Assembly: GCF_040253635.1 (NCBI RefSeq)
Contig: NZ_JBEJGX010000003.1
Coordinates: 5,233,501-5,297,500, forward strand
Length of the DNA stretch: 64,000 nt
Direction of reading: 5' to 3'
Source of the DNA: Streptomyces sp. Edi2
Lineage (GTDB): Bacteria > Actinomycetota > Actinomycetes > Streptomycetales > Streptomycetaceae
The position numbers and the translations under genes were made by a program. Positions 1 to 64,000 of this stretch are shown in pieces (positions within the stretch are counted from its first letter, which is position 1; each line of letters starts with the position of its first letter). A model generated the notes under the pieces. It was not told the origin of the DNA and did not search any database. It worked only from the letters and a program-made list of their open reading frames with translations.

Positions 1-1852
<1,852 letters not shown>

Positions 1853-1923
1853 GTTGCTCGCGTCCACTGTGTAGGTTCTGAAGTAACGACCTGTGTTTTT
1901 GCCGGGTTGGTTAACTTCATAGT

Positions 1924-2042
1924 GTTTCGGTGGTCATTGCGTTAGGGAAACGCCCGGTTACATTCCGAACCCGGAAGCTAAGCCTTTCAGCGCCGATGGT
2001 ACTGCAGGGGGGACCCTGTGGGAGAGTAGGACGCCGCCGAAC
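1924..2042 (+). rRNA. 5S ribosomal RNA
   Basis: About 119 nt beginning GTTTCGGTGG and ending in CGCCGCCGAAC, which pair as the terminal helix. The internal segment CCCGGTTACATTCCGAACC is the conserved 5S loop. It follows the 23S gene after a spacer of about 70 nt, giving the usual 23S-5S order, and is followed at once by a terminator, so it is the last gene of the rRNA operon. Confidence 0.96.
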
Positions 2043-2056
2043 AATCATTGTGGGAA

Positions 2057-2086
2057 AGCCCCGCACCTTATGGTGCGGGGCTTTTC
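2057..2086 (+). terminator. rRNA operon intrinsic terminator
   Basis: Perfect 11-bp stem AGCCCCGCACC/GGTGCGGGGCT with a TTAT loop, followed by TTT. It sits 15 nt after the 5S gene and is a classic Rho-independent terminator. Confidence 0.93.
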
Positions 2087-2151
2087 TGCGTTCGGGGCTC
2101 GGAAAGCGGAAAGCCGGTTCGGCGGGATGGCGTGCTGGGATGCTGGGCGGC

Positions 2152-2682
2152 ATGGGGTACGTGATCAGGCCGGTGACGGCGGATGAGTGGAAGAGGCTCA
2201 AGGAACTGCGGCTGGCGGCGTTGGCCGATCCGGTGGCCCGGGTGGCGTTCAACGAAACCCTGGCGGCGGCGGCCGGCCAACCGGATGAGTTCTGGCAACG
2301 GCGGGCCTTGTCCCCCGACGAGGGCGGTGCGGCGCTGACGCTCGTCGGGGAGGCGGAGGACGGCAGTTGGGGCGGCATGGTGGTGGTCCTGGTCGAGGAG
2401 GACCAGGAGGTGCCGCAGAGTCATGTGGTCGGGGTGTACGTGCGGCCCGAGCACCGGGGGACGGGGCTGGCGCGGGAGCTGTTCCGGGCGGCGATCGCGT
2501 GGTCGTGGGGGCTCGCCGAGCCGGCGGTGGAAGCCGTACGGCTGTGGGTGCATGAGGAGAATGCGCGGGCCGAGGCGCTGTACCGGTCGCTGGGATTCGT
2601 GGCGACGGGGCGGATCATCGCAGACCCGAAGAATGCCGCCGCCATCGAGCGGGAGATGGTGCTGACCAGGGGCAGGGGATAG
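2152..2682 (+). CDS. GNAT family N-acetyltransferase
   Basis: 176-aa protein predicted to transfer an acetyl group from acetyl-CoA to an amine; the substrate is unknown. The GNAT fold is visible: N-terminal RPVTADEW strand, the acetyl-CoA pyrophosphate-binding loop VRPEHRGTGLARELF in motif A, and the C-terminal NARAEALYRSLGFVATG segment typical of RimI-like enzymes. The frame is open further upstream into the 5S gene, but that part is rRNA and terminator, so a start at ATG 2152 (or ATG 2140 / GTG 2161) is needed. Stand-alone gene between the rRNA terminator and an unrelated operon. Confidence 0.85.
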   Translation: MGYVIRPVTADEWKRLKELRLAALADPVARVAFNETLAAAAGQPDEFWQRRALSPDEGGAALTLVGEAEDGSWGGMVVVLVEEDQEVPQSHVVGVYVRPEHRGTGLARELFRAAIAWSWGLAEPAVEAVRLWVHEENARAEALYRSLGFVATGRIIADPKNAAAIEREMVLTRGRG

Positions 2683-2775
2683 CGGGGCAGGGGGCTTTCC
2701 CGTTGCGTCTGTCCCGTAGCGAGCGGTGGGCCGGCGCCGTTTGATGGGGCTGGGGCTTGGGTGTCATTGTGCTTC

Positions 2776-2791
2776 TAGGTCACGTGACCTA
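2776..2791. promoter_or_regulatory. 16-bp perfect palindrome, probable TetR operator
   Basis: TAGGTCACGTGACCTA is its own reverse complement and ends 11 nt before the GTG start at 2803. Position and symmetry suit the operator of the TetR regulator encoded as the second gene of the same operon, which implies autoregulation. The assignment to that regulator is inference. Confidence 0.7.
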
Positions 2792-2802
2792 ATCTCGGCG
2801 GC

Positions 2803-3867
2803 GTGGACGATGACATTCAGTTAGAGCTGACGGGCCCGGTGCTTGTGGTGGGCGGATACGGCACCGTCGGGGGAGAGTTGGCCCGGCTTGCGGCGCCTTG
2901 CTGGCCGCTGGTGCTGACCGGGCGTACCCCGGAGCGCGGTCGTGCGCTCGCCGAGGAGGTCGGGGCCCAGGTGCGACGGTGGGACCTGAGCGATCCGGAG
3001 CCCTTCTCGGCGAAGGTGCGGGCCGTGATCAGCGCGGTGAACGACCCAGAGGACCGGGCGCTGTTGGCGGCGATCCGGGGTGGCGTGCCATATGTGGACC
3101 TCACGCGGTGGACGACGCGGCTTCAGCGGGCCGTCGCGGTGGCGGCCGTGGAGAGGCCCAGGGCTCCGGTGCTGCTGTCGTCCGGCTGGATGGGCGGGGT
3201 GAGCGGACTGGTCTCCGCGGCGCTGGCGGCGGAGCTCGGCGGGGCCTCGGCGGTCGAGATCGCGATTCGCTACGACCTCAAGGACCGGGCGGGCGCCGAC
3301 TCGGTGGAGTTCATGGACCGGCTCGGTCTCGACTATGAGGTGACCGAGGGCGGGCGGCGACGGATGATCATGCCGCTCAGTGGCGCGGGACATGTCGTGG
3401 TGGGCGGGCACCGGACCAAGGTGGCGCGGATCGATACGCCGGAGCAGTTCACGCTGCCGCTGGTGCTCGGCGTGGACACGGCCGTCACCCGGATCGGCTT
3501 CAGTGCCAACTCCTCGACATCCGTGCTGCTGGCGCTCAAGCGGACCGGGTTCTTTCGGTGGGGGCGTGGTGACCGGTTCGAGTCGGTGCGGCGGTCGATG
3601 CTGTATGCGCCGGGAGAGGGCGGGAGCGCGCTGTTGCGGATCGATGTGCGCGGGCCGAGCGGTGGCGGGCAGCGTACGGCGACCGTCTCCGATCCGGCCG
3701 GACAGGCCCATCTGACGGCTTTGGGCGGGGTGTTGGGGCTGCGCCGGGTGGTGGGAGCGGACGGTGCCACGGCGCCTCGTGGGGTGGTCTTTCCCGAGAT
3801 GACGCCGACGCCGCAGGAGGTCATCCCCGCCCTGGAGAAGGCGGGCGTGCAGGTCGAGGTGTCGTGA
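2803..3867 (+). CDS. Saccharopine dehydrogenase-like NAD(P)-binding oxidoreductase
   Basis: 354-aa protein opening with a Rossmann dinucleotide fold (GPVLVVGGYGTVGGELARL, a GxGxxG-type loop at about residues 13-22), followed by the DLSDPEPF and FSAKVRAVISAVND pattern of saccharopine-dehydrogenase/YwnB-like proteins. The substrate cannot be told; many such proteins are not lysine-pathway enzymes. The GTG start lies only 11 nt after a palindromic operator with no clear Shine-Dalgarno sequence, so the mRNA may be leaderless or nearly so. A TetR gene follows directly, suggesting a regulator/target pair. Confidence 0.8.
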   Translation: MDDDIQLELTGPVLVVGGYGTVGGELARLAAPCWPLVLTGRTPERGRALAEEVGAQVRRWDLSDPEPFSAKVRAVISAVNDPEDRALLAAIRGGVPYVDLTRWTTRLQRAVAVAAVERPRAPVLLSSGWMGGVSGLVSAALAAELGGASAVEIAIRYDLKDRAGADSVEFMDRLGLDYEVTEGGRRRMIMPLSGAGHVVVGGHRTKVARIDTPEQFTLPLVLGVDTAVTRIGFSANSSTSVLLALKRTGFFRWGRGDRFESVRRSMLYAPGEGGSALLRIDVRGPSGGGQRTATVSDPAGQAHLTALGGVLGLRRVVGADGATAPRGVVFPEMTPTPQEVIPALEKAGVQVEVS

Positions 3868-3884
3868 GAGAGGGGAGGAGAGGG

Positions 3885-4529
3885 ATGGAGGGGCAGGTCT
3901 CGGGTGAGGGGAGGGCTTCGGCGTTGACACGGCAGGGGAGTGCGCGGCGTACGCATCTGCTCGATGCGGCCGAGGCCGTACTGGTGGCCAAGGGGGCGGA
4001 TGCCTCGTTGCGGGCCATTGCCGGTGCGGCGGGGGTGCGGGTCGGGCATCTGCAGCACTACTTCCCGGCCCGGGCCGATTTGATCAAGGCGGTGCTGGAG
4101 CGGGCGCTGGACCGGTCCCTGGAACGGCTGGCCAGGACGACGGGGCTGCGGGCGGTACGCGACGATCCGTCGGCCCTCGAGAGCCCGGAGGGGCTGGCGA
4201 AGCCCGACGAGGTGGTGGCGGTGCTCCTCGCAGAGCAGGATGATCCCCAGCTGGTGCGGCTTTATGTCGAGGTCTGGGCGCTGGCGGCGCGGGACGAGGA
4301 CATCGCCGCGGTGGTCCGGGAGTTCTACCGGAAGTACGTCGCGTATGTGGAGGCGTTCGTCCGGCAGGGGCGGCCGGACTGGCCGGGTGAGTTCTGCCGG
4401 GCCCGGGCGGAGATCTTTGTCGCGCTCGTGGAAGGGGCGGCCTTGCTGCGGTCGGGTATCGCCGGCAGTCGGTCGGCCGCGATGGATGAGCAACTGGTGT
4501 GGTGTGCGGTGCAGTTGTTGCGGGACTGA
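3885..4529 (+). CDS. TetR family transcriptional regulator
   Basis: 214-aa repressor-type regulator. The N-terminal helix-turn-helix is clear: ARRTHLLDAAEAVLVAKG, then LRAIAGAAGVRVGHLQHYF, with the usual HYF/YYF ending of the recognition helix; the rest is an all-helical ligand-binding domain. ATG 3885 is chosen because GGGGAGGAG lies 4 nt upstream; a GTG at 3864 overlapping the previous stop is the alternative and would add 7 residues. Co-transcribed with the dehydrogenase-like gene and probably binds the palindrome at 2776-2791. Confidence 0.88.
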   Translation: MEGQVSGEGRASALTRQGSARRTHLLDAAEAVLVAKGADASLRAIAGAAGVRVGHLQHYFPARADLIKAVLERALDRSLERLARTTGLRAVRDDPSALESPEGLAKPDEVVAVLLAEQDDPQLVRLYVEVWALAARDEDIAAVVREFYRKYVAYVEAFVRQGRPDWPGEFCRARAEIFVALVEGAALLRSGIAGSRSAAMDEQLVWCAVQLLRD

Positions 4530-4610
4530 GATCTGGGCGGGACTGAGGTCCGGACGGGGAAGGGGCGGCCCGGGCTGGGGGTGCGGGGCGGGCGCTTCCG
4601 CTGCATCAGA

Positions 4611-4655
4611 CACTGCCGCGTCAGCGGGCACTGCCGCGTCAGCGGGCACTGCCGC
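4611..4655. repeat. 18-bp tandem repeat, 2.5 copies
   Basis: The unit CACTGCCGCGTCAGCGGG is repeated exactly at 4611-4628 and 4629-4646, then partly to 4655. It lies in the 187-bp convergent gap between the TetR gene and the VirD4-like gene. Confidence 0.85.
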
Positions 4656-4716
4656 CTCGTCGTGCACCAACCGGACCGGCGCAAGGTCCGCGGGCGGGCG
4701 TCCGGCCCTGGGCGGG

Positions 4717-6468
4717 TCAGGCCGGCAGGGAGTGGTGGGGCCAGCGGGCGCGGGCCTGTTCGCGGGAGCGCATCGTCGCCAGGGTGAGGAGTCCGCGGTG
4801 GCCGTCCCTGCCGAGGAGGCCAGGGAGCGCGGGCAGCGGGGCGAGGGCTGCGATGTCGTCCAGGACGAGGGTGAGTGGTGGGTCGAGCCGACCGTCAGAT
4901 GACCGTTCGGCCATGCGGCGGCCGTGCTCGACCACGTGCGAGAGGAGTGCGGTGAGCAAGGGCATCGCACCCGGGTCGGTACGCGGATCCTCGATGGGGT
5001 CGCCTACCACGTAAAGCGTTCCCCCCTCATCGATAAATGATTCGAGGAGGGCCGAATCCGTTCGAAGTGGATTGCAGGCGTCCCGGATATGGATGGAGGA
5101 GAGGGAGGTCAGCGCCCGTCCCACCAACTGCTGGGCGGCTTCTCGGCGTTCGGGGTGGGCGGTGAGCACCGACTCCAGCTCGCCGGCCTGGCCTGCGGAG
5201 GCCTTGGCGCTGGTGCGCAGGATGCGTACGGGTTCCTGGGCGGCGCCGGTGGCGTGCGCCCAGCGGTGCAGCTGGCGGAACGGGCGGCCGTCCACCGCGG
5301 CGGCGTGCAGCCAGCAGCGCAGCAGGGTCTGGGCGGCGTCCGCGACGGCCGAGTCCAGTGCCCCGGCGGGCCGTACGGGGGCCAGCAGGGCCGTGGCGCG
5401 GGTGGTGGCGGTGGCGAGGTCCGTACAGCCGGCGGTTGGTGACCAGCGCAGCCGGGCCGGGGTGTCGAGGCGGTGCGTGGGATCGTAGGTCAGCAGCGGA
5501 CCGAGCTTGGCGCGGGTGTCTTTGGTGTCGGACCAGAGGGTGGGGTCCGTCGTGGCGACGATCAGGGGGCCCGGGGCGGCGGCCGCGGTGGTGAGGGACG
5601 CCGCGAGGGCGACGGCGCGGTCGGTGGCGAACTGGAGGCGGGGGAGGGCGGGTTCGGTGCGCGGGCCGGTGCCGGGGTCGGTCGTATCGGCGCTCGGGAG
5701 GTACGGGGCGGTCGGGGGAGCGGTGCGTTGCTCGGGGACGGGGCCGGTGGCTGTGGCCGCGGTGTCGAGGGGAGGCGGGGGCGACGGCGTGACGGGTGCG
5801 GCCGGGACGGACGGACCGGTCGAACCAGCCGCATCAGGCGGACCGGTCGGCGCGTGCTCGCTGTGCGACGGGGGCTGTGTGGTGGTGCGGGCCATCCCGC
5901 GGACCTCCGCGCTCGCGCTGCTGGTGTCCGGTGCCTTCCCGGCGTACTGCGTCCCCGCGGCCTGCTGTGCGTCCCCTCCTGCCCGCTCCGCGCTCCGTTC
6001 CGTCGCGCCGTCGCCCTGCGCCGTCTCCCCGGCATACCGGGCCTCCCGGACCTCCCTGGCCTTCGCCCGCCGCGCCGCCCGTACGGCGCGATAGCGGGTG
6101 ACGGTCCCCAGCGTGAAGATCGTCAGGACCAGCAGCACCATCAGCTCGCCGATGAGGATGCCCCAGAACAGGCCGTAGCCGGAGAGCTGGTCCTTGGGGG
6201 TGTCGGGCCAGGCGGCGGCCATGTCGTGGGGCGCCGAGACCAGATGCCGCAGCGCCATCGGCGTACTGGGGTAGCTGACGCCGTCGGGCCAGGCGCCGTG
6301 GGTGAACAGGCCGGCCAGGCCGGTCGCGGTCCACACCAGCAGGGTCAGGCCCAGCAGGAAGGCGAGCAGTCCGACCAGCAGGGAGTCGGGGATGCCGCGT
6401 CCCCGGCCACGGGGGGCGCGGTGGTAGTCCCGGTCGGTGCCTCGTTCGTCGTCGTATCCGCGCGTCAC
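4717..6468 (-). CDS. cmdA: VirD4/TraG-like membrane protein of the Cmd cluster
   Basis: 583-aa protein with two N-terminal membrane helices (about residues 28-55 and 98-122), a Pro/Ala-rich linker (about 150-270), and a C-terminal half resembling type IV coupling proteins: a YDPTH...RWSP strand block and a Walker B-like LTLVLDDIAALAPLP followed by GRDGHRGLLTLATMRSREQARARW. No P-loop is visible where Walker A should be, and the protein stops soon after the RARW segment, where coupling proteins usually continue. GTG 6468 overlaps the stop of the VirB4-like gene (GTGA), so translation is coupled; an upstream in-frame ATG at 6498 is less likely. The symbol rests on remembered similarity to S. coelicolor cmdABCDEF (SCO4126-4131). 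Confidence 0.75.
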   Translation of the reverse strand: MTRGYDDERGTDRDYHRAPRGRGRGIPDSLLVGLLAFLLGLTLLVWTATGLAGLFTHGAWPDGVSYPSTPMALRHLVSAPHDMAAAWPDTPKDQLSGYGLFWGILIGELMVLLVLTIFTLGTVTRYRAVRAARRAKAREVREARYAGETAQGDGATERSAERAGGDAQQAAGTQYAGKAPDTSSASAEVRGMARTTTQPPSHSEHAPTGPPDAAGSTGPSVPAAPVTPSPPPPLDTAATATGPVPEQRTAPPTAPYLPSADTTDPGTGPRTEPALPRLQFATDRAVALAASLTTAAAAPGPLIVATTDPTLWSDTKDTRAKLGPLLTYDPTHRLDTPARLRWSPTAGCTDLATATTRATALLAPVRPAGALDSAVADAAQTLLRCWLHAAAVDGRPFRQLHRWAHATGAAQEPVRILRTSAKASAGQAGELESVLTAHPERREAAQQLVGRALTSLSSIHIRDACNPLRTDSALLESFIDEGGTLYVVGDPIEDPRTDPGAMPLLTALLSHVVEHGRRMAERSSDGRLDPPLTLVLDDIAALAPLPALPGLLGRDGHRGLLTLATMRSREQARARWPHHSLPA

Positions 6469-7913
6469 GCCACCGTCTCGCTCGACTCGTCTCTCCACTG
6501 CCGCTCCATCGCCATGGCTTCGGCGCGCGCCTCGGCCTCGGCGTCCGCGGCCGCCTGGAGGGCGCGCGCCTCATCCGTGGGCATGGCGGACGCCTCGGAC
6601 ATCGCGGAGGCCTCGGTCATCGCCCGGTCGGTGTAGACGAGGGGGCGTTCGGCCTCGGTGATGAGGTGTTTGACGACCTGGACATTGCCGTTGACGTCCC
6701 AGACCGCGATGCCGGGGGTCAGGGTCGGGATGATCTCGACGGCCCAGCGTGGCAGGCCGAGCACGCGCCCCGTGGCCCGTGCCTCGTCGGCCTTCTGGGC
6801 GTAGATGGTGCGGGTCGAGGCCATTTTGAGGATCGCCGCGGCCTCCCGGGCGGCGGCGCCGTCGACCACATCGCTGAGGTGGTGGACGACGGCCACGAAC
6901 GACAGGCCGAGCCGCCGGCCGAACTTCAGCAGTCGCTGGAAGAGCTGGGCGACGAAGGGCGAGTTGATGATGTGCCAGGCCTCTTCCACCAGGAAGATGC
7001 GCTTCTTGCGGTCGGGGCGGATCCAGGTGTGTTCCAGCCAGACGCCGACGATCGCCATCAGGATCGGCATCGCGATGGAGTTGCGGTCGATGTGTGAGAG
7101 GTCGAAGACGATCAGCGGTGCGTCGAGGTCGATGCCCGCCGAGGTCGGACCGTCGAACATCCCGCGCAGGTCACCGTCGACGAGCCGGTCGAGGACCAGC
7201 GCCACGTCCAGGCCCCAGGCCCGGACGTCGTCTATGTCGACATTCATCGCCTCGGCCGACTCGGCCTCCGGGTGCCGCAGCTGCTCGACGATGTCGGTCA
7301 GGACGGGCTGGCGGTGGGTGATGGTGTCGGTGACGTAGGCGTGCGCGACCTTGAGGGCGAAGCCGGAGCGTTCGTCCAGGCCGTGGCCCATCGCGACCTC
7401 GATGATCGTGCGCAGCAGGGCCAGCTGGCCGGTGGTGGTGATCGACGGGTCGAGGGGGTTGAGGCGGATGCCGCCGTTGAGGGCGGCGGTCGGGTCCAGG
7501 CGGATGGGGGTTATCCCCAGCTCCTGGGCGATGAGGTTCCACTCGCCGACGCCGTCCTCGCCCTGGGCGTCGAGCACCACGACCTGGCGGTCACGGAACC
7601 TCAACTGCCGCAGGACGTAGGTCTTCTCCAGCGCGGACTTGCCGTTGCCGGACTCGCCGAGGACCAGCCAGTGCGGGGCCGGGAGCTGCTGCCCGTACAG
7701 CTGGAAGGGGTCGTAGATGTATCCCTTGCCGCTGTAGACCTCACGGCCGATGATCACGCCGGAGTCGCCGAGGCCGGGGGCCGCGGTGGGCAGATAGACC
7801 GCCTGTGCCTGGCCGGTGGAGGTGCGTACGGGCAGCCGGGTCGTCTCCACCTTCCCGAACAGGAAGCTGGTGAACGCGTCGGTGAGCGCTCCGAGCGGAT
7901 CGAGCATGGCCAT
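6465..7913 (-). CDS. cmdB: VirB4/TraE-like ATPase of the Cmd cluster
   Basis: 482-aa cytoplasmic or peripheral ATPase of the VirB4 type that energises type IV secretion machines. Walker A GESGNGKSA at about residues 86-94, Walker B IFLVEEAWHI at about 306-315, and the following SFVAVVHHLSDVV segment are all intact. The N-terminus has VirB4-like GREVYSGKGYIYDPF. ATG 7913 (GGGAGG about 10 nt upstream) is used; the frame is open upstream but overlaps the neighbouring gene. The C-terminus is Ala/Glu-rich. It is the only gene of the cluster with a complete nucleotide-binding site, so it probably powers the complex. Confidence 0.85.
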   Translation of the reverse strand: MAMLDPLGALTDAFTSFLFGKVETTRLPVRTSTGQAQAVYLPTAAPGLGDSGVIIGREVYSGKGYIYDPFQLYGQQLPAPHWLVLGESGNGKSALEKTYVLRQLRFRDRQVVVLDAQGEDGVGEWNLIAQELGITPIRLDPTAALNGGIRLNPLDPSITTTGQLALLRTIIEVAMGHGLDERSGFALKVAHAYVTDTITHRQPVLTDIVEQLRHPEAESAEAMNVDIDDVRAWGLDVALVLDRLVDGDLRGMFDGPTSAGIDLDAPLIVFDLSHIDRNSIAMPILMAIVGVWLEHTWIRPDRKKRIFLVEEAWHIINSPFVAQLFQRLLKFGRRLGLSFVAVVHHLSDVVDGAAAREAAAILKMASTRTIYAQKADEARATGRVLGLPRWAVEIIPTLTPGIAVWDVNGNVQVVKHLITEAERPLVYTDRAMTEASAMSEASAMPTDEARALQAAADAEAEARAEAMAMERQWRDESSETVA

Positions 7914-7936
7914 GACGTACGCGCCTCCCAGCGGCT

Positions 7937-9499
7937 TTAGCGGCGGATTCCGGTCGCGAACGGCAGGGTGTTGACGAACGCCCGGTGGTGCTCGCGGTCG
8001 CACCACTCCAGCTTGAGGTAGGACTTGCCGGCCGAGGCGCGGATGGTGCGCTTGTCGCGGGCGAGCGCTTCGGGCGACCGGGAGGAGACCGTGAGGTAGC
8101 CGACGAGGTTGACGCCGGCGGCGCCGGAGGCCAGGTCCTCGCCCCGCTGGTCGACGCGGCCGTGGTGGGCGACGTCCCGCGGGTCGACGACGCGGTTCAT
8201 CTTGGCGGCGCGGCTGGCCTCGGCGTCGTCGTTCGTCTTCTCCGTGAGCATCCGCTCGATGGCGATCTCGGTGGGCTCCAGGTCCATGCAGACCGCGACC
8301 GTACGGATCACGTCCGGGGTGTGCACCAGGAGGGGCGCGAGGAAGTTGACGCCCACCGGGGTCAGCGGCCACTCCTTGACCCAGGCGGTGGCGTGGCACC
8401 ACGGCGCGCGGGTGGTCGACTCCCGCGTCTTGGCCTGCAGATACGTCGGCTCCATCGCGTCCAGCTCGGCCGGCCAGGTGTTGCGCTTGCTCATCGCCTG
8501 GATGTGGTCGATGGGGTGGTCGGGGTCGTACATGGAGTGCACGAGGGAGGCGAGGCGGGCCTGCCCGAGGGGCTGGCGGACGCGGATGTCGGCCTCGGCG
8601 AGCCGGGCGCAGATATCGGTCAGCTCACGGGCCATGACGACGGCGAGGCCGGCGTCGCGGTCGAGCTTCTTGCGCAGCAGCCCGCCCCGGTGCATATGGG
8701 CGGCGCGCGCCATGGTGTGTGCCTCGGCGGCCAGTTCGCGGGTGTAGTGCATACAGGCGACGAGGTAGGCGCGGTGCTGCTCGGAGGAGGTGGAGACCAT
8801 CGACTGGAGCTGGTCGTAGGAGTCCTGCAGCCAGTCGGGGGAGTTCCTGTCGCCGCGCTGGGCGACGTCCTTGGCGTGGGCGTCCGGGTCGGCCGGCAGC
8901 GTCCGGGCCAGCATCTGCAGCCGGGTCACGAAGCCGTCGCCGTTGGCCACATGCTTGAGCAGCGTCCCGAAGCGGTCGACCAGCGCCTCCTGGTCCTCGC
9001 TGTCGCGCAGGCCGACGCCCGGCCCCTCGATCTCGATGGCCGCCGTCACCGTCTTGCGGTCGGCGTGCAGCAGCACCGCGATCTCGTCCGGGCCGAACGG
9101 GGCGGAGAGCCAGTTGATCCGGCCGATGCCGGGCGGCGGGCCGATCTCGATCTCCCGGCCGTCCAGCCGGACGCCCGCCTCGGCGGCGCCGGAGCGGTAG
9201 GTGGCGCCGCGGCGGACCGTACGGCGGAAGCTGCGCCGGATCTCGAACCACTTGTAGAACGTACGGCCCTTGTACGGCACGTAGACGAGGGCGAGCGCCA
9301 GCACCGGGAAGCCGGTGAGGGACACGATCCGCAGCGGCAGCATGGGCACCAGCAGCCCGCACATCATGCCGAGGAACGCCCCCGCGATGATCAGCGCGAT
9401 CTCACCGGTCTCGCGGTTCTTGCCGACGATCGCGTTGGGCCGGGCGCGGCCGATCAGGTATGTGCGACGTGGCGCGATCGGGTGGGACTGCGTGCTCAA
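7937..9499 (-). CDS. cmdC: SCO6880-type membrane protein of the Cmd cluster
   Basis: 520-aa protein with two adjacent N-terminal membrane helices (about 33-52 and 58-75) and a large soluble domain. The helical pair followed by a VirB4-N-like domain recalls VirB3 or PrgI-type subunits fused to the amino part of VirB4; the motor domain itself is in the next gene. It begins with TTG at 9499, overlapping the upstream stop (TTGA), and is supported by a near-perfect Shine-Dalgarno AGGAGGTGAGG ending 4 nt before it; there is no better start nearby. Confidence 0.72.
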   Translation of the reverse strand: MSTQSHPIAPRRTYLIGRARPNAIVGKNRETGEIALIIAGAFLGMMCGLLVPMLPLRIVSLTGFPVLALALVYVPYKGRTFYKWFEIRRSFRRTVRRGATYRSGAAEAGVRLDGREIEIGPPPGIGRINWLSAPFGPDEIAVLLHADRKTVTAAIEIEGPGVGLRDSEDQEALVDRFGTLLKHVANGDGFVTRLQMLARTLPADPDAHAKDVAQRGDRNSPDWLQDSYDQLQSMVSTSSEQHRAYLVACMHYTRELAAEAHTMARAAHMHRGGLLRKKLDRDAGLAVVMARELTDICARLAEADIRVRQPLGQARLASLVHSMYDPDHPIDHIQAMSKRNTWPAELDAMEPTYLQAKTRESTTRAPWCHATAWVKEWPLTPVGVNFLAPLLVHTPDVIRTVAVCMDLEPTEIAIERMLTEKTNDDAEASRAAKMNRVVDPRDVAHHGRVDQRGEDLASGAAGVNLVGYLTVSSRSPEALARDKRTIRASAGKSYLKLEWCDREHHRAFVNTLPFATGIRR

Positions 9500-10818
9500 C
9501 GCCCCTCACCTCCTGCTGATTTGCCGGTGCGGGAGCTGCTGCCCGGGCCGGGGTTCGTACGGGGGGCGGGGGTGGCGGGGGCCGAGGAGCGGCCGCCGCC
9601 GGTGCGGGAGCTGTGCGCGGCGACACCGCCGGCCACCGCGTCGGCCGGCCGGGACTGGCCGCCCTGCGCGCCCTGTGGCTGCCCGCCGCCGTCCCCGCCC
9701 GACCGGCGGGAGCTGTGGGTCTTGATGCCCTGGGACACCAGCGCGGCGGGCGAGGAGATCATCGCGGCGGCCTGGCTGCCGTCCGTGGCCCGGCCCTTGT
9801 TCGTACGGGCCGAGACCATCTCGTCGCCGAAGCCGGGGACGAAGCGGTAGATCACCGCACTGGCGAAGATGGCGAGGACGATGATCGCGAGGCCGGAGAC
9901 GACTGCGGAGAAGGCGTTCGGGCCCTTGTCGTGGGAGAGCGCACCGGCGATGCCGAGCACGATCACGATGACCGGCTTCACCATGATCACCGCGATCATG
10001 ATGCCCGCCCAGCGGCGCACATGCCCCCACATGTTCTTGTCGACGAGCCCGGCGTAGACGACGGTGCCGAGCAGCGCCCCGACGTAGAGCAGCGCGGCCC
10101 GGATCACCAGCTCCAGCCACAGCACACCGGCGGCGAGCACGGAGACCAGCGACACCACGATCAGCATGATCGGGCCGCCGCCGATGTCCGTGCCCTTCGT
10201 GAGCGCCTGCGAGAACGCTCCGAAGAAGGTGTCGGTCTGCGCCCCCGTTCCCTTCGCGATGATCTCGGTGACGCCGTCGGTCGCCGAGACGATCGTGTAC
10301 AGGATCAGCGGGGTGAACGCGGAGGCGAGCACCGTCAGCCAGAGGAACCCGACGGCTTCACTGATCGCCTCCGTGAGCCGCACCCCGCGCACCGCGCGCT
10401 TGGCGACCGCCAGGAGCCACAGGACGAGGGTGAGGATGGTGGAGGCGGCGAAGACGACCGCGTACTGGCGGAGGAACGCGGTGTTGGTGAAGTCCACCTG
10501 GGAGGTGGCCTTCACCGCGTCGGAGAGCTTGGTGACGATCCAGGCGGCGGCTTTGGCGCAGCCCTTGGCGAGGGAGTCGAGGGGGTCGAGGGGGTTGTTG
10601 TCGGTGAGGCCGCCGGGGGACTTGGGGGCGCCGGAGCCGGGTTTGTCGCCGGATTGGCAGTAGTTCTTGGCGGGGCCGACGATCAGGTCGCAGTTGTCCT
10701 TGGGAGACGGGCTGGGATTGGGTGCCGCCAGGACCCGTGTGGCCAGCAGGATCACAGTGGTCTGTACGGACGCCAGCGCAGCGGTGACGGTGAGGGCACG
10801 CCTTCGGTTACCGCGCAT
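9496..10818 (-). CDS. cmdD: Polytopic VirB6/TrbL-like membrane protein of the Cmd cluster
   Basis: 440-aa protein with a cleavable-looking signal (basic MRGNRRR, hydrophobic stretch, LAA at about 32), a Cys-containing extracellular segment, then five or six membrane helices between about residues 95 and 330. The tail of about 100 residues is Gly/Ser/Pro-rich and likely disordered. The topology is that of VirB6/TrbL channel proteins; direct sequence kinship cannot be claimed from reading alone. ATG 10818 lies inside the end of the upstream gene (11-bp overlap), consistent with one operon. Confidence 0.75.
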   Translation of the reverse strand: MRGNRRRALTVTAALASVQTTVILLATRVLAAPNPSPSPKDNCDLIVGPAKNYCQSGDKPGSGAPKSPGGLTDNNPLDPLDSLAKGCAKAAAWIVTKLSDAVKATSQVDFTNTAFLRQYAVVFAASTILTLVLWLLAVAKRAVRGVRLTEAISEAVGFLWLTVLASAFTPLILYTIVSATDGVTEIIAKGTGAQTDTFFGAFSQALTKGTDIGGGPIMLIVVSLVSVLAAGVLWLELVIRAALLYVGALLGTVVYAGLVDKNMWGHVRRWAGIMIAVIMVKPVIVIVLGIAGALSHDKGPNAFSAVVSGLAIIVLAIFASAVIYRFVPGFGDEMVSARTNKGRATDGSQAAAMISSPAALVSQGIKTHSSRRSGGDGGGQPQGAQGGQSRPADAVAGGVAAHSSRTGGGRSSAPATPAPRTNPGPGSSSRTGKSAGGEGR

Positions 10819-11659
10819 AGGTGAACCCTCCGTACTGCTCGACTGCCTTGGCGATCTGGTCGGCACCGGACGTCTTGTTGTCCCCGTTGACCGGGGCGGG
10901 GCCGTCCTGCTGGGAGAAGCCCTCGACCTTCCAGTCGCCACTTGCCCACGTCAGCTGGAGCCGCATGGTGAACCAGTCACTTGTCACCGGAGTGGTCGAC
11001 TTGGCGCCGGCCGTACCGAACAGGCCCGTGCACCACACTTCGAGGTTCGCGGTGTCGCCCGTGCGTTTCACGAGCTTGGTGCCGACGGGAACCGTGCGTG
11101 AGATGTAGGTCATGCCCTGAGCCGCGTTGCCGTTCGCGTCGAGCCCGAGCTTCTTGAGGAAGGCGGTCGAGTACGCGGCGTCGAGTTTGCCCTGCATCTC
11201 GTCGACCTTGGCGGGGACGAAGGCCTGCTTGACGATCGAGTGGCGTTCGTTGGGCTTCAGGATGTTGGCGGAAACCAACGCCACCGCATAATTAGCCGCC
11301 GCCGACTGCGCCCCCTGCTCCGTCTTGGCGAAGCCCGACGCGATTCCCCCGTTCTTGCCGGTGACCGGCTTGGTGCCGGTGGGGGCGGTGGGCTGGGCCT
11401 GGTCGGTGTCCTTGGCGGAGTCGCCGGTGGGGGTTTCGCTGTTGCCGCTGCCGCCGCGGTTGGCGAAGGCGATGGCCGCGAGCAGCAGGACGATCACGCC
11501 GACGATGGTGACGAGGTTGCGGCTGGACATGCCGGCGCGAGGCCGTCGTCCCGAGCCGTAGAGGTCACTGTCGCTGCCGGGAAGTCTGGTCCGTGTCTGG
11601 CCCGTCTCGGGACCGCGGTGGCCGTCGCCGCCGTAGCCGCCGTCGTCACTGAGACTCAT
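10808..11659 (-). CDS. cmdE: Single-pass membrane protein of the Cmd cluster
   Basis: 283-aa protein: cytoplasmic N-terminus of about 45 residues, one membrane helix (NLVTIVGVIVLLLAAIAFAN, about 47-66), a Ser/Thr/Gly-rich linker, then an extracellular domain of about 170 residues. This bitopic layout matches VirB8/TcpC-type conjugation subunits, which have NTF2-like outer domains; the fold assignment is inference. It is separated by 490 bp from the small gene upstream but overlaps the gene downstream. Confidence 0.75.
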   Translation of the reverse strand: MSLSDDGGYGGDGHRGPETGQTRTRLPGSDSDLYGSGRRPRAGMSSRNLVTIVGVIVLLLAAIAFANRGGSGNSETPTGDSAKDTDQAQPTAPTGTKPVTGKNGGIASGFAKTEQGAQSAAANYAVALVSANILKPNERHSIVKQAFVPAKVDEMQGKLDAAYSTAFLKKLGLDANGNAAQGMTYISRTVPVGTKLVKRTGDTANLEVWCTGLFGTAGAKSTTPVTSDWFTMRLQLTWASGDWKVEGFSQQDGPAPVNGDNKTSGADQIAKAVEQYGGFTYAR

Positions 11660-12151
11660 CGCGCCTGTGCCCCCTCTGCCGCCGTCGCCGTGCGTGCCGT
11701 AGTTGTGCCGCCCTCATATGACCGTAGCCGCGCGGGCGCCAGCTCGGGTGCAGCGATACGAGTACATCTCACCGTGACGGGTCCTCAGATGCGGTACGGC
11801 AGCGGCGAATGGGGGACTCTGGGTCATTTGTGCTCATCGCTCGCTCCGCGGTTGCCGTCGCCTTCTTGTGCCTTCTTGCCCCCGGGTCCACCTGTCCCCG
11901 CGCGGCGGCCCGCCCAATCGGTCCGCTGGTGGCGGGGGTGACCGGGGCGCGGGAGGCGGGCCCGTCGGGCCGGGCGTGAGGGGGCGTCAGCATGGGGCCT
12001 CGGCAGGGAGGTGGGGCCGGTGGGAGCGAGTGGGGGCACGGGGCGGCGGAGAGATGGCGGGCGGGGGCGCAGGGGGAGCGGCCCGGGGACGGGGCGGGGA
12101 AGGGGTGTGCCCCGCTCGGCCGGCCCCGGCAGGCCCTCGGGTGTGGCCGCG
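11660..12151. other. 492-bp gap inside the Cmd cluster, no convincing gene
   Basis: The region between the two-TM gene and the bitopic gene. The minus strand is strongly pyrimidine-rich (C runs broken by T) from about 11980 to 12150. Frames are open by GC bias only; no Shine-Dalgarno-preceded ORF with plausible composition was found. A promoter for the five downstream genes could lie near 11660-11760, but no clear -10/-35 pair stands out. Confidence 0.6.
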
Positions 12152-12460
12152 CTAGACCGCCATGCCGTAGACGATGGTGAACAGCGTCCCCAGGGAGCCG
12201 ATGATGAAGACGCCGGTCAGGCCGGCCACGATCAGGCCCTTGCCCTGCTCGGCGCTGAAGGTGTCGCGCAGCGCGGTGGCGCCGATGCGCTGTTTGGCGG
12301 CGCCCCAGATCGCGATGCCGAGGCAGAGCAGGATCGCCACCGCCATGACCACTTCGACCATCACGCGGGCCTCGTTGCCCAGGCTCCCGAACGGTCCCCA
12401 GTCCGGGGCGATTCCGCCGATGATGGTGGTGATGTCGCCTTTTTCGGCCGCAATGAACAT
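12152..12460 (-). CDS. cmdF: Small two-TM protein of the Cmd cluster
   Basis: 102-aa protein with two membrane helices (about residues 33-55 and 75-100) joined by a short basic loop. Size and topology resemble VirB2/TrbC-type pilin subunits or a VirB3-like component, but it has no recognisable signal peptide. ATG 12460 is used. First gene of the minus-strand cluster, directly divergent (across about 0.5 kb) from the cell-wall hydrolase gene. Confidence 0.75.
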   Translation of the reverse strand: MFIAAEKGDITTIIGGIAPDWGPFGSLGNEARVMVEVVMAVAILLCLGIAIWGAAKQRIGATALRDTFSAEQGKGLIVAGLTGVFIIGSLGTLFTIVYGMAV

Positions 12461-12978
12461 GTGAACTCACCGCCCCTTGGTGGGTAGTTGTGTGCCCGTG
12501 CCGGCGCGGCGCGGGTCGCTCTCTATCTTCGCTGACGAACGGAGCGTCAGCTGTCGTCTTGGCGGCTTTCTTTGACGGATCCCGTGGGAGTGGCGTGGAC
12601 GTGTGGGTGCATGCCGTCCATTGGACCGGCCGGTCTCACTGTGTGTATCACGGGGCCCTACCCTGAGCAATGATCATCGGAAGAGGTAATGGCCGGTCCG
12701 GCGCGCCGTTGCGGCCGGGGCCGTTCGGGTGGTGGCGAGGCCCGGGTGCGGCGGATCGCGGTCCGGGTGCGGCGGATGCCGTCCGGTCCCGGGGCTCGTG
12801 TGCAGTGTCGCTCATCCGGCGGTGCTCCGGGCGTCGCGATGAGGGGCATCTCACACCGGGTCAGGAGCGCCCCTGCGCCGTGTCGTGCGCCGTCGTGTCG
12901 CACCGGGGGCGGCGCAACGCGCGCGGAGCGACCGGAAAAAGGCAGTGAACCGGGGCTGAATGGGGGAGGGTTGGGGGC
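12461..12978. other. 518-bp divergent regulatory region
   Basis: Lies between the start of the small membrane gene and the transglycosylase gene, so it must hold promoters for both directions. A dyad GCTGACG (12531-12537) / CGTCAGC (12545-12551) with a 7-nt centre is the best operator candidate. No coding region with start and Shine-Dalgarno was found; ORFs seen on either strand have arginine/proline-biased shadow composition. Confidence 0.5.
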
Positions 12979-13983
12979 GTGCGGAAATTCTGGGTGGCCG
13001 GTGGGCTCGGGACAGGGCTGGTGCTCTGCTTGCTCGGGCTGCTTGTGATCGGTACGTACACGGTGGCGGCCCGGCTGGCCGGGGCCGGCGGGCGGGCGCT
13101 CGGGCTGGCGAAGGGCGCGGTGCCGGGCGAGTACCAGCCCCTGGTGCAGAAGTGGGGGACGCTCTGTCCGGCGATAAGCCCCGCGCTGCTGGCGGCCCAG
13201 CTCTACCAGGAGAGCGGGTGGAACCCTCGGGCGCAGAGCCCGGCGGCCGCCCAGGGCATGGCGCAGTTCATCCCGGGGACGTGGCAGACGCACGGCGTCG
13301 ACGGGAACGGCGACGGCAAGAAGGACGTGTGGGACCCGCAGGACGCGATTGCGTCGGCGGCCTCGTACGACTGCGAGCTGGCCGGCTATGTGAAGAGCGC
13401 GCCGGGCAACGCCACGCACAACATGCTCGCGGCGTACAACGCGGGGGCGTACCGCGTGATCCAGTACAACGGGGTACCGCCGTACCGGGAGACCCAGAAC
13501 TACGTGAAGACGATCACGACGCTCGCGAAGAGCTTCGAGGCGCCGTCCGGTCCGGTGGCGCCGTCGAAGCAGGCCGCGGGGGCGATCTACTTCGCGCAGG
13601 AGAAGCTCGGCACGCGCTACCTGTGGGGTGGTACGGGAACGGCGGCGCAGGGCGGGCGGTTCGACTGCTCGGGGCTGACCCAGGCGGCGTACCGTTCCGT
13701 GGGCATCGAGCTGCCCCGGGTGGCGAACGACCAGTGGAACGCCGGGCCGCATCCGAAGCGGGACGAGCTGCTGCCGGGTGACCTGGTGTTCTTCGCCTAC
13801 AACCTGAAGGACCCGCGGTCCATCCACCATGTGGGGCTCTATGTGGGGGGTGGGTACATGATCAATGCGCCGTACACCGGGGCCGTGATCCGGTTCGACA
13901 AGATCGATTCGCCGGACTACATCGGGGCCACCCGCGTCACGTCCGATGGCGCAAAAGCACTGCCCGGTACGAACGCTGCGTGA
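12979..13983 (+). CDS. Bifunctional lytic transglycosylase / NlpC-P60 peptidase
   Basis: 334-aa exported peptidoglycan hydrolase. One N-terminal membrane helix (about 8-32), then an SLT domain with catalytic Glu78 in LYQESGW, the AQGMAQFIPGTW block (91-102) and AAYNAG (151-156), plus an Asp-rich loop DGNGDGKKD that looks calcium-binding. An NlpC/P60 domain follows with Cys230 (FDCSGLT) and a His in SIHHVG (283-284). Such fusions are the VirB1-like wall-opening components of Gram-positive type IV systems (for example TcpG-like proteins), so its divergent position beside the VirB4 cluster is meaningful. GTG start preceded by GGGAGGG. Confidence 0.88.
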   Translation: MRKFWVAGGLGTGLVLCLLGLLVIGTYTVAARLAGAGGRALGLAKGAVPGEYQPLVQKWGTLCPAISPALLAAQLYQESGWNPRAQSPAAAQGMAQFIPGTWQTHGVDGNGDGKKDVWDPQDAIASAASYDCELAGYVKSAPGNATHNMLAAYNAGAYRVIQYNGVPPYRETQNYVKTITTLAKSFEAPSGPVAPSKQAAGAIYFAQEKLGTRYLWGGTGTAAQGGRFDCSGLTQAAYRSVGIELPRVANDQWNAGPHPKRDELLPGDLVFFAYNLKDPRSIHHVGLYVGGGYMINAPYTGAVIRFDKIDSPDYIGATRVTSDGAKALPGTNAA

Positions 13984-14188
13984 ACATAGGGCCCTGAACT
14001 GCAGTGATGAATCAAGCTTCGATAACGTCCTGGTGATCATCCGGTAGAGAGTGGAACGGCTGGGGTGGACATCGCGTTTCCTTGGCACGGGGACGTAGCA
14101 GAGCTCGACGCAGCACACGCTCGACGACCACGGGGGCAGGCAGCACACGACGGCGCTCGCGCGCGCGAAAGATAAGGGGCCGCGGCAG

Positions 14189-14908
14189 ATGGCTGGACTC
14201 GCACTCGAGGGGCCGAACCCCGATGTCGACGTGCTCGACGGCATCAACGGTCTCGCGAAGGACGCCCCCCACTGGGCCAACAAGGCCATGGAGTACATCG
14301 GCGAGTACGGCATCATCGCCGGTCTCGGGGTGCTGTGTCTGATCGCCTGGTGGTCCGCGCGCCGCCGGCCGGGCGCGCCGTCCGCCGTCGCGGGCCTGGT
14401 GTGGGCGCCGCTGGCCGCTGGCCTCGCGCTGCTGGCCAACATCCCGATCCGGAACTTCGTCGAGCGGCCCCGGCCGTTCAAGGACCACGCCGGGCTGGAA
14501 GTGCTGATCCCCGGCAAGAGCGACTTCTCGTTCGTGAGCGATCACGCGACGCTCACCATGGCGGTCGGCGTCGGCCTGTTCCTCGCCCACCGCAAGTACG
14601 GCCTGATCGGGATCGCGCTGGCGCTCGCGGAGGGCTTCTGCCGCGTCTACATGGGCGTGCACTACCCGACCGATGTGATCGGCGGCTTCGCGCTGGGCAC
14701 CGCCGTCGCGCTGCTGCTCGCGCCGCTCGCGCAGGCGCTGCTGGTGCCGCTGACGACGGCGATCGGCCGGTCGAAGCTGGCCTGGCTGGTGCGGGCACCG
14801 GGTGCGGACGGCGCCACGGGGCAGGACGCCGAGGGCGGCCGGGTGGTGGCCACCGGATCGGCGGTGCCGCGGGGGCAGAAGGAGCGGGACAAGGACCTGG
14901 CGGCCTGA
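14189..14908 (+). CDS. PAP2 family phosphatase, membrane-bound
   Basis: 239-aa integral membrane lipid phosphatase or related phosphotransferase. The three PAP2 signature motifs are present: RNFVERPRP (about 88-96), SDHAT with the catalytic His119, and CRVYMGVHYPTD with Arg152, His158 and Asp162. About five membrane helices surround them. The tail (residues 205-239) is charged and probably cytoplasmic. The start ATG 14189 follows GCGGCAG only weakly. Undecaprenyl-pyrophosphate or phosphatidic acid are possible substrates; the sequence does not decide. Confidence 0.87.
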   Translation: MAGLALEGPNPDVDVLDGINGLAKDAPHWANKAMEYIGEYGIIAGLGVLCLIAWWSARRRPGAPSAVAGLVWAPLAAGLALLANIPIRNFVERPRPFKDHAGLEVLIPGKSDFSFVSDHATLTMAVGVGLFLAHRKYGLIGIALALAEGFCRVYMGVHYPTDVIGGFALGTAVALLLAPLAQALLVPLTTAIGRSKLAWLVRAPGADGATGQDAEGGRVVATGSAVPRGQKERDKDLAA

Positions 14909-14972
14909 GGGATCGCCGGACCGGGTGGGACGCACCGGTCCGGCGGCCCCGGGAGCAATGACCTGGCGGATG

Positions 14973-15010
14973 CGGACGGCCCGGACCCCCTCGCGGGGCC
15001 GGGCCGTCCG
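14973..15010. terminator. Bidirectional terminator between convergent genes
   Basis: 12-bp GC-rich stem CGGACGGCCCGG/CCGGGCCGTCCG enclosing ACCCCCTCGCGGGG, which can extend the stem. It lies between the PAP2 gene and the convergent flavoprotein gene. Confidence 0.8.
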
Positions 15011-15036
15011 TGTGTCCGCCGGTGTGCCGGGCGGTG

Positions 15037-16656
15037 TCAGAGCGCCTGCGGGAAGGTGCTGAACAGCCGCTGCGGGTCGTAGGCCCGCTTGACCTGGGCG
15101 AGCCGGGTGGCGGCGGCGCCGTAGTAGGCCGTCTTCCAGTCGCTGAGCCCAGGGTCGGTGTAGTTCTGGTAGGCGGCGCCGGAGGAGTAACGGCGCATCG
15201 CGTCATGGAAGGAATTCAGCCACGCTGTGCGCGTCGCGGACGAACCGCTCGCCGGCCAGGACGTCAAGTACTGGGCGAGGAACCGCGAGCCGCGGTGGAC
15301 GAAGGCGGTGTCGGTGCGCCCGACACGGTTGATCGCGCCGCCCAGCGCCGTCAGCGCCACGTTCCCGTTGACGCCCTTGCGGCCGCCCGCCTCGATCTGG
15401 TCCATCAGCGTGCGGATGCCGGCCGTGGACAGCGAGCGGTCGAAGAAGTGCGAGCGGGCGGCGTAGGTCTCGCGGCCCAGCTGCCCGGAGCCGGTGTGGC
15501 CGGGCAGCGAACCCGGCATATGGCACTGGGCGGTGGACTTGGAGGAGCAGCCCGCGTAGGACTCCATGGCGTCCAGGTAGCCGGTCGGCGTGAGGTGGAC
15601 GCTCTTGGCGGGGCCGGGGCCACCGGGCTGGTCGGCGAGCTTGTCGAGGGCGTTCTTCAGGTCGCCGTAGCTGCCCAGGGAGAAGGCGGCGACGGAGACG
15701 GACGGGGTGTTGCCGGGGCGGGCGTCGAGATGGCAGGCGGACCAGATCTCGTCGGCCTGCACCGGTCCCCACTTCTGCCAGGACGCCACGACCTTCGCCG
15801 CCTTGGACCACGGCCAGGTGAGGTACGCCATCACCGCGCGGGGCGCCGGATGCGTACGGAAGCGGAGTTCGGTCACCACGCCGAAGTTGCCGTTGCCGGC
15901 GCCGCGCAGCGCCCAGAACAGGTCGGAGTGGCGGCTCTTGTCGCAGTCGACGGTCTTGCCGTCGGCCGTGACCAGAGTGGCGCCGACGAGGCTGTCGCAG
16001 GTCAGCCCGTACGCACGGGAGGCCACGCCATGGCCGCCGCCGAGGGTGAGGCCGGATATGCCGACGGTGGGGCAGGAGCCCCCGGGTATCGTCACGCCGT
16101 GCGCCCCGAGGCCCTCGTAGACGTCGATGAGCTTGGCGCCGGCGCCGATGGCGGTGGTGCCGCCGGACGGCGCGCCGACCTTGGAGAGCGCGGAGACGTC
16201 GATGACGAGCTTGCCGTTGCCGCTGGACCAGCCGGCGTAGGAGTGGCCGCCGCTGCGGATGGCGACCGGGGTGTCGTAGCGCCGGGCGAAGGAGAGGCAT
16301 TCGGCGATGTCCGACGGGTGCTCGACATAGGCGATGGCCGACGGCTTCAGCGTGTCGTAGCGGGTGTTGTACAGGCGGCGGGCGGTCGCGTAGGCGGCGT
16401 CGGAGGCCCGCACCAGCTTGCCGTCCAGGCTCTTGCCCAGTGCGGTCCACGAGTTCTGGGAGGCCCGGCTGTGGACGGCGGCCCCCGCGGAGGAGGCCGC
16501 ATTGGTCTGTGCCGCAGCGGTGCCGGTCGCGGCGCCGGTGTCCGACGCGGCGGACCCCGCACCCGCCTTGCCGGTCTTGTTGTCGCAGCCGGTGGTCAAG
16601 GCGACCGAGGCCGCCGCCAGTCCGCCGCCCGCCTGCAGGAGTGTGCGCCGCTTCAC
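15037..16656 (-). CDS. FAD-binding oxidoreductase, berberine bridge enzyme type, exported
   Basis: 539-aa secreted flavoprotein. The N-terminus MKRRTLLQAG...TTGC has twin-arginine-like RR and a lipobox Cys24. The FAD-binding PCMH domain carries RSGGHSYAG with His138, and GGSCPTVGISGLTLGGGHG with Cys195; these are the two positions that give bicovalent FAD (8-alpha-histidyl, 6-S-cysteinyl) in BBE-family enzymes. The C-terminal BBE motif YQNYTDPGLSDW and YDPQRLF closes the protein. It likely oxidises an alcohol or sugar outside the cell; the substrate is unknown. An Ala/Thr-rich linker (30-65) follows the lipobox. Confidence 0.88.
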   Translation of the reverse strand: MKRRTLLQAGGGLAAASVALTTGCDNKTGKAGAGSAASDTGAATGTAAAQTNAASSAGAAVHSRASQNSWTALGKSLDGKLVRASDAAYATARRLYNTRYDTLKPSAIAYVEHPSDIAECLSFARRYDTPVAIRSGGHSYAGWSSGNGKLVIDVSALSKVGAPSGGTTAIGAGAKLIDVYEGLGAHGVTIPGGSCPTVGISGLTLGGGHGVASRAYGLTCDSLVGATLVTADGKTVDCDKSRHSDLFWALRGAGNGNFGVVTELRFRTHPAPRAVMAYLTWPWSKAAKVVASWQKWGPVQADEIWSACHLDARPGNTPSVSVAAFSLGSYGDLKNALDKLADQPGGPGPAKSVHLTPTGYLDAMESYAGCSSKSTAQCHMPGSLPGHTGSGQLGRETYAARSHFFDRSLSTAGIRTLMDQIEAGGRKGVNGNVALTALGGAINRVGRTDTAFVHRGSRFLAQYLTSWPASGSSATRTAWLNSFHDAMRRYSSGAAYQNYTDPGLSDWKTAYYGAAATRLAQVKRAYDPQRLFSTFPQAL

Positions 16657-16911
16657 TGGGATGAGTCCCCCTCGATGTTGTGGGTACGGTCCTGCCCCGC
16701 CTGCCGTCGGCCCGGCCGCAGGTCACGGGGCGCGTGCAGGGAAGGCCGCACCGGGCGGCCGCGGCGGTGCGCTGCCCTCACGTTCCGCTGTGCCCGGTAA
16801 TGCTCCGCACTGTCCGGTGTCGTCCGTGCCGTCCGTTACCGGTGCGGTGCGCGTACTCCCCTTACTAGGCAGATGCAGCAGGGGCGTTGGGGGTTCCCGG
16901 GACGGACGCGC

Positions 16912-17106
16912 TCATTCCACGGGGTGCCCGGGGTCGGTGCTGCCCGTACCCGGTTCGGCGGCCACGTCGGCCAGATGACGCTCCGCGTCCGTACGCGCCT
17001 GAGAGCGGGCGCGGCGGGCCGGACCCCGCCACCCGCAGGTGCAGCGGGCCGAGCAGAAGGAACCGCTCTCGGTGGTGGAGGTCGCGTGGGGGGCTCGGTG
17101 GGGCAC
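16912..17106 (-). CDS. Putative small Cys-containing protein
   Basis: Possible 64-aa gene (GTG 17106). The middle reads SFCSARCTCGWRGPARRARS, a C-x3-C-x-C-x-W arrangement reminiscent of small zinc-binding proteins, followed by ARTDAERHLADV, a plausible helix ending in His. No strong Shine-Dalgarno is visible and the opposite strand is also open, so coding status rests on composition alone. The rest of the gap (16657-16911 and 17107-17278) holds nothing I can identify. Confidence 0.45.
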   Translation of the reverse strand: MPHRAPHATSTTESGSFCSARCTCGWRGPARRARSQARTDAERHLADVAAEPGTGSTDPGHPVE

Positions 17107-17278
17107 CCCGTCACGCTACGCGTCCCAGGTGCCTTGCGTGACGAGCCCCCTTGACGGTCGTTGAACCGGACGGTCGACGGAACGTCAGATGCGGCGGTGG
17201 CGGACCGTGTGACCCTCCCGAGCGGACCGGCCGGCCCAGGCCGTTCCCGAAGACAGCGGCCGAGGGGGCTCGTACGCG

Positions 17279-18139
17279 ATGGTGGTGCAGGAGTGGCGAG
17301 GCGGCGGCGCGGTCGTCGTGGCCGTGGCGTGCGGGACGGGGCTGGCGGTCGGGCTGCTGACGACGGGCTGTTCACCGGACGGGGCCGCGGCCGACGATCA
17401 AGAGCCGTCCGGCCGGGCCGCTGCCGCCGCGGAGGTCCGAGGCAGCGCCGCCGCCCTGCTGCGGGCCGGCTCGGCCAGGGTCCGTACGTCCATGGAGACG
17501 GTCAGCGGCGGCACCCGGGTCGCCATCCGGGGCACCGGCGGCTACGACTTCGCCACCAGCACCGGGCGGCTGCGGGTCGTCCTGCCCGATCCCGCGGGCC
17601 GGACCGGCGGCGGCCATCAGCCGGTCACCGAGATCCTTGCGCCCGGTGCGCTGTTCATGAAGAACCGCGGGGCCGGGGTGCCCGCCGACAAGTGGGTGCG
17701 GGTGTACACCGCCTCCCTGAGCGACGGGAACCTGGTCACCGGCGGGGCGACCGATCCGCTGGCCGCGGCGGAACTGCTGCGCGGCGCGCGGGAGGTGACG
17801 TACCAGGGCGAGGAGCGGCTGGACGGCGTGCGGGTGCGGCATTACCGCGGGACGACGGATATCGAGGCGGCCGCCCGGGAGGCGTCACCGCGTACGAGGC
17901 CCGCGCTGGTGGCCGCGGAGCAGGGGTTCACCACCGACGCGGTGCCCTTCGAGGCATATCTGGACGAGGAGGGGCGGCTGCGCAAGGTGCGCCAGTGGTT
18001 CCGCTATGCCAACGGTGCACCGAAGGGCGCCTCGGTGACGTCCACCACGGAACTTTCGGATTTCGGGACGAAGGTCGTAGTCCGTCTGCCGGACGAACGC
18101 GACATCTATGCGGGGAAGATCGCTTCGCCCGCGCCGTAA
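17279..18139 (+). CDS. Putative LolA/DUF2092-like lipoprotein
   Basis: 286-aa lipoprotein: hydrophobic signal and lipobox LTTGC with Cys31, then about 250 residues of beta-rich sequence with repeated segments such as GTRVAIRGTGGYDFATSTGRL and VTYQGEERLDGVRVRHYRGTTD. The layout resembles mycobacterial LppX/LprG and LolA-like lipid-binding lipoproteins, which carry hydrophobic cargo across the envelope; this is inference from pattern. Stand-alone gene on the plus strand. Another GTG at 17282 could serve as start. Confidence 0.72.
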   Translation: MVVQEWRGGGAVVVAVACGTGLAVGLLTTGCSPDGAAADDQEPSGRAAAAAEVRGSAAALLRAGSARVRTSMETVSGGTRVAIRGTGGYDFATSTGRLRVVLPDPAGRTGGGHQPVTEILAPGALFMKNRGAGVPADKWVRVYTASLSDGNLVTGGATDPLAAAELLRGAREVTYQGEERLDGVRVRHYRGTTDIEAAAREASPRTRPALVAAEQGFTTDAVPFEAYLDEEGRLRKVRQWFRYANGAPKGASVTSTTELSDFGTKVVVRLPDERDIYAGKIASPAP

Positions 18140-18294
18140 GGCCGGGTGCGGCGGGACGGCACGGCATGTGACGGGGGCGCTTGCCGGATGGCGGAAATGG
18201 TCCATCCGTGCCATGCGCGGAGCGTGCGCCCGTCCTTACGCTGACGGTAACCACCCAAGGCGTGGGAAGGCGCTCGAAGGAGGAGGTGTTGTAC

Positions 18295-18504
18295 GTGGCC
18301 GGACACCGCCCTACGACGGTCCAGGACTACGTAGCCCTCGTCGAGATCGACCTGACCGGTGAGTTGATGATCGCGGCCGCGGCCGCCAGCGAGGACCGGC
18401 TCAGCCCGGACCGCATCGACGAGGTGCTGGAGGTCGACGGGGAGGGCGGCGGCACGGACCGGGCGCGCCATCGGGCCGGACCCGCGGGGTGCGCTCCCGG
18501 CTGA
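18295..18504 (+). CDS. Small conserved-looking protein of unknown function
   Basis: 69-aa protein beginning at GTG 18295, chosen because AAGGAGGAGG (18277-18286) ends 8 nt before it; upstream in-frame starts lie inside or before this ribosome site. It reads VQDYVALVEIDLTGELMIAA, then a helix with DRLSPDRIDEVLEV; acidic and soluble. I do not recognise a family. Its end lies 23 bp from the convergent csoR stop. Confidence 0.65.
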   Translation: MAGHRPTTVQDYVALVEIDLTGELMIAAAAASEDRLSPDRIDEVLEVDGEGGGTDRARHRAGPAGCAPG

Positions 18505-18527
18505 CGGGGTACGCCGCGCAGGACGGC

Positions 18528-18944
18528 TCAGGTGCGCAGCATCCGCTCGATGGCCTTGGTGGCTTCCTGGACCTTGGCGTCGATGGCCGCGGGGCCCTTG
18601 ACGGCCGCGTCGGCGACGCAGTGCCGCAGATGTTCCTCCAGCAGCTGGAGGCCGAAGGACTGCAGGCCCTTCGTGCTCGCCGAGACCTGGGTGAGTATGT
18701 CGATGCAGTAGACGTCTTCTTCGAGCATCCGCTGCAGTCCGCGGATCTGCCCCTCGATCCGGCGCAGTCGCTTGATGTGTGCGTCTTTCTGCTGTGCGTA
18801 GCCGTGGGTGCCGGATGTCGCCGAAGTCTCTGCGTTATCGGTCACGGTTTGAGCTGCGTCCCGGGGGTCGGTGTCCGGCTGCCGGGGGTGGCAGGCCGCG
18901 GCGGCTGCGGCGCTGCCGGTGCTGTCGGCGTCCGTGGTCGTCAT
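18528..18944 (-). CDS. csoR: Copper-sensing transcriptional repressor CsoR
   Basis: 138-aa all-helical repressor that releases DNA on binding Cu(I). The CsoR core runs from KDAHIKRLRRIEGQIRGL to the end, with the full Cys-His-Cys ligand set Cys80 (VYCIDI), His105 and Cys109 (EEHLRHC). The first 48 residues form a low-complexity extension. S. lividans CsoR (SCO4136 orthologue, from memory) has the same arrangement and gene neighbours. A matching palindromic operator lies 30 bp upstream of the start, implying autoregulation. Confidence 0.93.
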   Translation of the reverse strand: MTTTDADSTGSAAAAAACHPRQPDTDPRDAAQTVTDNAETSATSGTHGYAQQKDAHIKRLRRIEGQIRGLQRMLEEDVYCIDILTQVSASTKGLQSFGLQLLEEHLRHCVADAAVKGPAAIDAKVQEATKAIERMLRT

Positions 18945-18973
18945 GGCCGTCTCCCGTGGTATCTAGGCGATCT

Positions 18974-18994
18974 ATATACCCCTGGTGGGTATAT
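18974..18994. promoter_or_regulatory. CsoR operator
   Basis: 8-bp arms ATATACCC (18974-18981) and GGGTATAT (18987-18994) with centre CTGGT. This is the A/T-rich flank plus C/G-tract design of known CsoR operators. It is 30 bp before csoR and about 145 bp before the divergent DUF47/Pit operon. The rest of the gap holds a weaker dyad GTGCAG/CTGCAC (19028-19045) and a possible -10 TAGCAT (19096-19101). Confidence 0.88.
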
Positions 18995-19138
18995 GGTACC
19001 GAACTTTGCGGGCACCTGTGGTACCCCGTGCAGAGCATGCTGCACGATGGGCGACACTGAAGGAATGCCGGTTAGCTGTGGCTGGATGATGCGCCTAGCA
19101 TCAACTCGACCGAATCCGATGCACCCCGAGGATTTCAC

Positions 19139-19759
19139 GTGCGCTTTCGTCTGACCCCCAGGGAGACGAGCTTCTACGACATGTTCGCCGCCTCCGCGGA
19201 CAACATCGTCACGGGCTCCAAGCTCCTGATGGAACTGCTCGGGGCGGACTCCTCCGCTCGTGCAGAGATCGCCGAGCGTATGCGGGCGGCGGAGCACGCG
19301 GGTGATGACGCGACCCACGCGATCTTCCACCAGCTGAACTCCTCGTTCATCACGCCGTTCGACCGCGAGGACATCTACAACCTCGCCTCGTCGCTCGACG
19401 ACATCATGGACTTCATGGAAGAGGCGGTCGACCTGGTCGTCCTCTACAAGGTCGAGGAGCTGCCCAAGGGCGTCGACCAGCAGATCGAGGTGCTGGCACG
19501 GGCGGCCGAGCTGACCGCCGAGGCCATGCCGCATCTGCGGACCATGACCAACCTCACCGAGTACTGGATCGAGGTCAACCGCCTGGAGAACCAGGCCGAC
19601 CAGATCCACCGCAAGCTGCTTGCGCACCTCTTCAACGGCAAGTACGACGCCATCGAGGTCCTCAAGCTCAAGCAGATCGTGGACATCCTGGAAGAGGCGG
19701 CGGACGCGTTCGAGCATGTCGCCAACACGGTCGAGACCATCGCGGTCAAGGAGTCCTGA
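19139..19759 (+). CDS. DUF47/PhoU-like phosphate transport accessory protein
   Basis: 206-aa all-helical protein of the TIGR00153/DUF47 family, which resembles PhoU and is nearly always encoded next to a Pit permease. The D/E-rich helices (FDREDIYNLASSLDDIMDFMEEAVDLV and ENQADQIHRKLLAHLF regions) carry the E/DxxxD-type metal-binding pattern of PhoU folds. Start GTG 19139. It lies 9 bp upstream of the permease gene and probably regulates or couples to it. Confidence 0.9.
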   Translation: MRFRLTPRETSFYDMFAASADNIVTGSKLLMELLGADSSARAEIAERMRAAEHAGDDATHAIFHQLNSSFITPFDREDIYNLASSLDDIMDFMEEAVDLVVLYKVEELPKGVDQQIEVLARAAELTAEAMPHLRTMTNLTEYWIEVNRLENQADQIHRKLLAHLFNGKYDAIEVLKLKQIVDILEEAADAFEHVANTVETIAVKES

Positions 19760-19768
19760 GCGCCGCCC

Positions 19769-20767
19769 ATGGAGACCTTCGCGCTCGTCGTGACCATTGC
19801 GGTCGCGCTCGGATTCACCTATACCAACGGCTTCCACGACTCCGCGAACGCCATCGCGACCTCGGTCTCGACGCGGGCACTGACCCCGCGCGCGGCACTG
19901 GCGATGGCCGCCGTGATGAACCTCGCCGGTGCGTTTCTCGGCAGCGGGGTCGCCAAGACGGTCAGCGAAGGGCTGATCGCCACTCCCCAGGGCAACCAGG
20001 GGATGGGCATTCTCTTTGCCGCGCTGCTCGGCGCGGTGGTCTGGAACCTCGTCACCTGGTACTTCGGCCTGCCGTCCTCGTCCTCGCACGCCTTGTTCGG
20101 CGGCATGGTCGGAGCGGCGCTCGCCGGTGGCACCAAGGTCATCTGGGGCGGCGTGATCGAGAAGGTCGTCCTGCCGATGTTCATCTCGCCGGTCATCGGC
20201 CTGGTGCTCGGCTATCTCGTGATGGTCGTCATCCTCTGGATGTTCCGTAAGTCCAACCCGCACAAGGCCAAGCGGGGCTTCCGCATAGCCCAGACCGTCT
20301 CGGCCGCCGGCATGGCGCTGGGACACGGTCTGCAGGACGCCCAGAAGACCATGGGTGTCGTGGTGATGGCCCTGGTCATCGCCGATGTCGAGGACGCGAA
20401 CGACGCCATCCCGATCTGGGTCAAGCTGGCCTGTGCGCTCACCCTCTCGCTGGGTACGTACGCGGGTGGCTGGCGCATCATGCGCACCCTGGGCCGCCGC
20501 ATCATCGAGCTGGACCCGCCGCAGGGCTTCGCCGCGGAGACCACCGCCGCCTCGGTCATGTACACCGCGTCGTTCATGTTCCAGGCGCCGATCTCCACGA
20601 CCCATGTCATCACCTCCGCGATCATGGGCGTCGGCTCGACCAAGGGCCCGCGCGCGGTGCGCTGGGGCGTCGCCAAGAACATCGTGATGGGCTGGTTCAT
20701 CACCATGCCGGCGGCGGCGCTGGTCGCGGCGCTCGCGTTCTGGCTGATCCGGCTGGCCTTCGGCTGA
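19769..20767 (+). CDS. Inorganic phosphate transporter, Pit family
   Basis: 332-aa permease with about ten membrane helices that imports phosphate (often as a metal-phosphate complex) using the proton gradient. The duplicated PHO4 signature is visible: the N-terminal GFHDSANAIATSVSTRAL and C-terminal APISTTHVITSAIMGVG blocks. Second gene of the DUF47-pit operon. By memory it corresponds to S. coelicolor PitH1. A constitutive low-affinity role beside the inducible Pst system encoded convergently is the usual arrangement. Confidence 0.93.
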   Translation: METFALVVTIAVALGFTYTNGFHDSANAIATSVSTRALTPRAALAMAAVMNLAGAFLGSGVAKTVSEGLIATPQGNQGMGILFAALLGAVVWNLVTWYFGLPSSSSHALFGGMVGAALAGGTKVIWGGVIEKVVLPMFISPVIGLVLGYLVMVVILWMFRKSNPHKAKRGFRIAQTVSAAGMALGHGLQDAQKTMGVVVMALVIADVEDANDAIPIWVKLACALTLSLGTYAGGWRIMRTLGRRIIELDPPQGFAAETTAASVMYTASFMFQAPISTTHVITSAIMGVGSTKGPRAVRWGVAKNIVMGWFITMPAAALVAALAFWLIRLAFG

Positions 20768-20847
20768 CCGACCCGGCCACCGGGCACGCAGAGACAGCGC
20801 ACAACAGCGCACAACAGCACGCACAGAGCACACAGAGCACACAGAAT

Positions 20848-20877
20848 GGGCCCGCCCCCGGGAAGAGGGGCGGGCCC
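20848..20877. terminator. Bidirectional terminator between pit and pstB
   Basis: Perfect 11-bp stem GGGCCCGCCCC/GGGGCGGGCCC (20848-20858 and 20867-20877) between convergent operons. It is preceded (20790-20845) by a simple-sequence stretch of CACAGAG/CAACAGCG-type repeats with no other recognisable content. Confidence 0.88.
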
Positions 20878-20962
20878 TTCGCCTTGCGGTGGCACCGCCA
20901 TGCAGCACCGCAGGACGTGGTGGGGGCGGCCCGGCCGCAGTGGCCGGGCCCGCCCTTGCCGC

Positions 20963-21739
20963 TCAGCCGAAGCGGCCGGAGATGTAGTCCTCCGTGGCCT
21001 GGACCGACGGGTTGGAGAAGATCCGCTCGGTCTCGTCGATCTCGACCAGCTTGCCGGGCTGCCCGACGGCGGCGAGGTTGAAGAACGCCGTACGGTCCGA
21101 GACGCGCGCGGCCTGCTGCATGTTGTGCGTCACGATGACGATCGTGAAGCGCTCCTTGAGCTCGCCGATCAGGTCCTCGATGGCGAGGGTGGAGATCGGG
21201 TCGAGCGCCGAGCACGGCTCGTCCATCAGCAGCACCTGCGGCTCGACGGCTATGGCACGGGCGATGCACAGCCGCTGCTGCTGGCCGCCGGACAGGCCCG
21301 AGCCGGGCTTGTTGAGGCGGTCCTTGACCTCGTTCCAGAGGTTGGCGCCCTTGAGGGACTTCTCGACGATGTCCTTGAGCTCGCTCTTCTTGTACGAGCC
21401 GTTCAGCCGCAGACCGGCCGCGACATTGTCGAAGATCGACATCGTGGGGAACGGGTTGGGGCGCTGGAAGACCATGCCGACGGTGCGGCGGACGGCGACC
21501 GGGTCGACCCCGGAGCCGTAGAGGTTCTCGTCGTCCAGCATCACCTTGCCCTCGACGCGGCCGCCGGGGGTGACCTCGTGCATCCGGTTCAGGGTGCGCA
21601 GGAAGGTCGACTTGCCGCAGCCGGACGGGCCGATGAAGGCCGTCACGGAGCGCGGCTCGACGGTCATCGAGATGTCGTCGATGGCCTTGTGGCTGCCGTA
21701 GTACGCGGAGAGGCCGCTGACGTCGATTCGCTTGGCCAT
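20963..21739 (-). CDS. pstB: Phosphate ABC transporter ATP-binding protein PstB
   Basis: 258-aa ATPase of the high-affinity phosphate importer. Walker [10 protein letters not shown], the PstB-typical [16 protein letters not shown]-loop region, ABC signature LSGGQQQR, Walker [14 protein letters not shown] and the switch His in VTHNMQQA are all intact. ATG 21739 is preferred; a GTG three codons upstream (21748) is possible. Last gene of pstSCAB. Confidence 0.96.
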
Positions 21740-21775
21740 GGAAATCACTGCTTCTTTCGTGTGGACGGCGCGGGG

Positions 21776-22855
21776 TCAGCGGCCGGTTTTGGGGGCCTTC
21801 CAGCGGGCGATGCCGCGGGCCACCAGGTTGAGGATCATGACGAAGGCGATGAGGACCAGTGCCGCGGCCCATGCGCGGTCGTACGAGGCCTCGGAGCCCT
21901 GCTGCCACTGCTGGAAAACGTAGAGCGGCAGCGACTGCTGGGCATCTTCGAAGGGGTTGTTGTTGATCGTCTTCGCGCCCCACACCAGGAGCAGCACGGG
22001 CGCCGTCTCACCGGTGATACGGGCGATGGAGAGCATCACACCGGTGGTGATGCCGCCGATCGACGTCGGCAGGACGACCTTGAGGATGGTGCGCCACTTG
22101 GGCACGCCGAGGGCCAGCGAGGCCTCGCGCAGCTCGTTCGGGACGAGCTTGAGCATCTCCTCGGTGGAGCGGACCACGACCGGCATCATCAAGATCGCCA
22201 GCGCCATCGAGCCGGCGAAGCCCGACGGGCCGAAGCCGAGGATCAGGATCCACACGGAGAGGACGAACAGGCCGGCCACGATCGAGGGGATACCGGTCAT
22301 GACGTCGACGAAGAAGGTGACGGCGCGGGCCAGCCGGCCGCGGCCGTACTCGACGAGGTAGATCGCGGTGAGCAGACCGATCGGCGCGGCGATCAGGGTG
22401 GCCAGGCCGACCTGCTCCAGGGTGCCGACGATCGCGTGGTTGATGCCGCCGCCGGGCAGCGCGTCCGGGGTGGTGCCCATGGAGTGCGACAGGAAGTAGC
22501 CGTTGAGGACCTTGGTGCCGCGGGCGACGGTCTCCCACAGGAGGGAGGCCAGCGGTACGACGGCGATCAGGAAGGCCATCCAGACCAGGCAGGTGGCCAG
22601 GCGGTCCTTGGCCTGCCGGGTGCCCTCGACGGCCGCGGCCAGCGCGAAGGTGCCGAGGACGAAGAGCAGGGCGGCGATCAGGCCCCACTGGACGGTGCTG
22701 TCCAGGCCGGCGCCCAGCCCGATGCCGCAGCCCGCACCGGCCGCGACCAGCGCGAGAGCCGGCGGGGTCCAGCGGGGGAGCCGGGCCTGCTTGAGCGAGA
22801 CGGGCAGCGGGGAGTCGCCGTGGGAGACCGCGGGGCGGTCGGTCGTCATACTCAT
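21776..22855 (-). CDS. pstA: Phosphate ABC transporter permease PstA
   Basis: 359-aa permease with six core membrane helices plus N-terminal extra segments. The EAA-type cytoplasmic loop ELREASLALGVPKWRTILKVVLP, where PstB docks, is clear. The start ATG 22855 overlaps the stop of the upstream 26-codon ORF as ATGA; the Shine-Dalgarno GAGGTGG lies inside that ORF. A longer frame to 22900 exists but would run through the small ORF. Confidence 0.95.
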   Translation of the reverse strand: MSMTTDRPAVSHGDSPLPVSLKQARLPRWTPPALALVAAGAGCGIGLGAGLDSTVQWGLIAALLFVLGTFALAAAVEGTRQAKDRLATCLVWMAFLIAVVPLASLLWETVARGTKVLNGYFLSHSMGTTPDALPGGGINHAIVGTLEQVGLATLIAAPIGLLTAIYLVEYGRGRLARAVTFFVDVMTGIPSIVAGLFVLSVWILILGFGPSGFAGSMALAILMMPVVVRSTEEMLKLVPNELREASLALGVPKWRTILKVVLPTSIGGITTGVMLSIARITGETAPVLLLVWGAKTINNNPFEDAQQSLPLYVFQQWQQGSEASYDRAWAAALVLIAFVMILNLVARGIARWKAPKTGR

Positions 22856-22932
22856 GCCGCCACCTCGCTTCGCGAGGCACAGCATTCGCAAGGCGCGCAC
22901 CTTTTGTTGATTCCTTCGCTTCGCTCACTCAT
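22852..22932 (-). CDS. 26-aa Cys-rich ORF between pstC and pstA
   Basis: An ORF too short for normal gene callers, beginning at ATG 22932 which overlaps the pstC stop (ATGA), and ending at TGA 22852-22854 which overlaps the pstA start (ATGA). It reads MSERSEGINKRC with Cys12, then Cys15, Cys17 and Cys18, and ends SRSEVAA. The DNA holds a short hairpin CCTCGC-TTC-GCGAGG. It exactly fills the gap with two coupling junctions, so it is translated at least as a bridge; a peptide function such as metal or redox binding is speculative. Confidence 0.6.
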   Translation of the reverse strand: MSERSEGINKRCAPCECCASRSEVAA

Positions 22933-23927
22933 GCGGCAGCTCCCGAGTACTCCTTGCGGCGGGCGATGATCAGGCGGGCCGCGCCGTTGACGAGCAGCGT
23001 GATCACGAAGAGGACGAGGCCGGACGCGATCAGGGCGTCCTGGCCGAAGGTGTCGGCCTCGCTGAACTTGCTGGCGATGTTCTGGGCGAAGGTGCCGCCG
23101 CCCGGGTCCAGCAGGCTGGTGTTGATGAGGAAGCTGGGCGAGAGGACCGTGGCGACGGCCATCGTCTCGCCGAGCGCACGGCCCAGGCCCAGCATGGAGG
23201 CGCTGATGATGCCGGAGCGGCCGAAGGGGAGCACCGACATCCGGATGACTTCCCAGCGGGTGGCGCCGAGCGCCAGCGCGGCCTCCTCGTGCATCTTCGG
23301 GACCTGCAGGAACACCTCGCGGCTGACACTGGTCACGATCGGCAGGACCATGATCGCGAGCAGGATGCCGACGGTGAACAGCGAACGGGCCGCCCCGCCG
23401 CCGTAGGAGAAGATGCCGGTCCAGCCGAGGTAGTCGTCCAGCCAGGTGTAGAGGCCGCTCAGATGCGGGACGAGGAAGAGCGCGCCCCACAGGCCGTAGA
23501 TGATGCTGGGCACCGCGGCGAGCAGGTCGATGACGTAGCCGAGCGGTGAGGACAGCTTGCGCGGGGCGTAGTGCGAGATGAACAGCGCGATGCCGACGGC
23601 GACCGGGACCGCGATGACCATGGCGACCACCGAGCTGACGACGGTGCCGAAGGCGAGGACCGCGATGCCGAACTTCGGGTCCGTCCCGGTGGCGTTCCAG
23701 TCCAGGGTGGTGAAGAAGTTGGCCTTGTCGCCGGAGATGGCGAGCACGGAGCGGTAGGTGAGGAAGCCCGCGATGGCGGCCATGATCACCAGGAGGGCGA
23801 TCCCGGAGCCCCGGGAGAGCCCGAGGAAGATCCGGTCACCGGGGCGGACCGCCTTGCCGGAGACGGCCGAGCGGCCGTCGTTCCCTGGCAGGGGTGGGGT
23901 ATCGGTTGGCGAGGTAGCTGAATTCAT
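22929..23927 (-). CDS. pstC: Phosphate ABC transporter permease PstC
   Basis: 332-aa permease, six membrane helices after a cytoplasmic N-terminus of about 40 residues. The docking loop EEAALALGATRWEVIRMSVLP and the GRALGETMAVATVLS helix that follows are hallmark PstC segments. ATG 23927. Downstream it is coupled through a small ORF to pstA; upstream it is separated from pstS by a 130-bp gap containing strong hairpins. Confidence 0.96.
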   Translation of the reverse strand: MNSATSPTDTPPLPGNDGRSAVSGKAVRPGDRIFLGLSRGSGIALLVIMAAIAGFLTYRSVLAISGDKANFFTTLDWNATGTDPKFGIAVLAFGTVVSSVVAMVIAVPVAVGIALFISHYAPRKLSSPLGYVIDLLAAVPSIIYGLWGALFLVPHLSGLYTWLDDYLGWTGIFSYGGGAARSLFTVGILLAIMVLPIVTSVSREVFLQVPKMHEEAALALGATRWEVIRMSVLPFGRSGIISASMLGLGRALGETMAVATVLSPSFLINTSLLDPGGGTFAQNIASKFSEADTFGQDALIASGLVLFVITLLVNGAARLIIARRKEYSGAAA

Positions 23928-23982
23928 GGGTTCTCCGGTCTGCGGAGCCCGGCGGGGCTCCTGGCGCGGCGGTGCACCGGAC

Positions 23983-24053
23983 GGGCGGCGGCCCGAAAGG
24001 GGCCCTGGTGAAGGGGCCCCTTTGGCCGTACAGCGGTCTGCGGGCCGCCGCCC
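23983..24053 (-). terminator. Nested hairpin between pstS and pstC
   Basis: Outer 12-bp stem GGGCGGCGGCCC (23983-23994) / GGGCCGCCGCCC (24042-24053) encloses a 9-bp inner hairpin AAAGGGGCC (23996-24004) / GGCCCCTTT (24015-24023). It begins within 10 nt of the pstS stop. There is no long U tract, so it may act as a partial terminator or an RNA 3'-end stabiliser that keeps PstS expression above the permease genes. Confidence 0.72.
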
Positions 24054-24059
24054 GGTGGG

Positions 24060-25172
24060 TCAGGAGAGCGTGGTGACGGTCTTGCGGACCTTGTCGGCGA
24101 TCTCGGGGGGCAGCGGGGCGTAGCCGAGCTGCTTGAGCGCGCTCTGGCCGTCCTTGCTCGCGACGTAGGTCAGGAAGGACTTGGTGGCGGCCAGCGTCTC
24201 GGGCTTGTTGCCCTTGTCGCAGGCGATCTCGTTGGTCACCAGGGTGATCGGGTAGGCGCCCTCGGCCTTGGTGGTGTAGTTGAGCTTCAGGGCCAGGTCG
24301 TTGCCCTTGCCGGCCTGCTTGGCCTCGGAGATCGCCTTGGAGGCGTTGTCGACGGTGGCGTCGACCGGGGTCTTGGCGCCGGTGTTCAGCTTGACCGTCG
24401 GGACCTTGCCGGCCGTGGCGTACGACAGCTCGAAGTACGAGATCGCGCCGGGGGTCTGCTTGACCTGCGAGGAGACGCCGGCCGAGCCGGAGGCCGCCTG
24501 GCCGCCCTCGCCCTCCCACTTCTTCGCCGGCTCGTGCTTCCAGCCACCGGCGGCCTTGAGGTACTTGGTGAAGTTGTCGGTGGTGCCCGAGTCATCGGAG
24601 CGGTGGAACGGCTGGATCTTGAGGTCCGGGAGCTTCGCGCCCGGGTTCAGCTTCTTGATCGCGGGGTCGTTCCACTTCTTGATCTCCGAGTTGAAGATCT
24701 TCGACAGGGTCGGGGCGTCCAGCACCAGGTTGTCGGCGCCGGGGACGTTGTAACCGACCGCGATCGGGCCGCCGACCATCGGCAGGTCGATGGCCTGGCC
24801 GCCCTTGCAGACCTGCTTCGACTTCTTGACCTCGTCGGGCTTGAGGGGGGAGTCGGAGCCCGCGAAGGCGGTCTGGCCCTGCAGGAAGGTGGTGACGCCG
24901 GCGCCGGAGCCCGTCGGCTGGTAGTTGATCTCGGTGCCCTTGCAGGCGCCCGAGTAGGCCTGCACCCAGACGTCCATGGCGTTCTTCTGCGCGGAGGAGC
25001 CGGACGCGAGCAGCTTGCCCTTGCCCTCGCACTTGATGTTCGACGGCTTGGCGGCACCGCCGCCGGCGCCGGAGGTGTCATCGGAGCCGCACGCCGTCAG
25101 GGCCAGGGCACCCGAGACGGCGAGAGCGCCAACGGCGAGGGCGCGAACCCGGTTCTTGCGCTGAAGCTTCAC
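24060..25172 (-). CDS. pstS: Phosphate-binding lipoprotein PstS
   Basis: 370-aa substrate-binding lipoprotein. Signal peptide with lipobox ALTAC and Cys28. The ligand-binding segments are typical: ASGSSAQKNAMDVW, PTGSGAGVTTFLQGQTAFAGSDSPL, and FHRSDDSGTTDNFTKYL, which supply the Ser/Thr/Asp/Arg phosphate contacts. ATG 25172. First gene of pstSCAB; preceded by PHO box repeats, so induced by PhoP under phosphate limitation. Confidence 0.97.
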   Translation of the reverse strand: MKLQRKNRVRALAVGALAVSGALALTACGSDDTSGAGGGAAKPSNIKCEGKGKLLASGSSAQKNAMDVWVQAYSGACKGTEINYQPTGSGAGVTTFLQGQTAFAGSDSPLKPDEVKKSKQVCKGGQAIDLPMVGGPIAVGYNVPGADNLVLDAPTLSKIFNSEIKKWNDPAIKKLNPGAKLPDLKIQPFHRSDDSGTTDNFTKYLKAAGGWKHEPAKKWEGEGGQAASGSAGVSSQVKQTPGAISYFELSYATAGKVPTVKLNTGAKTPVDATVDNASKAISEAKQAGKGNDLALKLNYTTKAEGAYPITLVTNEIACDKGNKPETLAATKSFLTYVASKDGQSALKQLGYAPLPPEIADKVRKTVTTLS

Positions 25173-25321
25173 TGTCGAAAGTTCCTTCCTGGGGCGCGCC
25201 GCTTCGTCGGCGTGCGAGGTGAAGTGTGATCTGCGGGCTGTCGCGGTCTGCGATGCCGGATAGCCGTGTCGCGCTTGCGCATCAGGCGAAACGCGTACTC
25301 GGTGAGGCTGAAATTAGGCAG

Positions 25322-25365
25322 GTGAGGTGAAGCGGCCGATGGAGGGGAGTGAACGCACGGTGAAC
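25322..25365 (-). promoter_or_regulatory. PHO box (PhoP-binding direct repeats) upstream of pstS
   Basis: Read on the minus strand, four 11-bp units in phase: GTTCACCGTGC (25365-25355), GTTCACTCCCC (25354-25344), a degenerate TCCATCGGCCG, and CTTCACCTCAC (25332-25322). Two adjacent GTTCAC units spaced 11 bp are the Streptomyces PhoP consensus (from memory). The site is about 150-190 bp before pstS. The rest of the 25173-25509 gap holds the pstS 5' region and the divergent NlpC leader; no other site stands out. Confidence 0.88.
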
Positions 25366-25509
25366 CTCGGCCATCGGGTGGGTGCGGCGGGAGAAGTGTT
25401 CGCCAACTCGTGCGAAACGGCCCGTCGCCCTGTTGAATTACCGGCCGGTATGGCAGCATCCGCGCCTGTAGGAATACGCGAATCGGTGCGGAACGACCGG
25501 AGGTGGCTG

Positions 25510-26721
25510 GTGGGGAGCCAGGGGGCACGGCAGGGCGTTCGGGACGTACGGGACGGGCAGGCCGGGTGGGGATCATGGGGCGCACGGGCGCCTTGGGGTG
25601 CACGGAGATCATGGGCCGCACGGGGCAGCCGGCTCGTGGCGTGCACCGCCGTCGTCCTGTGCGCGACGGGGCTGCTCGGCGGTACGGCGACGGCCGCCTA
25701 CGCGGATGACCCGAAGAACCCGTCCGCGGACGCGGGGCAGGCCGCCGGCGCGGGAAAGGCCGCGGATGCCGACGCCGACGCCCGGCGCCTCGACGAGGTA
25801 CGCAAGAAGATCGACGCCCTCTACCGCAAGGCCGAGCAGGCCACCGACGCCTATAACGCCGCCAAGGAACAGGTCGAGCTCCAGCAGAAGGAGATCGTCA
25901 AGCTGGCGCGCAGCATCGACAGCACCCAGCGCCGGCTGGCCGACCTCAAGCGTCGGGCGGGTGCGCTGGCCAGCGCCCAGTACCGCGGCGGCGGGCTGCC
26001 CGCCGAGGCGAAGCTGATGCTCAACGTCGACCCCGAGGGCTTTTTCGACAATGCCACCCTGGCGCGCAAGGGGCAGCTGGCGGCCAAGCGAATGATCAGC
26101 CAACTGTCGCATCTGGAAGGCGACTTGGAGGACTATTCCGACTCGGCCACGGACCGCTGGGAGAAGCTGGAGGCGAACCGCAAGAAGAAGGAAAGCGCCC
26201 AGCGGGACATCAAGAAAAAGATCGACGAGGCAAAGAAGCTGGAATCCCGGCTGGCCGCCAAGGAAAAGGACCGGCTGAAGAAGCTGGAGGACGACCTGGC
26301 CTTCAAGCAGCAGCAGAAGTGGCTGGACTCGGGCGTACTGAAAGACATCAGTAACAAAGCCTCGGCTCCCGGCAAGAAGGCGATTTCGTACGCCACCGCA
26401 CAGATCGGCAAGGACTATGTGTGGGGCGCGGAAGGGCCGGACACCTTCGACTGCTCCGGGCTGACCCTGCGGGCGTGGCAGGCCGGCGGCCGGACCATTC
26501 CGCGGACCTCGCAGGAGCAGTGGCGGCGGCTGCCCCGGGTCGCGCTCAAGGACATGCGGCCGGGCGATCTGATCATTTATTTCTCCGATGCCAGCCATGT
26601 CGGGATGTATCTCGGCGACGGCGCGATCGTGCATGCGCCGCGGCCCGGCCGGCAGGTCACGATCACCGGCGCCGGCTCGATGCCGATCCTCGGTGTCGTC
26701 CGCCCCGATGGTGACGGCTGA
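25510..26721 (+). CDS. Secreted NlpC/P60 endopeptidase with coiled coil
   Basis: 403-aa cell-wall hydrolase of the RipA/CwlO type: basic N-terminus and signal peptide (hydrophobic core VACTAVVLCATGLL, cleavage near TAAYA-DD), long coiled coil (about 75-280) rich in Lys/Glu, then NlpC/P60 with Cys315 (FDCSGLT), His363 (SHVGMYLG) and His375 (IVHAPRPG). It cleaves D-iso-Glu to diamino-acid bonds in peptidoglycan. GTG 25510 is chosen because GGAGG (25499-25503) lies 6 nt upstream; the frame is open to 25327, but that part overlaps the pstS PHO box and looks non-coding. Confidence 0.9.
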   Translation: MGSQGARQGVRDVRDGQAGWGSWGARAPWGARRSWAARGSRLVACTAVVLCATGLLGGTATAAYADDPKNPSADAGQAAGAGKAADADADARRLDEVRKKIDALYRKAEQATDAYNAAKEQVELQQKEIVKLARSIDSTQRRLADLKRRAGALASAQYRGGGLPAEAKLMLNVDPEGFFDNATLARKGQLAAKRMISQLSHLEGDLEDYSDSATDRWEKLEANRKKKESAQRDIKKKIDEAKKLESRLAAKEKDRLKKLEDDLAFKQQQKWLDSGVLKDISNKASAPGKKAISYATAQIGKDYVWGAEGPDTFDCSGLTLRAWQAGGRTIPRTSQEQWRRLPRVALKDMRPGDLIIYFSDASHVGMYLGDGAIVHAPRPGRQVTITGAGSMPILGVVRPDGDG

Positions 26722-27050
26722 CACGATGGCGCGGATCACACGCGCGATAAATGACCGGATCGTTTCCTGTCCGAGAGTTGTCGTCGCGTAGCGGAAAGCA
26801 TCCGGGCGGGGTGATGTTCGTCATTCCGCATTCCGCCCTCCCCAGGTCAAATGGCTTATTGGGTGCGGCATATGACGATGGCCGATTGCCGCCGGGCATT
26901 CCATCCCACTCCGTACTGGCGCTATGGTCGCCTGGCAGTGCCCGGTGTTGCCCCCGCTCCATTGACCGACGAGCGACGGGAAGCCGGGCACGGTGGTGCG
27001 CCGGTCGGCGCTCCGCCGCACCCCTCGGGGGGAGGGAAGGAAGCAGACCC
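26722..27050. other. 329-bp intergenic region before the SpoIIE-type gene
   Basis: Contains the Shine-Dalgarno of the next gene (GGGGGGAGGGAAGG near 27027-27040) and no coding signal. Short direct repeats of ATTCCGC occur at about 26820-26838. No confident promoter or terminator could be assigned. Confidence 0.5.
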
Positions 27051-28490
27051 ATGCCCGTACCCGTACCGCACCAGCGGGCGGTCGTGCTGCCGCACCAGGC
27101 AGGACCGGTGGACGGCGCCTGCGCGGACACCGCGCGGGTCGCCGACGCGCCGGGCGCGGGGGACACGACGGCCCAGGGCGTCGGCGCCCCGGCGACCGCC
27201 GTGGGCCGGCCGTCGGCCCCTTTGGGCTCCCACGGCTTCCAGAAGCCCGAGCAACCGCAGTCGGCCGCACAGCCGGTTCCGGCCGACCATGCGCCCGCCC
27301 ACCAGGGTCTGACCCTGCTCCTCATCGGCGAGGACCCCAACAGTCATGTCCCCGATATGTGGGACTGGGCGGGCCGCAAGGTGCGTCTGCGGACCGCCCG
27401 CAACCTCACCGAGGCCGGGCGGCTGCTCACCGACGATGTGCACTGCATCCTGCTCGACCTTCCCCCGCGGGCGCCCGGCGAGCGCACGGAACGCGACCCC
27501 GGCCACGGCGGCACCCCCGACGACGAGCTGGGCATGCTGCGCGAGGTGCTGCGGATGGCCACCTCGCACGCCGTCCTCGTCCTCACCTACGAGACGGACG
27601 CCGAGCGCGCCGCCGACGCCGTACGCGTCGGCGCCCAGGACTACCTCTTCCGCGACGAGCTGGACGGCGCGGTGCTCAGCCGCGCGGTCCGCTACGCCGT
27701 CGAGCGCAAACGCGCCGACCTCGCACAGCGCCAGCTCACCGAGTCGCGGATGCTTGCTCAGGAGAATGCCCGTCTGGAGCGCGGCCTGCTGCCCACGCCC
27801 CTGCTCGACGGCTCCAATCTGCGGTTCGCCGCCTGCTACCGCCCCGGCCGCAGCCGTGCGCTGCTCGGCGGCGACTTCTACGACACCGTCCGCACCCCGG
27901 ACGGCACCGTCCACGCGATGATCGGCGACGTCTGCGGCCACGGCCCCGACGAGGCCGCCCTCGGCGTCGAGCTGCGCATCGCCTGGCGCGCGCTGACCTT
28001 CGCCGGACTCTCCGGCGACGAACTGCTCGCCACGCTCCAGAAGGTCCTGGAGCACGAGCGGGCGGACGACGAGATCTTCGCGACGCTGTGCACCGTCGAC
28101 ATCTCCGCGGACGGCCGCCGCGCCGGTCTGTGCCTGGCCGGCCACCCCGCACCGCTGCTGGCCCAGGCCGACGCGCCTCCGCAGCTGCTGCCGTACGAGT
28201 TCGGCGGCCCGGCGCTCGGCCTGCTGCCGCACGCCCGCTGGCCGCGCCGGCAGGTGGAGCTGGGCGGCTCGTGGAGCCTGATGATGTACACCGACGGCCT
28301 GATCGAGGGCCGGATCGGCCAGGGGAACCAGCGCCTCGGCCAGGAGGGTATGACCGAGCTGGTGAGCCGGCAGATGGCCGCCGGCCTCACGGGCGAGGAA
28401 CTGCTGGACGCCTCGGTCAGAGAGGTACGCGATCTGAACGGCGGAGAGCTGACGGACGACGTGGCCGTGCTGCTGCTGGACCGGCGGTAG
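27051..28490 (+). CDS. SpoIIE-type PP2C phosphatase with receiver-like domain
   Basis: 479-aa protein. After a Pro/Ala-rich lead (1-85) comes a receiver-like domain (about 88-215) with the conserved Asp in CILLDLPP and a Thr in VLVLTYETD; the usual Lys of KPF/KPL appears replaced (YLFRDEL), so phosphorylation is uncertain. A linker helix (RQLTESRMLAQENARLERGLLP) joins a PP2C/SpoIIE domain with GGDFYDTV, MIGDVCGHGPDEA and LTDDVAVLLL metal-binding motifs. Such proteins dephosphorylate anti-anti-sigma factors. ATG 27051 follows a strong purine-rich ribosome site. Confidence 0.88.
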   Translation: MPVPVPHQRAVVLPHQAGPVDGACADTARVADAPGAGDTTAQGVGAPATAVGRPSAPLGSHGFQKPEQPQSAAQPVPADHAPAHQGLTLLLIGEDPNSHVPDMWDWAGRKVRLRTARNLTEAGRLLTDDVHCILLDLPPRAPGERTERDPGHGGTPDDELGMLREVLRMATSHAVLVLTYETDAERAADAVRVGAQDYLFRDELDGAVLSRAVRYAVERKRADLAQRQLTESRMLAQENARLERGLLPTPLLDGSNLRFAACYRPGRSRALLGGDFYDTVRTPDGTVHAMIGDVCGHGPDEAALGVELRIAWRALTFAGLSGDELLATLQKVLEHERADDEIFATLCTVDISADGRRAGLCLAGHPAPLLAQADAPPQLLPYEFGGPALGLLPHARWPRRQVELGGSWSLMMYTDGLIEGRIGQGNQRLGQEGMTELVSRQMAAGLTGEELLDASVREVRDLNGGELTDDVAVLLLDRR

Positions 28491-28537
28491 GTCGTAGCCG
28501 GGGGCCCCGGGGCCCGTGCCGGAGGCCGGGGGCTTTC

Positions 28538-28882
28538 TCAGCGCCCGCCGTTGTACGGCCCGTACGGCCCGTCCGAGCTGGAGCCCCCGCGCCGGGGCCC
28601 GCGGCCGCCGCCGGCGACCTGCCGGAGCGCCGGGCGTACGTCGACGGTGTAGACGATCACTGCGATCACGCCGATGACCGGCAGGAACGACATGATCGGG
28701 AGAATGAACAGCAGCGCCGTGGCCAGGGCGAGGAAGATCAGCCACATGCCCTTGGTCTGCTTGCTCGCGGCGCGATAGGCGTCCTCACGGCGCACGGCCG
28801 CATCGACCAGCATCACGGCGGCATAGACGCCCAGGGCGAGCTGCACCCAGCTCAGAATGCTCTGGAACCCGTAAATCAGCAC
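28538..28882 (-). CDS. DUF2516 family membrane protein
   Basis: 114-aa protein with an N-terminal helix (about 4-28) and a second hydrophobic hairpin (about 47-78), then a Gly/Arg-rich tail. It matches the small membrane protein that accompanies HbhA-like genes in mycobacteria (Rv0476 position), so the family is assigned partly from context. Third gene of an XRE-HbhA-DUF2516 minus-strand set. Confidence 0.8.
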   Translation of the reverse strand: MLIYGFQSILSWVQLALGVYAAVMLVDAAVRREDAYRAASKQTKGMWLIFLALATALLFILPIMSFLPVIGVIAVIVYTVDVRPALRQVAGGGRGPRRGGSSSDGPYGPYNGGR

Positions 28883-29069
28883 GCCTTACACCGCCCGTTC
28901 GCCAGTCGTGTCGTCTCGGTCTGCGGCGGCCCGACTGCCGCCCGTGCGGCCCCACCGTACCCGGACAACGGGCCGGGCACCCGAAGTGTGCCCGGCCCGG
29001 CCCGTGAAACGGGGGCCTCGGCGAAAGGTGAGCGAGCTCACTTCGCCCGGTGGTGTGCGCCCGGTGTCC

Positions 29070-29744
29070 TTACTTGGCGGACGGCGGGGTGCTCTTCTTC
29101 GCCTGCGCCGGTGCCGGCTTGCGCTGCGGCGGCGCGGGGGTCGGCTTGCGCTGCGCGACGGGCTTCTTCGTCGTGGCCGGCTTGGGCTGTGCCGAGGGGG
29201 TGGCCTTGGTCTCCGCCTTGGTGCCGTTCGTGGTCTGGTTCTTCGTCGCCGTGGCGGTCTGGGGCTTCGTCCCGCTCTTGCCCGCCTGCTTCGGCGCCGG
29301 CTCCGGCTCGATCGCCACCGCAAGGTCCTCGACCTGGTCGGCGGCCTCGCCGCGCCAGGTCGCCACCGCGCCGCGACCGCGCTCGGCCAGCTCCTCGTAA
29401 CCCTCACGGGTCTTCACGACGGCCTCGGCCGCGCGGCCCACGCCCTGCAGCGCCAGCTCCTGCGCCTGGTCACGGACCTTCTTGATGTCGCCGTCCAGCG
29501 AGCCCAGCAGCTCGGTCAGCTTCTCCTTGGCGTCCTTGGCCTGCTTGGTGACCAGGGCCTGGACGTCCTTGGGGTCGGTGCTGCGGACGGACTCGAAGCG
29601 CTTGGGCGCCTCGATCCGGATCTTCTCGACGAACTGCGGCACCTCGCCGAGCTTCTCGGCAGCCAGGTCGACGGTGCCGGCCAGGGCGTACAGCGGGGTC
29701 GCGTCGGTCAGGGCCTTGCGGAGGTCATCGGTGTTGATGGCCAT
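29070..29744 (-). CDS. Heparin-binding hemagglutinin (HbhA)-like protein
   Basis: 224-aa protein: helical coiled-coil region (residues 1-150) resembling mycobacterial HbhA/LAM-adhesion proteins, then a Lys/Pro/Ala/Thr-rich tail (KPTPAPPQRKPAPAQAKKS type). In mycobacteria the Lys-rich tail binds polyanions and the coiled coil associates with intracellular lipid or the membrane; in Streptomyces the role is unknown. ATG 29744 is preceded by AGGAGGAAT. Directly downstream of its XRE-type neighbour. Confidence 0.85.
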   Translation of the reverse strand: MAINTDDLRKALTDATPLYALAGTVDLAAEKLGEVPQFVEKIRIEAPKRFESVRSTDPKDVQALVTKQAKDAKEKLTELLGSLDGDIKKVRDQAQELALQGVGRAAEAVVKTREGYEELAERGRGAVATWRGEAADQVEDLAVAIEPEPAPKQAGKSGTKPQTATATKNQTTNGTKAETKATPSAQPKPATTKKPVAQRKPTPAPPQRKPAPAQAKKSTPPSAK

Positions 29745-29777
29745 GACGTTATTCCTCCTGGAAACGAAATCGGTTGC

Positions 29778-30224
29778 TCAGGTGGCGTGCGGGCCGCCGT
29801 CGGCCTCTGTCTCAAGGGAGTCCGTGTCGCGCCCGTCCTCAAATCCGCTCACAGCGGTGTCCTTGCCGCCGCTCCCGAGCCCGTTCTCCTTGCGGAAGGA
29901 CTCGTAGATCTGCAGCAGGACCTGCTTCTGTCTCTCGTTCAACGCCGGGTCGGTGAGTATCGCGGTCTGTACCTCGACCCCGTCCAGACCCTGCCGTTCG
30001 TCCAGAATCCCGGCCTGGACGTACAGCGTCTCGGCGGATATACGCAGCGCCTTGGCGAGCTGCTGCAGAATCTCCGCGCTCGGCTTGCGCAGGCCGCGCT
30101 CGATCTGGCTGAGGTACGGGTTGGACACCCCGGCGGCATCCGCGAGCTGCCGCAGACTCAGCTGCGCCGTGCGCCGCTGCTCCCGCAGGAACTCGCCGAG
30201 ATTGCCGACGTTGAGTGATGCCAT
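29778..30224 (-). CDS. XRE family transcriptional regulator
   Basis: 148-aa DNA-binding protein with an N-terminal Cro/CI-type helix-turn-helix: LGEFLREQRRTAQLSLRQLA, then AAGVSNPYLSQIERG as recognition helix (about residues 8-65). The remainder has a conserved-looking amphipathic part (ILTDPALNERQKQVLLQIYESF) and an acidic tail. Syntenic with mycobacterial Rv0474, upstream of HbhA. Probably controls itself and the HbhA gene through the repeats at 30244-30272. Confidence 0.9.
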   Translation of the reverse strand: MASLNVGNLGEFLREQRRTAQLSLRQLADAAGVSNPYLSQIERGLRKPSAEILQQLAKALRISAETLYVQAGILDERQGLDGVEVQTAILTDPALNERQKQVLLQIYESFRKENGLGSGGKDTAVSGFEDGRDTDSLETEADGGPHAT

Positions 30225-30243
30225 ACCTCGATGGTGCCCGGAA

Positions 30244-30272
30244 GTGCTAACTATTGCAAGCGCGGTGCTAGC
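30244..30272. promoter_or_regulatory. Direct repeat upstream of the XRE gene
   Basis: GTGCTAAC (30244-30251) and GTGCTAGC (30265-30272) are spaced exactly 21 bp, two helical turns, about 20 nt before the XRE start. A TTGCAA that could be a -35 lies between them on the minus strand. Candidate binding site for the XRE regulator. Confidence 0.55.
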
Positions 30273-30334
30273 AGAAGTGGTCCAGGCGGGTGGGCCGCGG
30301 GAGACCGAGGACGCGGGGCGTCACCGGCCCGGGG

Positions 30335-31393
30335 TCAACGTTCGGGCACCTCAGCGTGTGCCCTTTCACCGCCGGGCAACGCACCCGGCCAGTGGCTCCC
30401 CGGGTCCGTCTCCTGGTCACTCGTACCGGCCCCCGACGCCTCCACGAGGACGTCCCCGGCCGCCGTCCGCACATACAGCACCGACCGCCCGGCCCGCCGC
30501 CTTCCCGCCAGTCCCGCGTCCAGCAGGACCCGCAGATGGCGCCCCACCGAGCCCAGCCCCTGCCCGGTCACGGCGACCAGTTGGGTCGTGCTCAGGGGAG
30601 TTCCGAGCAGCACCAGCAACCGGGCCCGGGCGGTTCCGATGAGTGCCCCGAGGCCGGCCGGGACGGGACGCCGGTCGTGGTCCTCGGCGAGCACCCCGAG
30701 GCACGGATAGACGACGGCGTACCGCTCCCGCCCCTCCCATGACACCCACCCGGACCTCGGCGTCACCGGCATGAACAGCAGCTCGGCCCCGGCGGCGATC
30801 TCCCGTGGCGGATACGCGTGCAGGTTGACCTGGAACCGGCTCTCCCCGAGCCACCGCGTCCCCGGTCGCAGATCGTCCAGCACGGCCGCCCAGCCGCCCT
30901 GGCTCACCTGCGTGGTCCGCGCGACCATGTCGGCCTCCAGGACGCGCCGCCGGCGCTCCCAGTACGGCCGCACGGTCTCTTCCCAGACGTACGTCAGGAG
31001 CGCGGTCGCCCGTTCGGGCAGGTCGTCCCGCTCCAGGGCGGCGGGGAGCGGGCCCCGGAGGGACACCCGGAGATCGGCGCGCGCCTCCGCGGCCCCGGCA
31101 GCCCGCACCCGGGCCACGCTCTTCTCGAAACTCTCCCCGACGCACGAGGTGGGGCAGATGAAGTCGGCGATCCAGGACGTGCCGACCGCCGCCCGTACCA
31201 GCAGCGCGGTCACCGGGTCGGCCGCGAGGCGCGCGCGGTAGCCGGGCAGGTGCGCGCGCAGCCAGGCCTCCTCGCCCGGATGGGCGCCGGTTCCCGCGTG
31301 CAGCAGCTTCAGGCTCGCGAAGGCCTCGGCGAACGGTGAGAGCACGAACCGGCTGCGGGCGAGGGTGTCGGTGTCGATCTGCCATAAGCCCAT
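30335..31393 (-). CDS. ArsR family transcriptional regulator with DUF5937-like N-terminus
   Basis: 352-aa protein: a long helical N-terminal domain (LSPFAEAFASLKLLHAG...) and a C-terminal winged helix (about 250-325: ARARLLVLLGTPLSTTQLVAVTGQGLGSVGRHLRVLLDAGL, then the RRRAGRSVLYVRT wing). This is the layout of large actinobacterial ArsR regulators usually paired with an MFS exporter, as here. The divergent spacing is 68 bp and contains a dyad. Confidence 0.86.
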   Translation of the reverse strand: MGLWQIDTDTLARSRFVLSPFAEAFASLKLLHAGTGAHPGEEAWLRAHLPGYRARLAADPVTALLVRAAVGTSWIADFICPTSCVGESFEKSVARVRAAGAAEARADLRVSLRGPLPAALERDDLPERATALLTYVWEETVRPYWERRRRVLEADMVARTTQVSQGGWAAVLDDLRPGTRWLGESRFQVNLHAYPPREIAAGAELLFMPVTPRSGWVSWEGRERYAVVYPCLGVLAEDHDRRPVPAGLGALIGTARARLLVLLGTPLSTTQLVAVTGQGLGSVGRHLRVLLDAGLAGRRRAGRSVLYVRTAAGDVLVEASGAGTSDQETDPGSHWPGALPGGERAHAEVPER

Positions 31394-31403
31394 GCGTACG
31401 ACC

Positions 31404-31421
31404 TTTCGCGCGTCGGCGAAA
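31404..31421. promoter_or_regulatory. Dyad in the ArsR/MFS divergent promoter
   Basis: TTTCGC (31404-31409) and GCGAAA (31416-31421) with a 6-nt centre, 11 nt before the ArsR start on one side and 41 nt before the MFS start on the other. Plausible ArsR operator controlling both genes. Confidence 0.5.
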
Positions 31422-31461
31422 CAATAACCGGAGCCCCCGGGCCGCTCGGAGACTCCGACGC

Positions 31462-32693
31462 ATGCGCAGCTACCGCACCCTGTTCCGCACCCCGGAGTTC
31501 ACCCCGTTCCTGCTCTCCTTCGCCGCCCACGCCGCGGCCCAGACGATCGGCGGCCTGGCCCTCGGCACGCTGGTCTTCCGGGCCACCGGCTCCCCGCTCC
31601 TGTCGGCGGTGAGCATGTTCGGCCCGCAACTGGCGCAGTTGCTGGGAGCCACGTTCCTGCTCTCGGGCGCCGACCGACTGCCCCCGCGTGCGGCCCTCAC
31701 CGGCCTCGCCCTCGCCTTCGCGGCCGGTACGGCGGTGCTCGCGCTGCCCGGCCTGCCGGTCCGGGCGCTCTTCGCCGTCGTGCTGGCGCAGGGCCTGATC
31801 GCGTCCCTGGGCGGGGACGTGCGCGCGGGGCTGCTCAACGACATCCTGCCGAAGGACGGCTATGTCCTGGGCCGTTCCGTGTTCAACATGCTCTGGGGCC
31901 TGATGCAGGTCGCCGGTTTCGCGACGGGCGGCGCGCTGCTGGCGCTCCTGACCCCGAGGGCATGCCTGCTCCTGGCGGCGGCGCTGTACGTGCTGGCGGC
32001 CCTCGGCACCCGCCTGGGTCTCACGGTCCGCCCGCCGCGCTCCTCCGGCCGCCCGTCCGTCGCGGCGACCTGGCGCACCAACGCCCTCCTGTGGTCCTCG
32101 CGCCCCCGCCGCCTGACGTACCTCGGCCTGTGGATCCCCAACGGCCTGGTGGTCGGCTGCGATTCGCTCTTCGTCTCCTACGCCCCCGGGGCGGCCGGGA
32201 CGCTGTTCGCGTGCGGGGCGCTGGGCATGTTCGTGGGCGACGTGACGGTGGGCCGCCTGGTGCCGCCCGCGTGGCGCCCCCGCCTCGCGCTCCCGCTGCG
32301 CTCCCGCTGCGCTTGCTGCTGGCGACGCCGTACCTGTTCTTCGTCCTGCGGCCGGGAGTGGCGCTGTCGGCCGTGGCCGCCGCCGTCGCCGCCGTCGGCT
32401 TCGCCGCGAGCCTGGTCCTGCAGGAACGCCTGATGTCCCTCACCCCCGACGACCTCGCGGGCCAGGCTCTCGGCCTGCACTTCGTCGGCATGTCCACCCT
32501 GCAGGGCGTCGGCGCGGCCCTGGCGGGCACGCTGGCCCAACTGACCTCCCCGGCCACGGCGATGACGCTGCTGGCGGCCGGATCGGTCACCGTGACCCTG
32601 ATCCTCGCGGCGCTGGGCCGGCGCGAGGGACGAGAGGCGGCCGCCTCCCGCGCGCGTCCGGGTGCCCTGCCGGAACCGGCCGCCATGGACTAG
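31462..32693 (+). pseudogene. MFS transporter, frameshifted by an 11-bp duplication
   Basis: Starts at ATG 31462 with typical major-facilitator sequence (about 12 membrane helices in total) but the frame breaks at 32287-32308, where GCGCTCCCGCT is present twice in tandem. In the current frame the protein degenerates into Cys/Arg-rich sequence and stops at 32433; the proper C-terminal half continues in another frame to 32693. Removing one unit restores PRLALPLRLLLATPYLFF and a 406-aa protein of normal MFS length. It may be a real null allele, a slippage-switchable gene or a sequencing error. Its stop overlaps that of the convergent TetR gene. Confidence 0.88.
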
Positions 32694-33328
32694 TCCTGAC
32701 CCTGACCCTGTTCCTGGCCCTGGTCCTGGCTTTCGTCGAGCTTCCGGCCGTGCCGTCTTTCGAGTGTGGTGAGCCATTGGGTGACGACGGCGTCGATGAA
32801 CCCGTCGGTCACCTGGCCGCGGTCGAGGAAGAGCCTGGCGAGCACCGGCCCGTAGAGCAGGGTGTGCTCGGTGTCGTCGATCTGGATGCCTGAGGGTTCC
32901 AGGAGTTTGTTCAGGGCTGCGCGGCGGTCCTGGCCGATGCGCACCAGGGCCTGGGCGCTGTCCGGATCGTGGTCGGCTTGGGCGGTGATGGCCAGTACCG
33001 CGGTGCGGATGGCCGGTTCGCTGATGCCGTCGCGCAGGCTCTTCAGCCAGTCGACGGCAACGGTGCGTACGTCGCTGCCCGGCTCGGGGTAGTTGCCGAG
33101 GTCGGGGCCCTCCAGGATCAGGTCGAAGAGCAGCGCGGCCCGGTTGGGCCAGTGGCGGTAGAGGGTCTGGCGGGTGACGTCGGCGCGCTCGGCCAGCAGC
33201 GCGTACGTCAGCCCGGTCGGACCGGCCTGGGGCAGCAGTTCACGAGCGACGGTCAGTACGCGGTTGCGGGTGCGCTGGACGCGCGGGTTGCTCGGGGTCG
33301 GCCGGCGACGGTGGAGGGGCTGCTGCAT
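32690..33328 (-). CDS. TetR family transcriptional regulator
   Basis: 212-aa repressor-type regulator. Helix-turn-helix: RTRNRVLTVARELLPQAG, then LTYALLAERADVTRQTLYRHW. C-terminal ligand domain, then a QG/DQ-repeat tail (ESQDQGQEQGQGQD). ATG 33328 preferred over 33346. Divergent from a quinone-oxidoreductase-like gene, with two inverted-repeat operators in the 300-bp gap. Likely represses both genes until an electrophile or quinone-like ligand binds (inference from the target's family). Confidence 0.88.
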   Translation of the reverse strand: MQQPLHRRRPTPSNPRVQRTRNRVLTVARELLPQAGPTGLTYALLAERADVTRQTLYRHWPNRAALLFDLILEGPDLGNYPEPGSDVRTVAVDWLKSLRDGISEPAIRTAVLAITAQADHDPDSAQALVRIGQDRRAALNKLLEPSGIQIDDTEHTLLYGPVLARLFLDRGQVTDGFIDAVVTQWLTTLERRHGRKLDESQDQGQEQGQGQD

Positions 33329-33346
33329 GCGTCCCATCCTATCCAC

Positions 33347-33369
33347 GAATCATACGAGCCGTGTGATTC
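33347..33369. promoter_or_regulatory. Inverted repeat O1 upstream of TetR gene
   Basis: GAATCATAC (33347-33355) and GTGTGATTC (33361-33369), 9-bp arms with one mismatch and a 5-nt centre, directly before the TetR start. The half-site GTGTGATTC recurs in the second operator. Confidence 0.72.
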
Positions 33370-33393
33370 AAGCCATAAGGGCCTCCGTGTGAG

Positions 33394-33451
33394 CCATCAA
33401 TCATCCATCATGCGTGATACAAAGAAATCACACGCGATGGATGATTGATGG
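33394..33451. promoter_or_regulatory. Long inverted repeat O2 in the TetR/oxidoreductase gap
   Basis: Perfect 16-bp arms CCATCAATCATCCATC (33394-33409) and GATGGATGATTGATGG (33436-33451), with inner imperfect arms GCGTGAT (33412-33418) and ATCACACGC (33427-33435). The inner arms match the GTGTGAT half-site of O1. The whole can form a long hairpin or act as a double operator. Confidence 0.8.
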
Positions 33452-33635
33452 TGTGTGCCGCTTACCGGTGTCGCTTCCAGGTGGCGCTTCCCGCTGCCGC
33501 TGCCGTCCCCCGCTCTCTCGCCGGCCGAGGCCGCCCGGGCCCACGCCCCCGCCGTCGAAGCCGGCCGCCACCACCACTTCCACAGCCCTGACCAGACCGG
33601 ACCAGACCAGCAACTACCTACCGTGAGGAAATGAA

Positions 33636-34589
33636 ATGAAGGCCGCTCAGATCACCGGCTACGGCACCCCGGATGTCCTCAAGGTCAACGACGTTGACCG
33701 TCCCGCCCCCGGTGCGGGCGAGGTCCTGGTATCGATCGAGGCGTCGAGCGTGAACGGGCTCGACACGATCGTGCGCGCCGGGGGATTGCGGATCGTGTCC
33801 GGACGCCGGTTCCCGATCGGTGTGGGACTGGACTTCGCCGGTGTCGTCGCCGCAACCGGTGCCGACGTCTCTCAGTACCAGGTGGGGGACCGGGTGTGGG
33901 GCACGGTGCCCCCGCTCAAGCGGAACGCCGTCGGTGGAGCCGCCGAATACGTCGTGGTCGCCGCGAGCCGCATCGGTCCCGCACCGGCAGACCTCTCGCC
34001 GGTGGAGGCGGCCTCTCTGGTCGTGGCGGGAACGACCGCGTTGGCCGCGCTGCGGGGCACCCTGCACCTCGCGAGCGGCGAACGCCTCCTGGTGCGTGGC
34101 GCCGCCGGCGGAGTCGGTACGGCCGCCGTACAACTGGCCCGGGCGATGGGTGGGCACGTCACCGCGCTGTCCCGCGGCCGCCATGCCGGGGCGCTGCAAG
34201 AGCTGGGAGCCGACGAGGTCTTCGACTACGGCACCACCACGCCGGACCGGGTCGGACCGTTCGACGTCATCTTGGACACCGTCGGCTCGGAACTGCACTC
34301 CTACCGGCGCCGGCTGACCCGCGACGGCAGGATGGCCACCATCGCGCTGTCGGCATCCTCCATGGCGGCCATCGCCGCGTCGAGCGTGCACGGCGCCCGC
34401 CGCATCCGCACCTTGAGCTCCAACCCCGACACCGCTGTGCTGCGTGACCTGGCCGGTTATGTGACCTCTGGCGCACTGCGGCCCGTCGTCGACAGCGTGT
34501 ATCCGCTGGCGGACATCGCCTCGGCGCATCAGGCCTTCGAGCGAGGCGGGGTGGTGGGCAAGCAGGTGGTAGCGGTGTCCGGGAGGTAG
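33636..34589 (+). CDS. NADP-dependent quinone oxidoreductase-like protein (MDR superfamily)
   Basis: 317-aa zinc-independent medium-chain dehydrogenase/reductase, QOR-like. N-terminal GroES-type domain (GAGEVLVSIEASSVNGLD, FPIGVGLDFAGVV, GDRVWG), then a Rossmann fold with the loop RGAAGGVGTAAVQLAR. The Cys/His zinc ligands of alcohol dehydrogenases are absent. It reduces quinones or enones with NADPH in related enzymes. ATG 33636 is preceded by GTGAGGAAATGA; divergent from its presumed TetR repressor. Confidence 0.9.
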   Translation: MKAAQITGYGTPDVLKVNDVDRPAPGAGEVLVSIEASSVNGLDTIVRAGGLRIVSGRRFPIGVGLDFAGVVAATGADVSQYQVGDRVWGTVPPLKRNAVGGAAEYVVVAASRIGPAPADLSPVEAASLVVAGTTALAALRGTLHLASGERLLVRGAAGGVGTAAVQLARAMGGHVTALSRGRHAGALQELGADEVFDYGTTTPDRVGPFDVILDTVGSELHSYRRRLTRDGRMATIALSASSMAAIAASSVHGARRIRTLSSNPDTAVLRDLAGYVTSGALRPVVDSVYPLADIASAHQAFERGGVVGKQVVAVSGR

Positions 34590-34621
34590 GAAGCAGGAGG
34601 TAGGAGGTAGCAAGCGGGAGG

Positions 34622-35530
34622 CTACGGCGGTCCGGCTGCCCGGCCCTCCCCGGCGGCAGGCTCCCGGGTCCCTATGACCACCGTGGCGTAGAGCTCGTCG
34701 GAATCGGCCACCCGGGGGAGCAGTCCGTTGCGGGTGAAGGCCTCGACGGCCCGCGGTGCCTGGTGTTCGCTCGTCTCGACCAGCAGATGGCCCCCGGCGG
34801 CCAGCCACTGCGGGGCCGCCGCGGTCACCCGCCGCAGGACGTCGAGCCCGTCCGCGCCGCCGTCGAGCGCCACCAGCGGCTCGAACTCGCGGGCCTCCGG
34901 CGGCAACAACCCGACCTCCTCGGTCGGTACGTAGGGAACGTTGGCCACCAGGATGTCGATACGGCCCCGGAGGCCGGCGGGGAGCGCATCGAAGAGGTCG
35001 CCCTCGTAGACCCGGCCCCCGGCGTCGGTGATGTTGCGGCGGGCGCAGTGCACCGAGGCGGGCTCGATATCGGCGGCGTACAGCTCGACCCGGTGAAGGG
35101 CTGTGGCCAGTACCGCGCCCACCGCGCCCGATCCGCAGCACAGATCGACGACGACCGTGGGCCGCCCGGTGCGCTCGGCGGTCCGCAGGCCGAGGCCGAT
35201 GGCCTGGTCCACCAGGAACTCGGTGCGGCGGCGCGGTACGAAGACCCCGGGATCGACGATGATCCGTCGGCCGTGGAACTCGGCCCAGCCGACGACGTGT
35301 TCCAGCGGCAGCCCGAAGGTGCGCCGCTCCACCATGGCGGCGAGTTCGTCCGCCGTCCGGGCGGTGGACAGAAGCAGCTCCGCCTCGTCCTCCGCGAAGA
35401 CACAGCCGGCGGCGCGCAGCGTGGTGACGACGGCGGAACGGGAGAGCGGCGCAGAAACGGGGGCCGGGGAGGGGGAAACGCAGGAGAAGGAGAGAGGTGA
35501 CGGACGGGACGACATCTGAAACGACGACAT
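34622..35530 (-). CDS. Putative protein N5-glutamine methyltransferase, HemK/PrmC-like
   Basis: 302-aa SAM-dependent methyltransferase. Motif I VVDLCCGSGAVGAVLA, acidic DIEPASVHCARRN, and catalytic-loop NVPYVPTEEV in place of the usual NPPY. The N-terminal part (ELAAMVERRTFGLPLEHVVG.AEFHGRRI...FVPRRRTEFLVDQAI) is strongly HemK-like. The Val substitution in the NPPY motif suggests the TIGR03704-type subgroup rather than the release-factor enzyme itself. ATG 35530 (GAAAGG upstream). Confidence 0.82.
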   Translation of the reverse strand: MSSFQMSSRPSPLSFSCVSPSPAPVSAPLSRSAVVTTLRAAGCVFAEDEAELLLSTARTADELAAMVERRTFGLPLEHVVGWAEFHGRRIIVDPGVFVPRRRTEFLVDQAIGLGLRTAERTGRPTVVVDLCCGSGAVGAVLATALHRVELYAADIEPASVHCARRNITDAGGRVYEGDLFDALPAGLRGRIDILVANVPYVPTEEVGLLPPEAREFEPLVALDGGADGLDVLRRVTAAAPQWLAAGGHLLVETSEHQAPRAVEAFTRNGLLPRVADSDELYATVVIGTREPAAGEGRAAGPP

Positions 35531-35818
35531 GTGAGCCTTTCGGGGCGCCGACGGCGCTTCCCGGGTCATCTGCGTCGGACGGTCACCTGCATCGAGGGGA
35601 CCGCAGGGGCGCGTGAGCCCGGAGCACCTGCCTGGTCTGGCGGGGAATCGGTCTCACCTCCTGAGTCGGTCCACTACTGAGGGCGCAACATTACCTGACC
35701 TGGCCTCGGCGCACAGGTGGGCGGCCGCGGCAGGGCGACGGAGCGCCGAGACCGAGCGACGGAGAAACGGATCAACGGATCCCGGGCAGAGGGGAGTTCG
35801 CGCGGGAAGCGAATGGCT

Positions 35819-35852
35819 GGAAAGTACTTGTCATACCGGAAAGTACTTGTCA
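35819..35852. promoter_or_regulatory. Tandem AAGTACTT operators upstream of the membrane-protein/MarR pair
   Basis: GGAAAGTACTTGTCA occurs twice, at 35819-35833 and 35838-35852 (period 19 bp). Each copy contains the 8-bp palindrome AAGTACTT. It lies 48 nt before ATG 35900 and probably binds the winged-helix regulator encoded second in the operon. The rest of the 35531-35899 gap shows no gene or terminator I can support. Confidence 0.75.
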
Positions 35853-35899
35853 CGCTGTATGCAGGAAGTCGGAGCAGTACCAGTTGCCGGGGGGACAAC

Positions 35900-36319
35900 A
35901 TGGCGGAGTACGCCTCGCAGGAAGCAGCGGCCGCACTGGACCGTGCGCAGATGCTGAGCTCGAAGGTGCGGAAGGGAACGAGGTGGTACGTCTGGTACTA
36001 CCTGGTCTTCGGCTGCGCTACCGCGATCCAGGTGCTCTTCACCGGACTGCTGGGCCGGCCTCACGGCGTCGCGATCGGCAGCGGCTTGTGGTGCGCCACC
36101 ATCGTCGGGTTGTCCGTCTACGTGGCCCGACAGCGCGTGGCCCGCCGGGGTTTCGGATGGCGGCTCGGCGTCATGATCGCGTCCTGGGGGCTGCTCTACA
36201 GTGCGGTGCTGGTCCTGGGCCTCATGTGGTTCCAGGGGGCCCCGGCGTGGTGGGTGCCCGGCGCACTGGTGGTTGCCCTTCCCGGACTGATAAGCGCTTA
36301 CTTGGAGGCCCGGCGGTGA
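35900..36319 (+). CDS. Four-helix membrane protein of unknown function
   Basis: 139-aa protein with a charged N-terminus and four membrane helices (about 29-50, 55-72, 85-107 and 112-134). No family name is recognised with certainty. ATG 35900 after GGGGGGACA. Its stop overlaps the start of the next gene (GTGA), a coupling seen for many Streptomyces small membrane-protein plus MarR-type regulator pairs. Confidence 0.8.
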   Translation: MAEYASQEAAAALDRAQMLSSKVRKGTRWYVWYYLVFGCATAIQVLFTGLLGRPHGVAIGSGLWCATIVGLSVYVARQRVARRGFGWRLGVMIASWGLLYSAVLVLGLMWFQGAPAWWVPGALVVALPGLISAYLEARR

Positions 36320-36633
36320 CCGACCCGCATCGCGAGGCACATCCGCGTCACGCGCTCGACGACGTCATACACGCACCGGTCCGCTTCTCCATCGTGGCGA
36401 CTCTCGCGGCTGCCGAAAAGGCCGAGTTCGCCTTTGTCCGCGACACCGTCGAGGTGAGCGATTCGGTCCTGTCGCGACAGATGACCACCCTGGAGAAGGC
36501 CGGCTATGTCGCCGTCGCCAAGGGGTATGTCGGCAGGCGCCCACGCACCTGGCTCTCCCTGACGCCCGCCGGCCGCACCGCCTTCGCCGCGCACTGTCAG
36601 GCGCTGCGGGCGATAGCGGGCGACGGCGGCTGA
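36316..36633 (+). CDS. Winged-helix transcriptional regulator, MarR/ArsR-like
   Basis: 105-aa one-domain DNA-binding protein: DDVIHAPVRFSIVATLAAAE, VRDTVEVSDSVLSRQMTTLEKAGYV, then the wing VAKGYVGRRPRTWLSLTPAGR. This is the minimal winged-helix type (DUF4364/YjjQ-like small MarR group). GTG 36316 overlaps the previous stop, with TTGGAGG 7 nt upstream. Candidate reader of the AAGTACTT repeats before the operon. Confidence 0.88.
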   Translation: MTDPHREAHPRHALDDVIHAPVRFSIVATLAAAEKAEFAFVRDTVEVSDSVLSRQMTTLEKAGYVAVAKGYVGRRPRTWLSLTPAGRTAFAAHCQALRAIAGDGG

Positions 36634-36667
36634 CGGCGGCCGGGCGCGGCCGGCGGCTCAGGGAAGA

Positions 36668-36692
36668 AAGCCCCGCCAGAACGGGCGGGCTT
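36668..36692 (+). terminator. Terminator after the MarR-like gene
   Basis: AAGCCCCGCC...GGGCGGGCTT with a single bulge and a short loop, followed by CTC; 35 nt after the stop. Confidence 0.65.
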
Positions 36693-36761
36693 CTCAGAGC
36701 ACCGGGGCGGGGGAGGCTCGTCAGCGCAGACGGCCCCGTACCGACCCATACCGATGCCGTG

Positions 36762-36792
36762 TTGACTTGAAGTGCGCTTCAACTCATACCGT
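36762..36792 (+). promoter_or_regulatory. MerR-type promoter of the aldo/keto reductase gene
   Basis: -35 TTGACT (36762-36767) and -10 TACCGT (36787-36792) are separated by 19 bp, the over-long spacer used by MerR activators. The spacer region carries the dyad TTGAAG/CTTCAA (36767-36772 and 36777-36782) with centre TGCG. No merR gene is adjacent. The transcript would have a 5' leader of about 185 nt, purine-rich and full of AGAG/CAGAG motifs (36850-36945) with no ORF of note. Confidence 0.72.
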
Positions 36793-36984
36793 CCGGGACG
36801 TGACTCCGGTACAAGGCCGCCACGCGGGACCGGAGTTCAGCAATCAGGACGGGATCAGAGGCAGAGAGCCAGAGGCCGAGGCTCAGCGGCCGAGACTCAC
36901 AGGCAGAGCGTCAGAGACAGAGAGACAGCGGCAGGGACTCAGAGCCCCGGATCCGTCCGCCGTATTCCAGGAGGTAGCAGCAGC

Positions 36985-37980
<996 letters not shown>

Positions 37981-38001
37981 CCGGCCCGGGAGCAGCCGTC
38001 G

Positions 38002-38205
38002 TCAACGTGCCGCAGCGGGGCTGTTGAGGCAGATCAGCGTCTGCTGCCCGTTCGCAACGAGCTTTCGCTGCTCACCCTGGACGCCGAACACCTCCAGTTG
38101 GCACACGGTCAGGGTGCGTCCGGACTTCAGGACCGTTCCGACCGCCTCTATGTGGTCGCCGACGGCGGGCGCGAGAAGGTTGATCTTGTACTCGACGGTC
38201 AGCAC
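38002..38205 (-). pseudogene. C-terminal remnant of a PaaI-type thioesterase
   Basis: 67 codons that read VLTVEYKINLLAPAVGDHIEA, GTVLKSGRTLTVCQLEVF, NGQQTLICL: the second half of a hotdog-fold PaaI thioesterase, which is normally about 140 aa. The front half with the HGG active-site region is missing. The frame runs back through six codons to the TGA of the LysE gene, so the fragment starts right after that gene with no ribosome site. Most likely a relic left by recombination or insertion of the LysE segment. Confidence 0.75.
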
Positions 38206-38223
38206 GTCGGGGCGGTGGGTCCG

Positions 38224-38841
38224 TCAGCCGGCCAGACGTTCCACCAGCAGGAGCCCGCCGATGGCGATCATCATGGCACCGGAGCCCCGGGTGACCGCCC
38301 GGGCCGCCGACGGCCGGGTCTTGAGGACGGTCCGGGCGAGCACGGCGACGCCGAGGTAGACGACGGCGCATGCGGTCATGTGGAGCGTGCCGAGCAATCC
38401 CGTCTGCGCGGCGACAGGCCAGCCCGTCGCCGGGTCGATGAACTGCGGGAACAGCGAGAAGTACAGCAGCAACGCCTTCGGGTTGAGGCCGCTGGTCCCG
38501 GCCCCCTTGAGCATGATCTGCAAGCGGGAGGAGCCCGCGGTCGTACCGGAGGCGGTCAGCGTGGCCGGCTGCCTCAGCACGCCCCAGCCGAGCCACACCA
38601 GGTAGACCGCACCCGCGACGGTCAGCGCGGTGAGCAGAGTCGTCGAGCTCGCCACGATCACCACCAGGCCCGCGACGGCGAGCAGCGTGTATCCCGCGTA
38701 CCCGGCTATCAGTCCCGCGACCGCCGGCACGACCGACCGGTCCCGCAGCCCCGCCCCCATCGCAAAGGCCCAGTCCGCGCCAGGGGTGAACACCAGCAGG
38801 AGATCCACTGCCAGGAAAGCCGCCAGCGTTGTTGTTTCCAC
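38224..38841 (-). CDS. LysE family amino-acid/metabolite exporter
   Basis: 205-aa membrane protein with six helices. The LysE/RhtB signature is clear: AFLAVDLLLVFTPGADWAF near the N-terminus and GLNPKALLLYFSLFPQFI in the middle. Exports amino acids or related small molecules; the substrate is unknown. Divergent from an Lrp-type regulator, the usual arrangement. Its end abuts a truncated thioesterase frame. Confidence 0.92.
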   Translation of the reverse strand: METTTLAAFLAVDLLLVFTPGADWAFAMGAGLRDRSVVPAVAGLIAGYAGYTLLAVAGLVVIVASSTTLLTALTVAGAVYLVWLGWGVLRQPATLTASGTTAGSSRLQIMLKGAGTSGLNPKALLLYFSLFPQFIDPATGWPVAAQTGLLGTLHMTACAVVYLGVAVLARTVLKTRPSAARAVTRGSGAMMIAIGGLLLVERLAG

Positions 38842-38917
38842 AGCCCGGTCCTTCTCTTCCTTCTCGCGCCGCTCTCGTTCTGCGCTACGGAGGGAAGGTT
38901 AGGCCGGATCCACCCAA

Positions 38918-38933
38918 AAATGTTTCCGCATTT
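38918..38933. promoter_or_regulatory. AT-rich dyad between lysE-like and Lrp-like genes
   Basis: AAATG (38918-38922) and CATTT (38929-38933) with a 6-nt centre, in an unusually A/T-rich patch of the 129-bp divergent promoter. Candidate Lrp-family site. Confidence 0.45.
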
Positions 38934-38970
38934 ACTCCATGATCGCCCTCCGGCAGGGAGAATCTTCTCC

Positions 38971-39423
38971 ATGGATGCCTTGGACCGGAAGATTCTTACC
39001 GAGCTGCAGTTGGACGGCCGTCTCACGGTCACCGAGCTCGCCGCCCGCGTGCAGCTGAGCGTGTCGCCCTGCCACCGCCGCCTGCGCGACCTCGAACGAG
39101 GAGGCGCGATCCGCGGCTACCGCGCCGTGGTGGACCCCGCCGCCGTCGGCCTCGACTTCGAAGCCCTCGTCTTCGCCACGCTGCGCTGGGAGGACCGCGA
39201 CACCGTCACCGCTTTCGAGGAGGCAGTGGCCGCCGTCCCGCACGTGCTCCAGGCCCAGCGCCTGTTCGGCGAGCCCGACTACCTCCTGCGCATCGCCACC
39301 ACCGACCTGGCCGCCTTCCAGCAGCTCTACGACCAGCGACTGGCCAGACTGCCGGGCGTCCAGCGCCTGACCTCCACCCTCGTCATGAAGCACGTCGTCG
39401 ACGACCGCCCCCTGCCCGAGTAG
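38971..39423 (+). CDS. Lrp/AsnC family transcriptional regulator
   Basis: 150-aa regulator. N-terminal DNA-binding domain LDRKILTELQLDGRLTVTELAARVQLSVSPCHRRLRDLERGGAI, then the RAM ligand domain with RLFGEPDYLLRIATTDLAAFQQLYDQ. ATG 38971; the frame is open upstream but lies in the divergent promoter and LysE gene. Likely senses the amino acid exported by the LysE-type neighbour and controls its promoter. Confidence 0.92.
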   Translation: MDALDRKILTELQLDGRLTVTELAARVQLSVSPCHRRLRDLERGGAIRGYRAVVDPAAVGLDFEALVFATLRWEDRDTVTAFEEAVAAVPHVLQAQRLFGEPDYLLRIATTDLAAFQQLYDQRLARLPGVQRLTSTLVMKHVVDDRPLPE

Positions 39424-39530
39424 CCGCGCCGCGAGAACTCCCCATGCGGCCTAGACTTTTTGCAGCGTGAGCGGGCCGGTGCCGGCGGTCGCCGTTCCGG
39501 GCCGTTGCCCGTACGGAAGGACGGCGCGCC

Positions 39531-39941
39531 ATGGACTGGAAGCTCGAACTGGTGCCGGTTCCGGTGACCGATGTGGAGCGGGCCAAGCGTTTCTACGGCG
39601 AGCAGATGGGCTTTGCCGTCGATCACGACATGTGCGTCGGCGACGCGGTGCGCATCGTGCAGCTGACGCCGCCGGGGTCGGGCTGCTCGATCGTGATCGG
39701 CGCGGGTGACGGGGTCGCGGAGGGAGAGCCCGGCTCCCTGCAGGGGCTCCAGCTGGTGGTCTCCGACATCGCCGCGGCCCGTGCGCAACTGGTCGAACGG
39801 GGCGTGGCGGCCGGCCCCGTGCAGCATGTGGAGGACGGGGCGATGGCCGACGGTCCCGGCGGCGCGTGGAACTCGTTCGTCTACTTCAGCGACCCGGACG
39901 GCAACGGCTGGGCACTGCAGGAGCGCCCATCCGAGGGCTGA
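39531..39941 (+). CDS. VOC (glyoxalase/bleomycin resistance-like) family protein
   Basis: 136-aa protein with two beta-alpha-beta-beta-beta modules: KLELVPVPVTDVERAKRFYGEQMGF and GLQLVVSDIAAARAQLVERG, ending YFSDPDGNGWALQE, the standard VOC C-terminus with a metal-ligand Glu. Function ranges from glyoxalase to dioxygenase or drug binding; not resolvable. ATG 39531. Downstream DNA (39942-40089) has short CTGCCA/CAGGTC repeats only. Confidence 0.88.
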   Translation: MDWKLELVPVPVTDVERAKRFYGEQMGFAVDHDMCVGDAVRIVQLTPPGSGCSIVIGAGDGVAEGEPGSLQGLQLVVSDIAAARAQLVERGVAAGPVQHVEDGAMADGPGGAWNSFVYFSDPDGNGWALQERPSEG

Positions 39942-40089
39942 CCCGCGTACGCACCTGACCCGCCTGACTCGCCTGGCAGGCCCTGCGGCCCGGCAGGTCT
40001 GCCAAATCTGCCGGGTCTGCCAGGTCCCGCCAGGCCACAGGGCCACGGGCCTACAGGGCTACCGGACCGCGGGCTCATAGGGTCGCCGC

Positions 40090-40914
40090 ATGGCGATGAA
40101 CCGGGAAGACTTTCTGCGTGCCTTTCATGCCACGCATCCCGCGGTGACGGCGCGGGCGATGGCTCACGGGCGGTCCGGGGACGGCCGCTCCAGTTACGAC
40201 CTCCTGCGGGACCGGGTGGCGGCGTGCCGCCGGGTACTGGATCTCGGCTGTGGCGACGGGCTGTTGCTGGAACTTCTCGCCGCCGGGGAGGCGGGCGCCC
40301 GGCGCCGCCTTGCCGGGATCGACCTGTCCGCCGAGGAGTTGGCGCTGGCTCGCCGCCGCCCGGGCGTCGAACGGGCGGACCTCCGCGTCGGCCGGGCACA
40401 ACAACTTCCCTTTGACTCATCGCACTTCGACGGCTGCGTCTCCCATATGGCGCTGATGCTGATGAGCGACGCGGAACAGGTCGCGGCGGAGCTGGCGCGG
40501 GTGCTGGAGCCGGGCGGGACGCTGGCCGTCGTCGTGGGCGGTGGGGCGGCCGGCGGCGAGGCGTACGAGAGGTTTGTGCGGCTGGCGAAGCCGCTGTTCA
40601 AGGCGGCGCCGCCGGAGCAGCGGCCCCCGCCGCTCGGGGATCCGCGACTGCGCAGCCACGAGGGCTTCGACGAGGTGTTCGGGGCGGCCGGATTCGGTCC
40701 CGTGGAGTGGCAGACCGTACGGATCGATCTGTCCGGGCCACCCGAGCGGATCTGGCGCACCGTCGGCTCCTTCTACGACCTCGGACCGTTCGACGCCGCG
40801 GCCACCGCGGACCTACGGGCCCGATTCGAGGGGGAGTCGGCGGCGGCAGCGCTGCCGGACGGCAGCATTCCGTGCGCGATGAACGTACATCTGGCGACGG
40901 CGGTGCGGCGGTAA
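40090..40914 (+). CDS. Class I SAM-dependent methyltransferase
   Basis: 274-aa methyltransferase: motif I VLDLGCGDGLLLELL, acidic GIDLSAEELALA, AQQLPFDSSHFDGCVSHMALM, and LARVLEPGGTLAVVVGG (Methyltransf_11 pattern). The substrate is unknown; such proteins act on small molecules, often in secondary metabolism. ATG 40090 or the ATG two codons later (40096). Confidence 0.88.
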   Translation: MAMNREDFLRAFHATHPAVTARAMAHGRSGDGRSSYDLLRDRVAACRRVLDLGCGDGLLLELLAAGEAGARRRLAGIDLSAEELALARRRPGVERADLRVGRAQQLPFDSSHFDGCVSHMALMLMSDAEQVAAELARVLEPGGTLAVVVGGGAAGGEAYERFVRLAKPLFKAAPPEQRPPPLGDPRLRSHEGFDEVFGAAGFGPVEWQTVRIDLSGPPERIWRTVGSFYDLGPFDAAATADLRARFEGESAAAALPDGSIPCAMNVHLATAVRR

Positions 40915-40937
40915 TCCGGCAGCGGCTCCACGGCTGC

Positions 40938-41504
40938 TCAGCCGCCGTACGGGCGGGTCGCGCGGGCCTCGCGGAGGGTCACCGCCCACCAGGTCAGCTG
41001 GTTGAGCAGGGTGTCGGCGGCCTGTGTGGCGGGGGCCGGGTCATGCAGGCTGCCCGCCTCGTCGAAGAGGTTGCCGGAGAGCGCGAAGCTCACCGTTTCG
41101 CGGACCGTGGTGGCGTGCAACTCGGCGAAAACCAACCGCAGTTGCTCAACGGCGCGCAGACCGCCGGAGATCCCGCCGTACGAGACGAAGCCGACCGGCT
41201 TGGCCTGCCACTCGCGGTGCAGCAGGTCGATGGCGTGCTTGAGCGGGGCCGGGAATGAGTGGTTGTACTCCGGCGTGATCACGACGAATGCATCGGCCTC
41301 GTCGACGCGCTTGGCGAACGACTCGTACTCCTCGCTGCCGTAGCGGAGTTCGTACGGGCGGACGGCGTCGAGGTCGATGACGTCCAGGTCGATATGCGCA
41401 TGGGTGGCGGCGTGCCGGGAGAACCAGTTCGCGATGACGGGGGCGAACCGGCCCTCCCGGGTGCTGGCGATGATCACTGCAAGGCGGTAGGGGTGCTCGG
41501 ACAT
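40938..41504 (-). CDS. NADPH-dependent FMN reductase
   Basis: 188-aa flavodoxin-fold reductase: FMN-phosphate loop IIASTREGRFAPVIANWF, the PEYNHSFPAPLKHAID motif and SYGGISGGLRAVEQLR. Reduces FMN or quinones with NADPH. ATG 41504 (GAAGGG upstream); an open frame to 41618 runs through the promoter. The promoter carries a SoxR-type box, and S. coelicolor SoxR controls a reductase of this family (SCO2478, from memory), so this is a likely redox-stress gene. Confidence 0.92.
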   Translation of the reverse strand: MSEHPYRLAVIIASTREGRFAPVIANWFSRHAATHAHIDLDVIDLDAVRPYELRYGSEEYESFAKRVDEADAFVVITPEYNHSFPAPLKHAIDLLHREWQAKPVGFVSYGGISGGLRAVEQLRLVFAELHATTVRETVSFALSGNLFDEAGSLHDPAPATQAADTLLNQLTWWAVTLREARATRPYGG

Positions 41505-41557
41505 GCGGGGCCCTTCGTGGCGTGACACATGAGCGGCGGGAGCGCCGCTGACCACCG

Positions 41558-41588
41558 ACGCTAGGACCTCAAGCGGACTTGAGGTCAA
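41558..41588 (-). promoter_or_regulatory. SoxR-type promoter (19-bp spacer with perfect dyad)
   Basis: On the minus strand, -35 TTGACC (41588-41583) and -10 TAGCGT (41563-41558) are 19 bp apart. The dyad GACCTCAAG (41565-41573) / CTTGAGGTC (41578-41586), centre CGGA, is perfect over 9-bp arms and has the CCTCAAG...CTTGAGG core of SoxR boxes. It is 54 nt before the FMN reductase start. Confidence 0.88.
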
Positions 41589-41636
41589 GCGCATAGGCCA
41601 TGCCTGGGCCTCGTCCACGGGCGAGCAGCCCTCAGG

Positions 41637-42068
41637 TCACTCCGCCCCGAACAGCTTCAGCAGCTCCGACTTCTCGAACATCCGCGCCGTCTCGATGGCC
41701 GAGGGGGTGCCCGCCGACGGGTCCGCGCCGTGTGCCATCAGAACCTTGATGACCTCGTCCTCGGCCTTGAAGACCGCGCCGGCGAGCGGGGTCTGGCCAC
41801 GGTCGTTGGGACGGTCGGCGTCGGCGCCACGCTGCAACAGGGCCTCCACGGTGGCGGGGTGACCGTGATACGCCGCCAGCATCACCAGCGAGTCGCCCTT
41901 GTCGTTCGTCAGGTTGGCGGGGACACCCGCGTCCACGTATGCGGCGACGGTATCGGTGTCGCCGTGCCGTGCCAGGTCGAACACCTTCGCCGCGAGCTGC
42001 AGCACCTCGGGGTCGTGCGCGTGCTCGATCGCCTCGGGCCCCTGCGGCTCGGAATTCGCGTCGCTCAT
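41637..42068 (-). CDS. Ankyrin repeat protein
   Basis: 143-aa protein with three ankyrin repeats: ARHGDTDTVAAYVDAGVPANLTNDKG, DSLVMLAAYHGHPATVEALLQRGADADRPNDRG, QTPLAGAVFKAEDEVIKVLMAHGADPSAG regions, capped by ARMFEKSELLKLFG. Cytoplasmic protein-interaction module; the partner is unknown. In some actinobacteria a similar small ankyrin gene sits by catalase genes, but not here. ATG 42068. Confidence 0.9.
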   Translation of the reverse strand: MSDANSEPQGPEAIEHAHDPEVLQLAAKVFDLARHGDTDTVAAYVDAGVPANLTNDKGDSLVMLAAYHGHPATVEALLQRGADADRPNDRGQTPLAGAVFKAEDEVIKVLMAHGADPSAGTPSAIETARMFEKSELLKLFGAE

Positions 42069-42565
42069 GGTCGCCGGCCTCCTGCTGTGGTGGGTGGTGC
42101 GTGCCTGCACTGTGTCATCGCCACCTTATGCAGGCCACCGCTGTCGGGGCAGCGGGCGCGAGGAGGGGCGATGGTGGCTGCGGCTCTCGGCTGGGCATGG
42201 ATGGGGGCCGCCCGGTGGCCCCCGCCCCGGAGGCCTTGGCCTGAGCTGGGGTGTGAGTGTGCATTTGATCGGTGACGGACAGTGCCACCGGCCGGCAGCC
42301 GGGAACGCACGAAGGCCGGAGGGGATGTACCGCGGGACCCGCCCGCAGGACCGGAGCGAACGCCGGGGTGCCCATGCCACGTACCAGATGCGCCCGCGCC
42401 GTGGGGGCACCTCCCGGCCGAAGGCTGGGGGAGGGTCGCGGTGCGTCCCCTCCGGCCCCAGCGGCACCCACGAACCCCGCAAGGCGCCAGCCACCACAGG
42501 CCGGACGGCGCAAACGAGCCCGCAGCCAAGCGCCAGCCCAGCCCACCCGAGCTAACCCCCACCCC
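42069..42565. other. 497-bp intergenic region with dispersed palindromic repeat
   Basis: No convincing gene. At 42406-42437 a 30-bp imperfect palindrome reads GGCACCTCCC, GGCCGAAGGCT, GGGGGAGGGT. A close copy is at 49836-49867. Such CCTCCC-N-GGGGGAGG elements are common between Streptomyces genes. The rest is GC-rich with no ribosome-site-led ORF. Confidence 0.65.
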
Positions 42566-43585
42566 TCAGAACGCAGCCCGGATCTCCCCCACCCGTACCC
42601 CTCCGCCAAAGAGCGGGGCATCCTCCAGCCGGGACAGCACCGCAGCGTCCACCCCCATGAGCCGCAGGGTCCGGCCGAGAACCGGGCCCAGAGCGCGGCC
42701 CGCACCATCGTCGACCTTGAAGGCGAGGGCACGGCCGTCCGGAAGCGCCAGAGCCTGGACCGCCTCGGCCCCCATCTTGGCGAGCGTGCCCGGAAGGGCT
42801 TGCATCAGCCAGGTGTCCGGCCGCCGCGTGCCCGCAACGTACTCAGGGTGGGCACGCATCGCATCCGCAACCCGTCGCTCAGGACTGCCGGGCTCGGCCA
42901 GCACGAAGTACCGGAAGGCGCGGGCCAGCCCGGTCAGGGAGAGCGAGAGCAGCGGCGCGCCGCAGCCGTCCGTGCCGATGTGCGCGACGTCCTCGCCGCT
43001 CGCACCACGCACCCCCTCGGCCACCAGCTGCTGCAGCGGATGCGCCTGGTCGAGGTACGAGTCGAGCGGCCAGCCGTTGCGCGCGCAAGCGGCCAGCATC
43101 GCGGTGTGCTTGCCCGAGCAGTTCATCGTGAGGCGGTCACGGACCCGGCCGGCGGCGAGATACGCCTCCGCCTCCTCGGGGTCCAGCGGCAGATCCGCCG
43201 GCGTCTGCAGCTGCTCCGCGGTCAGCCCGTGCTCGGCCAGCATGCTCCGCACGAGGTCGAGGTGGAACGGCTCGCCGGAATGGCTCGCGGCGGCCAGCGC
43301 CAGCCGCTCGCCGGAGAGCTCCAGCCCCGCCCGCAGAACCGCCGCGGCCTGCATCGGCTTGTTCGTGGAGCGGGGGAAGACGGGAGTGGTCACCTCGCCC
43401 AGCGACCACTCCACGCTGCCGTCCGCCGCGAGCACCACCAGGGACCCGCGGTGCCGGCCCTCGACGAAGCCGGAACGGACGACCTCGGCGAGCACGGGGG
43501 ACACCGGCGAAGACGCGCCGGCTTCAGCGCCGGCCTCTGCACCGGCTTCCGGCGTCGGTGCGGATATCGGAGTGGGCGAGGTCAT
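42566..43585 (-). CDS. L-asparaginase, AnsA/Asparaginase_II (PF06089) type
   Basis: 339-aa enzyme of the thermolabile Rhizobium-type asparaginase family: SGFVEGRHRGSLVVL near the start, FPRSTNKPMQAAAVL with the SxxK-like Ser/Lys pair, SHSGEPFH, MNCSGKHTAMLAAC, and DGCGAPLLSLSL. Hydrolyses asparagine to aspartate and ammonia in the cytoplasm. The first 28 residues are an Ala/Pro/Glu-rich repeat extension (EAGAEAGAEAGA). Start ATG 43585. Confidence 0.9.
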   Translation of the reverse strand: MTSPTPISAPTPEAGAEAGAEAGASSPVSPVLAEVVRSGFVEGRHRGSLVVLAADGSVEWSLGEVTTPVFPRSTNKPMQAAAVLRAGLELSGERLALAAASHSGEPFHLDLVRSMLAEHGLTAEQLQTPADLPLDPEEAEAYLAAGRVRDRLTMNCSGKHTAMLAACARNGWPLDSYLDQAHPLQQLVAEGVRGASGEDVAHIGTDGCGAPLLSLSLTGLARAFRYFVLAEPGSPERRVADAMRAHPEYVAGTRRPDTWLMQALPGTLAKMGAEAVQALALPDGRALAFKVDDGAGRALGPVLGRTLRLMGVDAAVLSRLEDAPLFGGGVRVGEIRAAF

Positions 43586-43636
43586 CGGCGGCCTTCCGGG
43601 GAGTGACCCGTCGCCCCCCGAAGGCTTGTGGCCCGG

Positions 43637-44374
43637 TCAGGACAGCAGGTCGTCTACTTGCGCTTCGCCTTCACGGTACCTGCGGGCAATTTCGGCGCTG
43701 CAATCGTCGGCCGTGCGCTGCAGTGACTGACGGCGACGCGACACCTGCTGTTCGTAGCGGATCAGCCGGCCCATGGCGTCCTGCAGCTCCTGGTCAGTGC
43801 GCGCGGTGAGGTCGGACAGCTCCACCTCGCCGAGGATTTCCTCGGCGAGCCTGCGGTACTCCTCGCTGTGCGGCGTGCCGACCGTCACATGCCGGGCCGA
43901 CGAGCGGTGCCGGGACGGCAGGTCCGTCAGGATCTCCGGCAGCCGGTCGAGCAGCGGGGACTGCTGCGCGGACCGGCGGGCGATCTCGGCGCGCAGGATG
44001 TCGATCCGGCCCTGCAACAGCCGTCGCAGATAGCTGAGATCGGCCTCTTCCTGTTGTGAATCGCGCCGCACCACCCGCAGTTCGGGCAGCCCCAGGCCGG
44101 ACAGCTCGGGCGCCGTGACCGGACGGCAGCGGTCGCGCTGCTGCGGGGGGCGGGGGTGCTGCGCCTGGCCTGCCTTGGGCATGGGGCCGTCCTCGGTGCC
44201 GGGGGGCTCGACGCGAGCCGATGCCGTGGTCGTCGGCAGGGCGGTGGGGGGTGGTGGGGTGCCGGCCGGATGGGCGGTGTCTGGCGTGGGGGCGGTGGAG
44301 GTCGTCCGGCCGGCCGGTGTCGTACGGGCGGTTGGTACGGGACCGGGTGTCTGTCCGGCGCCGAGAGTGCTCAT
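43637..44374 (-). CDS. rsiG: Anti-sigma factor RsiG (binds WhiG with c-di-GMP)
   Basis: 245-aa protein: disordered Pro/Thr-rich front (1-100), then an antiparallel helical hairpin. Both helices carry the complete E-X3-S-X2-R-X3-Q-X3-D motif: Glu110, Ser114, Arg117, Gln121, Asp125 and Glu208, Ser212, Arg215, Gln219, Asp223. This duplicated motif defines RsiG, which uses c-di-GMP to hold sigma-WhiG and so delays sporulation (from memory of the S. venezuelae work). ATG 44374. Divergent from dtd. Confidence 0.93.
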   Translation of the reverse strand: MSTLGAGQTPGPVPTARTTPAGRTTSTAPTPDTAHPAGTPPPPTALPTTTASARVEPPGTEDGPMPKAGQAQHPRPPQQRDRCRPVTAPELSGLGLPELRVVRRDSQQEEADLSYLRRLLQGRIDILRAEIARRSAQQSPLLDRLPEILTDLPSRHRSSARHVTVGTPHSEEYRRLAEEILGEVELSDLTARTDQELQDAMGRLIRYEQQVSRRRQSLQRTADDCSAEIARRYREGEAQVDDLLS

Positions 44375-44549
44375 GGGTCGTTCCGTCCCCTCGTCCGGTG
44401 CCGCTTCCTGGGCATGTTGTCCATGAAACGCACCACGTGCACGCATCGTGCCACTCTGGGCGGTCCTTCTGCAGGGCCATGGCACCCGAACGGCCCCCGG
44501 AGGGGCACGGCTGTCCGAAGGCGGCGGGCCGCCCGGCATGATGGCGGGT

Positions 44550-44975
44550 ATGCGAGCTGTGGTGCAAAGGGTTGACGGCGCACGCGTCGAGGTGGCGGGC
44601 GAGACGGTCGGGGAGATCGTCGGTGAGGGGCTGTGCGTGCTGGTGGGGGTCACGCACGAGGACACCCCGGAGAAGGCGGCGCAGTTGGCCCGCAAGCTGT
44701 GGTCGGTGCGGATTCTGCAGGGCGAGAAGTCCTGCTCGGACACCGCCGCGCCGCTGTTGGTGATCAGCCAGTTCACTCTCTACGGTGACGCCCGCAAGGG
44801 GCGCCGCCCCACCTGGAACGCCGCGGCCCCGGGGCCGGTCGCCGAGCCGCTGGTCGACGAGGTCGTGGCGCAGCTGCGGGCGCTGGGCGCCCACGTGGAG
44901 ACCGGCCGTTTCGGCGCGGACATGAAGGTCTCGCTGACCAACGACGGGCCGTTCACGGTGCTGGTAGAGGTGTAA
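44550..44975 (+). CDS. dtd: D-aminoacyl-tRNA deacylase
   Basis: 141-aa cytoplasmic proofreading enzyme that frees D-amino acids from tRNA. Family motifs intact: MRAVVQRV start, SQFTLYGD with the active-site SQxT, and the cross-subunit Gly-Pro motif [10 protein letters not shown] at the end. ATG 44550 matches the family's N-terminus; upstream in-frame sequence is not homologous. Confidence 0.96.
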
Positions 44976-45009
44976 CCCCCTGCGCCGGAGTGCCGCCGTG
45001 CACCCAAGG

Positions 45010-45149
45010 CACGCCCAACGGCCGAAGCGCACGCCCCACGGCCGTGGCACGCCCTACAGCCGAAGCGCACGCCCTACAGCCGAAGCGCACGCCCTACAGC
45101 CGAAGCGCACGCCCCACGGCCGTGGCACGCCCCACGACCGTGGGGCGTG
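45010..45149. repeat. 18/20-bp tandem repeat array ending in a hairpin
   Basis: Seven consecutive units beginning CACGCC, alternating between 20-bp (CACGCCCTACAGCCGAAGCG) and 18-bp (CACGCCCCACGGCCGTGG) versions: 45010-45029, 45030-45047, 45048-45067, 45068-45087, 45088-45107, 45108-45125 and 45126-45143. The last unit forms a 10-bp perfect hairpin CACGCCCCAC/GTGGGGCGTG (45126-45149), a probable shared terminator for the convergent dtd and ygfZ genes. Confidence 0.92.
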
Positions 45150-45167
45150 CCACGGCCGCGGCGCGCC

Positions 45168-46148
45168 CTACGGTTCGACGACCGCCTCCTGCGCCGCCGC
45201 CGTGCCGCCCGCCGTCAACTGCGCGTCCAGCGGCACATTCCGCTTGACCAGGGCCAGCGCGATCGGGCCGAGCTCGTGATGGCGGGCCGAGGTGGTGACG
45301 AAGCCGAGCTGCCGGCCCTCCTCGCCGTCCGAGGCGAGACGGACGGGGGCGCCGTGCGGCGGCAGATGGACCTCGCTGCCGTCCAGGTGCAAGAAGACCA
45401 GCCGGCGCGGCGGCTTCCCCAGGTTGTGGACCCGGGCGACGGTCTCCTGGCCGCGATAGCAGCCCTTCTGGAGGTGGACGGCGGTGCCGATCCAGCCCAG
45501 CTCGTGCGGGATGGTGCGGTGGTCGGTCTCCAGGCCCAGCCGGGGGCGGTGGGCCTCGACGCGCAGCGCCTCCAGCGCCAGGACGCCGACCGCGGGGCCG
45601 TGGGCAGCGGCGAACGGCTCCAGCTCGGCGCGCGGCAGGAACAGATCGCGGCCGTGCGCGGTCTCGCGGACGACGGCACTGCCGGGCGCCTCGGTGATGG
45701 AGCCGGCCGGCAGATGGACGACGGCGATCTCGTCCGTGCGGTCGGCGACCTCGACCCGGTAGAAGAACTTCATGCTCTCCAGGTAGGCGATCAGCGCCTC
45801 CTGCTGGCCTGGTTCGGTGTGCATCCAGGTCGTCTCGCCGTCGTCGACGAGGTAGACCGCATGCTCGATGTGGCCGTGCGCGGACAGGATCAGCGCCTCG
45901 GTGGCATGGCCGGGCGCGAGGTCGCTGACGTGCTGGGTGAGCAGCAGATGCAGCCAGCTCAGCCGTTCGGCGCCGGAGACGGTGACCACGCCGCGGTGGG
46001 AGAGGTCCACGAAGCCGGAGCCGTCGGCGAGGGCGCGCTGCTCACGGAAGAGGTCTCCGTAGTGCGCGGCGACGCCTTCGTCCGGAGCCTCGGCGGGGAC
46101 GGCGCCGGGCAGCGACAGCAGGGGGCTGGCGGGTGATGGTCGCAGCAT
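45168..46148 (-). CDS. ygfZ: Folate-binding protein YgfZ (iron-sulfur maintenance)
   Basis: 326-aa COG0354 protein, related to GcvT. The diagnostic KGCYRGQETVARVHN motif is present, with the reactive Cys, and GVALALEALRVEAHRP-type GcvT-like sequence precedes it. It uses tetrahydrofolate in assembly or repair of Fe-S clusters. ATG 46148. Confidence 0.93.
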   Translation of the reverse strand: MLRPSPASPLLSLPGAVPAEAPDEGVAAHYGDLFREQRALADGSGFVDLSHRGVVTVSGAERLSWLHLLLTQHVSDLAPGHATEALILSAHGHIEHAVYLVDDGETTWMHTEPGQQEALIAYLESMKFFYRVEVADRTDEIAVVHLPAGSITEAPGSAVVRETAHGRDLFLPRAELEPFAAAHGPAVGVLALEALRVEAHRPRLGLETDHRTIPHELGWIGTAVHLQKGCYRGQETVARVHNLGKPPRRLVFLHLDGSEVHLPPHGAPVRLASDGEEGRQLGFVTTSARHHELGPIALALVKRNVPLDAQLTAGGTAAAQEAVVEP

Positions 46149-46178
46149 GAGGCCAGCCTACGACCCGCCCGCGACGGT

Positions 46179-46217
46179 CTCAGCCGTCGCCCTCGGCCGT
46201 CGCCCTCAGCCGTCGCC
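46179..46217. repeat. 13-bp tandem repeat, three copies
   Basis: CTCAGCCGTCGCC, CTCGGCCGTCGCC and CTCAGCCGTCGCC in direct succession, running into the stop codon of the Fur-family gene. Confidence 0.8.
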
Positions 46218-46643
46218 CCCGGCGGCCTTCTCACGGCAGGCCGCACAGCGTCCGAAGATCGCGAAGTGCTTCATGTCCGTCTCGAAGCCGAACTGGTCGC
46301 GCAACTGCGCCGTGAACGGCCCGGCCACCGACAGGTCCGCCTCGATGACGTCCGAGCAGTCCCGGCAGACCAGGTGGATGTGGTGGTGGCGGTCGGCGAG
46401 GTGGTAGGTGGGGGCGCCGTGTCCGAGGTGGGCATGGCTGACCAGGCCCAGCTCTTCGAGGAGTTCCAGGGTCCGGTAGACCGTGGAGATGTTCACCCCG
46501 CCCGCGGTCTTGCGTACCTCGGTGAGGATGTCGTCAGGGGTGGCGTGCTCCAGCCTGTCCACAGCCTCCAGTACGAGCTGACGCTGCGGGGTCAGGCGGT
46601 ATCCGCGCCTGCGGAGGTCGCTCTGCCAGTCGGTGGTCACCAC
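46206..46643 (-). CDS. nur: Nickel-responsive Fur-family regulator Nur
   Basis: 145-aa metalloregulator. Winged helix YRLTPQRQLVLEAVDRLEHATPDDI...NISTVYRTLELLEELGL. The ligand pattern matches that recalled for S. coelicolor Nur: Ni site His70, His72, His126 and second site His33, His86, His88, His90; Cys93/Cys96 and Cys133/Cys136 pairs are also present. With nickel it represses nickel uptake genes and the Fe superoxide dismutase. GTG 46643; a TACACT 7 nt upstream suggests a leaderless transcript. Confidence 0.92.
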   Translation of the reverse strand: MVTTDWQSDLRRRGYRLTPQRQLVLEAVDRLEHATPDDILTEVRKTAGGVNISTVYRTLELLEELGLVSHAHLGHGAPTYHLADRHHHIHLVCRDCSDVIEADLSVAGPFTAQLRDQFGFETDMKHFAIFGRCAACREKAAGGDG

Positions 46644-46734
46644 AGGGCCAGTGTAGGAGGACCGGCGGCGGGCGGGGGCGGGCCGCGGTATCAGCCTGCC
46701 GTCCGCCCGCCGTGGCGGGGCTCTCCCGTCGTGC

Positions 46735-47322
46735 TTACGGGTTGTAGGGCGTGCCGTCGGGCCGGAAGAAGGAGACGCCGTCCGGCGTGTCCTCGGGGAG
46801 GCTTTCCGCCCACTCCTTGAGGTCGGCGACCTTCTTCAGGTGCGCCGACATGTACGGCCGCAGCGGGACGTCCGGGGTGGACTTCTCGCCGACCCACATC
46901 AGGTCGCTGTTGACGTAGCCGTAGAGCCGCTTGCCACCGCTGTACGGGCCGGAGGCGGCGGTGCGGGCGATGGCGTCGGTGGCCAGGTCGATCTGCGGCT
47001 TCTGGTCGGCCAGCTCGCCGTACCAGACCTCCACCACGCCCTGGTCGCGGCACATCACGATCTCGACCTTGCGGTCCGCGTCGATGCGCCAGTAGCCGCT
47101 CTCGCTCTCCAGCGGGCGCACCTTCTTGCCCTCGGCGTCGAGCACCCAGCTGTGCGAGGTGTACTCCAGGAAGTCACGGCCGTCGTGGGTGAAGCTGACC
47201 TCCTGCCCGAAGTTGCACTTCTCGGTGCCGGGGAATTCGGCGACGCCGGCGCCCTCCCAGTTGCCGAGGAGGAAGGCGAGCGGCACGAGGGCCGGGTTCA
47301 GGTCGGACGGGATCTCGATCAT
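46735..47322 (-). CDS. Nitrobindin-like heme-binding beta-barrel protein (FABP family)
   Basis: 195-aa protein of the DUF1794/THAP4-C group. Signature LGNWEGAGVAEFPG (GxWxGxG) near the N-terminus, strands GRDFLEYTSHSW, SGYWRIDADRKVE, and a C-terminal domain end. Related proteins bind ferric heme and nitric oxide or peroxynitrite. ATG 47322. Confidence 0.9.
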   Translation of the reverse strand: MIEIPSDLNPALVPLAFLLGNWEGAGVAEFPGTEKCNFGQEVSFTHDGRDFLEYTSHSWVLDAEGKKVRPLESESGYWRIDADRKVEIVMCRDQGVVEVWYGELADQKPQIDLATDAIARTAASGPYSGGKRLYGYVNSDLMWVGEKSTPDVPLRPYMSAHLKKVADLKEWAESLPEDTPDGVSFFRPDGTPYNP

Positions 47323-47448
47323 GAGAGCTCAGGCGATCTATGTGGAGGGGAACCGACAGGGGCGCGCAGGGCGCTCCGTGGAGGCTGGTGGATGGGCTGG
47401 CACCCGCCGGGGGGGCTGCCACCCGCCGGTGGCTGGGGGAGCGAAGGC

Positions 47449-47550
47449 TCAGCGCTGGCCTTGGTACAGCTTCTTCCAGGTCAGAGCGGCGAACGAGATC
47501 ACGCCGATGCCGACCAGAACCAGCAGGGTGGTGAAGAATGCCTCAAGCAC
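47449..47550 (-). CDS. 33-aa single-pass membrane microprotein
   Basis: GTG 47550 to TGA 47449, preceded by CAGGGAG 8 nt upstream. Reads VLEAFFTTLLVLVGIGVISF then AALTWKKLYQGQR: one membrane helix followed by a basic tail on the cytoplasmic side. Compositionally it is a real membrane peptide and unlike shadow ORFs. The function is unknown. Divergent from the DsrE gene. Confidence 0.8.
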   Translation of the reverse strand: MLEAFFTTLLVLVGIGVISFAALTWKKLYQGQR

Positions 47551-47654
47551 GAGCGCGCTCCCTGAATGGAGTGAGGGTGTAACGGACCGCCTGAGAGTCT
47601 AGTCCGCGGCGGTGACAACGGCGCTGTGAGGTCCACCGCCCCTACTCTTGCCTC

Positions 47655-48020
47655 ATGGCGAAGAAGCTCGTGATCAAGGTGACGGCGGGTGCGGATGCGC
47701 CCGAGCGGTGCTCGCAGGCGTTCACGGTGGCGGCGGTGGCGGTGGCCAGCGGTGTCGAGGTGTCGCTGTGGCTGACCGGGGAGTCGGTGTGGTTCGCGCT
47801 CCCGGGGCGGGCGGCGGACTTCGAGCTGCCGCATGCGGCGCCCCTGCCGGAGCTGATCGACGGGATCCGGGCCGGCGGCGGCGCGATCACCGTCTGCACC
47901 CAGTGCGCGGCCCGGCGGGACATCGAGCAGAAGGACCTGATCGAGGGGGCCGGGATCGCCGGTTCCCAGCTGTTCGTCAGCGAGATCATGCCGGACGACG
48001 TCCAGGCGCTGGTGTACTGA
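47655..48020 (+). CDS. DsrE family protein
   Basis: 121-aa small alpha/beta protein: KKLVIKVTAGADAPERCSQAF, ASGVEVSLWLTGESVWF, and ITVCTQCAARRDIEQKDL with the conserved Cys-x2-Cys where sulfur-relay members carry a persulfide. Possible sulfur-transfer role. A TACTCT 7 nt before ATG 47655 suggests a leaderless mRNA. Confidence 0.87.
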   Translation: MAKKLVIKVTAGADAPERCSQAFTVAAVAVASGVEVSLWLTGESVWFALPGRAADFELPHAAPLPELIDGIRAGGGAITVCTQCAARRDIEQKDLIEGAGIAGSQLFVSEIMPDDVQALVY

Positions 48021-48041
48021 GGCCCGTGGTGCCCGGGGCGG

Positions 48042-48329
48042 CTACTGCGTGTGCTTGTCGTCGCCCCGGTCGTCCAGCTCGCGCCACCAGCGGTCGGACT
48101 CCGGGTCGCCGGACTCGTCCCACCAGCGCTCACCGGGCTCCCGGCGGTTGCCGATGATCGCCGCGACGGGCGGGATCACCATGGCGACCACACACATGCC
48201 CACCGCGGCCGGCACCGACCACAGCCGCACCACACCCCAGGCCAGGACGAACAGCACCAGGCACACGCCCATCAGGACGAAGTACCTGCGATGGCGGCGC
48301 TGTACGGGCGACCGGCGGTGCGCGTCCAT
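48042..48329 (-). CDS. DUF3099 family membrane protein
   Basis: 95-aa protein with a basic N-terminus, two membrane helices (about 15-36 and 41-60) and an acidic, Trp-rich tail (ERWWDESGDPESDRWWREL). ATG 48329; an in-frame extension to 48431 would overlap a terminator stem. Unknown function; widely conserved in actinobacteria. Confidence 0.85.
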   Translation of the reverse strand: MDAHRRSPVQRRHRRYFVLMGVCLVLFVLAWGVVRLWSVPAAVGMCVVAMVIPPVAAIIGNRREPGERWWDESGDPESDRWWRELDDRGDDKHTQ

Positions 48330-48403
48330 AACTCCACGGTAAGTCCGTGCGGGGCAGGACAGAAGTCGGCGGGGGAAACGCCGTTCGCGCCCGGACGGCA
48401 CGA

Positions 48404-48450
48404 AGGGCCGCACCCCGGCCAAGGCGTCCAAACCTCCGGGGTGCGGCCCT
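48404..48450 (-). terminator. Terminator of the sulfurtransferase/DUF1416 operon
   Basis: Perfect 15-bp stem AGGGCCGCACCCCGG (48404-48418) / CCGGGGTGCGGCCCT (48436-48450), loop 17 nt, 57 nt after the DUF1416 stop. Confidence 0.85.
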
Positions 48451-48506
48451 CCGGCCGTACGGATCGTGGCGGGGCCCCTGCTGCGGAGCCGCGGCCACTC
48501 CCGCCG

Positions 48507-48794
48507 TCAGACAGCGATGGCGACCTCCGCCAGGCCGCCCTGCTGGGCGACGACGGTGCGGTCGGCGGTGCCGCCCGGGACGAGCGCGCGCAGCGTCCAG
48601 GTGCCCTCGGCCGCGTAGAAGCGGAACTGTCCGGTCGCGGAGGTGGGAACCTCGGCGGTGAACTCACCGGTGCTGTCCAGGAGGCGGACGTAGCCGGTGA
48701 CGGGCTCGCCGTCGCGGGTCACGCTGCCCTGGATCGTGGTCTCACCGGGCTTGATGGTCGAGGCGTCCGGGCCGCCTGCCTGTGCTCCACACAT
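48507..48794 (-). CDS. DUF1416 family protein
   Basis: 95-aa protein starting MCGAQAGG, with a beta-sandwich (transthyretin/carboxypeptidase-regulatory-like) feel: GSVTRDGEPVTGYVRLLDSTGEFTAEV and ATGQFRFYAAEGTWTLRAL. Always adjacent to thiosulfate sulfurtransferase in actinobacteria; the role is unknown but presumably in the same sulfur pathway. Conserved Cys2. Confidence 0.88.
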   Translation of the reverse strand: MCGAQAGGPDASTIKPGETTIQGSVTRDGEPVTGYVRLLDSTGEFTAEVPTSATGQFRFYAAEGTWTLRALVPGGTADRTVVAQQGGLAEVAIAV

Positions 48795-48834
48795 AGGGGT
48801 ACTTCCTTGAGGGGTGAGGGAGAAGCTTGCTTGC

Positions 48835-49680
48835 TTACTTGGCCGCGCCGAGCTCGATCGGCACGCCGACCAGCGAGCCGTACTCGGTCCAGGAGCCGTC
48901 GTAGTTCTTGACGTTGCTCTGGCCCAGCAGCTCGTGCAGGACGAACCAGGTCAGCGCGGAGCGCTCACCGATGCGGCAGTAGGCGATGGTGTCCTTGGCG
49001 AGGTCCACCGACTCGCCCTCGTAGAGGGCCTTGAGCTCGTCGTCCGACTTGAAGGTGCCGTCGTCGTTGGCGTTCTTCGACCACGGGATGTTGCGGGCGC
49101 TGGGCACGTGGCCGGGGCGCTGCGACTGCTCCTGCGGGAGGTGCGCCGGGGCGAGCAGCTTGCCGCTGAACTCGTCGGGGGAGCGCACGTCGACCAGGTT
49201 GAGGTTGTCGATCGCGGCGACGACGTCGTCCCGGAAGGCGCGGATGGCGGTGTTCTGGGCCTTGGCCTTGTAGTCGGTGGCCGGGCGCTGGGGGACCTCG
49301 GAGCCGTCGACCAGGTCGCGCGAGTCCAGCTCCCACTTCTTGCGGCCGCCGTCGAGCAGCTTGACGCTGCCGTGGCCGTAGAGCTTGAAGTACCAGTAGG
49401 CGTAGGAGGCGAACCAGTTGTTGTTGCCGCCGTAGAGGACCACCGTGTCGTCGTTGGCGATGCCCTTGGCCGAGAGCAGCTTCTCGAAGCCCTCCTGGTC
49501 GACGAAGTCGCGGCGGACCGGGTCCTGGAGGTCCTTCTTCCAGTCGATCCGGACGGCGTTCTTGATGTGGTTCTTGTCGTAGGCCGAGGTGTCCTCGTCA
49601 ACCTCGACGAGAACCACCTTCGGGTCCTCCAGGTGGGCCTCGACCCAGTCGGCGTCTACGAGGACGTCGCTACGGCTCAT
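48835..49680 (-). CDS. Thiosulfate sulfurtransferase (rhodanese)
   Basis: 281-aa two-domain rhodanese that moves sulfane sulfur from thiosulfate to a thiophilic acceptor. The N-terminal inactive domain has VLYGGNNNWFASYAYWYFK; the C-terminal domain has the active-site loop AYCRIGERSALTWF with the persulfide Cys. Second-domain NLVDVRSPDEFSG is typical. ATG 49680 with GGAGGAGAAG upstream. Mycobacterial homologues are called CysA2/SseC neighbours. Preceded by a leader peptide, suggesting cysteine-dependent attenuation. Confidence 0.94.
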   Translation of the reverse strand: MSRSDVLVDADWVEAHLEDPKVVLVEVDEDTSAYDKNHIKNAVRIDWKKDLQDPVRRDFVDQEGFEKLLSAKGIANDDTVVLYGGNNNWFASYAYWYFKLYGHGSVKLLDGGRKKWELDSRDLVDGSEVPQRPATDYKAKAQNTAIRAFRDDVVAAIDNLNLVDVRSPDEFSGKLLAPAHLPQEQSQRPGHVPSARNIPWSKNANDDGTFKSDDELKALYEGESVDLAKDTIAYCRIGERSALTWFVLHELLGQSNVKNYDGSWTEYGSLVGVPIELGAAK

Positions 49681-49835
49681 GTTCTTCTCCTCCGGGGCAG
49701 TTACGGGGGGTAGTGGCAGAGGTGGCACGCGGGTACGCCGGGTGCGCGCCGGTGACTTCCGGACGGGGTTCCGGGGCGGCGCTGCGCCGGGACGGGACGC
49801 GTGAGGGTGCGGCCTCAGTGGCCGACCGGGCTAGG

Positions 49836-49867
49836 GACACCTCCCAGCCGGAGCTGGGGGAGGGTGC
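49836..49867. repeat. Dispersed palindromic repeat, copy 2
   Basis: Reads GACACCTCCC, AGCCGGAGCT, GGGGGAGGGTGC: the same imperfect palindrome as 42406-42437. It lies in the leader between the leader peptide and the rhodanese gene, where its hairpin could act as or mimic an attenuator. Confidence 0.75.
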
Positions 49868-49877
49868 GAAAAGCCCG

Positions 49878-49985
49878 TCAGACAGGGCGACAGAGCATGG
49901 CGGCGACGCGGCACAGGTCTACTGCCCGCCGCTTCGTCAGTACCGCACGTCCCCGCGGACGGAGACCGCTCAATGAGCTCTGCAT
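49878..49985 (-). CDS. Actinobacterial leader peptide upstream of sulfurtransferase
   Basis: 35-aa ORF from ATG 49985 to TGA 49878. The centre reads LTKRRAVDLCRVAAMLCRPV, the RRxVDLxRV...C signature of the short 'putative leader peptide' family that precedes sulfur-assimilation genes in Streptomyces and mycobacteria. Cys25 and Cys32 would let ribosomes sense cysteinyl-tRNA. The stop lies 198 nt before the rhodanese start. Confidence 0.85.
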   Translation of the reverse strand: MQSSLSGLRPRGRAVLTKRRAVDLCRVAAMLCRPV

Positions 49986-50280
49986 GCCACCGATCGTAGG
50001 GATGCGGAGCGGCGCGTGTCACCGGCGTGTCGAATGGCGAGACGCGTTTGTCCGCAATGTGGGATCGATGGCGTTGTCATGTGTGGGTGTACGGGTCCCG
50101 GGTGCCCGTACGCCGGTGGGGGGTCTGGCGTACGGACTCGGTCGTCTCAGGAAATGGACGAGAGGCGGATCAGCCGGTGGACGGCGGGGCGGACCGGTGG
50201 GGCGGCCCGCCGCGGACGGCCGGTCAGCAGACGTGGACGCCCGGTCAGCCGGGAACGTCCGGTCGGTCTCGGAGGACCGG

Positions 50281-50982
50281 TCAGCCGGGGAGCTTGACGT
50301 TCTTGCCGGCGGCGGAGATCGACAGTCCCTCGGATGTCATCACGACCTTCTCCAGCTTCAGGTTGCCGGGCAGCTGGTCCAGCTTCCAGTCGTGGTCGGT
50401 CTGGGCGCGCACCTTGCTCTCACAGCCCGGCAGGGCCCTGCACACCCCCGGGAGCCCGTCGGCGCGCAGCCGGACGGTGTTGCCGCCCACGATCGTGATG
50501 GAGCCGGTCACGTCCAGCGAACTGAGGATTGGGATCTTCGGCGAGATCTTGACCTGGCCGCGGCCGCCCTTCTGCCCGCCGTAGCCGATCGTGACGCCGC
50601 CGCCCGCCGCCTTGGTCAGGTCGGCGTAGTTGATCCGGGCGTTGCCGGTGGCCGTGGCGGCGCTCTCGATGGAGGTGTAGTCGCTGGTCAGCCCGACCTC
50701 GTGGAACTGCGCCGACAGCCGGTCGATGCGCAGCGCATGCCCCTGGGCGCGGGCCTCGATTCCCCCGAGCTCGGCGTCCACCTCGTCGAGGCTGCGCCCG
50801 GCGACCTGGGTCAGGAACGGGAAGCCCTTGATCGAGACCTCGGGGGCCTTGTCGAGCCCCTGGCTGCCGCGGATCTTGTCCGCCGCCATGTCCTCGGCCA
50901 GATTCACCGCCACCCGGTCGGCGGCCACGAACAGCCCGCCGAATATGACGACGAGGATCACCAGCACACGTAGTGCACGCAT
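50281..50982 (-). CDS. DUF2993 (LmeA-like) family protein
   Basis: 233-aa protein with an N-terminal signal or anchor (VLVILVVIFGGLFVAADRVAVN) and the DUF2993 core: APEVSIKGFPFLTQVAGRSLDEVD, then long amphipathic beta strands. Mycobacterial LmeA of this family binds phosphoinositides in the periplasm. Two Cys (PGVCRALPGCES) may form a disulfide. ATG 50982. The 295 bp upstream of its end (49986-50280) contains scattered CCGGTCAGC repeats only. Confidence 0.85.
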   Translation of the reverse strand: MRALRVLVILVVIFGGLFVAADRVAVNLAEDMAADKIRGSQGLDKAPEVSIKGFPFLTQVAGRSLDEVDAELGGIEARAQGHALRIDRLSAQFHEVGLTSDYTSIESAATATGNARINYADLTKAAGGGVTIGYGGQKGGRGQVKISPKIPILSSLDVTGSITIVGGNTVRLRADGLPGVCRALPGCESKVRAQTDHDWKLDQLPGNLKLEKVVMTSEGLSISAAGKNVKLPG

Positions 50983-51081
50983 CGAACCACTTCCCCCACC
51001 TGGGCCGGATCCCGGCCGTGTCCGTGCAGGCCCCCTGCCTGCGCTCCGGGGAGCCTAGACGACGTGTTCGGGGAAACGGCA

Positions 51082-51127
51082 GCGGCGGCCGCCGGAACGC
51101 GCCAGGGGCGCTTCCGGCGGCCGCCGC
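51082..51127 (-). terminator. Strong terminator hairpin
   Basis: Perfect 16-bp stem GCGGCGGCCGCCGGAA (51082-51097) / TTCCGGCGGCCGCCGC (51112-51127), 38 nt after the stop of the PQ-rich membrane gene. Confidence 0.85.
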
Positions 51128-51164
51128 CCGGTGCCGCTCACGGCATCGAGGGGATACCCGGGGG

Positions 51165-52658
51165 TTACCCCAGCGCCCGCCCCAGGACGTACACCGCGGG
51201 CGCGGCCAGCGCCAGCGGCAGGGCCACCCCCGCCGTCAGGTGGACGAAGCGGGACGGGTAGTCGTAGCTGGCCACCCGCAGACCGATCAGGGCACAGCCG
51301 CCGGCCGCCAGGCCCAGCAGCGCACCGGACGCGCCGAGGCCGGTCAGCTGCCCGGCCGCGATGCCGGCGCCCGCGGCGGCCACCAGGCAGATGGCGATCG
51401 AGGCGGCGGAGGGCAGCGGCAGGGCACGGGCCAGGGTCGCCACCGCGACCGCACAGGCGCCTGCCACCACTGCCTGCGGGCTCGCCGCGAGGTGGCCGGC
51501 GGCCAGCACCGCGAGCGCGGACGAGGTCAGGCCGGCGGTCAGCGCGTACATCCGCTCGTCGGCGCTGCTGCGATTGCGCAGCTGCAGGACGAGGACGAGC
51601 AGACACCACACCCCGAGCGTGCCGATGCCGACCAGCGGCGCGCTCGCGCGGTCGGTGGCGAGCAGCGCGACATCGGTGGTCAGTCCGCCCAGGAAGGCGA
51701 GCGCGATGCCCTGGCGGGCCGGCCACATGCCGTTGAGCCGGAACCAGCCGGCGGCGGTGACGGCCTGCAGCAGCGCCACCGGTACGGCGAGCACCGGGCG
51801 GCCCAGCGACGCGGTCAGCGCCAGCAGCAGGGCGAGCCCGGCGGTCAGCGCGGCCGGCTGGATCCCGGGCGGGATGATCGGCGAGCGGCCCTCGGCACGG
51901 GCGCGCTGGTTGGGGGCGAGCGGCGCGGAGGAGACCGACGCGGTGGAGACCGGTGCGCTCGAGGCCGGTGCGGGGGCGGCCGGTGCGGATGCGGCGGCCG
52001 CCGCCGGCCGGGGCTGCTGAGGGTGCTGGGGGTGCCGGCGGGCGTACGGCTCGTCGGCCGGGCGGGCGGTCTGGTGCTGGAGGGGCAGCGGCGCGGTCTC
52101 CGCCGGGTGCGGGCCGCCGTAGCCGTCCTGGCCGTGGGCCGGCCGCTGCGGCTGCTGCTGCGGTTGAGGCTGTTGTGGTTGCTGCGGCTGCGGCTGCCGG
52201 TGCTGCTGCGGCTGCTGCTGTCCGTAGGCGTCGTACCCGTACTGGCCGCGCCCGTACGGGTCACGCCCGTACGGGTCGGGCCCCGGCCGGCCGTGTCCGT
52301 GCTGTCCGTGCCCCTGCGGTCCGTGCCCGTACTGCTCGGACCTCGGCGGCTGCTGCTGCGCGTCGGACCGCGGCTGCTGCTGCGCATAGGGGTCGTAGGC
52401 CTGCTGGCCCTGCCCGTAGGACGACGGCTGCCCGTGCGCTGCCTGGTGCCCGTGTGCTGCCTGCTGTCCCTGCGGCTGCTGCTGTCCGTAGGGGGCCTGC
52501 GGCTCGTACGGCACCTGCTGCCCGTAGGGGGCCTGTGCGGACTGCGGCGACTGTGGTGCCTGCTGCCCGTAGGGAGTCTGCTGCCCGTAAGGGGCCTGCT
52601 GGGCGTAGGGATCGTGCGGCTCGTACGGATGGCGGTGCTGCGGCTGGTTGTCGCTCAT
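51165..52658 (-). CDS. PQ/Tyr-rich multi-pass membrane protein
   Basis: 497-aa protein. Residues 1-230 are low-complexity: repeated PYGQQ, QGQQAAHG, YGHGPQGHG, then polyQ/P, surely disordered. An Ala/Ser linker follows, then seven or eight membrane helices (about 270-495) with no motif I can name. Similar Gln/Tyr/Gly/Pro-rich tails occur on Streptomyces envelope and cell-division proteins. ATG 52658; 10 bp after the MoaD-like gene in the same operon. Confidence 0.82.
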   Translation of the reverse strand: MSDNQPQHRHPYEPHDPYAQQAPYGQQTPYGQQAPQSPQSAQAPYGQQVPYEPQAPYGQQQPQGQQAAHGHQAAHGQPSSYGQGQQAYDPYAQQQPRSDAQQQPPRSEQYGHGPQGHGQHGHGRPGPDPYGRDPYGRGQYGYDAYGQQQPQQHRQPQPQQPQQPQPQQQPQRPAHGQDGYGGPHPAETAPLPLQHQTARPADEPYARRHPQHPQQPRPAAAAASAPAAPAPASSAPVSTASVSSAPLAPNQRARAEGRSPIIPPGIQPAALTAGLALLLALTASLGRPVLAVPVALLQAVTAAGWFRLNGMWPARQGIALAFLGGLTTDVALLATDRASAPLVGIGTLGVWCLLVLVLQLRNRSSADERMYALTAGLTSSALAVLAAGHLAASPQAVVAGACAVAVATLARALPLPSAASIAICLVAAAGAGIAAGQLTGLGASGALLGLAAGGCALIGLRVASYDYPSRFVHLTAGVALPLALAAPAVYVLGRALG

Positions 52659-52668
52659 GGTCGTGTGT

Positions 52669-52932
52669 TCACCCTCCCGCGAACGGCGGCAGGACCTCGA
52701 CGGTGCCGCCCTCGGCCAGCGGCACCGCCTGGTGGTCGCGGGTGCCGACCGGATCGCCGTCCACCAGGAATGAGCAGCGCAGCAGGACGCGCCCGAACTC
52801 GGGGTTCGCAGCATGCGCCGTGCGCGCCGCGTCGAGCGCCTCGGCGAGCGTCGCGGCCGCATACGGCTCCTCTGCCGTGCCGGCGGCGGCCTTGGCCGCG
52901 GCCCAGTAGCGCACGGTGCCAGTTGTTGTCAC
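52669..52932 (-). CDS. MoaD/ThiS family protein
   Basis: 87-aa ubiquitin-fold sulfur carrier: VRYWAAAKAAAGTAEEPY, ALDAARTAHAANPEFGRVL, CSFLVDGDPVG, ending in LPPFAGG with the C-terminal Gly-Gly that is adenylated and thiocarboxylated. Could serve molybdopterin or another thiolation pathway. GTG 52932 with GAAGAGG upstream; the longer upstream frame overlaps the divergent ABC promoter. Confidence 0.9.
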   Translation of the reverse strand: MTTTGTVRYWAAAKAAAGTAEEPYAAATLAEALDAARTAHAANPEFGRVLLRCSFLVDGDPVGTRDHQAVPLAEGGTVEVLPPFAGG

Positions 52933-53086
52933 GGCGGCCTCTTCGTCGTGTCGGTCGGGGGACGCCCCCGTGGTGGCGGGGCCCCGTCGTTGCCGCCTCC
53001 ATGATGGCCTACGCGGCGGGTGATCCGGCTCCGGCAAGTTCTGGCAAAGGCTCCGGGCCCGTGCAGGCCGTACGCCGGAAATTCGA

Positions 53087-53114
53087 TTGCCGCGGGCAAG
53101 CGTTCGCCTAGGCT
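53087..53114 (+). promoter_or_regulatory. Possible leaderless promoter of the ABC exporter operon
   Basis: TTGCCG (53087-53092), 16-bp spacer, TAGGCT (53109-53114); the expected start point falls on GTG 53121 itself. No Shine-Dalgarno precedes the GTG, consistent with a leaderless mRNA. Confidence 0.55.
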
Positions 53115-53120
53115 CATGTC

Positions 53121-54854
53121 GTGTTGGTCCGACTCGCACGGGCGCATTTGCGGCCCCACCGGCGCTCGATATCCGTGATCGTGCTGCTTCAGCTGATCCA
53201 GACCCTGGCAACCCTCTATCTGCCCACCCTCAACGCCGACATCATCGACAACGGTGTCGTGAAGGGGGACACGGGCTACATCCTCGGCGTCGGCGGTTTC
53301 ATGGCCGCCGTCACCCTGCTGCAGATCGTCTGCGCGATCGGTGCCGTCTACTTCGGTGCCCGTACGGCCATGGCCCTCGGCCGGGACATCCGTGCCGCGG
53401 TGTTCGACCGGGTGCAGTCCTTCTCCGCCCGCGAGATGGGCACCTTCGGCGCGCCGTCGCTGATCACCCGCACCACCAATGACGTCCAGCAGGTCCAGAT
53501 GCTGGTGCTGATGACGTTCACGATGATGGTCTCGGCGCCGATCATGTGCGTCGGCGGCGTCGTGATGGCGCTCAACCAGGACGTGCCGCTGTCCGGCCTC
53601 CTCCTGGTCATCGTCCCGGTCCTCGGGATTCTCGTCTCACTGATCGTGCGCCGGATGCGTCCGCTGTTCCGCGGGGTGCAGGAGCGCATCGACACCGTCA
53701 ACCGCGTGCTGCGCGAGCAGATCACCGGCATCCGCGTCATCCGCGCCTTCGTCCGCGACGGGCACGAGCGCGAGCGGTTCGCCGGGGCCAGCACCGATCT
53801 CTACGACGTGTCGCTGCGCGCCGGCCGGCTGATGTCGATGATGTTCCCGCTGGTCATGCTGATCGTGAACCTCTCCAGCGTGGCCGTGGTGTGGTTCGGC
53901 GGGCTGCGGATCGACAGCGGGTCCATGCAGATCGGCGCGCTGACGGCGTTCCTCAGCTACCTGATGTACATCCTGATGTCGATCATGATGGCGACGTTCA
54001 TGGTGATGATGCTGCCGCGCGCCGAGGTCTGCGCCGAGCGCATCCAGGAGGTGCTGGGGACCGACTCCAGCGTCACTCCGCCCTCGAACCCCGTCACCGA
54101 GCTCCGCCGCCACGGCGAACTGGAGCTGCGCGGCGTCGAGTTCCGTTTCCCGGGCGCCGAGCAGCCGGTCCTCAAGGACATCTCGCTGATCGCCCGCCCC
54201 GGTGAGACCACCGCCGTCATCGGCTCCACGGGCTCCGGCAAGTCGACCCTCCTGGGGCTCGTCCCGCGGCTGTTCGACGCGACCGGCGGCACGGTCCTGG
54301 TCGACGGCGAGGACGTCCGCACCCTCGACCAGGAGACGCTGGCCAGAGCCATCGGCCTGGTCCCGCAGAAGCCGTACCTCTTCTCCGGCACCGTCGCCAC
54401 CAACCTGCGCTACGGCAACCCGGACGCCACCGACGACGAGCTGTGGCACGCCCTGGAGACCGCCCAGGCGCGGGACTTCGTCGAGCGGATGGAAGGCGGC
54501 CTGGACGCCCCCATCGCACAGGGCGGCGGCAATGTCTCCGGCGGCCAGCGCCAGCGGCTGGCGATCGCCCGCGCCCTGGTGCGACGCCCCGAGATCTACC
54601 TCTTCGACGACTCCTTCTCCGCGCTGGACTACGCGACGGACGCCGCGCTGCGGGCCGCGCTCTCCCGCGAGACCGACCGCGCGACGGTAGTGATCGTCGC
54701 CCAGCGGGTCGCCACCATCCGCGGCGCCGACCGGATCGTCGTCCTCGACGAAGGCCGGGTCGTCGGCACCGGCACCCACACCGAGCTGATGGCCGGCAAC
54801 GAGACCTACCGGGAGATCGTGCTCTCCCAGCTCACCGAGCAGGAGGCGGCGTGA
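53121..54854 (+). CDS. ABC exporter half-transporter with degenerate site
   Basis: 577-aa protein: six-helix exporter domain (about 15-310) and NBD (about 335-575). Walker A GSTGSGKST and signature NVSGGQRQR are good, but Walker B reads YLFDDSFSALD, with Asp where the catalytic Glu should be, and the switch residue lies in VAQRV (Gln for His). This is the degenerate-site subunit of heterodimeric exporters such as TM287/288 or BmrCD. Stop overlaps the partner gene (GTGA). Multidrug or lipid export is likely; the substrate is unknown. Confidence 0.92.
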   Translation: MLVRLARAHLRPHRRSISVIVLLQLIQTLATLYLPTLNADIIDNGVVKGDTGYILGVGGFMAAVTLLQIVCAIGAVYFGARTAMALGRDIRAAVFDRVQSFSAREMGTFGAPSLITRTTNDVQQVQMLVLMTFTMMVSAPIMCVGGVVMALNQDVPLSGLLLVIVPVLGILVSLIVRRMRPLFRGVQERIDTVNRVLREQITGIRVIRAFVRDGHERERFAGASTDLYDVSLRAGRLMSMMFPLVMLIVNLSSVAVVWFGGLRIDSGSMQIGALTAFLSYLMYILMSIMMATFMVMMLPRAEVCAERIQEVLGTDSSVTPPSNPVTELRRHGELELRGVEFRFPGAEQPVLKDISLIARPGETTAVIGSTGSGKSTLLGLVPRLFDATGGTVLVDGEDVRTLDQETLARAIGLVPQKPYLFSGTVATNLRYGNPDATDDELWHALETAQARDFVERMEGGLDAPIAQGGGNVSGGQRQRLAIARALVRRPEIYLFDDSFSALDYATDAALRAALSRETDRATVVIVAQRVATIRGADRIVVLDEGRVVGTGTHTELMAGNETYREIVLSQLTEQEAA

Positions 54855-56863
54855 CCACCGCGGACAAGGGGGCGGCTCCCCGGGCCGAGACCCCGGCGGC
54901 CACCGAGGAGACCCATCGGGCGGCCCCGAGAAGAGGCCCGGCCCCCGCGGCCGGGCCCGCCCGGATGATGGGCGGCCAGCCCACCGAGAAGTCGATGGAC
55001 TTCAAGGGCTCCGGCAAACGGCTGCTGGCCCAGATGCGGCCCGAGCGCGCCATCATCTCCGTCGCCCTGGCGCTGGGCGTGCTGAGCGTGGCGCTCACGG
55101 TCGTGGGCCCCAAGCTCCTCGGCCACGCCACGGACCTGATCATGGCCGGCGTCATCGGCGGCCAACTGCCCGCCGGCCTCACCAAGGCCCAGGCCGCGGA
55201 CCAGCTGCGCGCCCACGGCCAGGGCGGTCTCGCCGACATGGTCGCCGCGATGCCGGCCGTCCCCGGCCAGGGCATCGACTTCGGCGCCGTCGGCCAGGTC
55301 CTGCTCTGGGTCACCCTGACCTATGTGGCTGCCTCGCTGTTCGGCTTCGTCCAGGCCAGGATCGCCACCCGCGTCGTCCAGCGCACGGTCTTCCGCCTGC
55401 GCGAACAGGTCGAGGAGAAGCTGGCGCGGCTGCCGCTGAGCTACTTCGACCGGCAGCAGCGCGGTGAAGTGCTCTCCCGGGCGACCAACGACATCGACAA
55501 CATCCAGCAGACGCTGCAGCAGACCCTCAGCCAGATCGTGGTCTCGCTGCTGACCATCGTCGGGGTGCTGGTCGTGATGTTCTGGATCTCGTGGCTGCTG
55601 GCGCTGGTCGCCCTGGTCACGGTCCCGGTCTCCGTCGTCGTCGCCACCAAGGTCGGCAAGCGCGCCCAGCCGCAGTTCGTCCAGCAGTGGAAGACCACCG
55701 GCAAGCTCAATGCGCACATCGAGGAGATGTACACCGGCCACAGCCTGGTGAAGGTCTTCGGCCGCCAGCGGGAGTCCGCCGAGCTGTTCCGCGAACAGAA
55801 CGAGGCCCTGTACGCCGCCGGGTTCAAGGCCCAGTTCATCTCCGGGATCATCCAGCCCGCGATGATGTTCATCGGCAACCTCAACTACGTCCTGGTGGCC
55901 GTGGTCGGTGGCCTCCGCGTCGCCTCCGGGGCCCTGTCCATCGGCGACGTCCAGGCCTTCATCCAGTACTCCCGGCAGTTCAGCCAGCCGCTCACCCAGG
56001 TCGCCTCGATGGCCAACCTCGTCCAGTCCGGTGTCGCCTCCGCCGAGCGGGTCTTCGAACTCCTCGACGCGGAGGAGCAGGACCCCGACCCCGAGCGTCC
56101 TGCCCGGCCCGACCGCGTCGAGGGCCGGGTCGCGTTCGAGGACGTCTCCTTCCGATACGCGCCGGACAAGCCGCTCATCGAGGACCTGTCGCTGGCCGTC
56201 CACCCCGGCCAGACGGTGGCGATCGTCGGCCCGACGGGCGCCGGCAAGACCACCCTCGTCAACCTCCTGATGCGCTTCTACGAGGTGCGCGGCGGCCGGA
56301 TCACCCTCGACGGCACCGATATCGCCGCGATGTCGCGCGAGGAGCTGCGCGCGCACATCGGCATGGTCCTCCAGGACACCTGGCTCTTCGGCGGCACGAT
56401 CGCCGAGAACATCGCCTACGGAGCCCCCGCGGGCACCCCGATGGACAAGATCGTGGCGGCCGCGCGGGCCACCCACGTCGACCGCTTCGTCCGCACCCTG
56501 CCGGACGGCTACGACACGGTGCTCGACGACGAGGGCAGCAATGTCTCCGTCGGCGAGAAGCAGCTGATCACCATCGCCCGCGCCTTCCTCGCCGAGCCCG
56601 CGATCCTCGTCCTGGACGAGGCCACCAGCTCGGTCGACACCCGCACCGAAGTCCTCATCCAGCACGCAATGGCCCAGCTCCGCACCGGCCGCACCAGCTT
56701 CGTCATCGCCCACCGCCTCTCCACGATTCGCGACGCGGACGTCATCCTCGTGATGGAAAACGGGGCGATCGTGGAACAGGGGCCCCACGATGCGTTGTTG
56801 GCCGCGAACGGTGCGTATGCGCGGCTCTATGCCGCGCAGTTCTCCGAGGCGATTACGGGGTGA
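54851..56863 (+). CDS. ABC exporter half-transporter, catalytic partner
   Basis: 670-aa partner of the preceding gene. An extra N-terminal disordered region (about 1-55), exporter domain, and NBD with Walker A GPTGAGKTT, Walker B ILVLDEATSSVD (canonical Glu) and switch His in IAHRLST. The signature is altered (NVSVGEKQ rather than LSGGQ). The two subunits thus have complementary defects, as expected for one functional and one degenerate ATP site. GTG 54851 overlaps the upstream stop. Confidence 0.93.
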   Translation: MTTADKGAAPRAETPAATEETHRAAPRRGPAPAAGPARMMGGQPTEKSMDFKGSGKRLLAQMRPERAIISVALALGVLSVALTVVGPKLLGHATDLIMAGVIGGQLPAGLTKAQAADQLRAHGQGGLADMVAAMPAVPGQGIDFGAVGQVLLWVTLTYVAASLFGFVQARIATRVVQRTVFRLREQVEEKLARLPLSYFDRQQRGEVLSRATNDIDNIQQTLQQTLSQIVVSLLTIVGVLVVMFWISWLLALVALVTVPVSVVVATKVGKRAQPQFVQQWKTTGKLNAHIEEMYTGHSLVKVFGRQRESAELFREQNEALYAAGFKAQFISGIIQPAMMFIGNLNYVLVAVVGGLRVASGALSIGDVQAFIQYSRQFSQPLTQVASMANLVQSGVASAERVFELLDAEEQDPDPERPARPDRVEGRVAFEDVSFRYAPDKPLIEDLSLAVHPGQTVAIVGPTGAGKTTLVNLLMRFYEVRGGRITLDGTDIAAMSREELRAHIGMVLQDTWLFGGTIAENIAYGAPAGTPMDKIVAAARATHVDRFVRTLPDGYDTVLDDEGSNVSVGEKQLITIARAFLAEPAILVLDEATSSVDTRTEVLIQHAMAQLRTGRTSFVIAHRLSTIRDADVILVMENGAIVEQGPHDALLAANGAYARLYAAQFSEAITG

Positions 56864-56869
56864 CCCGCA

Positions 56870-57600
56870 CGTTGTCGGCTTTCCAGCCGTGGGGGTTTCT
56901 CTCGCTTTCGCCTGGCGGCGGGCCGGTTCGCTGCGCTTTGCTGCCGCCCCGGGTTTCGGCTTTCTCGCCGTTGCGCCTGCGGCGGGCGGTGCCGCTGCGC
57001 GGGGCTGTCGGGGTGCGGTGACGGGCCTCCGCGGGTGGGGTGCCGGACTGCTTCGCTTTACGTCCGGCACCCCACCCGCTCCGGCCCGTCCCCTCCCGTT
57101 GGGTGGGTGGGAAGAAGGCCAGTGGGGGGTGGCTGTGGATGGTCCGGTACGTGTCGTGGATGTAGGGCACGGCCGTGGGCACAGGGCACGGCCGTGGCAC
57201 AGGGAATGGTCGTGGCACGGGGATGGGCTGCGGCACGGGGGAAATGTCTGTGATCGACGCCGCCCCCACCCACGTTCACTTACTCACTCACGGGAGGGGA
57301 CGGGCCGGAGGGGCCTGGTGTGTGGGCTTTGCTTCCGAAGGCTCCAAGAAAGAGCAAAGGCGGAGCGCAGCGGAGCGTAAAGCGAAGCAGTCCACACACC
57401 AGGCCCCGGAGGTCCGTCACCGCACCCACAGCCCCGCGCAGCGGACCTGGCCCGCCGCAGGCGAAACAAAGAGAAACCCCCACGGCGGGTCAGCCGAAAA
57501 CGTGCCGAGGCAAAGCGCAGCGGACCGGCCCGCCGCAGGCGAAACAAGAGAAACCCCCACGGCGGGCCAGCCGAAAACGTGCCGAGGCAAAGCGCAGCGG
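56870..57600. repeat. Repeat-rich non-coding region with long inverted repeats
   Basis: Part of the 56864-57957 gap. The left segment (56873-57100) recurs inverted in the right segment (57285-57600): blocks such as GCTGCGCGGGGCTGT, GACTGCTTCGCTTTACG, CCGGCCCGTCCCCTCCCG and GTGGGGGTTTCTCT appear in both orientations in mirrored order, with indels. The centre (57160-57240) has CACGGCCGTGG-type short repeats. ORFs here are an effect of repeats. Could be a non-autonomous mobile or extragenic palindromic element. Confidence 0.75.
57436..57600. repeat. About 78-bp direct tandem repeat, 2.1 copies
   Basis: 57436-57514 and 57515-57591 are nearly identical (one contains two extra bases), each starting GCGCAGCGGACC and ending GTGCCGAGGCAAA; a third copy begins at 57592 and breaks off after 9 bases. 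Lies inside the right arm of the inverted-repeat region. Confidence 0.9.
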
Positions 57601-57875
57601 AAGGCATTCCACATCGTGGGACGGCCCAGAAGAAAAACGCGACCTTCCGCCGCGCCCGGCGCAGCCACCGGCGGAGCCGGTCCGTGGAGCCCCGGCCGAG
57701 ACGGCCGGATCCGCTTCAGATGGGGGCCGACCGGGGGCGCGGGAGCCCCCGGATCCGGCCGCCGGCAGCGGTCACCACACGGCCCCGGCGAGCACACGAA
57801 GTGACCGGCGGAACACAAGAAGCTGCAAAGTCGACCCCCGGTCGGGAGGCCACTTGGGATATCCTGCTGGGCAAG

Positions 57876-57909
57876 AAGGATCCGGGCAGCGTAGCCCCCG
57901 GGTCCTTTT
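57876..57909 (+). terminator. Intrinsic terminator or attenuator upstream of glnR
   Basis: Stem AAGGATCCGGG (57876-57886) / CCCGGGTCCTT (57897-57907; one T-G wobble) followed by TT. It is 48 nt before the small ORF that precedes glnR. It may end an upstream non-coding RNA or attenuate glnR. A second hairpin AGCCGC/GCGGCT follows (57918-57938). Confidence 0.65.
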
Positions 57910-57957
57910 GTGCTTTGAGCCGCTCCCGTCGCGCGGCTGAAAGGACCGTACGAAGCA

Positions 57958-58119
57958 GTGCCGCAGACTCCCCCGGCCGAGGCCGGGAGCCCCGTCGCAG
58001 GGACCGAGGAGGAACCAGACGTCATGGGCGAGCGAAGCAGGCAGGACCGCACGCAGGGCAGGCAGGACCGCACGACGAGGATGGAACGCCCCAAGATGAG
58101 GGTAGGTGGTCGCAAGTGA
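57958..58119 (+). CDS. Small basic ORF coupled to glnR
   Basis: 53 codons from GTG 57958, or 31 from ATG 58024 (GAGGAGG 11 nt upstream). The stop TGA (58117-58119) overlaps the glnR GTG start as GTGA. The second half is strongly basic ([17 protein letters not shown], then [12 protein letters not shown]) with a duplicated GRQDRT segment. No family recognised; it may be a translated coupling uORF rather than a stable protein. Confidence 0.5.
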
Positions 58120-58970
58120 GTTCACTTCTGCTCCTGACCAACGCACTCCAGCCGTCGACGGAGGTGCTTCCCGCGCTCGGCCTGTTGCTGCACAGCGTCC
58201 GGGTGGCTCCCGCCGAAGGACCGGCTCTCATCGACACCCCAGGTGCCGACGTCATACTGATCGACGGCCGCCGCGATCTCCCGCACGTACGGTCGCTGTG
58301 CCAGCTGCTGCGATCCACGGGCCCCGGCTGCCCGCTGGTCCTGGTCGTGACGGAGGGCGGACTCGCCGCCGTCACCGCGGACTGGGGGATCGACGACGTC
58401 CTGCTGGACACCGCGGGGCCCGCCGAGGTCGAGGCACGGCTGCGGCTGGCGATGGGCCGCCAGCAGATCACGACCGACGACAGCCCGATGGAGATCCGTA
58501 ACGGCGATCTCTCGGTGGACGAGGCGACCTACAGCGCGAAGCTGAAGGGGCGGGTCCTGGACCTGACCTTCAAGGAGTTCGAGCTGCTGAAGTACCTGGC
58601 GCAGCACCCGGGCCGGGTGTTCACCCGTGCCCAGCTCCTGCAGGAGGTGTGGGGCTACGACTACTTCGGCGGTACGCGGACGGTCGACGTCCATGTCCGC
58701 CGGCTGCGCGCCAAGCTCGGCCCCGAACACGAGTCGCTGATCGGCACGGTCCGCAACGTCGGCTACCGCTTTGTGACGCCGGAGAAGGTGGAGCGGGCGG
58801 CGGAGGCCAAGGCCAAGGAGGTCAAGGCCAAGGATGACGCGGCGAAGGCGGCGAAGCCCGCCCCGGACGCGGCGCCGGCCGAGCGCCGCGCGCCCGGGAG
58901 CGGTGACGGCTCCGGGAAGGCCGTCGCCACCGGCGACGACTCCCACGGCGTACGGGCCGGACGCAGGTAG
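58116..58970 (+). CDS. glnR: Global nitrogen regulator GlnR
   Basis: 284-aa orphan OmpR-type regulator that activates glnA, amtB, nirB and related genes under nitrogen limitation. N-terminal atypical receiver ([38 protein letters not shown]) without the full acidic phosphorylation pocket, and a C-terminal winged helix ([34 protein letters not shown]). The residue stretch is near-identical to remembered S. coelicolor GlnR. The last 60 residues are a Lys/Ala/Pro-rich tail. GTG 58116. Confidence 0.95.
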
Positions 58971-59051
58971 CGCAGTGGTGGTGCGGCAGGCCCGTGAACC
59001 CGCGGAGAACTGCCGCACACGCCGTTGCACCACCCGCGTAGACTGCCGCGC

Positions 59052-60077
59052 GTGGCCAAGGTGACGCGGGATGATGTGGCAAGACTGGCGGGTACCTCGA
59101 CCGCCGTTGTCAGTTACGTCATCAACAACGGACCACGGCCGGTTGCTCCGGCCACGCGCGAGCGGGTGCTCGCCGCCATCCAGGAGCTCGGCTACCGGCC
59201 GGACCGTGTCGCGCAGGCGATGGCGTCCCGTCGTACCGACCTCATAGGCCTGATCGTGCCGGACACCCGGCAGCCGTTCTTCGCGGAGATGGCGCACGCC
59301 GTCGAACAGGCCGCCGCCGAGCGCGGAAAGATGGTCCTGGTCGGCAACGCCAACTATGTCGACGAGCGCGAGGTGCACTATCTGCGCGCCTTCCTCGGGA
59401 TGCGGGTGTCCGGGCTGATCCTGATCAGCCAAGGGCCCAGTGAGCACGCCGCCGCCGAGATCGACGCCTGGGACGCCCGGGTGGTGCTGCTGCACCGCCG
59501 GCCGGACGCCATCGACGATGTCGCGGTGATGACCGACGACGTCTGGGGCGCGCAGCTGGCGACCCGGCATCTGCTGGAGCACGGCCATCCCTACGTCGCC
59601 TTCCTCGGCGGCACGGAGGAGACCCCGAAGTCCGGCGACCCGGTCACCGATCACGTCGAGGGCTGGCGGCGGGCCATGCTGGAGTCCGGGAAGTCCACGG
59701 ACGGCCGCTACTTCCAGGCGCCGTACAACCGCTACGACGCCTACCAGGCCGCGCTGAAGCTGCTGGCAGGTCCGGACCGGCCGCCGGCCATCATGTGCGC
59801 GACGGACGACCAGGCGATCGGGGTGCTGCGGGCCGCCCGCGAGCTGCGGATCGATGTGCCGGGCGAGCTGGCGGTCGCGGGCTTCGACGACGTGAAGGAA
59901 GCCGGGCTGACCGATCCGCCGCTGACCACGGTCGCCTCGGACCGCCAGGCGATGGCGCGCGCGGCGGTGGATCTGGTGCTGGACGACGGGCTGCGGATCG
60001 TCGGCTCCCGGCGCGAGCGGCTGCGGCAGTTCCCGTCGCGGCTGGTGGTGCGGCGCTCCTGTGGCTGTGGCGGCTGA
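59052..60077 (+). CDS. LacI family transcriptional regulator
   Basis: 341-aa regulator: DNA-binding [45 protein letters not shown], then a periplasmic-binding-protein-like ligand domain ([26 protein letters not shown]...) with C-terminal [21 protein letters not shown]. An unusual Cys-rich end, [11 protein letters not shown] 59052; TAGACT 7 nt upstream suggests a leaderless transcript. The target genes are not evident; no sugar transporter is adjacent. Confidence 0.92.
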
Positions 60078-60141
60078 CGGAGCCGGGACGTACCGCTGAT
60101 CCGGGCGCCTTTATATCGGTCATACCCTCTTCTGTCGGGTC

Positions 60142-60174
60142 TCTCAGGGCATTCTCAGGCCGTTCTCATGGACC
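60142..60174 (+). promoter_or_regulatory. Three 11-bp-spaced TCTCA repeats before the HtrA-like gene
   Basis: TCTCAGGG, TTCTCAGG and TTCTCATG with TCTCA starting at 60142, 60153 and 60164, an exact 11-bp period. OmpR-type regulators bind such helical direct repeats, and mycobacterial MprA boxes that control the HtrA-like PepD are TCTCAG repeats (from memory). Likely target of the OmpR/kinase pair at 61643-63900. Confidence 0.75.
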
Positions 60175-60192
60175 GGCGGCAGAGTGATCATC

Positions 60193-61341
60193 ATGACCGA
60201 GAGCTACCGCCGAAGCGGCGATGAGGTGCCACAGGACCGGCCGTACGCGTACGGCAACGATTTCGGTAACGGCCACGGCAATGAGCGTGGCGACGCCTAC
60301 GGCAACGACTACGGCAACGATCACGGCCGTCCGTACGGCCACGGGGTGGGTCAGAGTGTGCCGGGCGCGGCGGGCGCCGGGGGCGCTGGGGAGCGGGCGT
60401 TTCCGCCACCGCCCCCGTACGCGCCCGAGCCGCGGCGGCGGGCCCGCCGGCCGGTCGCGCTGATCGCGGCGGTGGCACTCGTCTCCGGTCTCATCGGGGG
60501 TGGCAGTGCGGCACTGATCGCCGGTGCCACCACCCAGGCGACACAGAGCGGCCCCTCCACGCCGCTCGTCAACGCGGGCAAGACCGGCGGCAGCGGCGTC
60601 TCGGGGGTGGCCAAGGCAGTCAGCCCGGCGATCGTGGAGATCAAGGCGCGGACCGGCAGCGGCGAGTCCACCGGCTCCGGTGTGGTCGTCACCAGCAGCG
60701 GCGAGATCGTCACCAACAACCACGTGGTGGCCGGCGCCCGCACGGTCGCGGTCACCTTCAGTGACGGCAGCCGGAAGTCGGCCGAGGTCGTCGGCACCGA
60801 CCCCGGCAAGGACCTGGCGCTGATCAAGGTGCGCGGTGCCAAGGGTCTGACGGCGGCCTCGCTCGGCGACTCCGACAAGATCACGGTCGGCGACCAGGTG
60901 GTGGCGATCGGCTCGCCCGAGGGCCTGACCGGGTCCGTGACCAGCGGTATCGTCTCCGCCCTCAACCGGGATGTCACCGTCCCCAAGGAGGAGGGACAGG
61001 GGCAGGGCCAAGGCCAGGGGCAGGACGGGCAGGGCGGCGGCGGTGGCTGGCCCTTCGAGTTCGGCGGCAACCATTACAACGGCGACACCGGCTCGTCGAA
61101 GACCTCGTACAAGGCCATACAGACCGACGCCTCGCTCAACCCGGGCAACTCCGGTGGCGCCCTGATCAATATGCAGGGGCAGATCGTCGGCATCAACTCC
61201 GCGATGTACTCGCCGAGTTCGGCGAGCAGCAGCACGGCAGGAAGCATCGGCCTCGGCTTCGCCATCCCGATCAACACCGTCAAGGATGATCTGGACTCTC
61301 TGCGTGGCGGCGGGAGCGGTGGCAGCAACAGCGGCGTCTGA
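60193..61341 (+). CDS. HtrA-like (S1C) membrane-anchored serine protease without PDZ
   Basis: 382-aa protein: Tyr/Gly/Asn/Asp-rich cytoplasmic lead with YGND repeats (1-85), one membrane helix (about 88-111), and an extracytoplasmic trypsin-like domain. Catalytic triad His177 (TNNHVV), Asp207 (DPGKDLALI) and Ser320 (NPGNSGGAL). A GQ-repeat plus Gly-rich insert (267-287) interrupts the domain; no PDZ domain follows, as the protein ends soon after the protease fold. ATG 60193 used; a GTG three codons upstream is possible. Role in envelope protein quality control is inferred. Confidence 0.9.
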   Translation: MTESYRRSGDEVPQDRPYAYGNDFGNGHGNERGDAYGNDYGNDHGRPYGHGVGQSVPGAAGAGGAGERAFPPPPPYAPEPRRRARRPVALIAAVALVSGLIGGGSAALIAGATTQATQSGPSTPLVNAGKTGGSGVSGVAKAVSPAIVEIKARTGSGESTGSGVVVTSSGEIVTNNHVVAGARTVAVTFSDGSRKSAEVVGTDPGKDLALIKVRGAKGLTAASLGDSDKITVGDQVVAIGSPEGLTGSVTSGIVSALNRDVTVPKEEGQGQGQGQGQDGQGGGGGWPFEFGGNHYNGDTGSSKTSYKAIQTDASLNPGNSGGALINMQGQIVGINSAMYSPSSASSSTAGSIGLGFAIPINTVKDDLDSLRGGGSGGSNSGV

Positions 61342-61385
61342 TCGTCCGCCCGTCCGCCCGTCCGCCCGTCCACCCGTCCTTCTCC

Positions 61386-61421
61386 CCAGCGGTCGCCGGG
61401 AAGTACCCCGGCGACCGCTGG
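61386..61421 (+). terminator. Terminator after the HtrA-like gene
   Basis: Perfect 15-bp stem CCAGCGGTCGCCGGG (61386-61400) / CCCGGCGACCGCTGG (61407-61421) with a 6-nt loop. The surrounding gap (61342-61642) also has tandem CCGTCCGC octamers (about 61346-61375) and GTTCCCGCC repeats (about 61588-61620), with no gene. Confidence 0.85.
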
Positions 61422-61642
61422 AGCGTGCCACCGGCCCGTCCCGGCGCCCGACCCCGCCTCCGGCCGCCCCGACCCGTCCCCGCCCCGACCCAGCCCCGGC
61501 ACGGGACTCCCCGGATGCCGTCCAGGAGTACCCTCTCGCGCCTCCCCCTGTCAGACGGCCCCCGCCGTGCAAGGCTGAGTACCAGCCGTTCCCGCCGTTC
61601 CCGCCGTTCCGCCGTTCCGTTTCCCACCCGAGGTAGTCACGC

Positions 61643-62380
61643 ATGAGCCCCGCCGAGCACGGTGATCATCCCGCCCGCATCCTGATCGTCGACGATGAGC
61701 CCGCGGTCCGGGAGGCCCTGCAGCGCTCGCTCGTCTTCGAGGGGTACGTCACCGAGCAGGCGGTCGACGGTCTGGACGCGGTCGAGAAGGTCGCCGCCTT
61801 CGACCCCGAACTGATCGTGCTGGACGTCCTGATGCCCCGGATGGACGGGCTGACCGCCGCCCGCCGGCTGCGGGCGAGCGGGGTGCGGGTGCCGATCCTG
61901 ATGCTGACCGCCCGTGACACCGTCGGCGACCGCGTCACGGGGCTGGACGCCGGCGCCGACGACTACCTCGTCAAGCCCTTCGAGCTGGACGAGCTGCTGG
62001 CCCGGATCCGCGCACTGCTGCGCCGCAGCTCGTACGCGGCGGCGGCCGGTGCGCAGCCCGAGGAGGGCGAGACGCTGAGCCTGGGTGATCTGCGGATGGA
62101 CCTGGCGACCCGCGAGGTGACCCGGGGCAGCCGGCAGGTCGAGCTGACCCGTACCGAATTCACCCTGCTGGAGATGTTCCTCGCGCACCCACGGCAGGTC
62201 CTCACCCGTGAGCAGATCCTGAAGGCCGTATGGGGCTTCGACTTCGAGCCCACCTCCAACTCCCTTGATGTGTACGTGATGTATCTGCGCCGCAAGACGG
62301 AAGCGGGCGGCGAGCCGCGGCTGGTGCACACCGTGCGGGGGGTCGGCTACGTCCTGCGGGCGGACGGCGGCGCGGAATGA
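61643..62380 (+). CDS. OmpR family response regulator
   Basis: 245-aa regulator: receiver with acidic Asp17/Asp18, phosphoacceptor Asp61 ([12 protein letters not shown]), Thr/Ser of LTARD and Lys in YLVKPFEL; winged helix with [31 protein letters not shown]. Resembles the MprA/MtrA class. Overlaps the kinase gene by 4 bp (ATGA). Likely phosphorylated by it and likely to bind the TCTCA repeats before the protease gene. Confidence 0.94.
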
Positions 62381-63900
62381 CCGGGCCGGCCCCCGAGCAC
62401 GGAGCGCACGGAGCACACGGAGCACACGGCACGGGCTTTGCGCGGAGCAGGATCGGCGCCCGGATCGCGCGGCTGCCGTTGCGCTCGCGGCTGACCCTGC
62501 TCACCGCGACCGCGGTGGCGGTGGCGGTGGCCGTCTCCGCGCTGGCCTGCTGGCTGCTCACCCGGGCCCAGCTGCGCGACGAGGTGGACAACTCGCTGCA
62601 GAACGTCAGCGTCCCCGCGGAGTACCTGCAGGTGACCTACGCCAACTGCCAGCCCACCGACCCGACCGAGAACAAGAACGCCCCGCCCTCGTACTACAAC
62701 GTCCAGATCGTCCAGGTCGACGGCTCGCGCTGCATCGGGCCCAACTCCCAGCCCCTGCAGGTGCAGCGCTCGGATGTCGCGGTGGCTCGGGGCCTGCAGC
62801 GCGACACCCTGCATGACGCCGTCACCACCGACGGCACGGACGTCCGGGTGCTGACCAAGCACATCGGCGTCCAGGGTGTGCAGTTCGCGGTCTCCATCTC
62901 CCACCCGCTGACCGAGGCCAACAGCGCGCTGAACCAACTGGCGCTGCTGCTCGCGGCGGTCGCGGGGCTGGGCGGCATCGGCGCGGGCACGGCGGGACTG
63001 GTCATCGCGCGTTCCGGCCTCAAGCCGGTGGACCGGCTGACCGGCGCCGTCGAGCACGTCGCCCGCACCCAGGACCTGACCATCCGCATCCCGGCCGACG
63101 GCGAGGACGAGATCGCCCGGCTCTCCCGCTCCTTCAACGCCATGACCGCCGCGCTGGCCGCCTCCCGCGATCTCCAGCAGCAGCTGATCGCGGATGCCGG
63201 CCATGAGCTGCGTACGCCGCTGACCTCGCTGCGTACCAATATCGACCTGCTGGTGCGCAGTGAGCAGGCCGGCCGGCCGATCCCGGCGGCCGACAAGGCG
63301 GCGCTGCTGGCCTCGGTGAAGGCGCAGATGGGGGAGCTGGCGGCGCTGATCGGCGATCTGCAGGAGCTGTCGCGGCCCCCGGCTCCTGGACAGAGCGCCA
63401 TCGAGGTCGTGGCGCTGCACGAGATCGTCGGCTCCGGGCTGCAGCGGGCCCGGCTGCGCGGCCCGTCCCTGACCATCGCGGCGGACCTCGCCCCCTGGTA
63501 CGTACGGGCCGAGCCGGCCGCGCTGGAGCGGGCGGTGGTGAACCTGCTGGACAACGCGGTGAAGTTCAGCCCGCCCGGCGGCACCGTCGAGGTCCGGCTG
63601 GCGGGTGGCGAGCTGACCGTGCGCGATCACGGTCCGGGCATTCCGCAGGACGAACTCCCGCACGTCTTCGAGCGGTTCTGGCGCTCGCCGTCCGCCCGCA
63701 GCCTGCCGGGCAGCGGCCTGGGGCTGTCGATCGTGGCGCGTACGGCGGAACAGGCGGGCGGCGCCGTACGGCTGCGGTCCGCGGACCTCGGCGGCACCGA
63801 GGCGGTACTGACCCTGCCGGGCGCCGCGACGCCGCCGCCGGGGATGCCGGAGGAGCCGCCGGGGCCGAGGCCCCAGGGCCCGCTGCCGGGAGCGCAGTAG
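62377..63900 (+). CDS. Sensor histidine kinase, MprB-like
   Basis: 507-aa membrane kinase. HG/AHG repeat lead (1-20), first membrane helix (about 38-60), extracytoplasmic sensor (about 61-185) with two Cys (YANCQPT, SRCIGPN) that may form a disulfide, second helix (about 187-210), HAMP, DHp with the phospho-His in [17 protein letters not shown], and HATPase with N box [12 protein letters not shown] and G boxes DHGPGIP and GSGLGLSIV. Pro-rich tail. Translationally coupled to the regulator. Confidence 0.94.
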
Positions 63901-63914
63901 GGGCGCGGTAGCGG

Positions 63915-63990
63915 CGGAGCCCCGGGAAGGTAGTGAGGGCGGAGTCCCGGGAAGCCAGTGAGGGCGCAGTCCTGGGAACGGGACGCAGCC
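63915..63990. repeat. 25-bp tandem repeat at the right edge
   Basis: Units CGGAGCCCCGGGAAGGTAGT (then GAGGG) at 63915-63939, a variant at 63940-63964, and a degenerate third from 63965. Lies in the 100 bp after the kinase stop; continues to or past the window edge as a decaying copy. Confidence 0.8.
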
Positions 63991-64000
63991 CGGAACGCAG

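Follow-up and report, generated by a model that had tools for sequence, protein, structure and literature searches.

A chromosomal type IV secretion-like operon of Streptomyces with a coupling-protein relative that has lost its nucleotide-binding loop

Introduction

What is a plasmid-type transfer machine doing in the chromosome of nearly all sampled Streptomyces, where it is fixed and, in the cases tested, required for spores to develop normally? In S. coelicolor the genes concerned are cmdABCDEF and tgdA (SCO4126-4132). According to the accessible portion of the 2009 study of this operon (PMC2782261), single deletions of cmdB to cmdF give light-grey colonies with seemingly fewer spores, and a cmdA deletion has a wild-type look and no apparent effect on sporulation. 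In the same portion, the cmdB and cmdA-F deletions show delayed aerial growth, branched aerial hyphae, short spore chains and anucleate spores (8% and 6%, respectively, against 0.1% in wild type), and actinorhodin is overproduced in cmdB, cmdD, cmdE and cmdA-F deletions. Two lysine mutants of CmdB failed to complement, for which the authors name a destabilised protein as an alternative cause. The available text already puts forward a similarity of CmdB to VirB4 and a type IV-like channel, predicts a RecA/FtsK-like motor in CmdB, and reports that transfer of an SLP2-derived plasmid was unchanged by cmd deletion (PMC2782261). Published work also locates CmdB at the membrane. In a transposon screen, the matches named in the part of the report open to us are cmdBCDEF, tgdA and SCO5677, and cmdA is not among them (PMC6585502).

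Within the openly accessible literature searched, the operon is treated as such only in these two reports, and neither a loss of the CmdA P-loop nor a link between SCO5677 and coupling proteins is described in the text available. The same holds, in the cmd literature found and as far as it is accessible, for loss of the cmdA gene, the VirB8 fold of CmdE, the split of VirB4 and the nature of the gene at the SCO5677 position.

Results

The window, i.e. the whole stretch of DNA analysed, comprises 64,000 nucleotides of Streptomyces sp. Edi2. Its locus is cmdABCDEF together with tgdA, as published (PMC2782261), with the same operon and the same divergent hydrolase gene as in S. coelicolor. A preliminary description of the window had named this counterpart together with an effect on differentiation, and the latter is in print as mutant phenotypes in the accessible portion of that study. 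The six minus-strand genes and the one divergent plus-strand gene that it listed are all present, and their features are as follows.

4717-6498, minus strand: CmdA, relative of VirD4/TraG-type coupling proteins with two N-terminal hydrophobic segments and without Walker A (predicted pseudo-ATPase)
4849-4869, minus strand: Walker B region of CmdA, LVLDDIA; DE in outside relatives
5605-5628, minus strand: stretch of CmdA (residues 291-298) aligned with Walker A of intact relatives; no GK
6465-7913, minus strand: CmdB, VirB4 ATPase domain
7635-7658, minus strand: Walker A of CmdB, GESGNGKS
7937-9499, minus strand: CmdC, N-terminal hydrophobic segment (putative VirB3/PrgI-like position) and C-terminal part resembling the VirB4 N-terminus
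9496-10818, minus strand: CmdD, multi-spanning membrane protein with hydrophobic segments, VirB6/TrbL-like only in that a relative matches weakly
10808-11659, minus strand: CmdE, VirB8-like bitopic protein
12152-12460, minus strand: CmdF, 102 amino acids, two hydrophobic helices, most conserved subunit
12979-13983, plus strand: TgdA, membrane-anchored lytic transglycosylase and NlpC/P60 endopeptidase (VirB1-like), divergent

The open reading frames called mechanically for CmdB (to 8402) and CmdD (to 10941) are apparently both too long, and the starts at 7913 and 10818 were preferred because they fit with the adjoining genes. TgdA was divergent in all 53 loci (of 86) for which the stretch read covers both TgdA and CmdF. 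The end of a 23S-5S rRNA operon occupies positions 1-2042 of the window, which contains no tRNA gene, and eight of the ten nearby predicted genes scanned matched Pfam families (GNAT, TetR, PAP2, FAD-binding/BBE, PhoU-like, ABC ATPase, phosphate-type binding protein and NlpC/P60). The claim that neither a relaxase nor an integrase lies nearby is supported as far as the families searched go: the genome has no match to TrwC, the sole relaxase family looked for, and the closest match to Phage_integrase, the one integrase family searched, is about 250 kb away.

To a large extent the subunits bear out a type IV secretion system (T4SS) ancestry, with VirB4, VirB8 and a VirD4 relative supported by the tests. 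CmdB matched Pfam AAA_10 (47.1 bits; cut-off 27.5), the VirB4-like structure 4ag5 in PDB (E 2.9e-6) and residues 235-661 of VirB4 (hhalign, E 8e-58), and its intact Walker A, GESGNGKS, is the same in all 104 loci examined across the order (67 from Streptomyces and 37 others), in agreement with its proposed identity as VirB4. CmdC scored 189.5 bits against NF042935 (SCO6880_fam), and its C-terminal part matched the N-terminus of VirB4 (hhalign, probability 99.2, E 1.6e-18), as had been suggested. The reading of CmdE as a VirB8-like subunit was likewise upheld, and the precomputed annotation gives DUF8175 (PF26526) for it. SLT and NLPC_P60 of TgdA both scored above their Pfam cut-offs, consistent with the proposed VirB1-like transglycosylase/NlpC fusion. 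CmdD, CmdE and CmdF had no Pfam or NCBIfam match at E up to 1, and PDB sequence-profile searches returned nothing useful for these three or for CmdC. A homologue of CmdD (L084) reached 20.3 bits against TrbL, below the cut-off of 25.9; CmdD may be weakly VirB6-like. The N-terminus of CmdC and CmdF are hydrophobic, with no PDB profile match to VirB3- or VirB2-like subunits, and the pilin-like reading of CmdF found no backing in Pfam, NCBIfam or PDB. With a median identity of 93.1% and a dN/dS of 0.037, CmdF became the most conserved part in the chromosomal line.

A CmdC match was present in 198 of 199 Streptomyces genomes, the sole miss being a draft of 1010 contigs. One was also found in each of the 61 genomes sampled from the family (17 genera) and of the 60 sampled from the order, 15 of which belong to other genera, indicating that the locus is not a product of chance. 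Its occurrence is near-universal and not sporadic, and the chromosomal fixation that had been proposed for the machine is supported. In a sample of the class, 104 of 344 genomes had CmdC, 37 of these being Streptomyces; outside that genus the matches were G205 at 71% identity and others mostly at 23-32%. Homologues of CmdE-D-C-B form a separate cluster in family f16, which we take to be Frankiaceae, where 31 of 35 genomes had a CmdC match of at least 83% identity to the Frankia query, with fragments in two. Within the stretches read, 11 Frankia-type loci held no VirD4-like gene, and Walker A of their CmdB reads GAVGSRKS (nine loci) or GSVGSRKS (two).

The closest plasmid systems are conjugation operons of Streptomyces, such as that of pMDJK44.2 and the tra genes of SLP2. 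In S. alboflavus, plasmid pMDJK44.2, whose relaxase is typed as MOBF, has the gene order TgdA-F-E-D-C-B-A. Its gene set is homologous to cmd, but unlike in the chromosomal operon its CmdA is intact, the hydrolase gene runs in the same direction as the others, and B and A are separated by a DUF6238 gene. In a midpoint-rooted tree of CmdB plus CmdC, 32 chromosomal loci (31 of the order and G205) clustered together, the 11 Frankia loci stood apart, and L107, a close relative of pMDJK44.2 (CmdB 80.6% identical), was the nearest outgroup of the chromosomal group, with a support of 0.43 after midpoint rooting for the node joining the chromosomal loci.

CmdA scored 14.8 bits against Pfam TraG-D_C, below the cut-off of 22, and it aligns with CmdA relatives from outside the chromosomal group, of which the three scanned all pass T4SS-DNA_transf and TraG-D_C. 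Walker A is intact in all 19 outside relatives aligned, which are of plasmid, ICE or accessory type by context or similarity. Every one of 67 Streptomyces loci (60 mainly from long contigs, six others and the window) has CmdA, and none has Walker A; in two of them (L113 and L158) the Walker A stretch itself is missing. Presence of CmdA was screened with an HMM from trimmed sequences. Across 37 genomes of the order outside Streptomyces, Walker A was kept in one (G583, GPARSGKA), CmdA was full-length without Walker A in 12 and cut to a membrane part of about 150 residues in six (g116, 3/3; g119, 3/3), and no CmdA was found downstream of cmdB in 18, i.e. in 9/9 genomes of f44 (presumably Catenulisporaceae), 8/8 of g128 and 1/1 of g129. 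A CmdA-like gene was absent genome-wide from seven of the eight g128 and two of the nine f44 genomes, and in the remaining seven f44 genomes another VirD4-like gene adjoins a second CmdC-like gene. CmdA is split into two frames in four Streptomyces loci and short in one, which may be sequencing error.

Median identities to the window (n=66, but 64 for CmdF and 35 for TgdA) were 56.1% for CmdA, 90.3% for CmdB, 88.8% for CmdC, 68.9% for CmdD, 53.3% for CmdE, 93.1% for CmdF and 73.2% for TgdA, and pairwise medians within eight accessory loci were 75.7, 78.0, 74.3, 61.0, 55.2 and 65.6% for A to F, respectively. Thus CmdA and CmdB stand at 56.1 versus 90.3% in the chromosomal and 75.7 versus 78.0% in the accessory loci, indicating that CmdA, relative to CmdB, is fast-changing only in the chromosomal line. 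In either set, CmdE varies as much as CmdA. Estimates of dN/dS, from a random draw of 60 out of 226 pairs (25 of which gave values for TgdA), were 0.064 for CmdB, 0.105 for CmdC, 0.037 for CmdF and 0.164 for TgdA. The motor-derived domain of CmdA gave 0.236, i.e. purifying selection, suggesting that CmdA probably retains some non-ATPase, structural role where it is present; a plain pseudogene was dropped as an explanation on the same value.

CmdA had been described beforehand as VirD4. The homology to VirD4-type proteins stands, but with its P-loop missing CmdA is not to be read as a working coupling ATPase. Judged from its sequence, CmdA is a dead coupling protein, a reading that is new in this analysis. 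The published deletion and transposon-screen data, in their accessible parts, fit a dead CmdA, since sporulation is normal without cmdA and the screen matched cmdBCDEF, tgdA and SCO5677 but not cmdA (PMC2782261, PMC6585502); the dispensability of cmdA alone would follow from it.

At C3:6588789-6591005 of the window's genome, between gabT and a PucR-aldehyde dehydrogenase pair, lies a gene whose product has 738 residues, two hydrophobic segments, and Walker A (GPAGSGKT) and Walker B (LVLDE) motifs 243 residues apart. The available part of PMC8998196 gives SCO5676 as GabT-like and SCO5679 as a semialdehyde dehydrogenase, and the gene was identified with SCO5677 by this synteny, i.e. by its place beside gabT. 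Its product passed no Pfam cut-off. The profile matched intact CmdA over the P-loop only (21 columns, probability 76.6, versus 5.2 for an FtsK control), and PDB profile searches with the SCO5677-type set gave nothing useful, IcmO/DotL appearing at E 0.26. PLSDB contained eight matching records, six from Streptomyces and two distant, the latter (35-38% identity) annotated as TraM-recognition or T4SS DNA-binding proteins; a Saccharothrix relative passes TraG-D_C and TrwB_AAD_bind, and a Nocardiopsis relative TrwB_AAD_bind alone. The protein encoded at the SCO5677 position seems to be a related ATPase of VirD4-like make-up. Among five aligned copies from Streptomyces plasmids, the P-loop is missing from three and the DE form of Walker B from all five; three of the Streptomyces plasmids are of 24-28 kb, and no Cmd-type channel genes are annotated in the flanks read of those carrying the gene. 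Eight anchor genes of the SCO5677 region had no clear orthologue in a 400-kb stretch of the CmdA-less genome G556, a stretch that missed the region.

Discussion

An ancestor of the Streptomyces order, we suggest, captured a conjugation channel of plasmid type, and its descendants may have retained this in the chromosome as an organ serving aerial growth and sporulation. CmdC and CmdB (a split VirB4), CmdD, CmdE, CmdF and the wall hydrolase TgdA would make up one envelope-spanning machine, powered by ATP hydrolysis by CmdB. CmdA would have lost its nucleotide-binding loop, with two genera retaining just its membrane domain and others dropping it from the operon, and any docking of substrate would now fall to the VirD4-like ATPase encoded at the SCO5677 position, acting in trans. 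We give this account, in which a captured channel serves development, CmdA is dead and coupling is in trans, about an even chance. The assembly into one machine, the coupling in trans and any cargo are inferred, and we propose either that CmdA has been replaced in trans by the product of the SCO5677-position gene or that the machine now runs without a coupler.

T4SS cores without a coupling protein are known from Ptl, ComB, Brucella VirB and Bartonella Trw, according to the accessible parts of PMC12857230 and PMC12102498. Their hosts are diderm and the coupling gene is absent, whereas in Cmd the pseudo-ATPase CmdA persists in most genomes examined and there is a candidate replacement in trans. 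The T4SS of Patescibacteria, as far as PMC12102498 is accessible, are of monoderm type, mostly without relaxase, and have the coupling gene mostly away from virB4; they differ in belonging to another phylum and in being tied to epibiotic growth instead of development. If true, the captured-channel account would make Cmd a monoderm T4SS without a working resident coupler, or a trans-coupled one, serving its own development, and would turn an unexplained developmental operon of 2009 into a testable machine by asking which ATPase docks what.

The dead or missing CmdA, with no CmdA-like gene in 9 of the 18 genomes that lack CmdA in the operon, and the 11 Frankia-type loci without a VirD4-like gene in the stretches read also suit a machine that has no coupler at all. 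CmdB would then drive a pseudopilus, a wall-opening device or a two-step exporter of proteins already outside the membrane, and SCO5677 would share the phenotype for some other reason. VirD4-less systems with such roles are known (ComB, Ptl and Bartonella Trw; PMC12857230, in its accessible part), but those found have diderm hosts; TgdA has the common phenotype too, but so does SCO5677 in the part of PMC6585502 available, and the family of the latter's positional counterpart looks VirD4-like. We regard a coupler-less machine as possible but lean against it. An extension of trans coupling, in which SCO5677 joins the conserved channel to a developmental cargo in place of the dead resident coupler and linear plasmids with their own SCO5677-type protein use the host Cmd channel for transfer, seems unlikely.

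The suggestion of 2009 that the Cmd complex moves chromosomal DNA during spore septation draws on the anucleate spores of the cmdB and cmdA-F deletions (8% and 6% versus 0.1%) and on the RecA/FtsK-like motor predicted for CmdB, both in the accessible portion of PMC2782261. However, the operon's own DNA-docking ATPase is either dead or gone, the genome has no TrwC relaxase and holds 21 other FtsK_SpoIIIE matches, and the branching and delayed aerial growth come earlier, pointing to an effect on the envelope; we consider this role quite unlikely. Its homology to VirD4-type proteins and the GPARSGKA motif kept in G583 would be expected were CmdA a working coupling protein of an ordinary secretion or conjugation system, a very unlikely reading given that Walker A occurs in 0 of 67 Streptomyces loci and that, in the available text of PMC2782261, sporulation shows no apparent defect after cmdA deletion and transfer of an SLP2-derived plasmid is the same after cmd deletion. 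A defective integrative element decaying at its site is hardly credible in view of the low dN/dS (CmdB 0.064, CmdC 0.105, CmdF 0.037 and TgdA 0.164), the near-universal occurrence and the published phenotypes. Tools for finding ICEs may label the cmd core locus as such a defective element.

Surroundings of the cmd locus and variation among its relatives

Two features lie beside and within cmdABCDEF in the window:

1-2042: terminal portion of a 23S-5S rRNA operon, ~2.7 kb from cmdA
11660-12151: gap of ~490 bp between cmdF and cmdE, GC-rich

The low GC content at the start of the window is due to the end of the rRNA operon, and the length of the cmdF/cmdE gap varies among relatives. The same genome carries a distant second TgdA-D-C-B cluster of the SCO6880 type (G000:C3:6826990-6828330; locus stretches L010 and L087), and no CmdA-like gene was found in the stretch read.

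Coupling-protein relatives of the SCO5677 type are present on the small linear Streptomyces plasmids NZ_CP109436, CP108176 and NZ_CP134204 (L249, L251, L252); two of the three lack the P-loop, and no channel genes are annotated in the flanks read beside them. On plasmid pMDJK44.2 (L199), the coupling-protein gene is followed by a gene encoding a large, RHS-like DUF6531 protein (L199:18579-24089). In Frankia-type chromosomal clusters (L069-L077, L122, L123), the CmdB Walker A motif reads GAVGSRKS or GSVGSRKS, carrying Arg where Gly usually precedes Lys-Ser.
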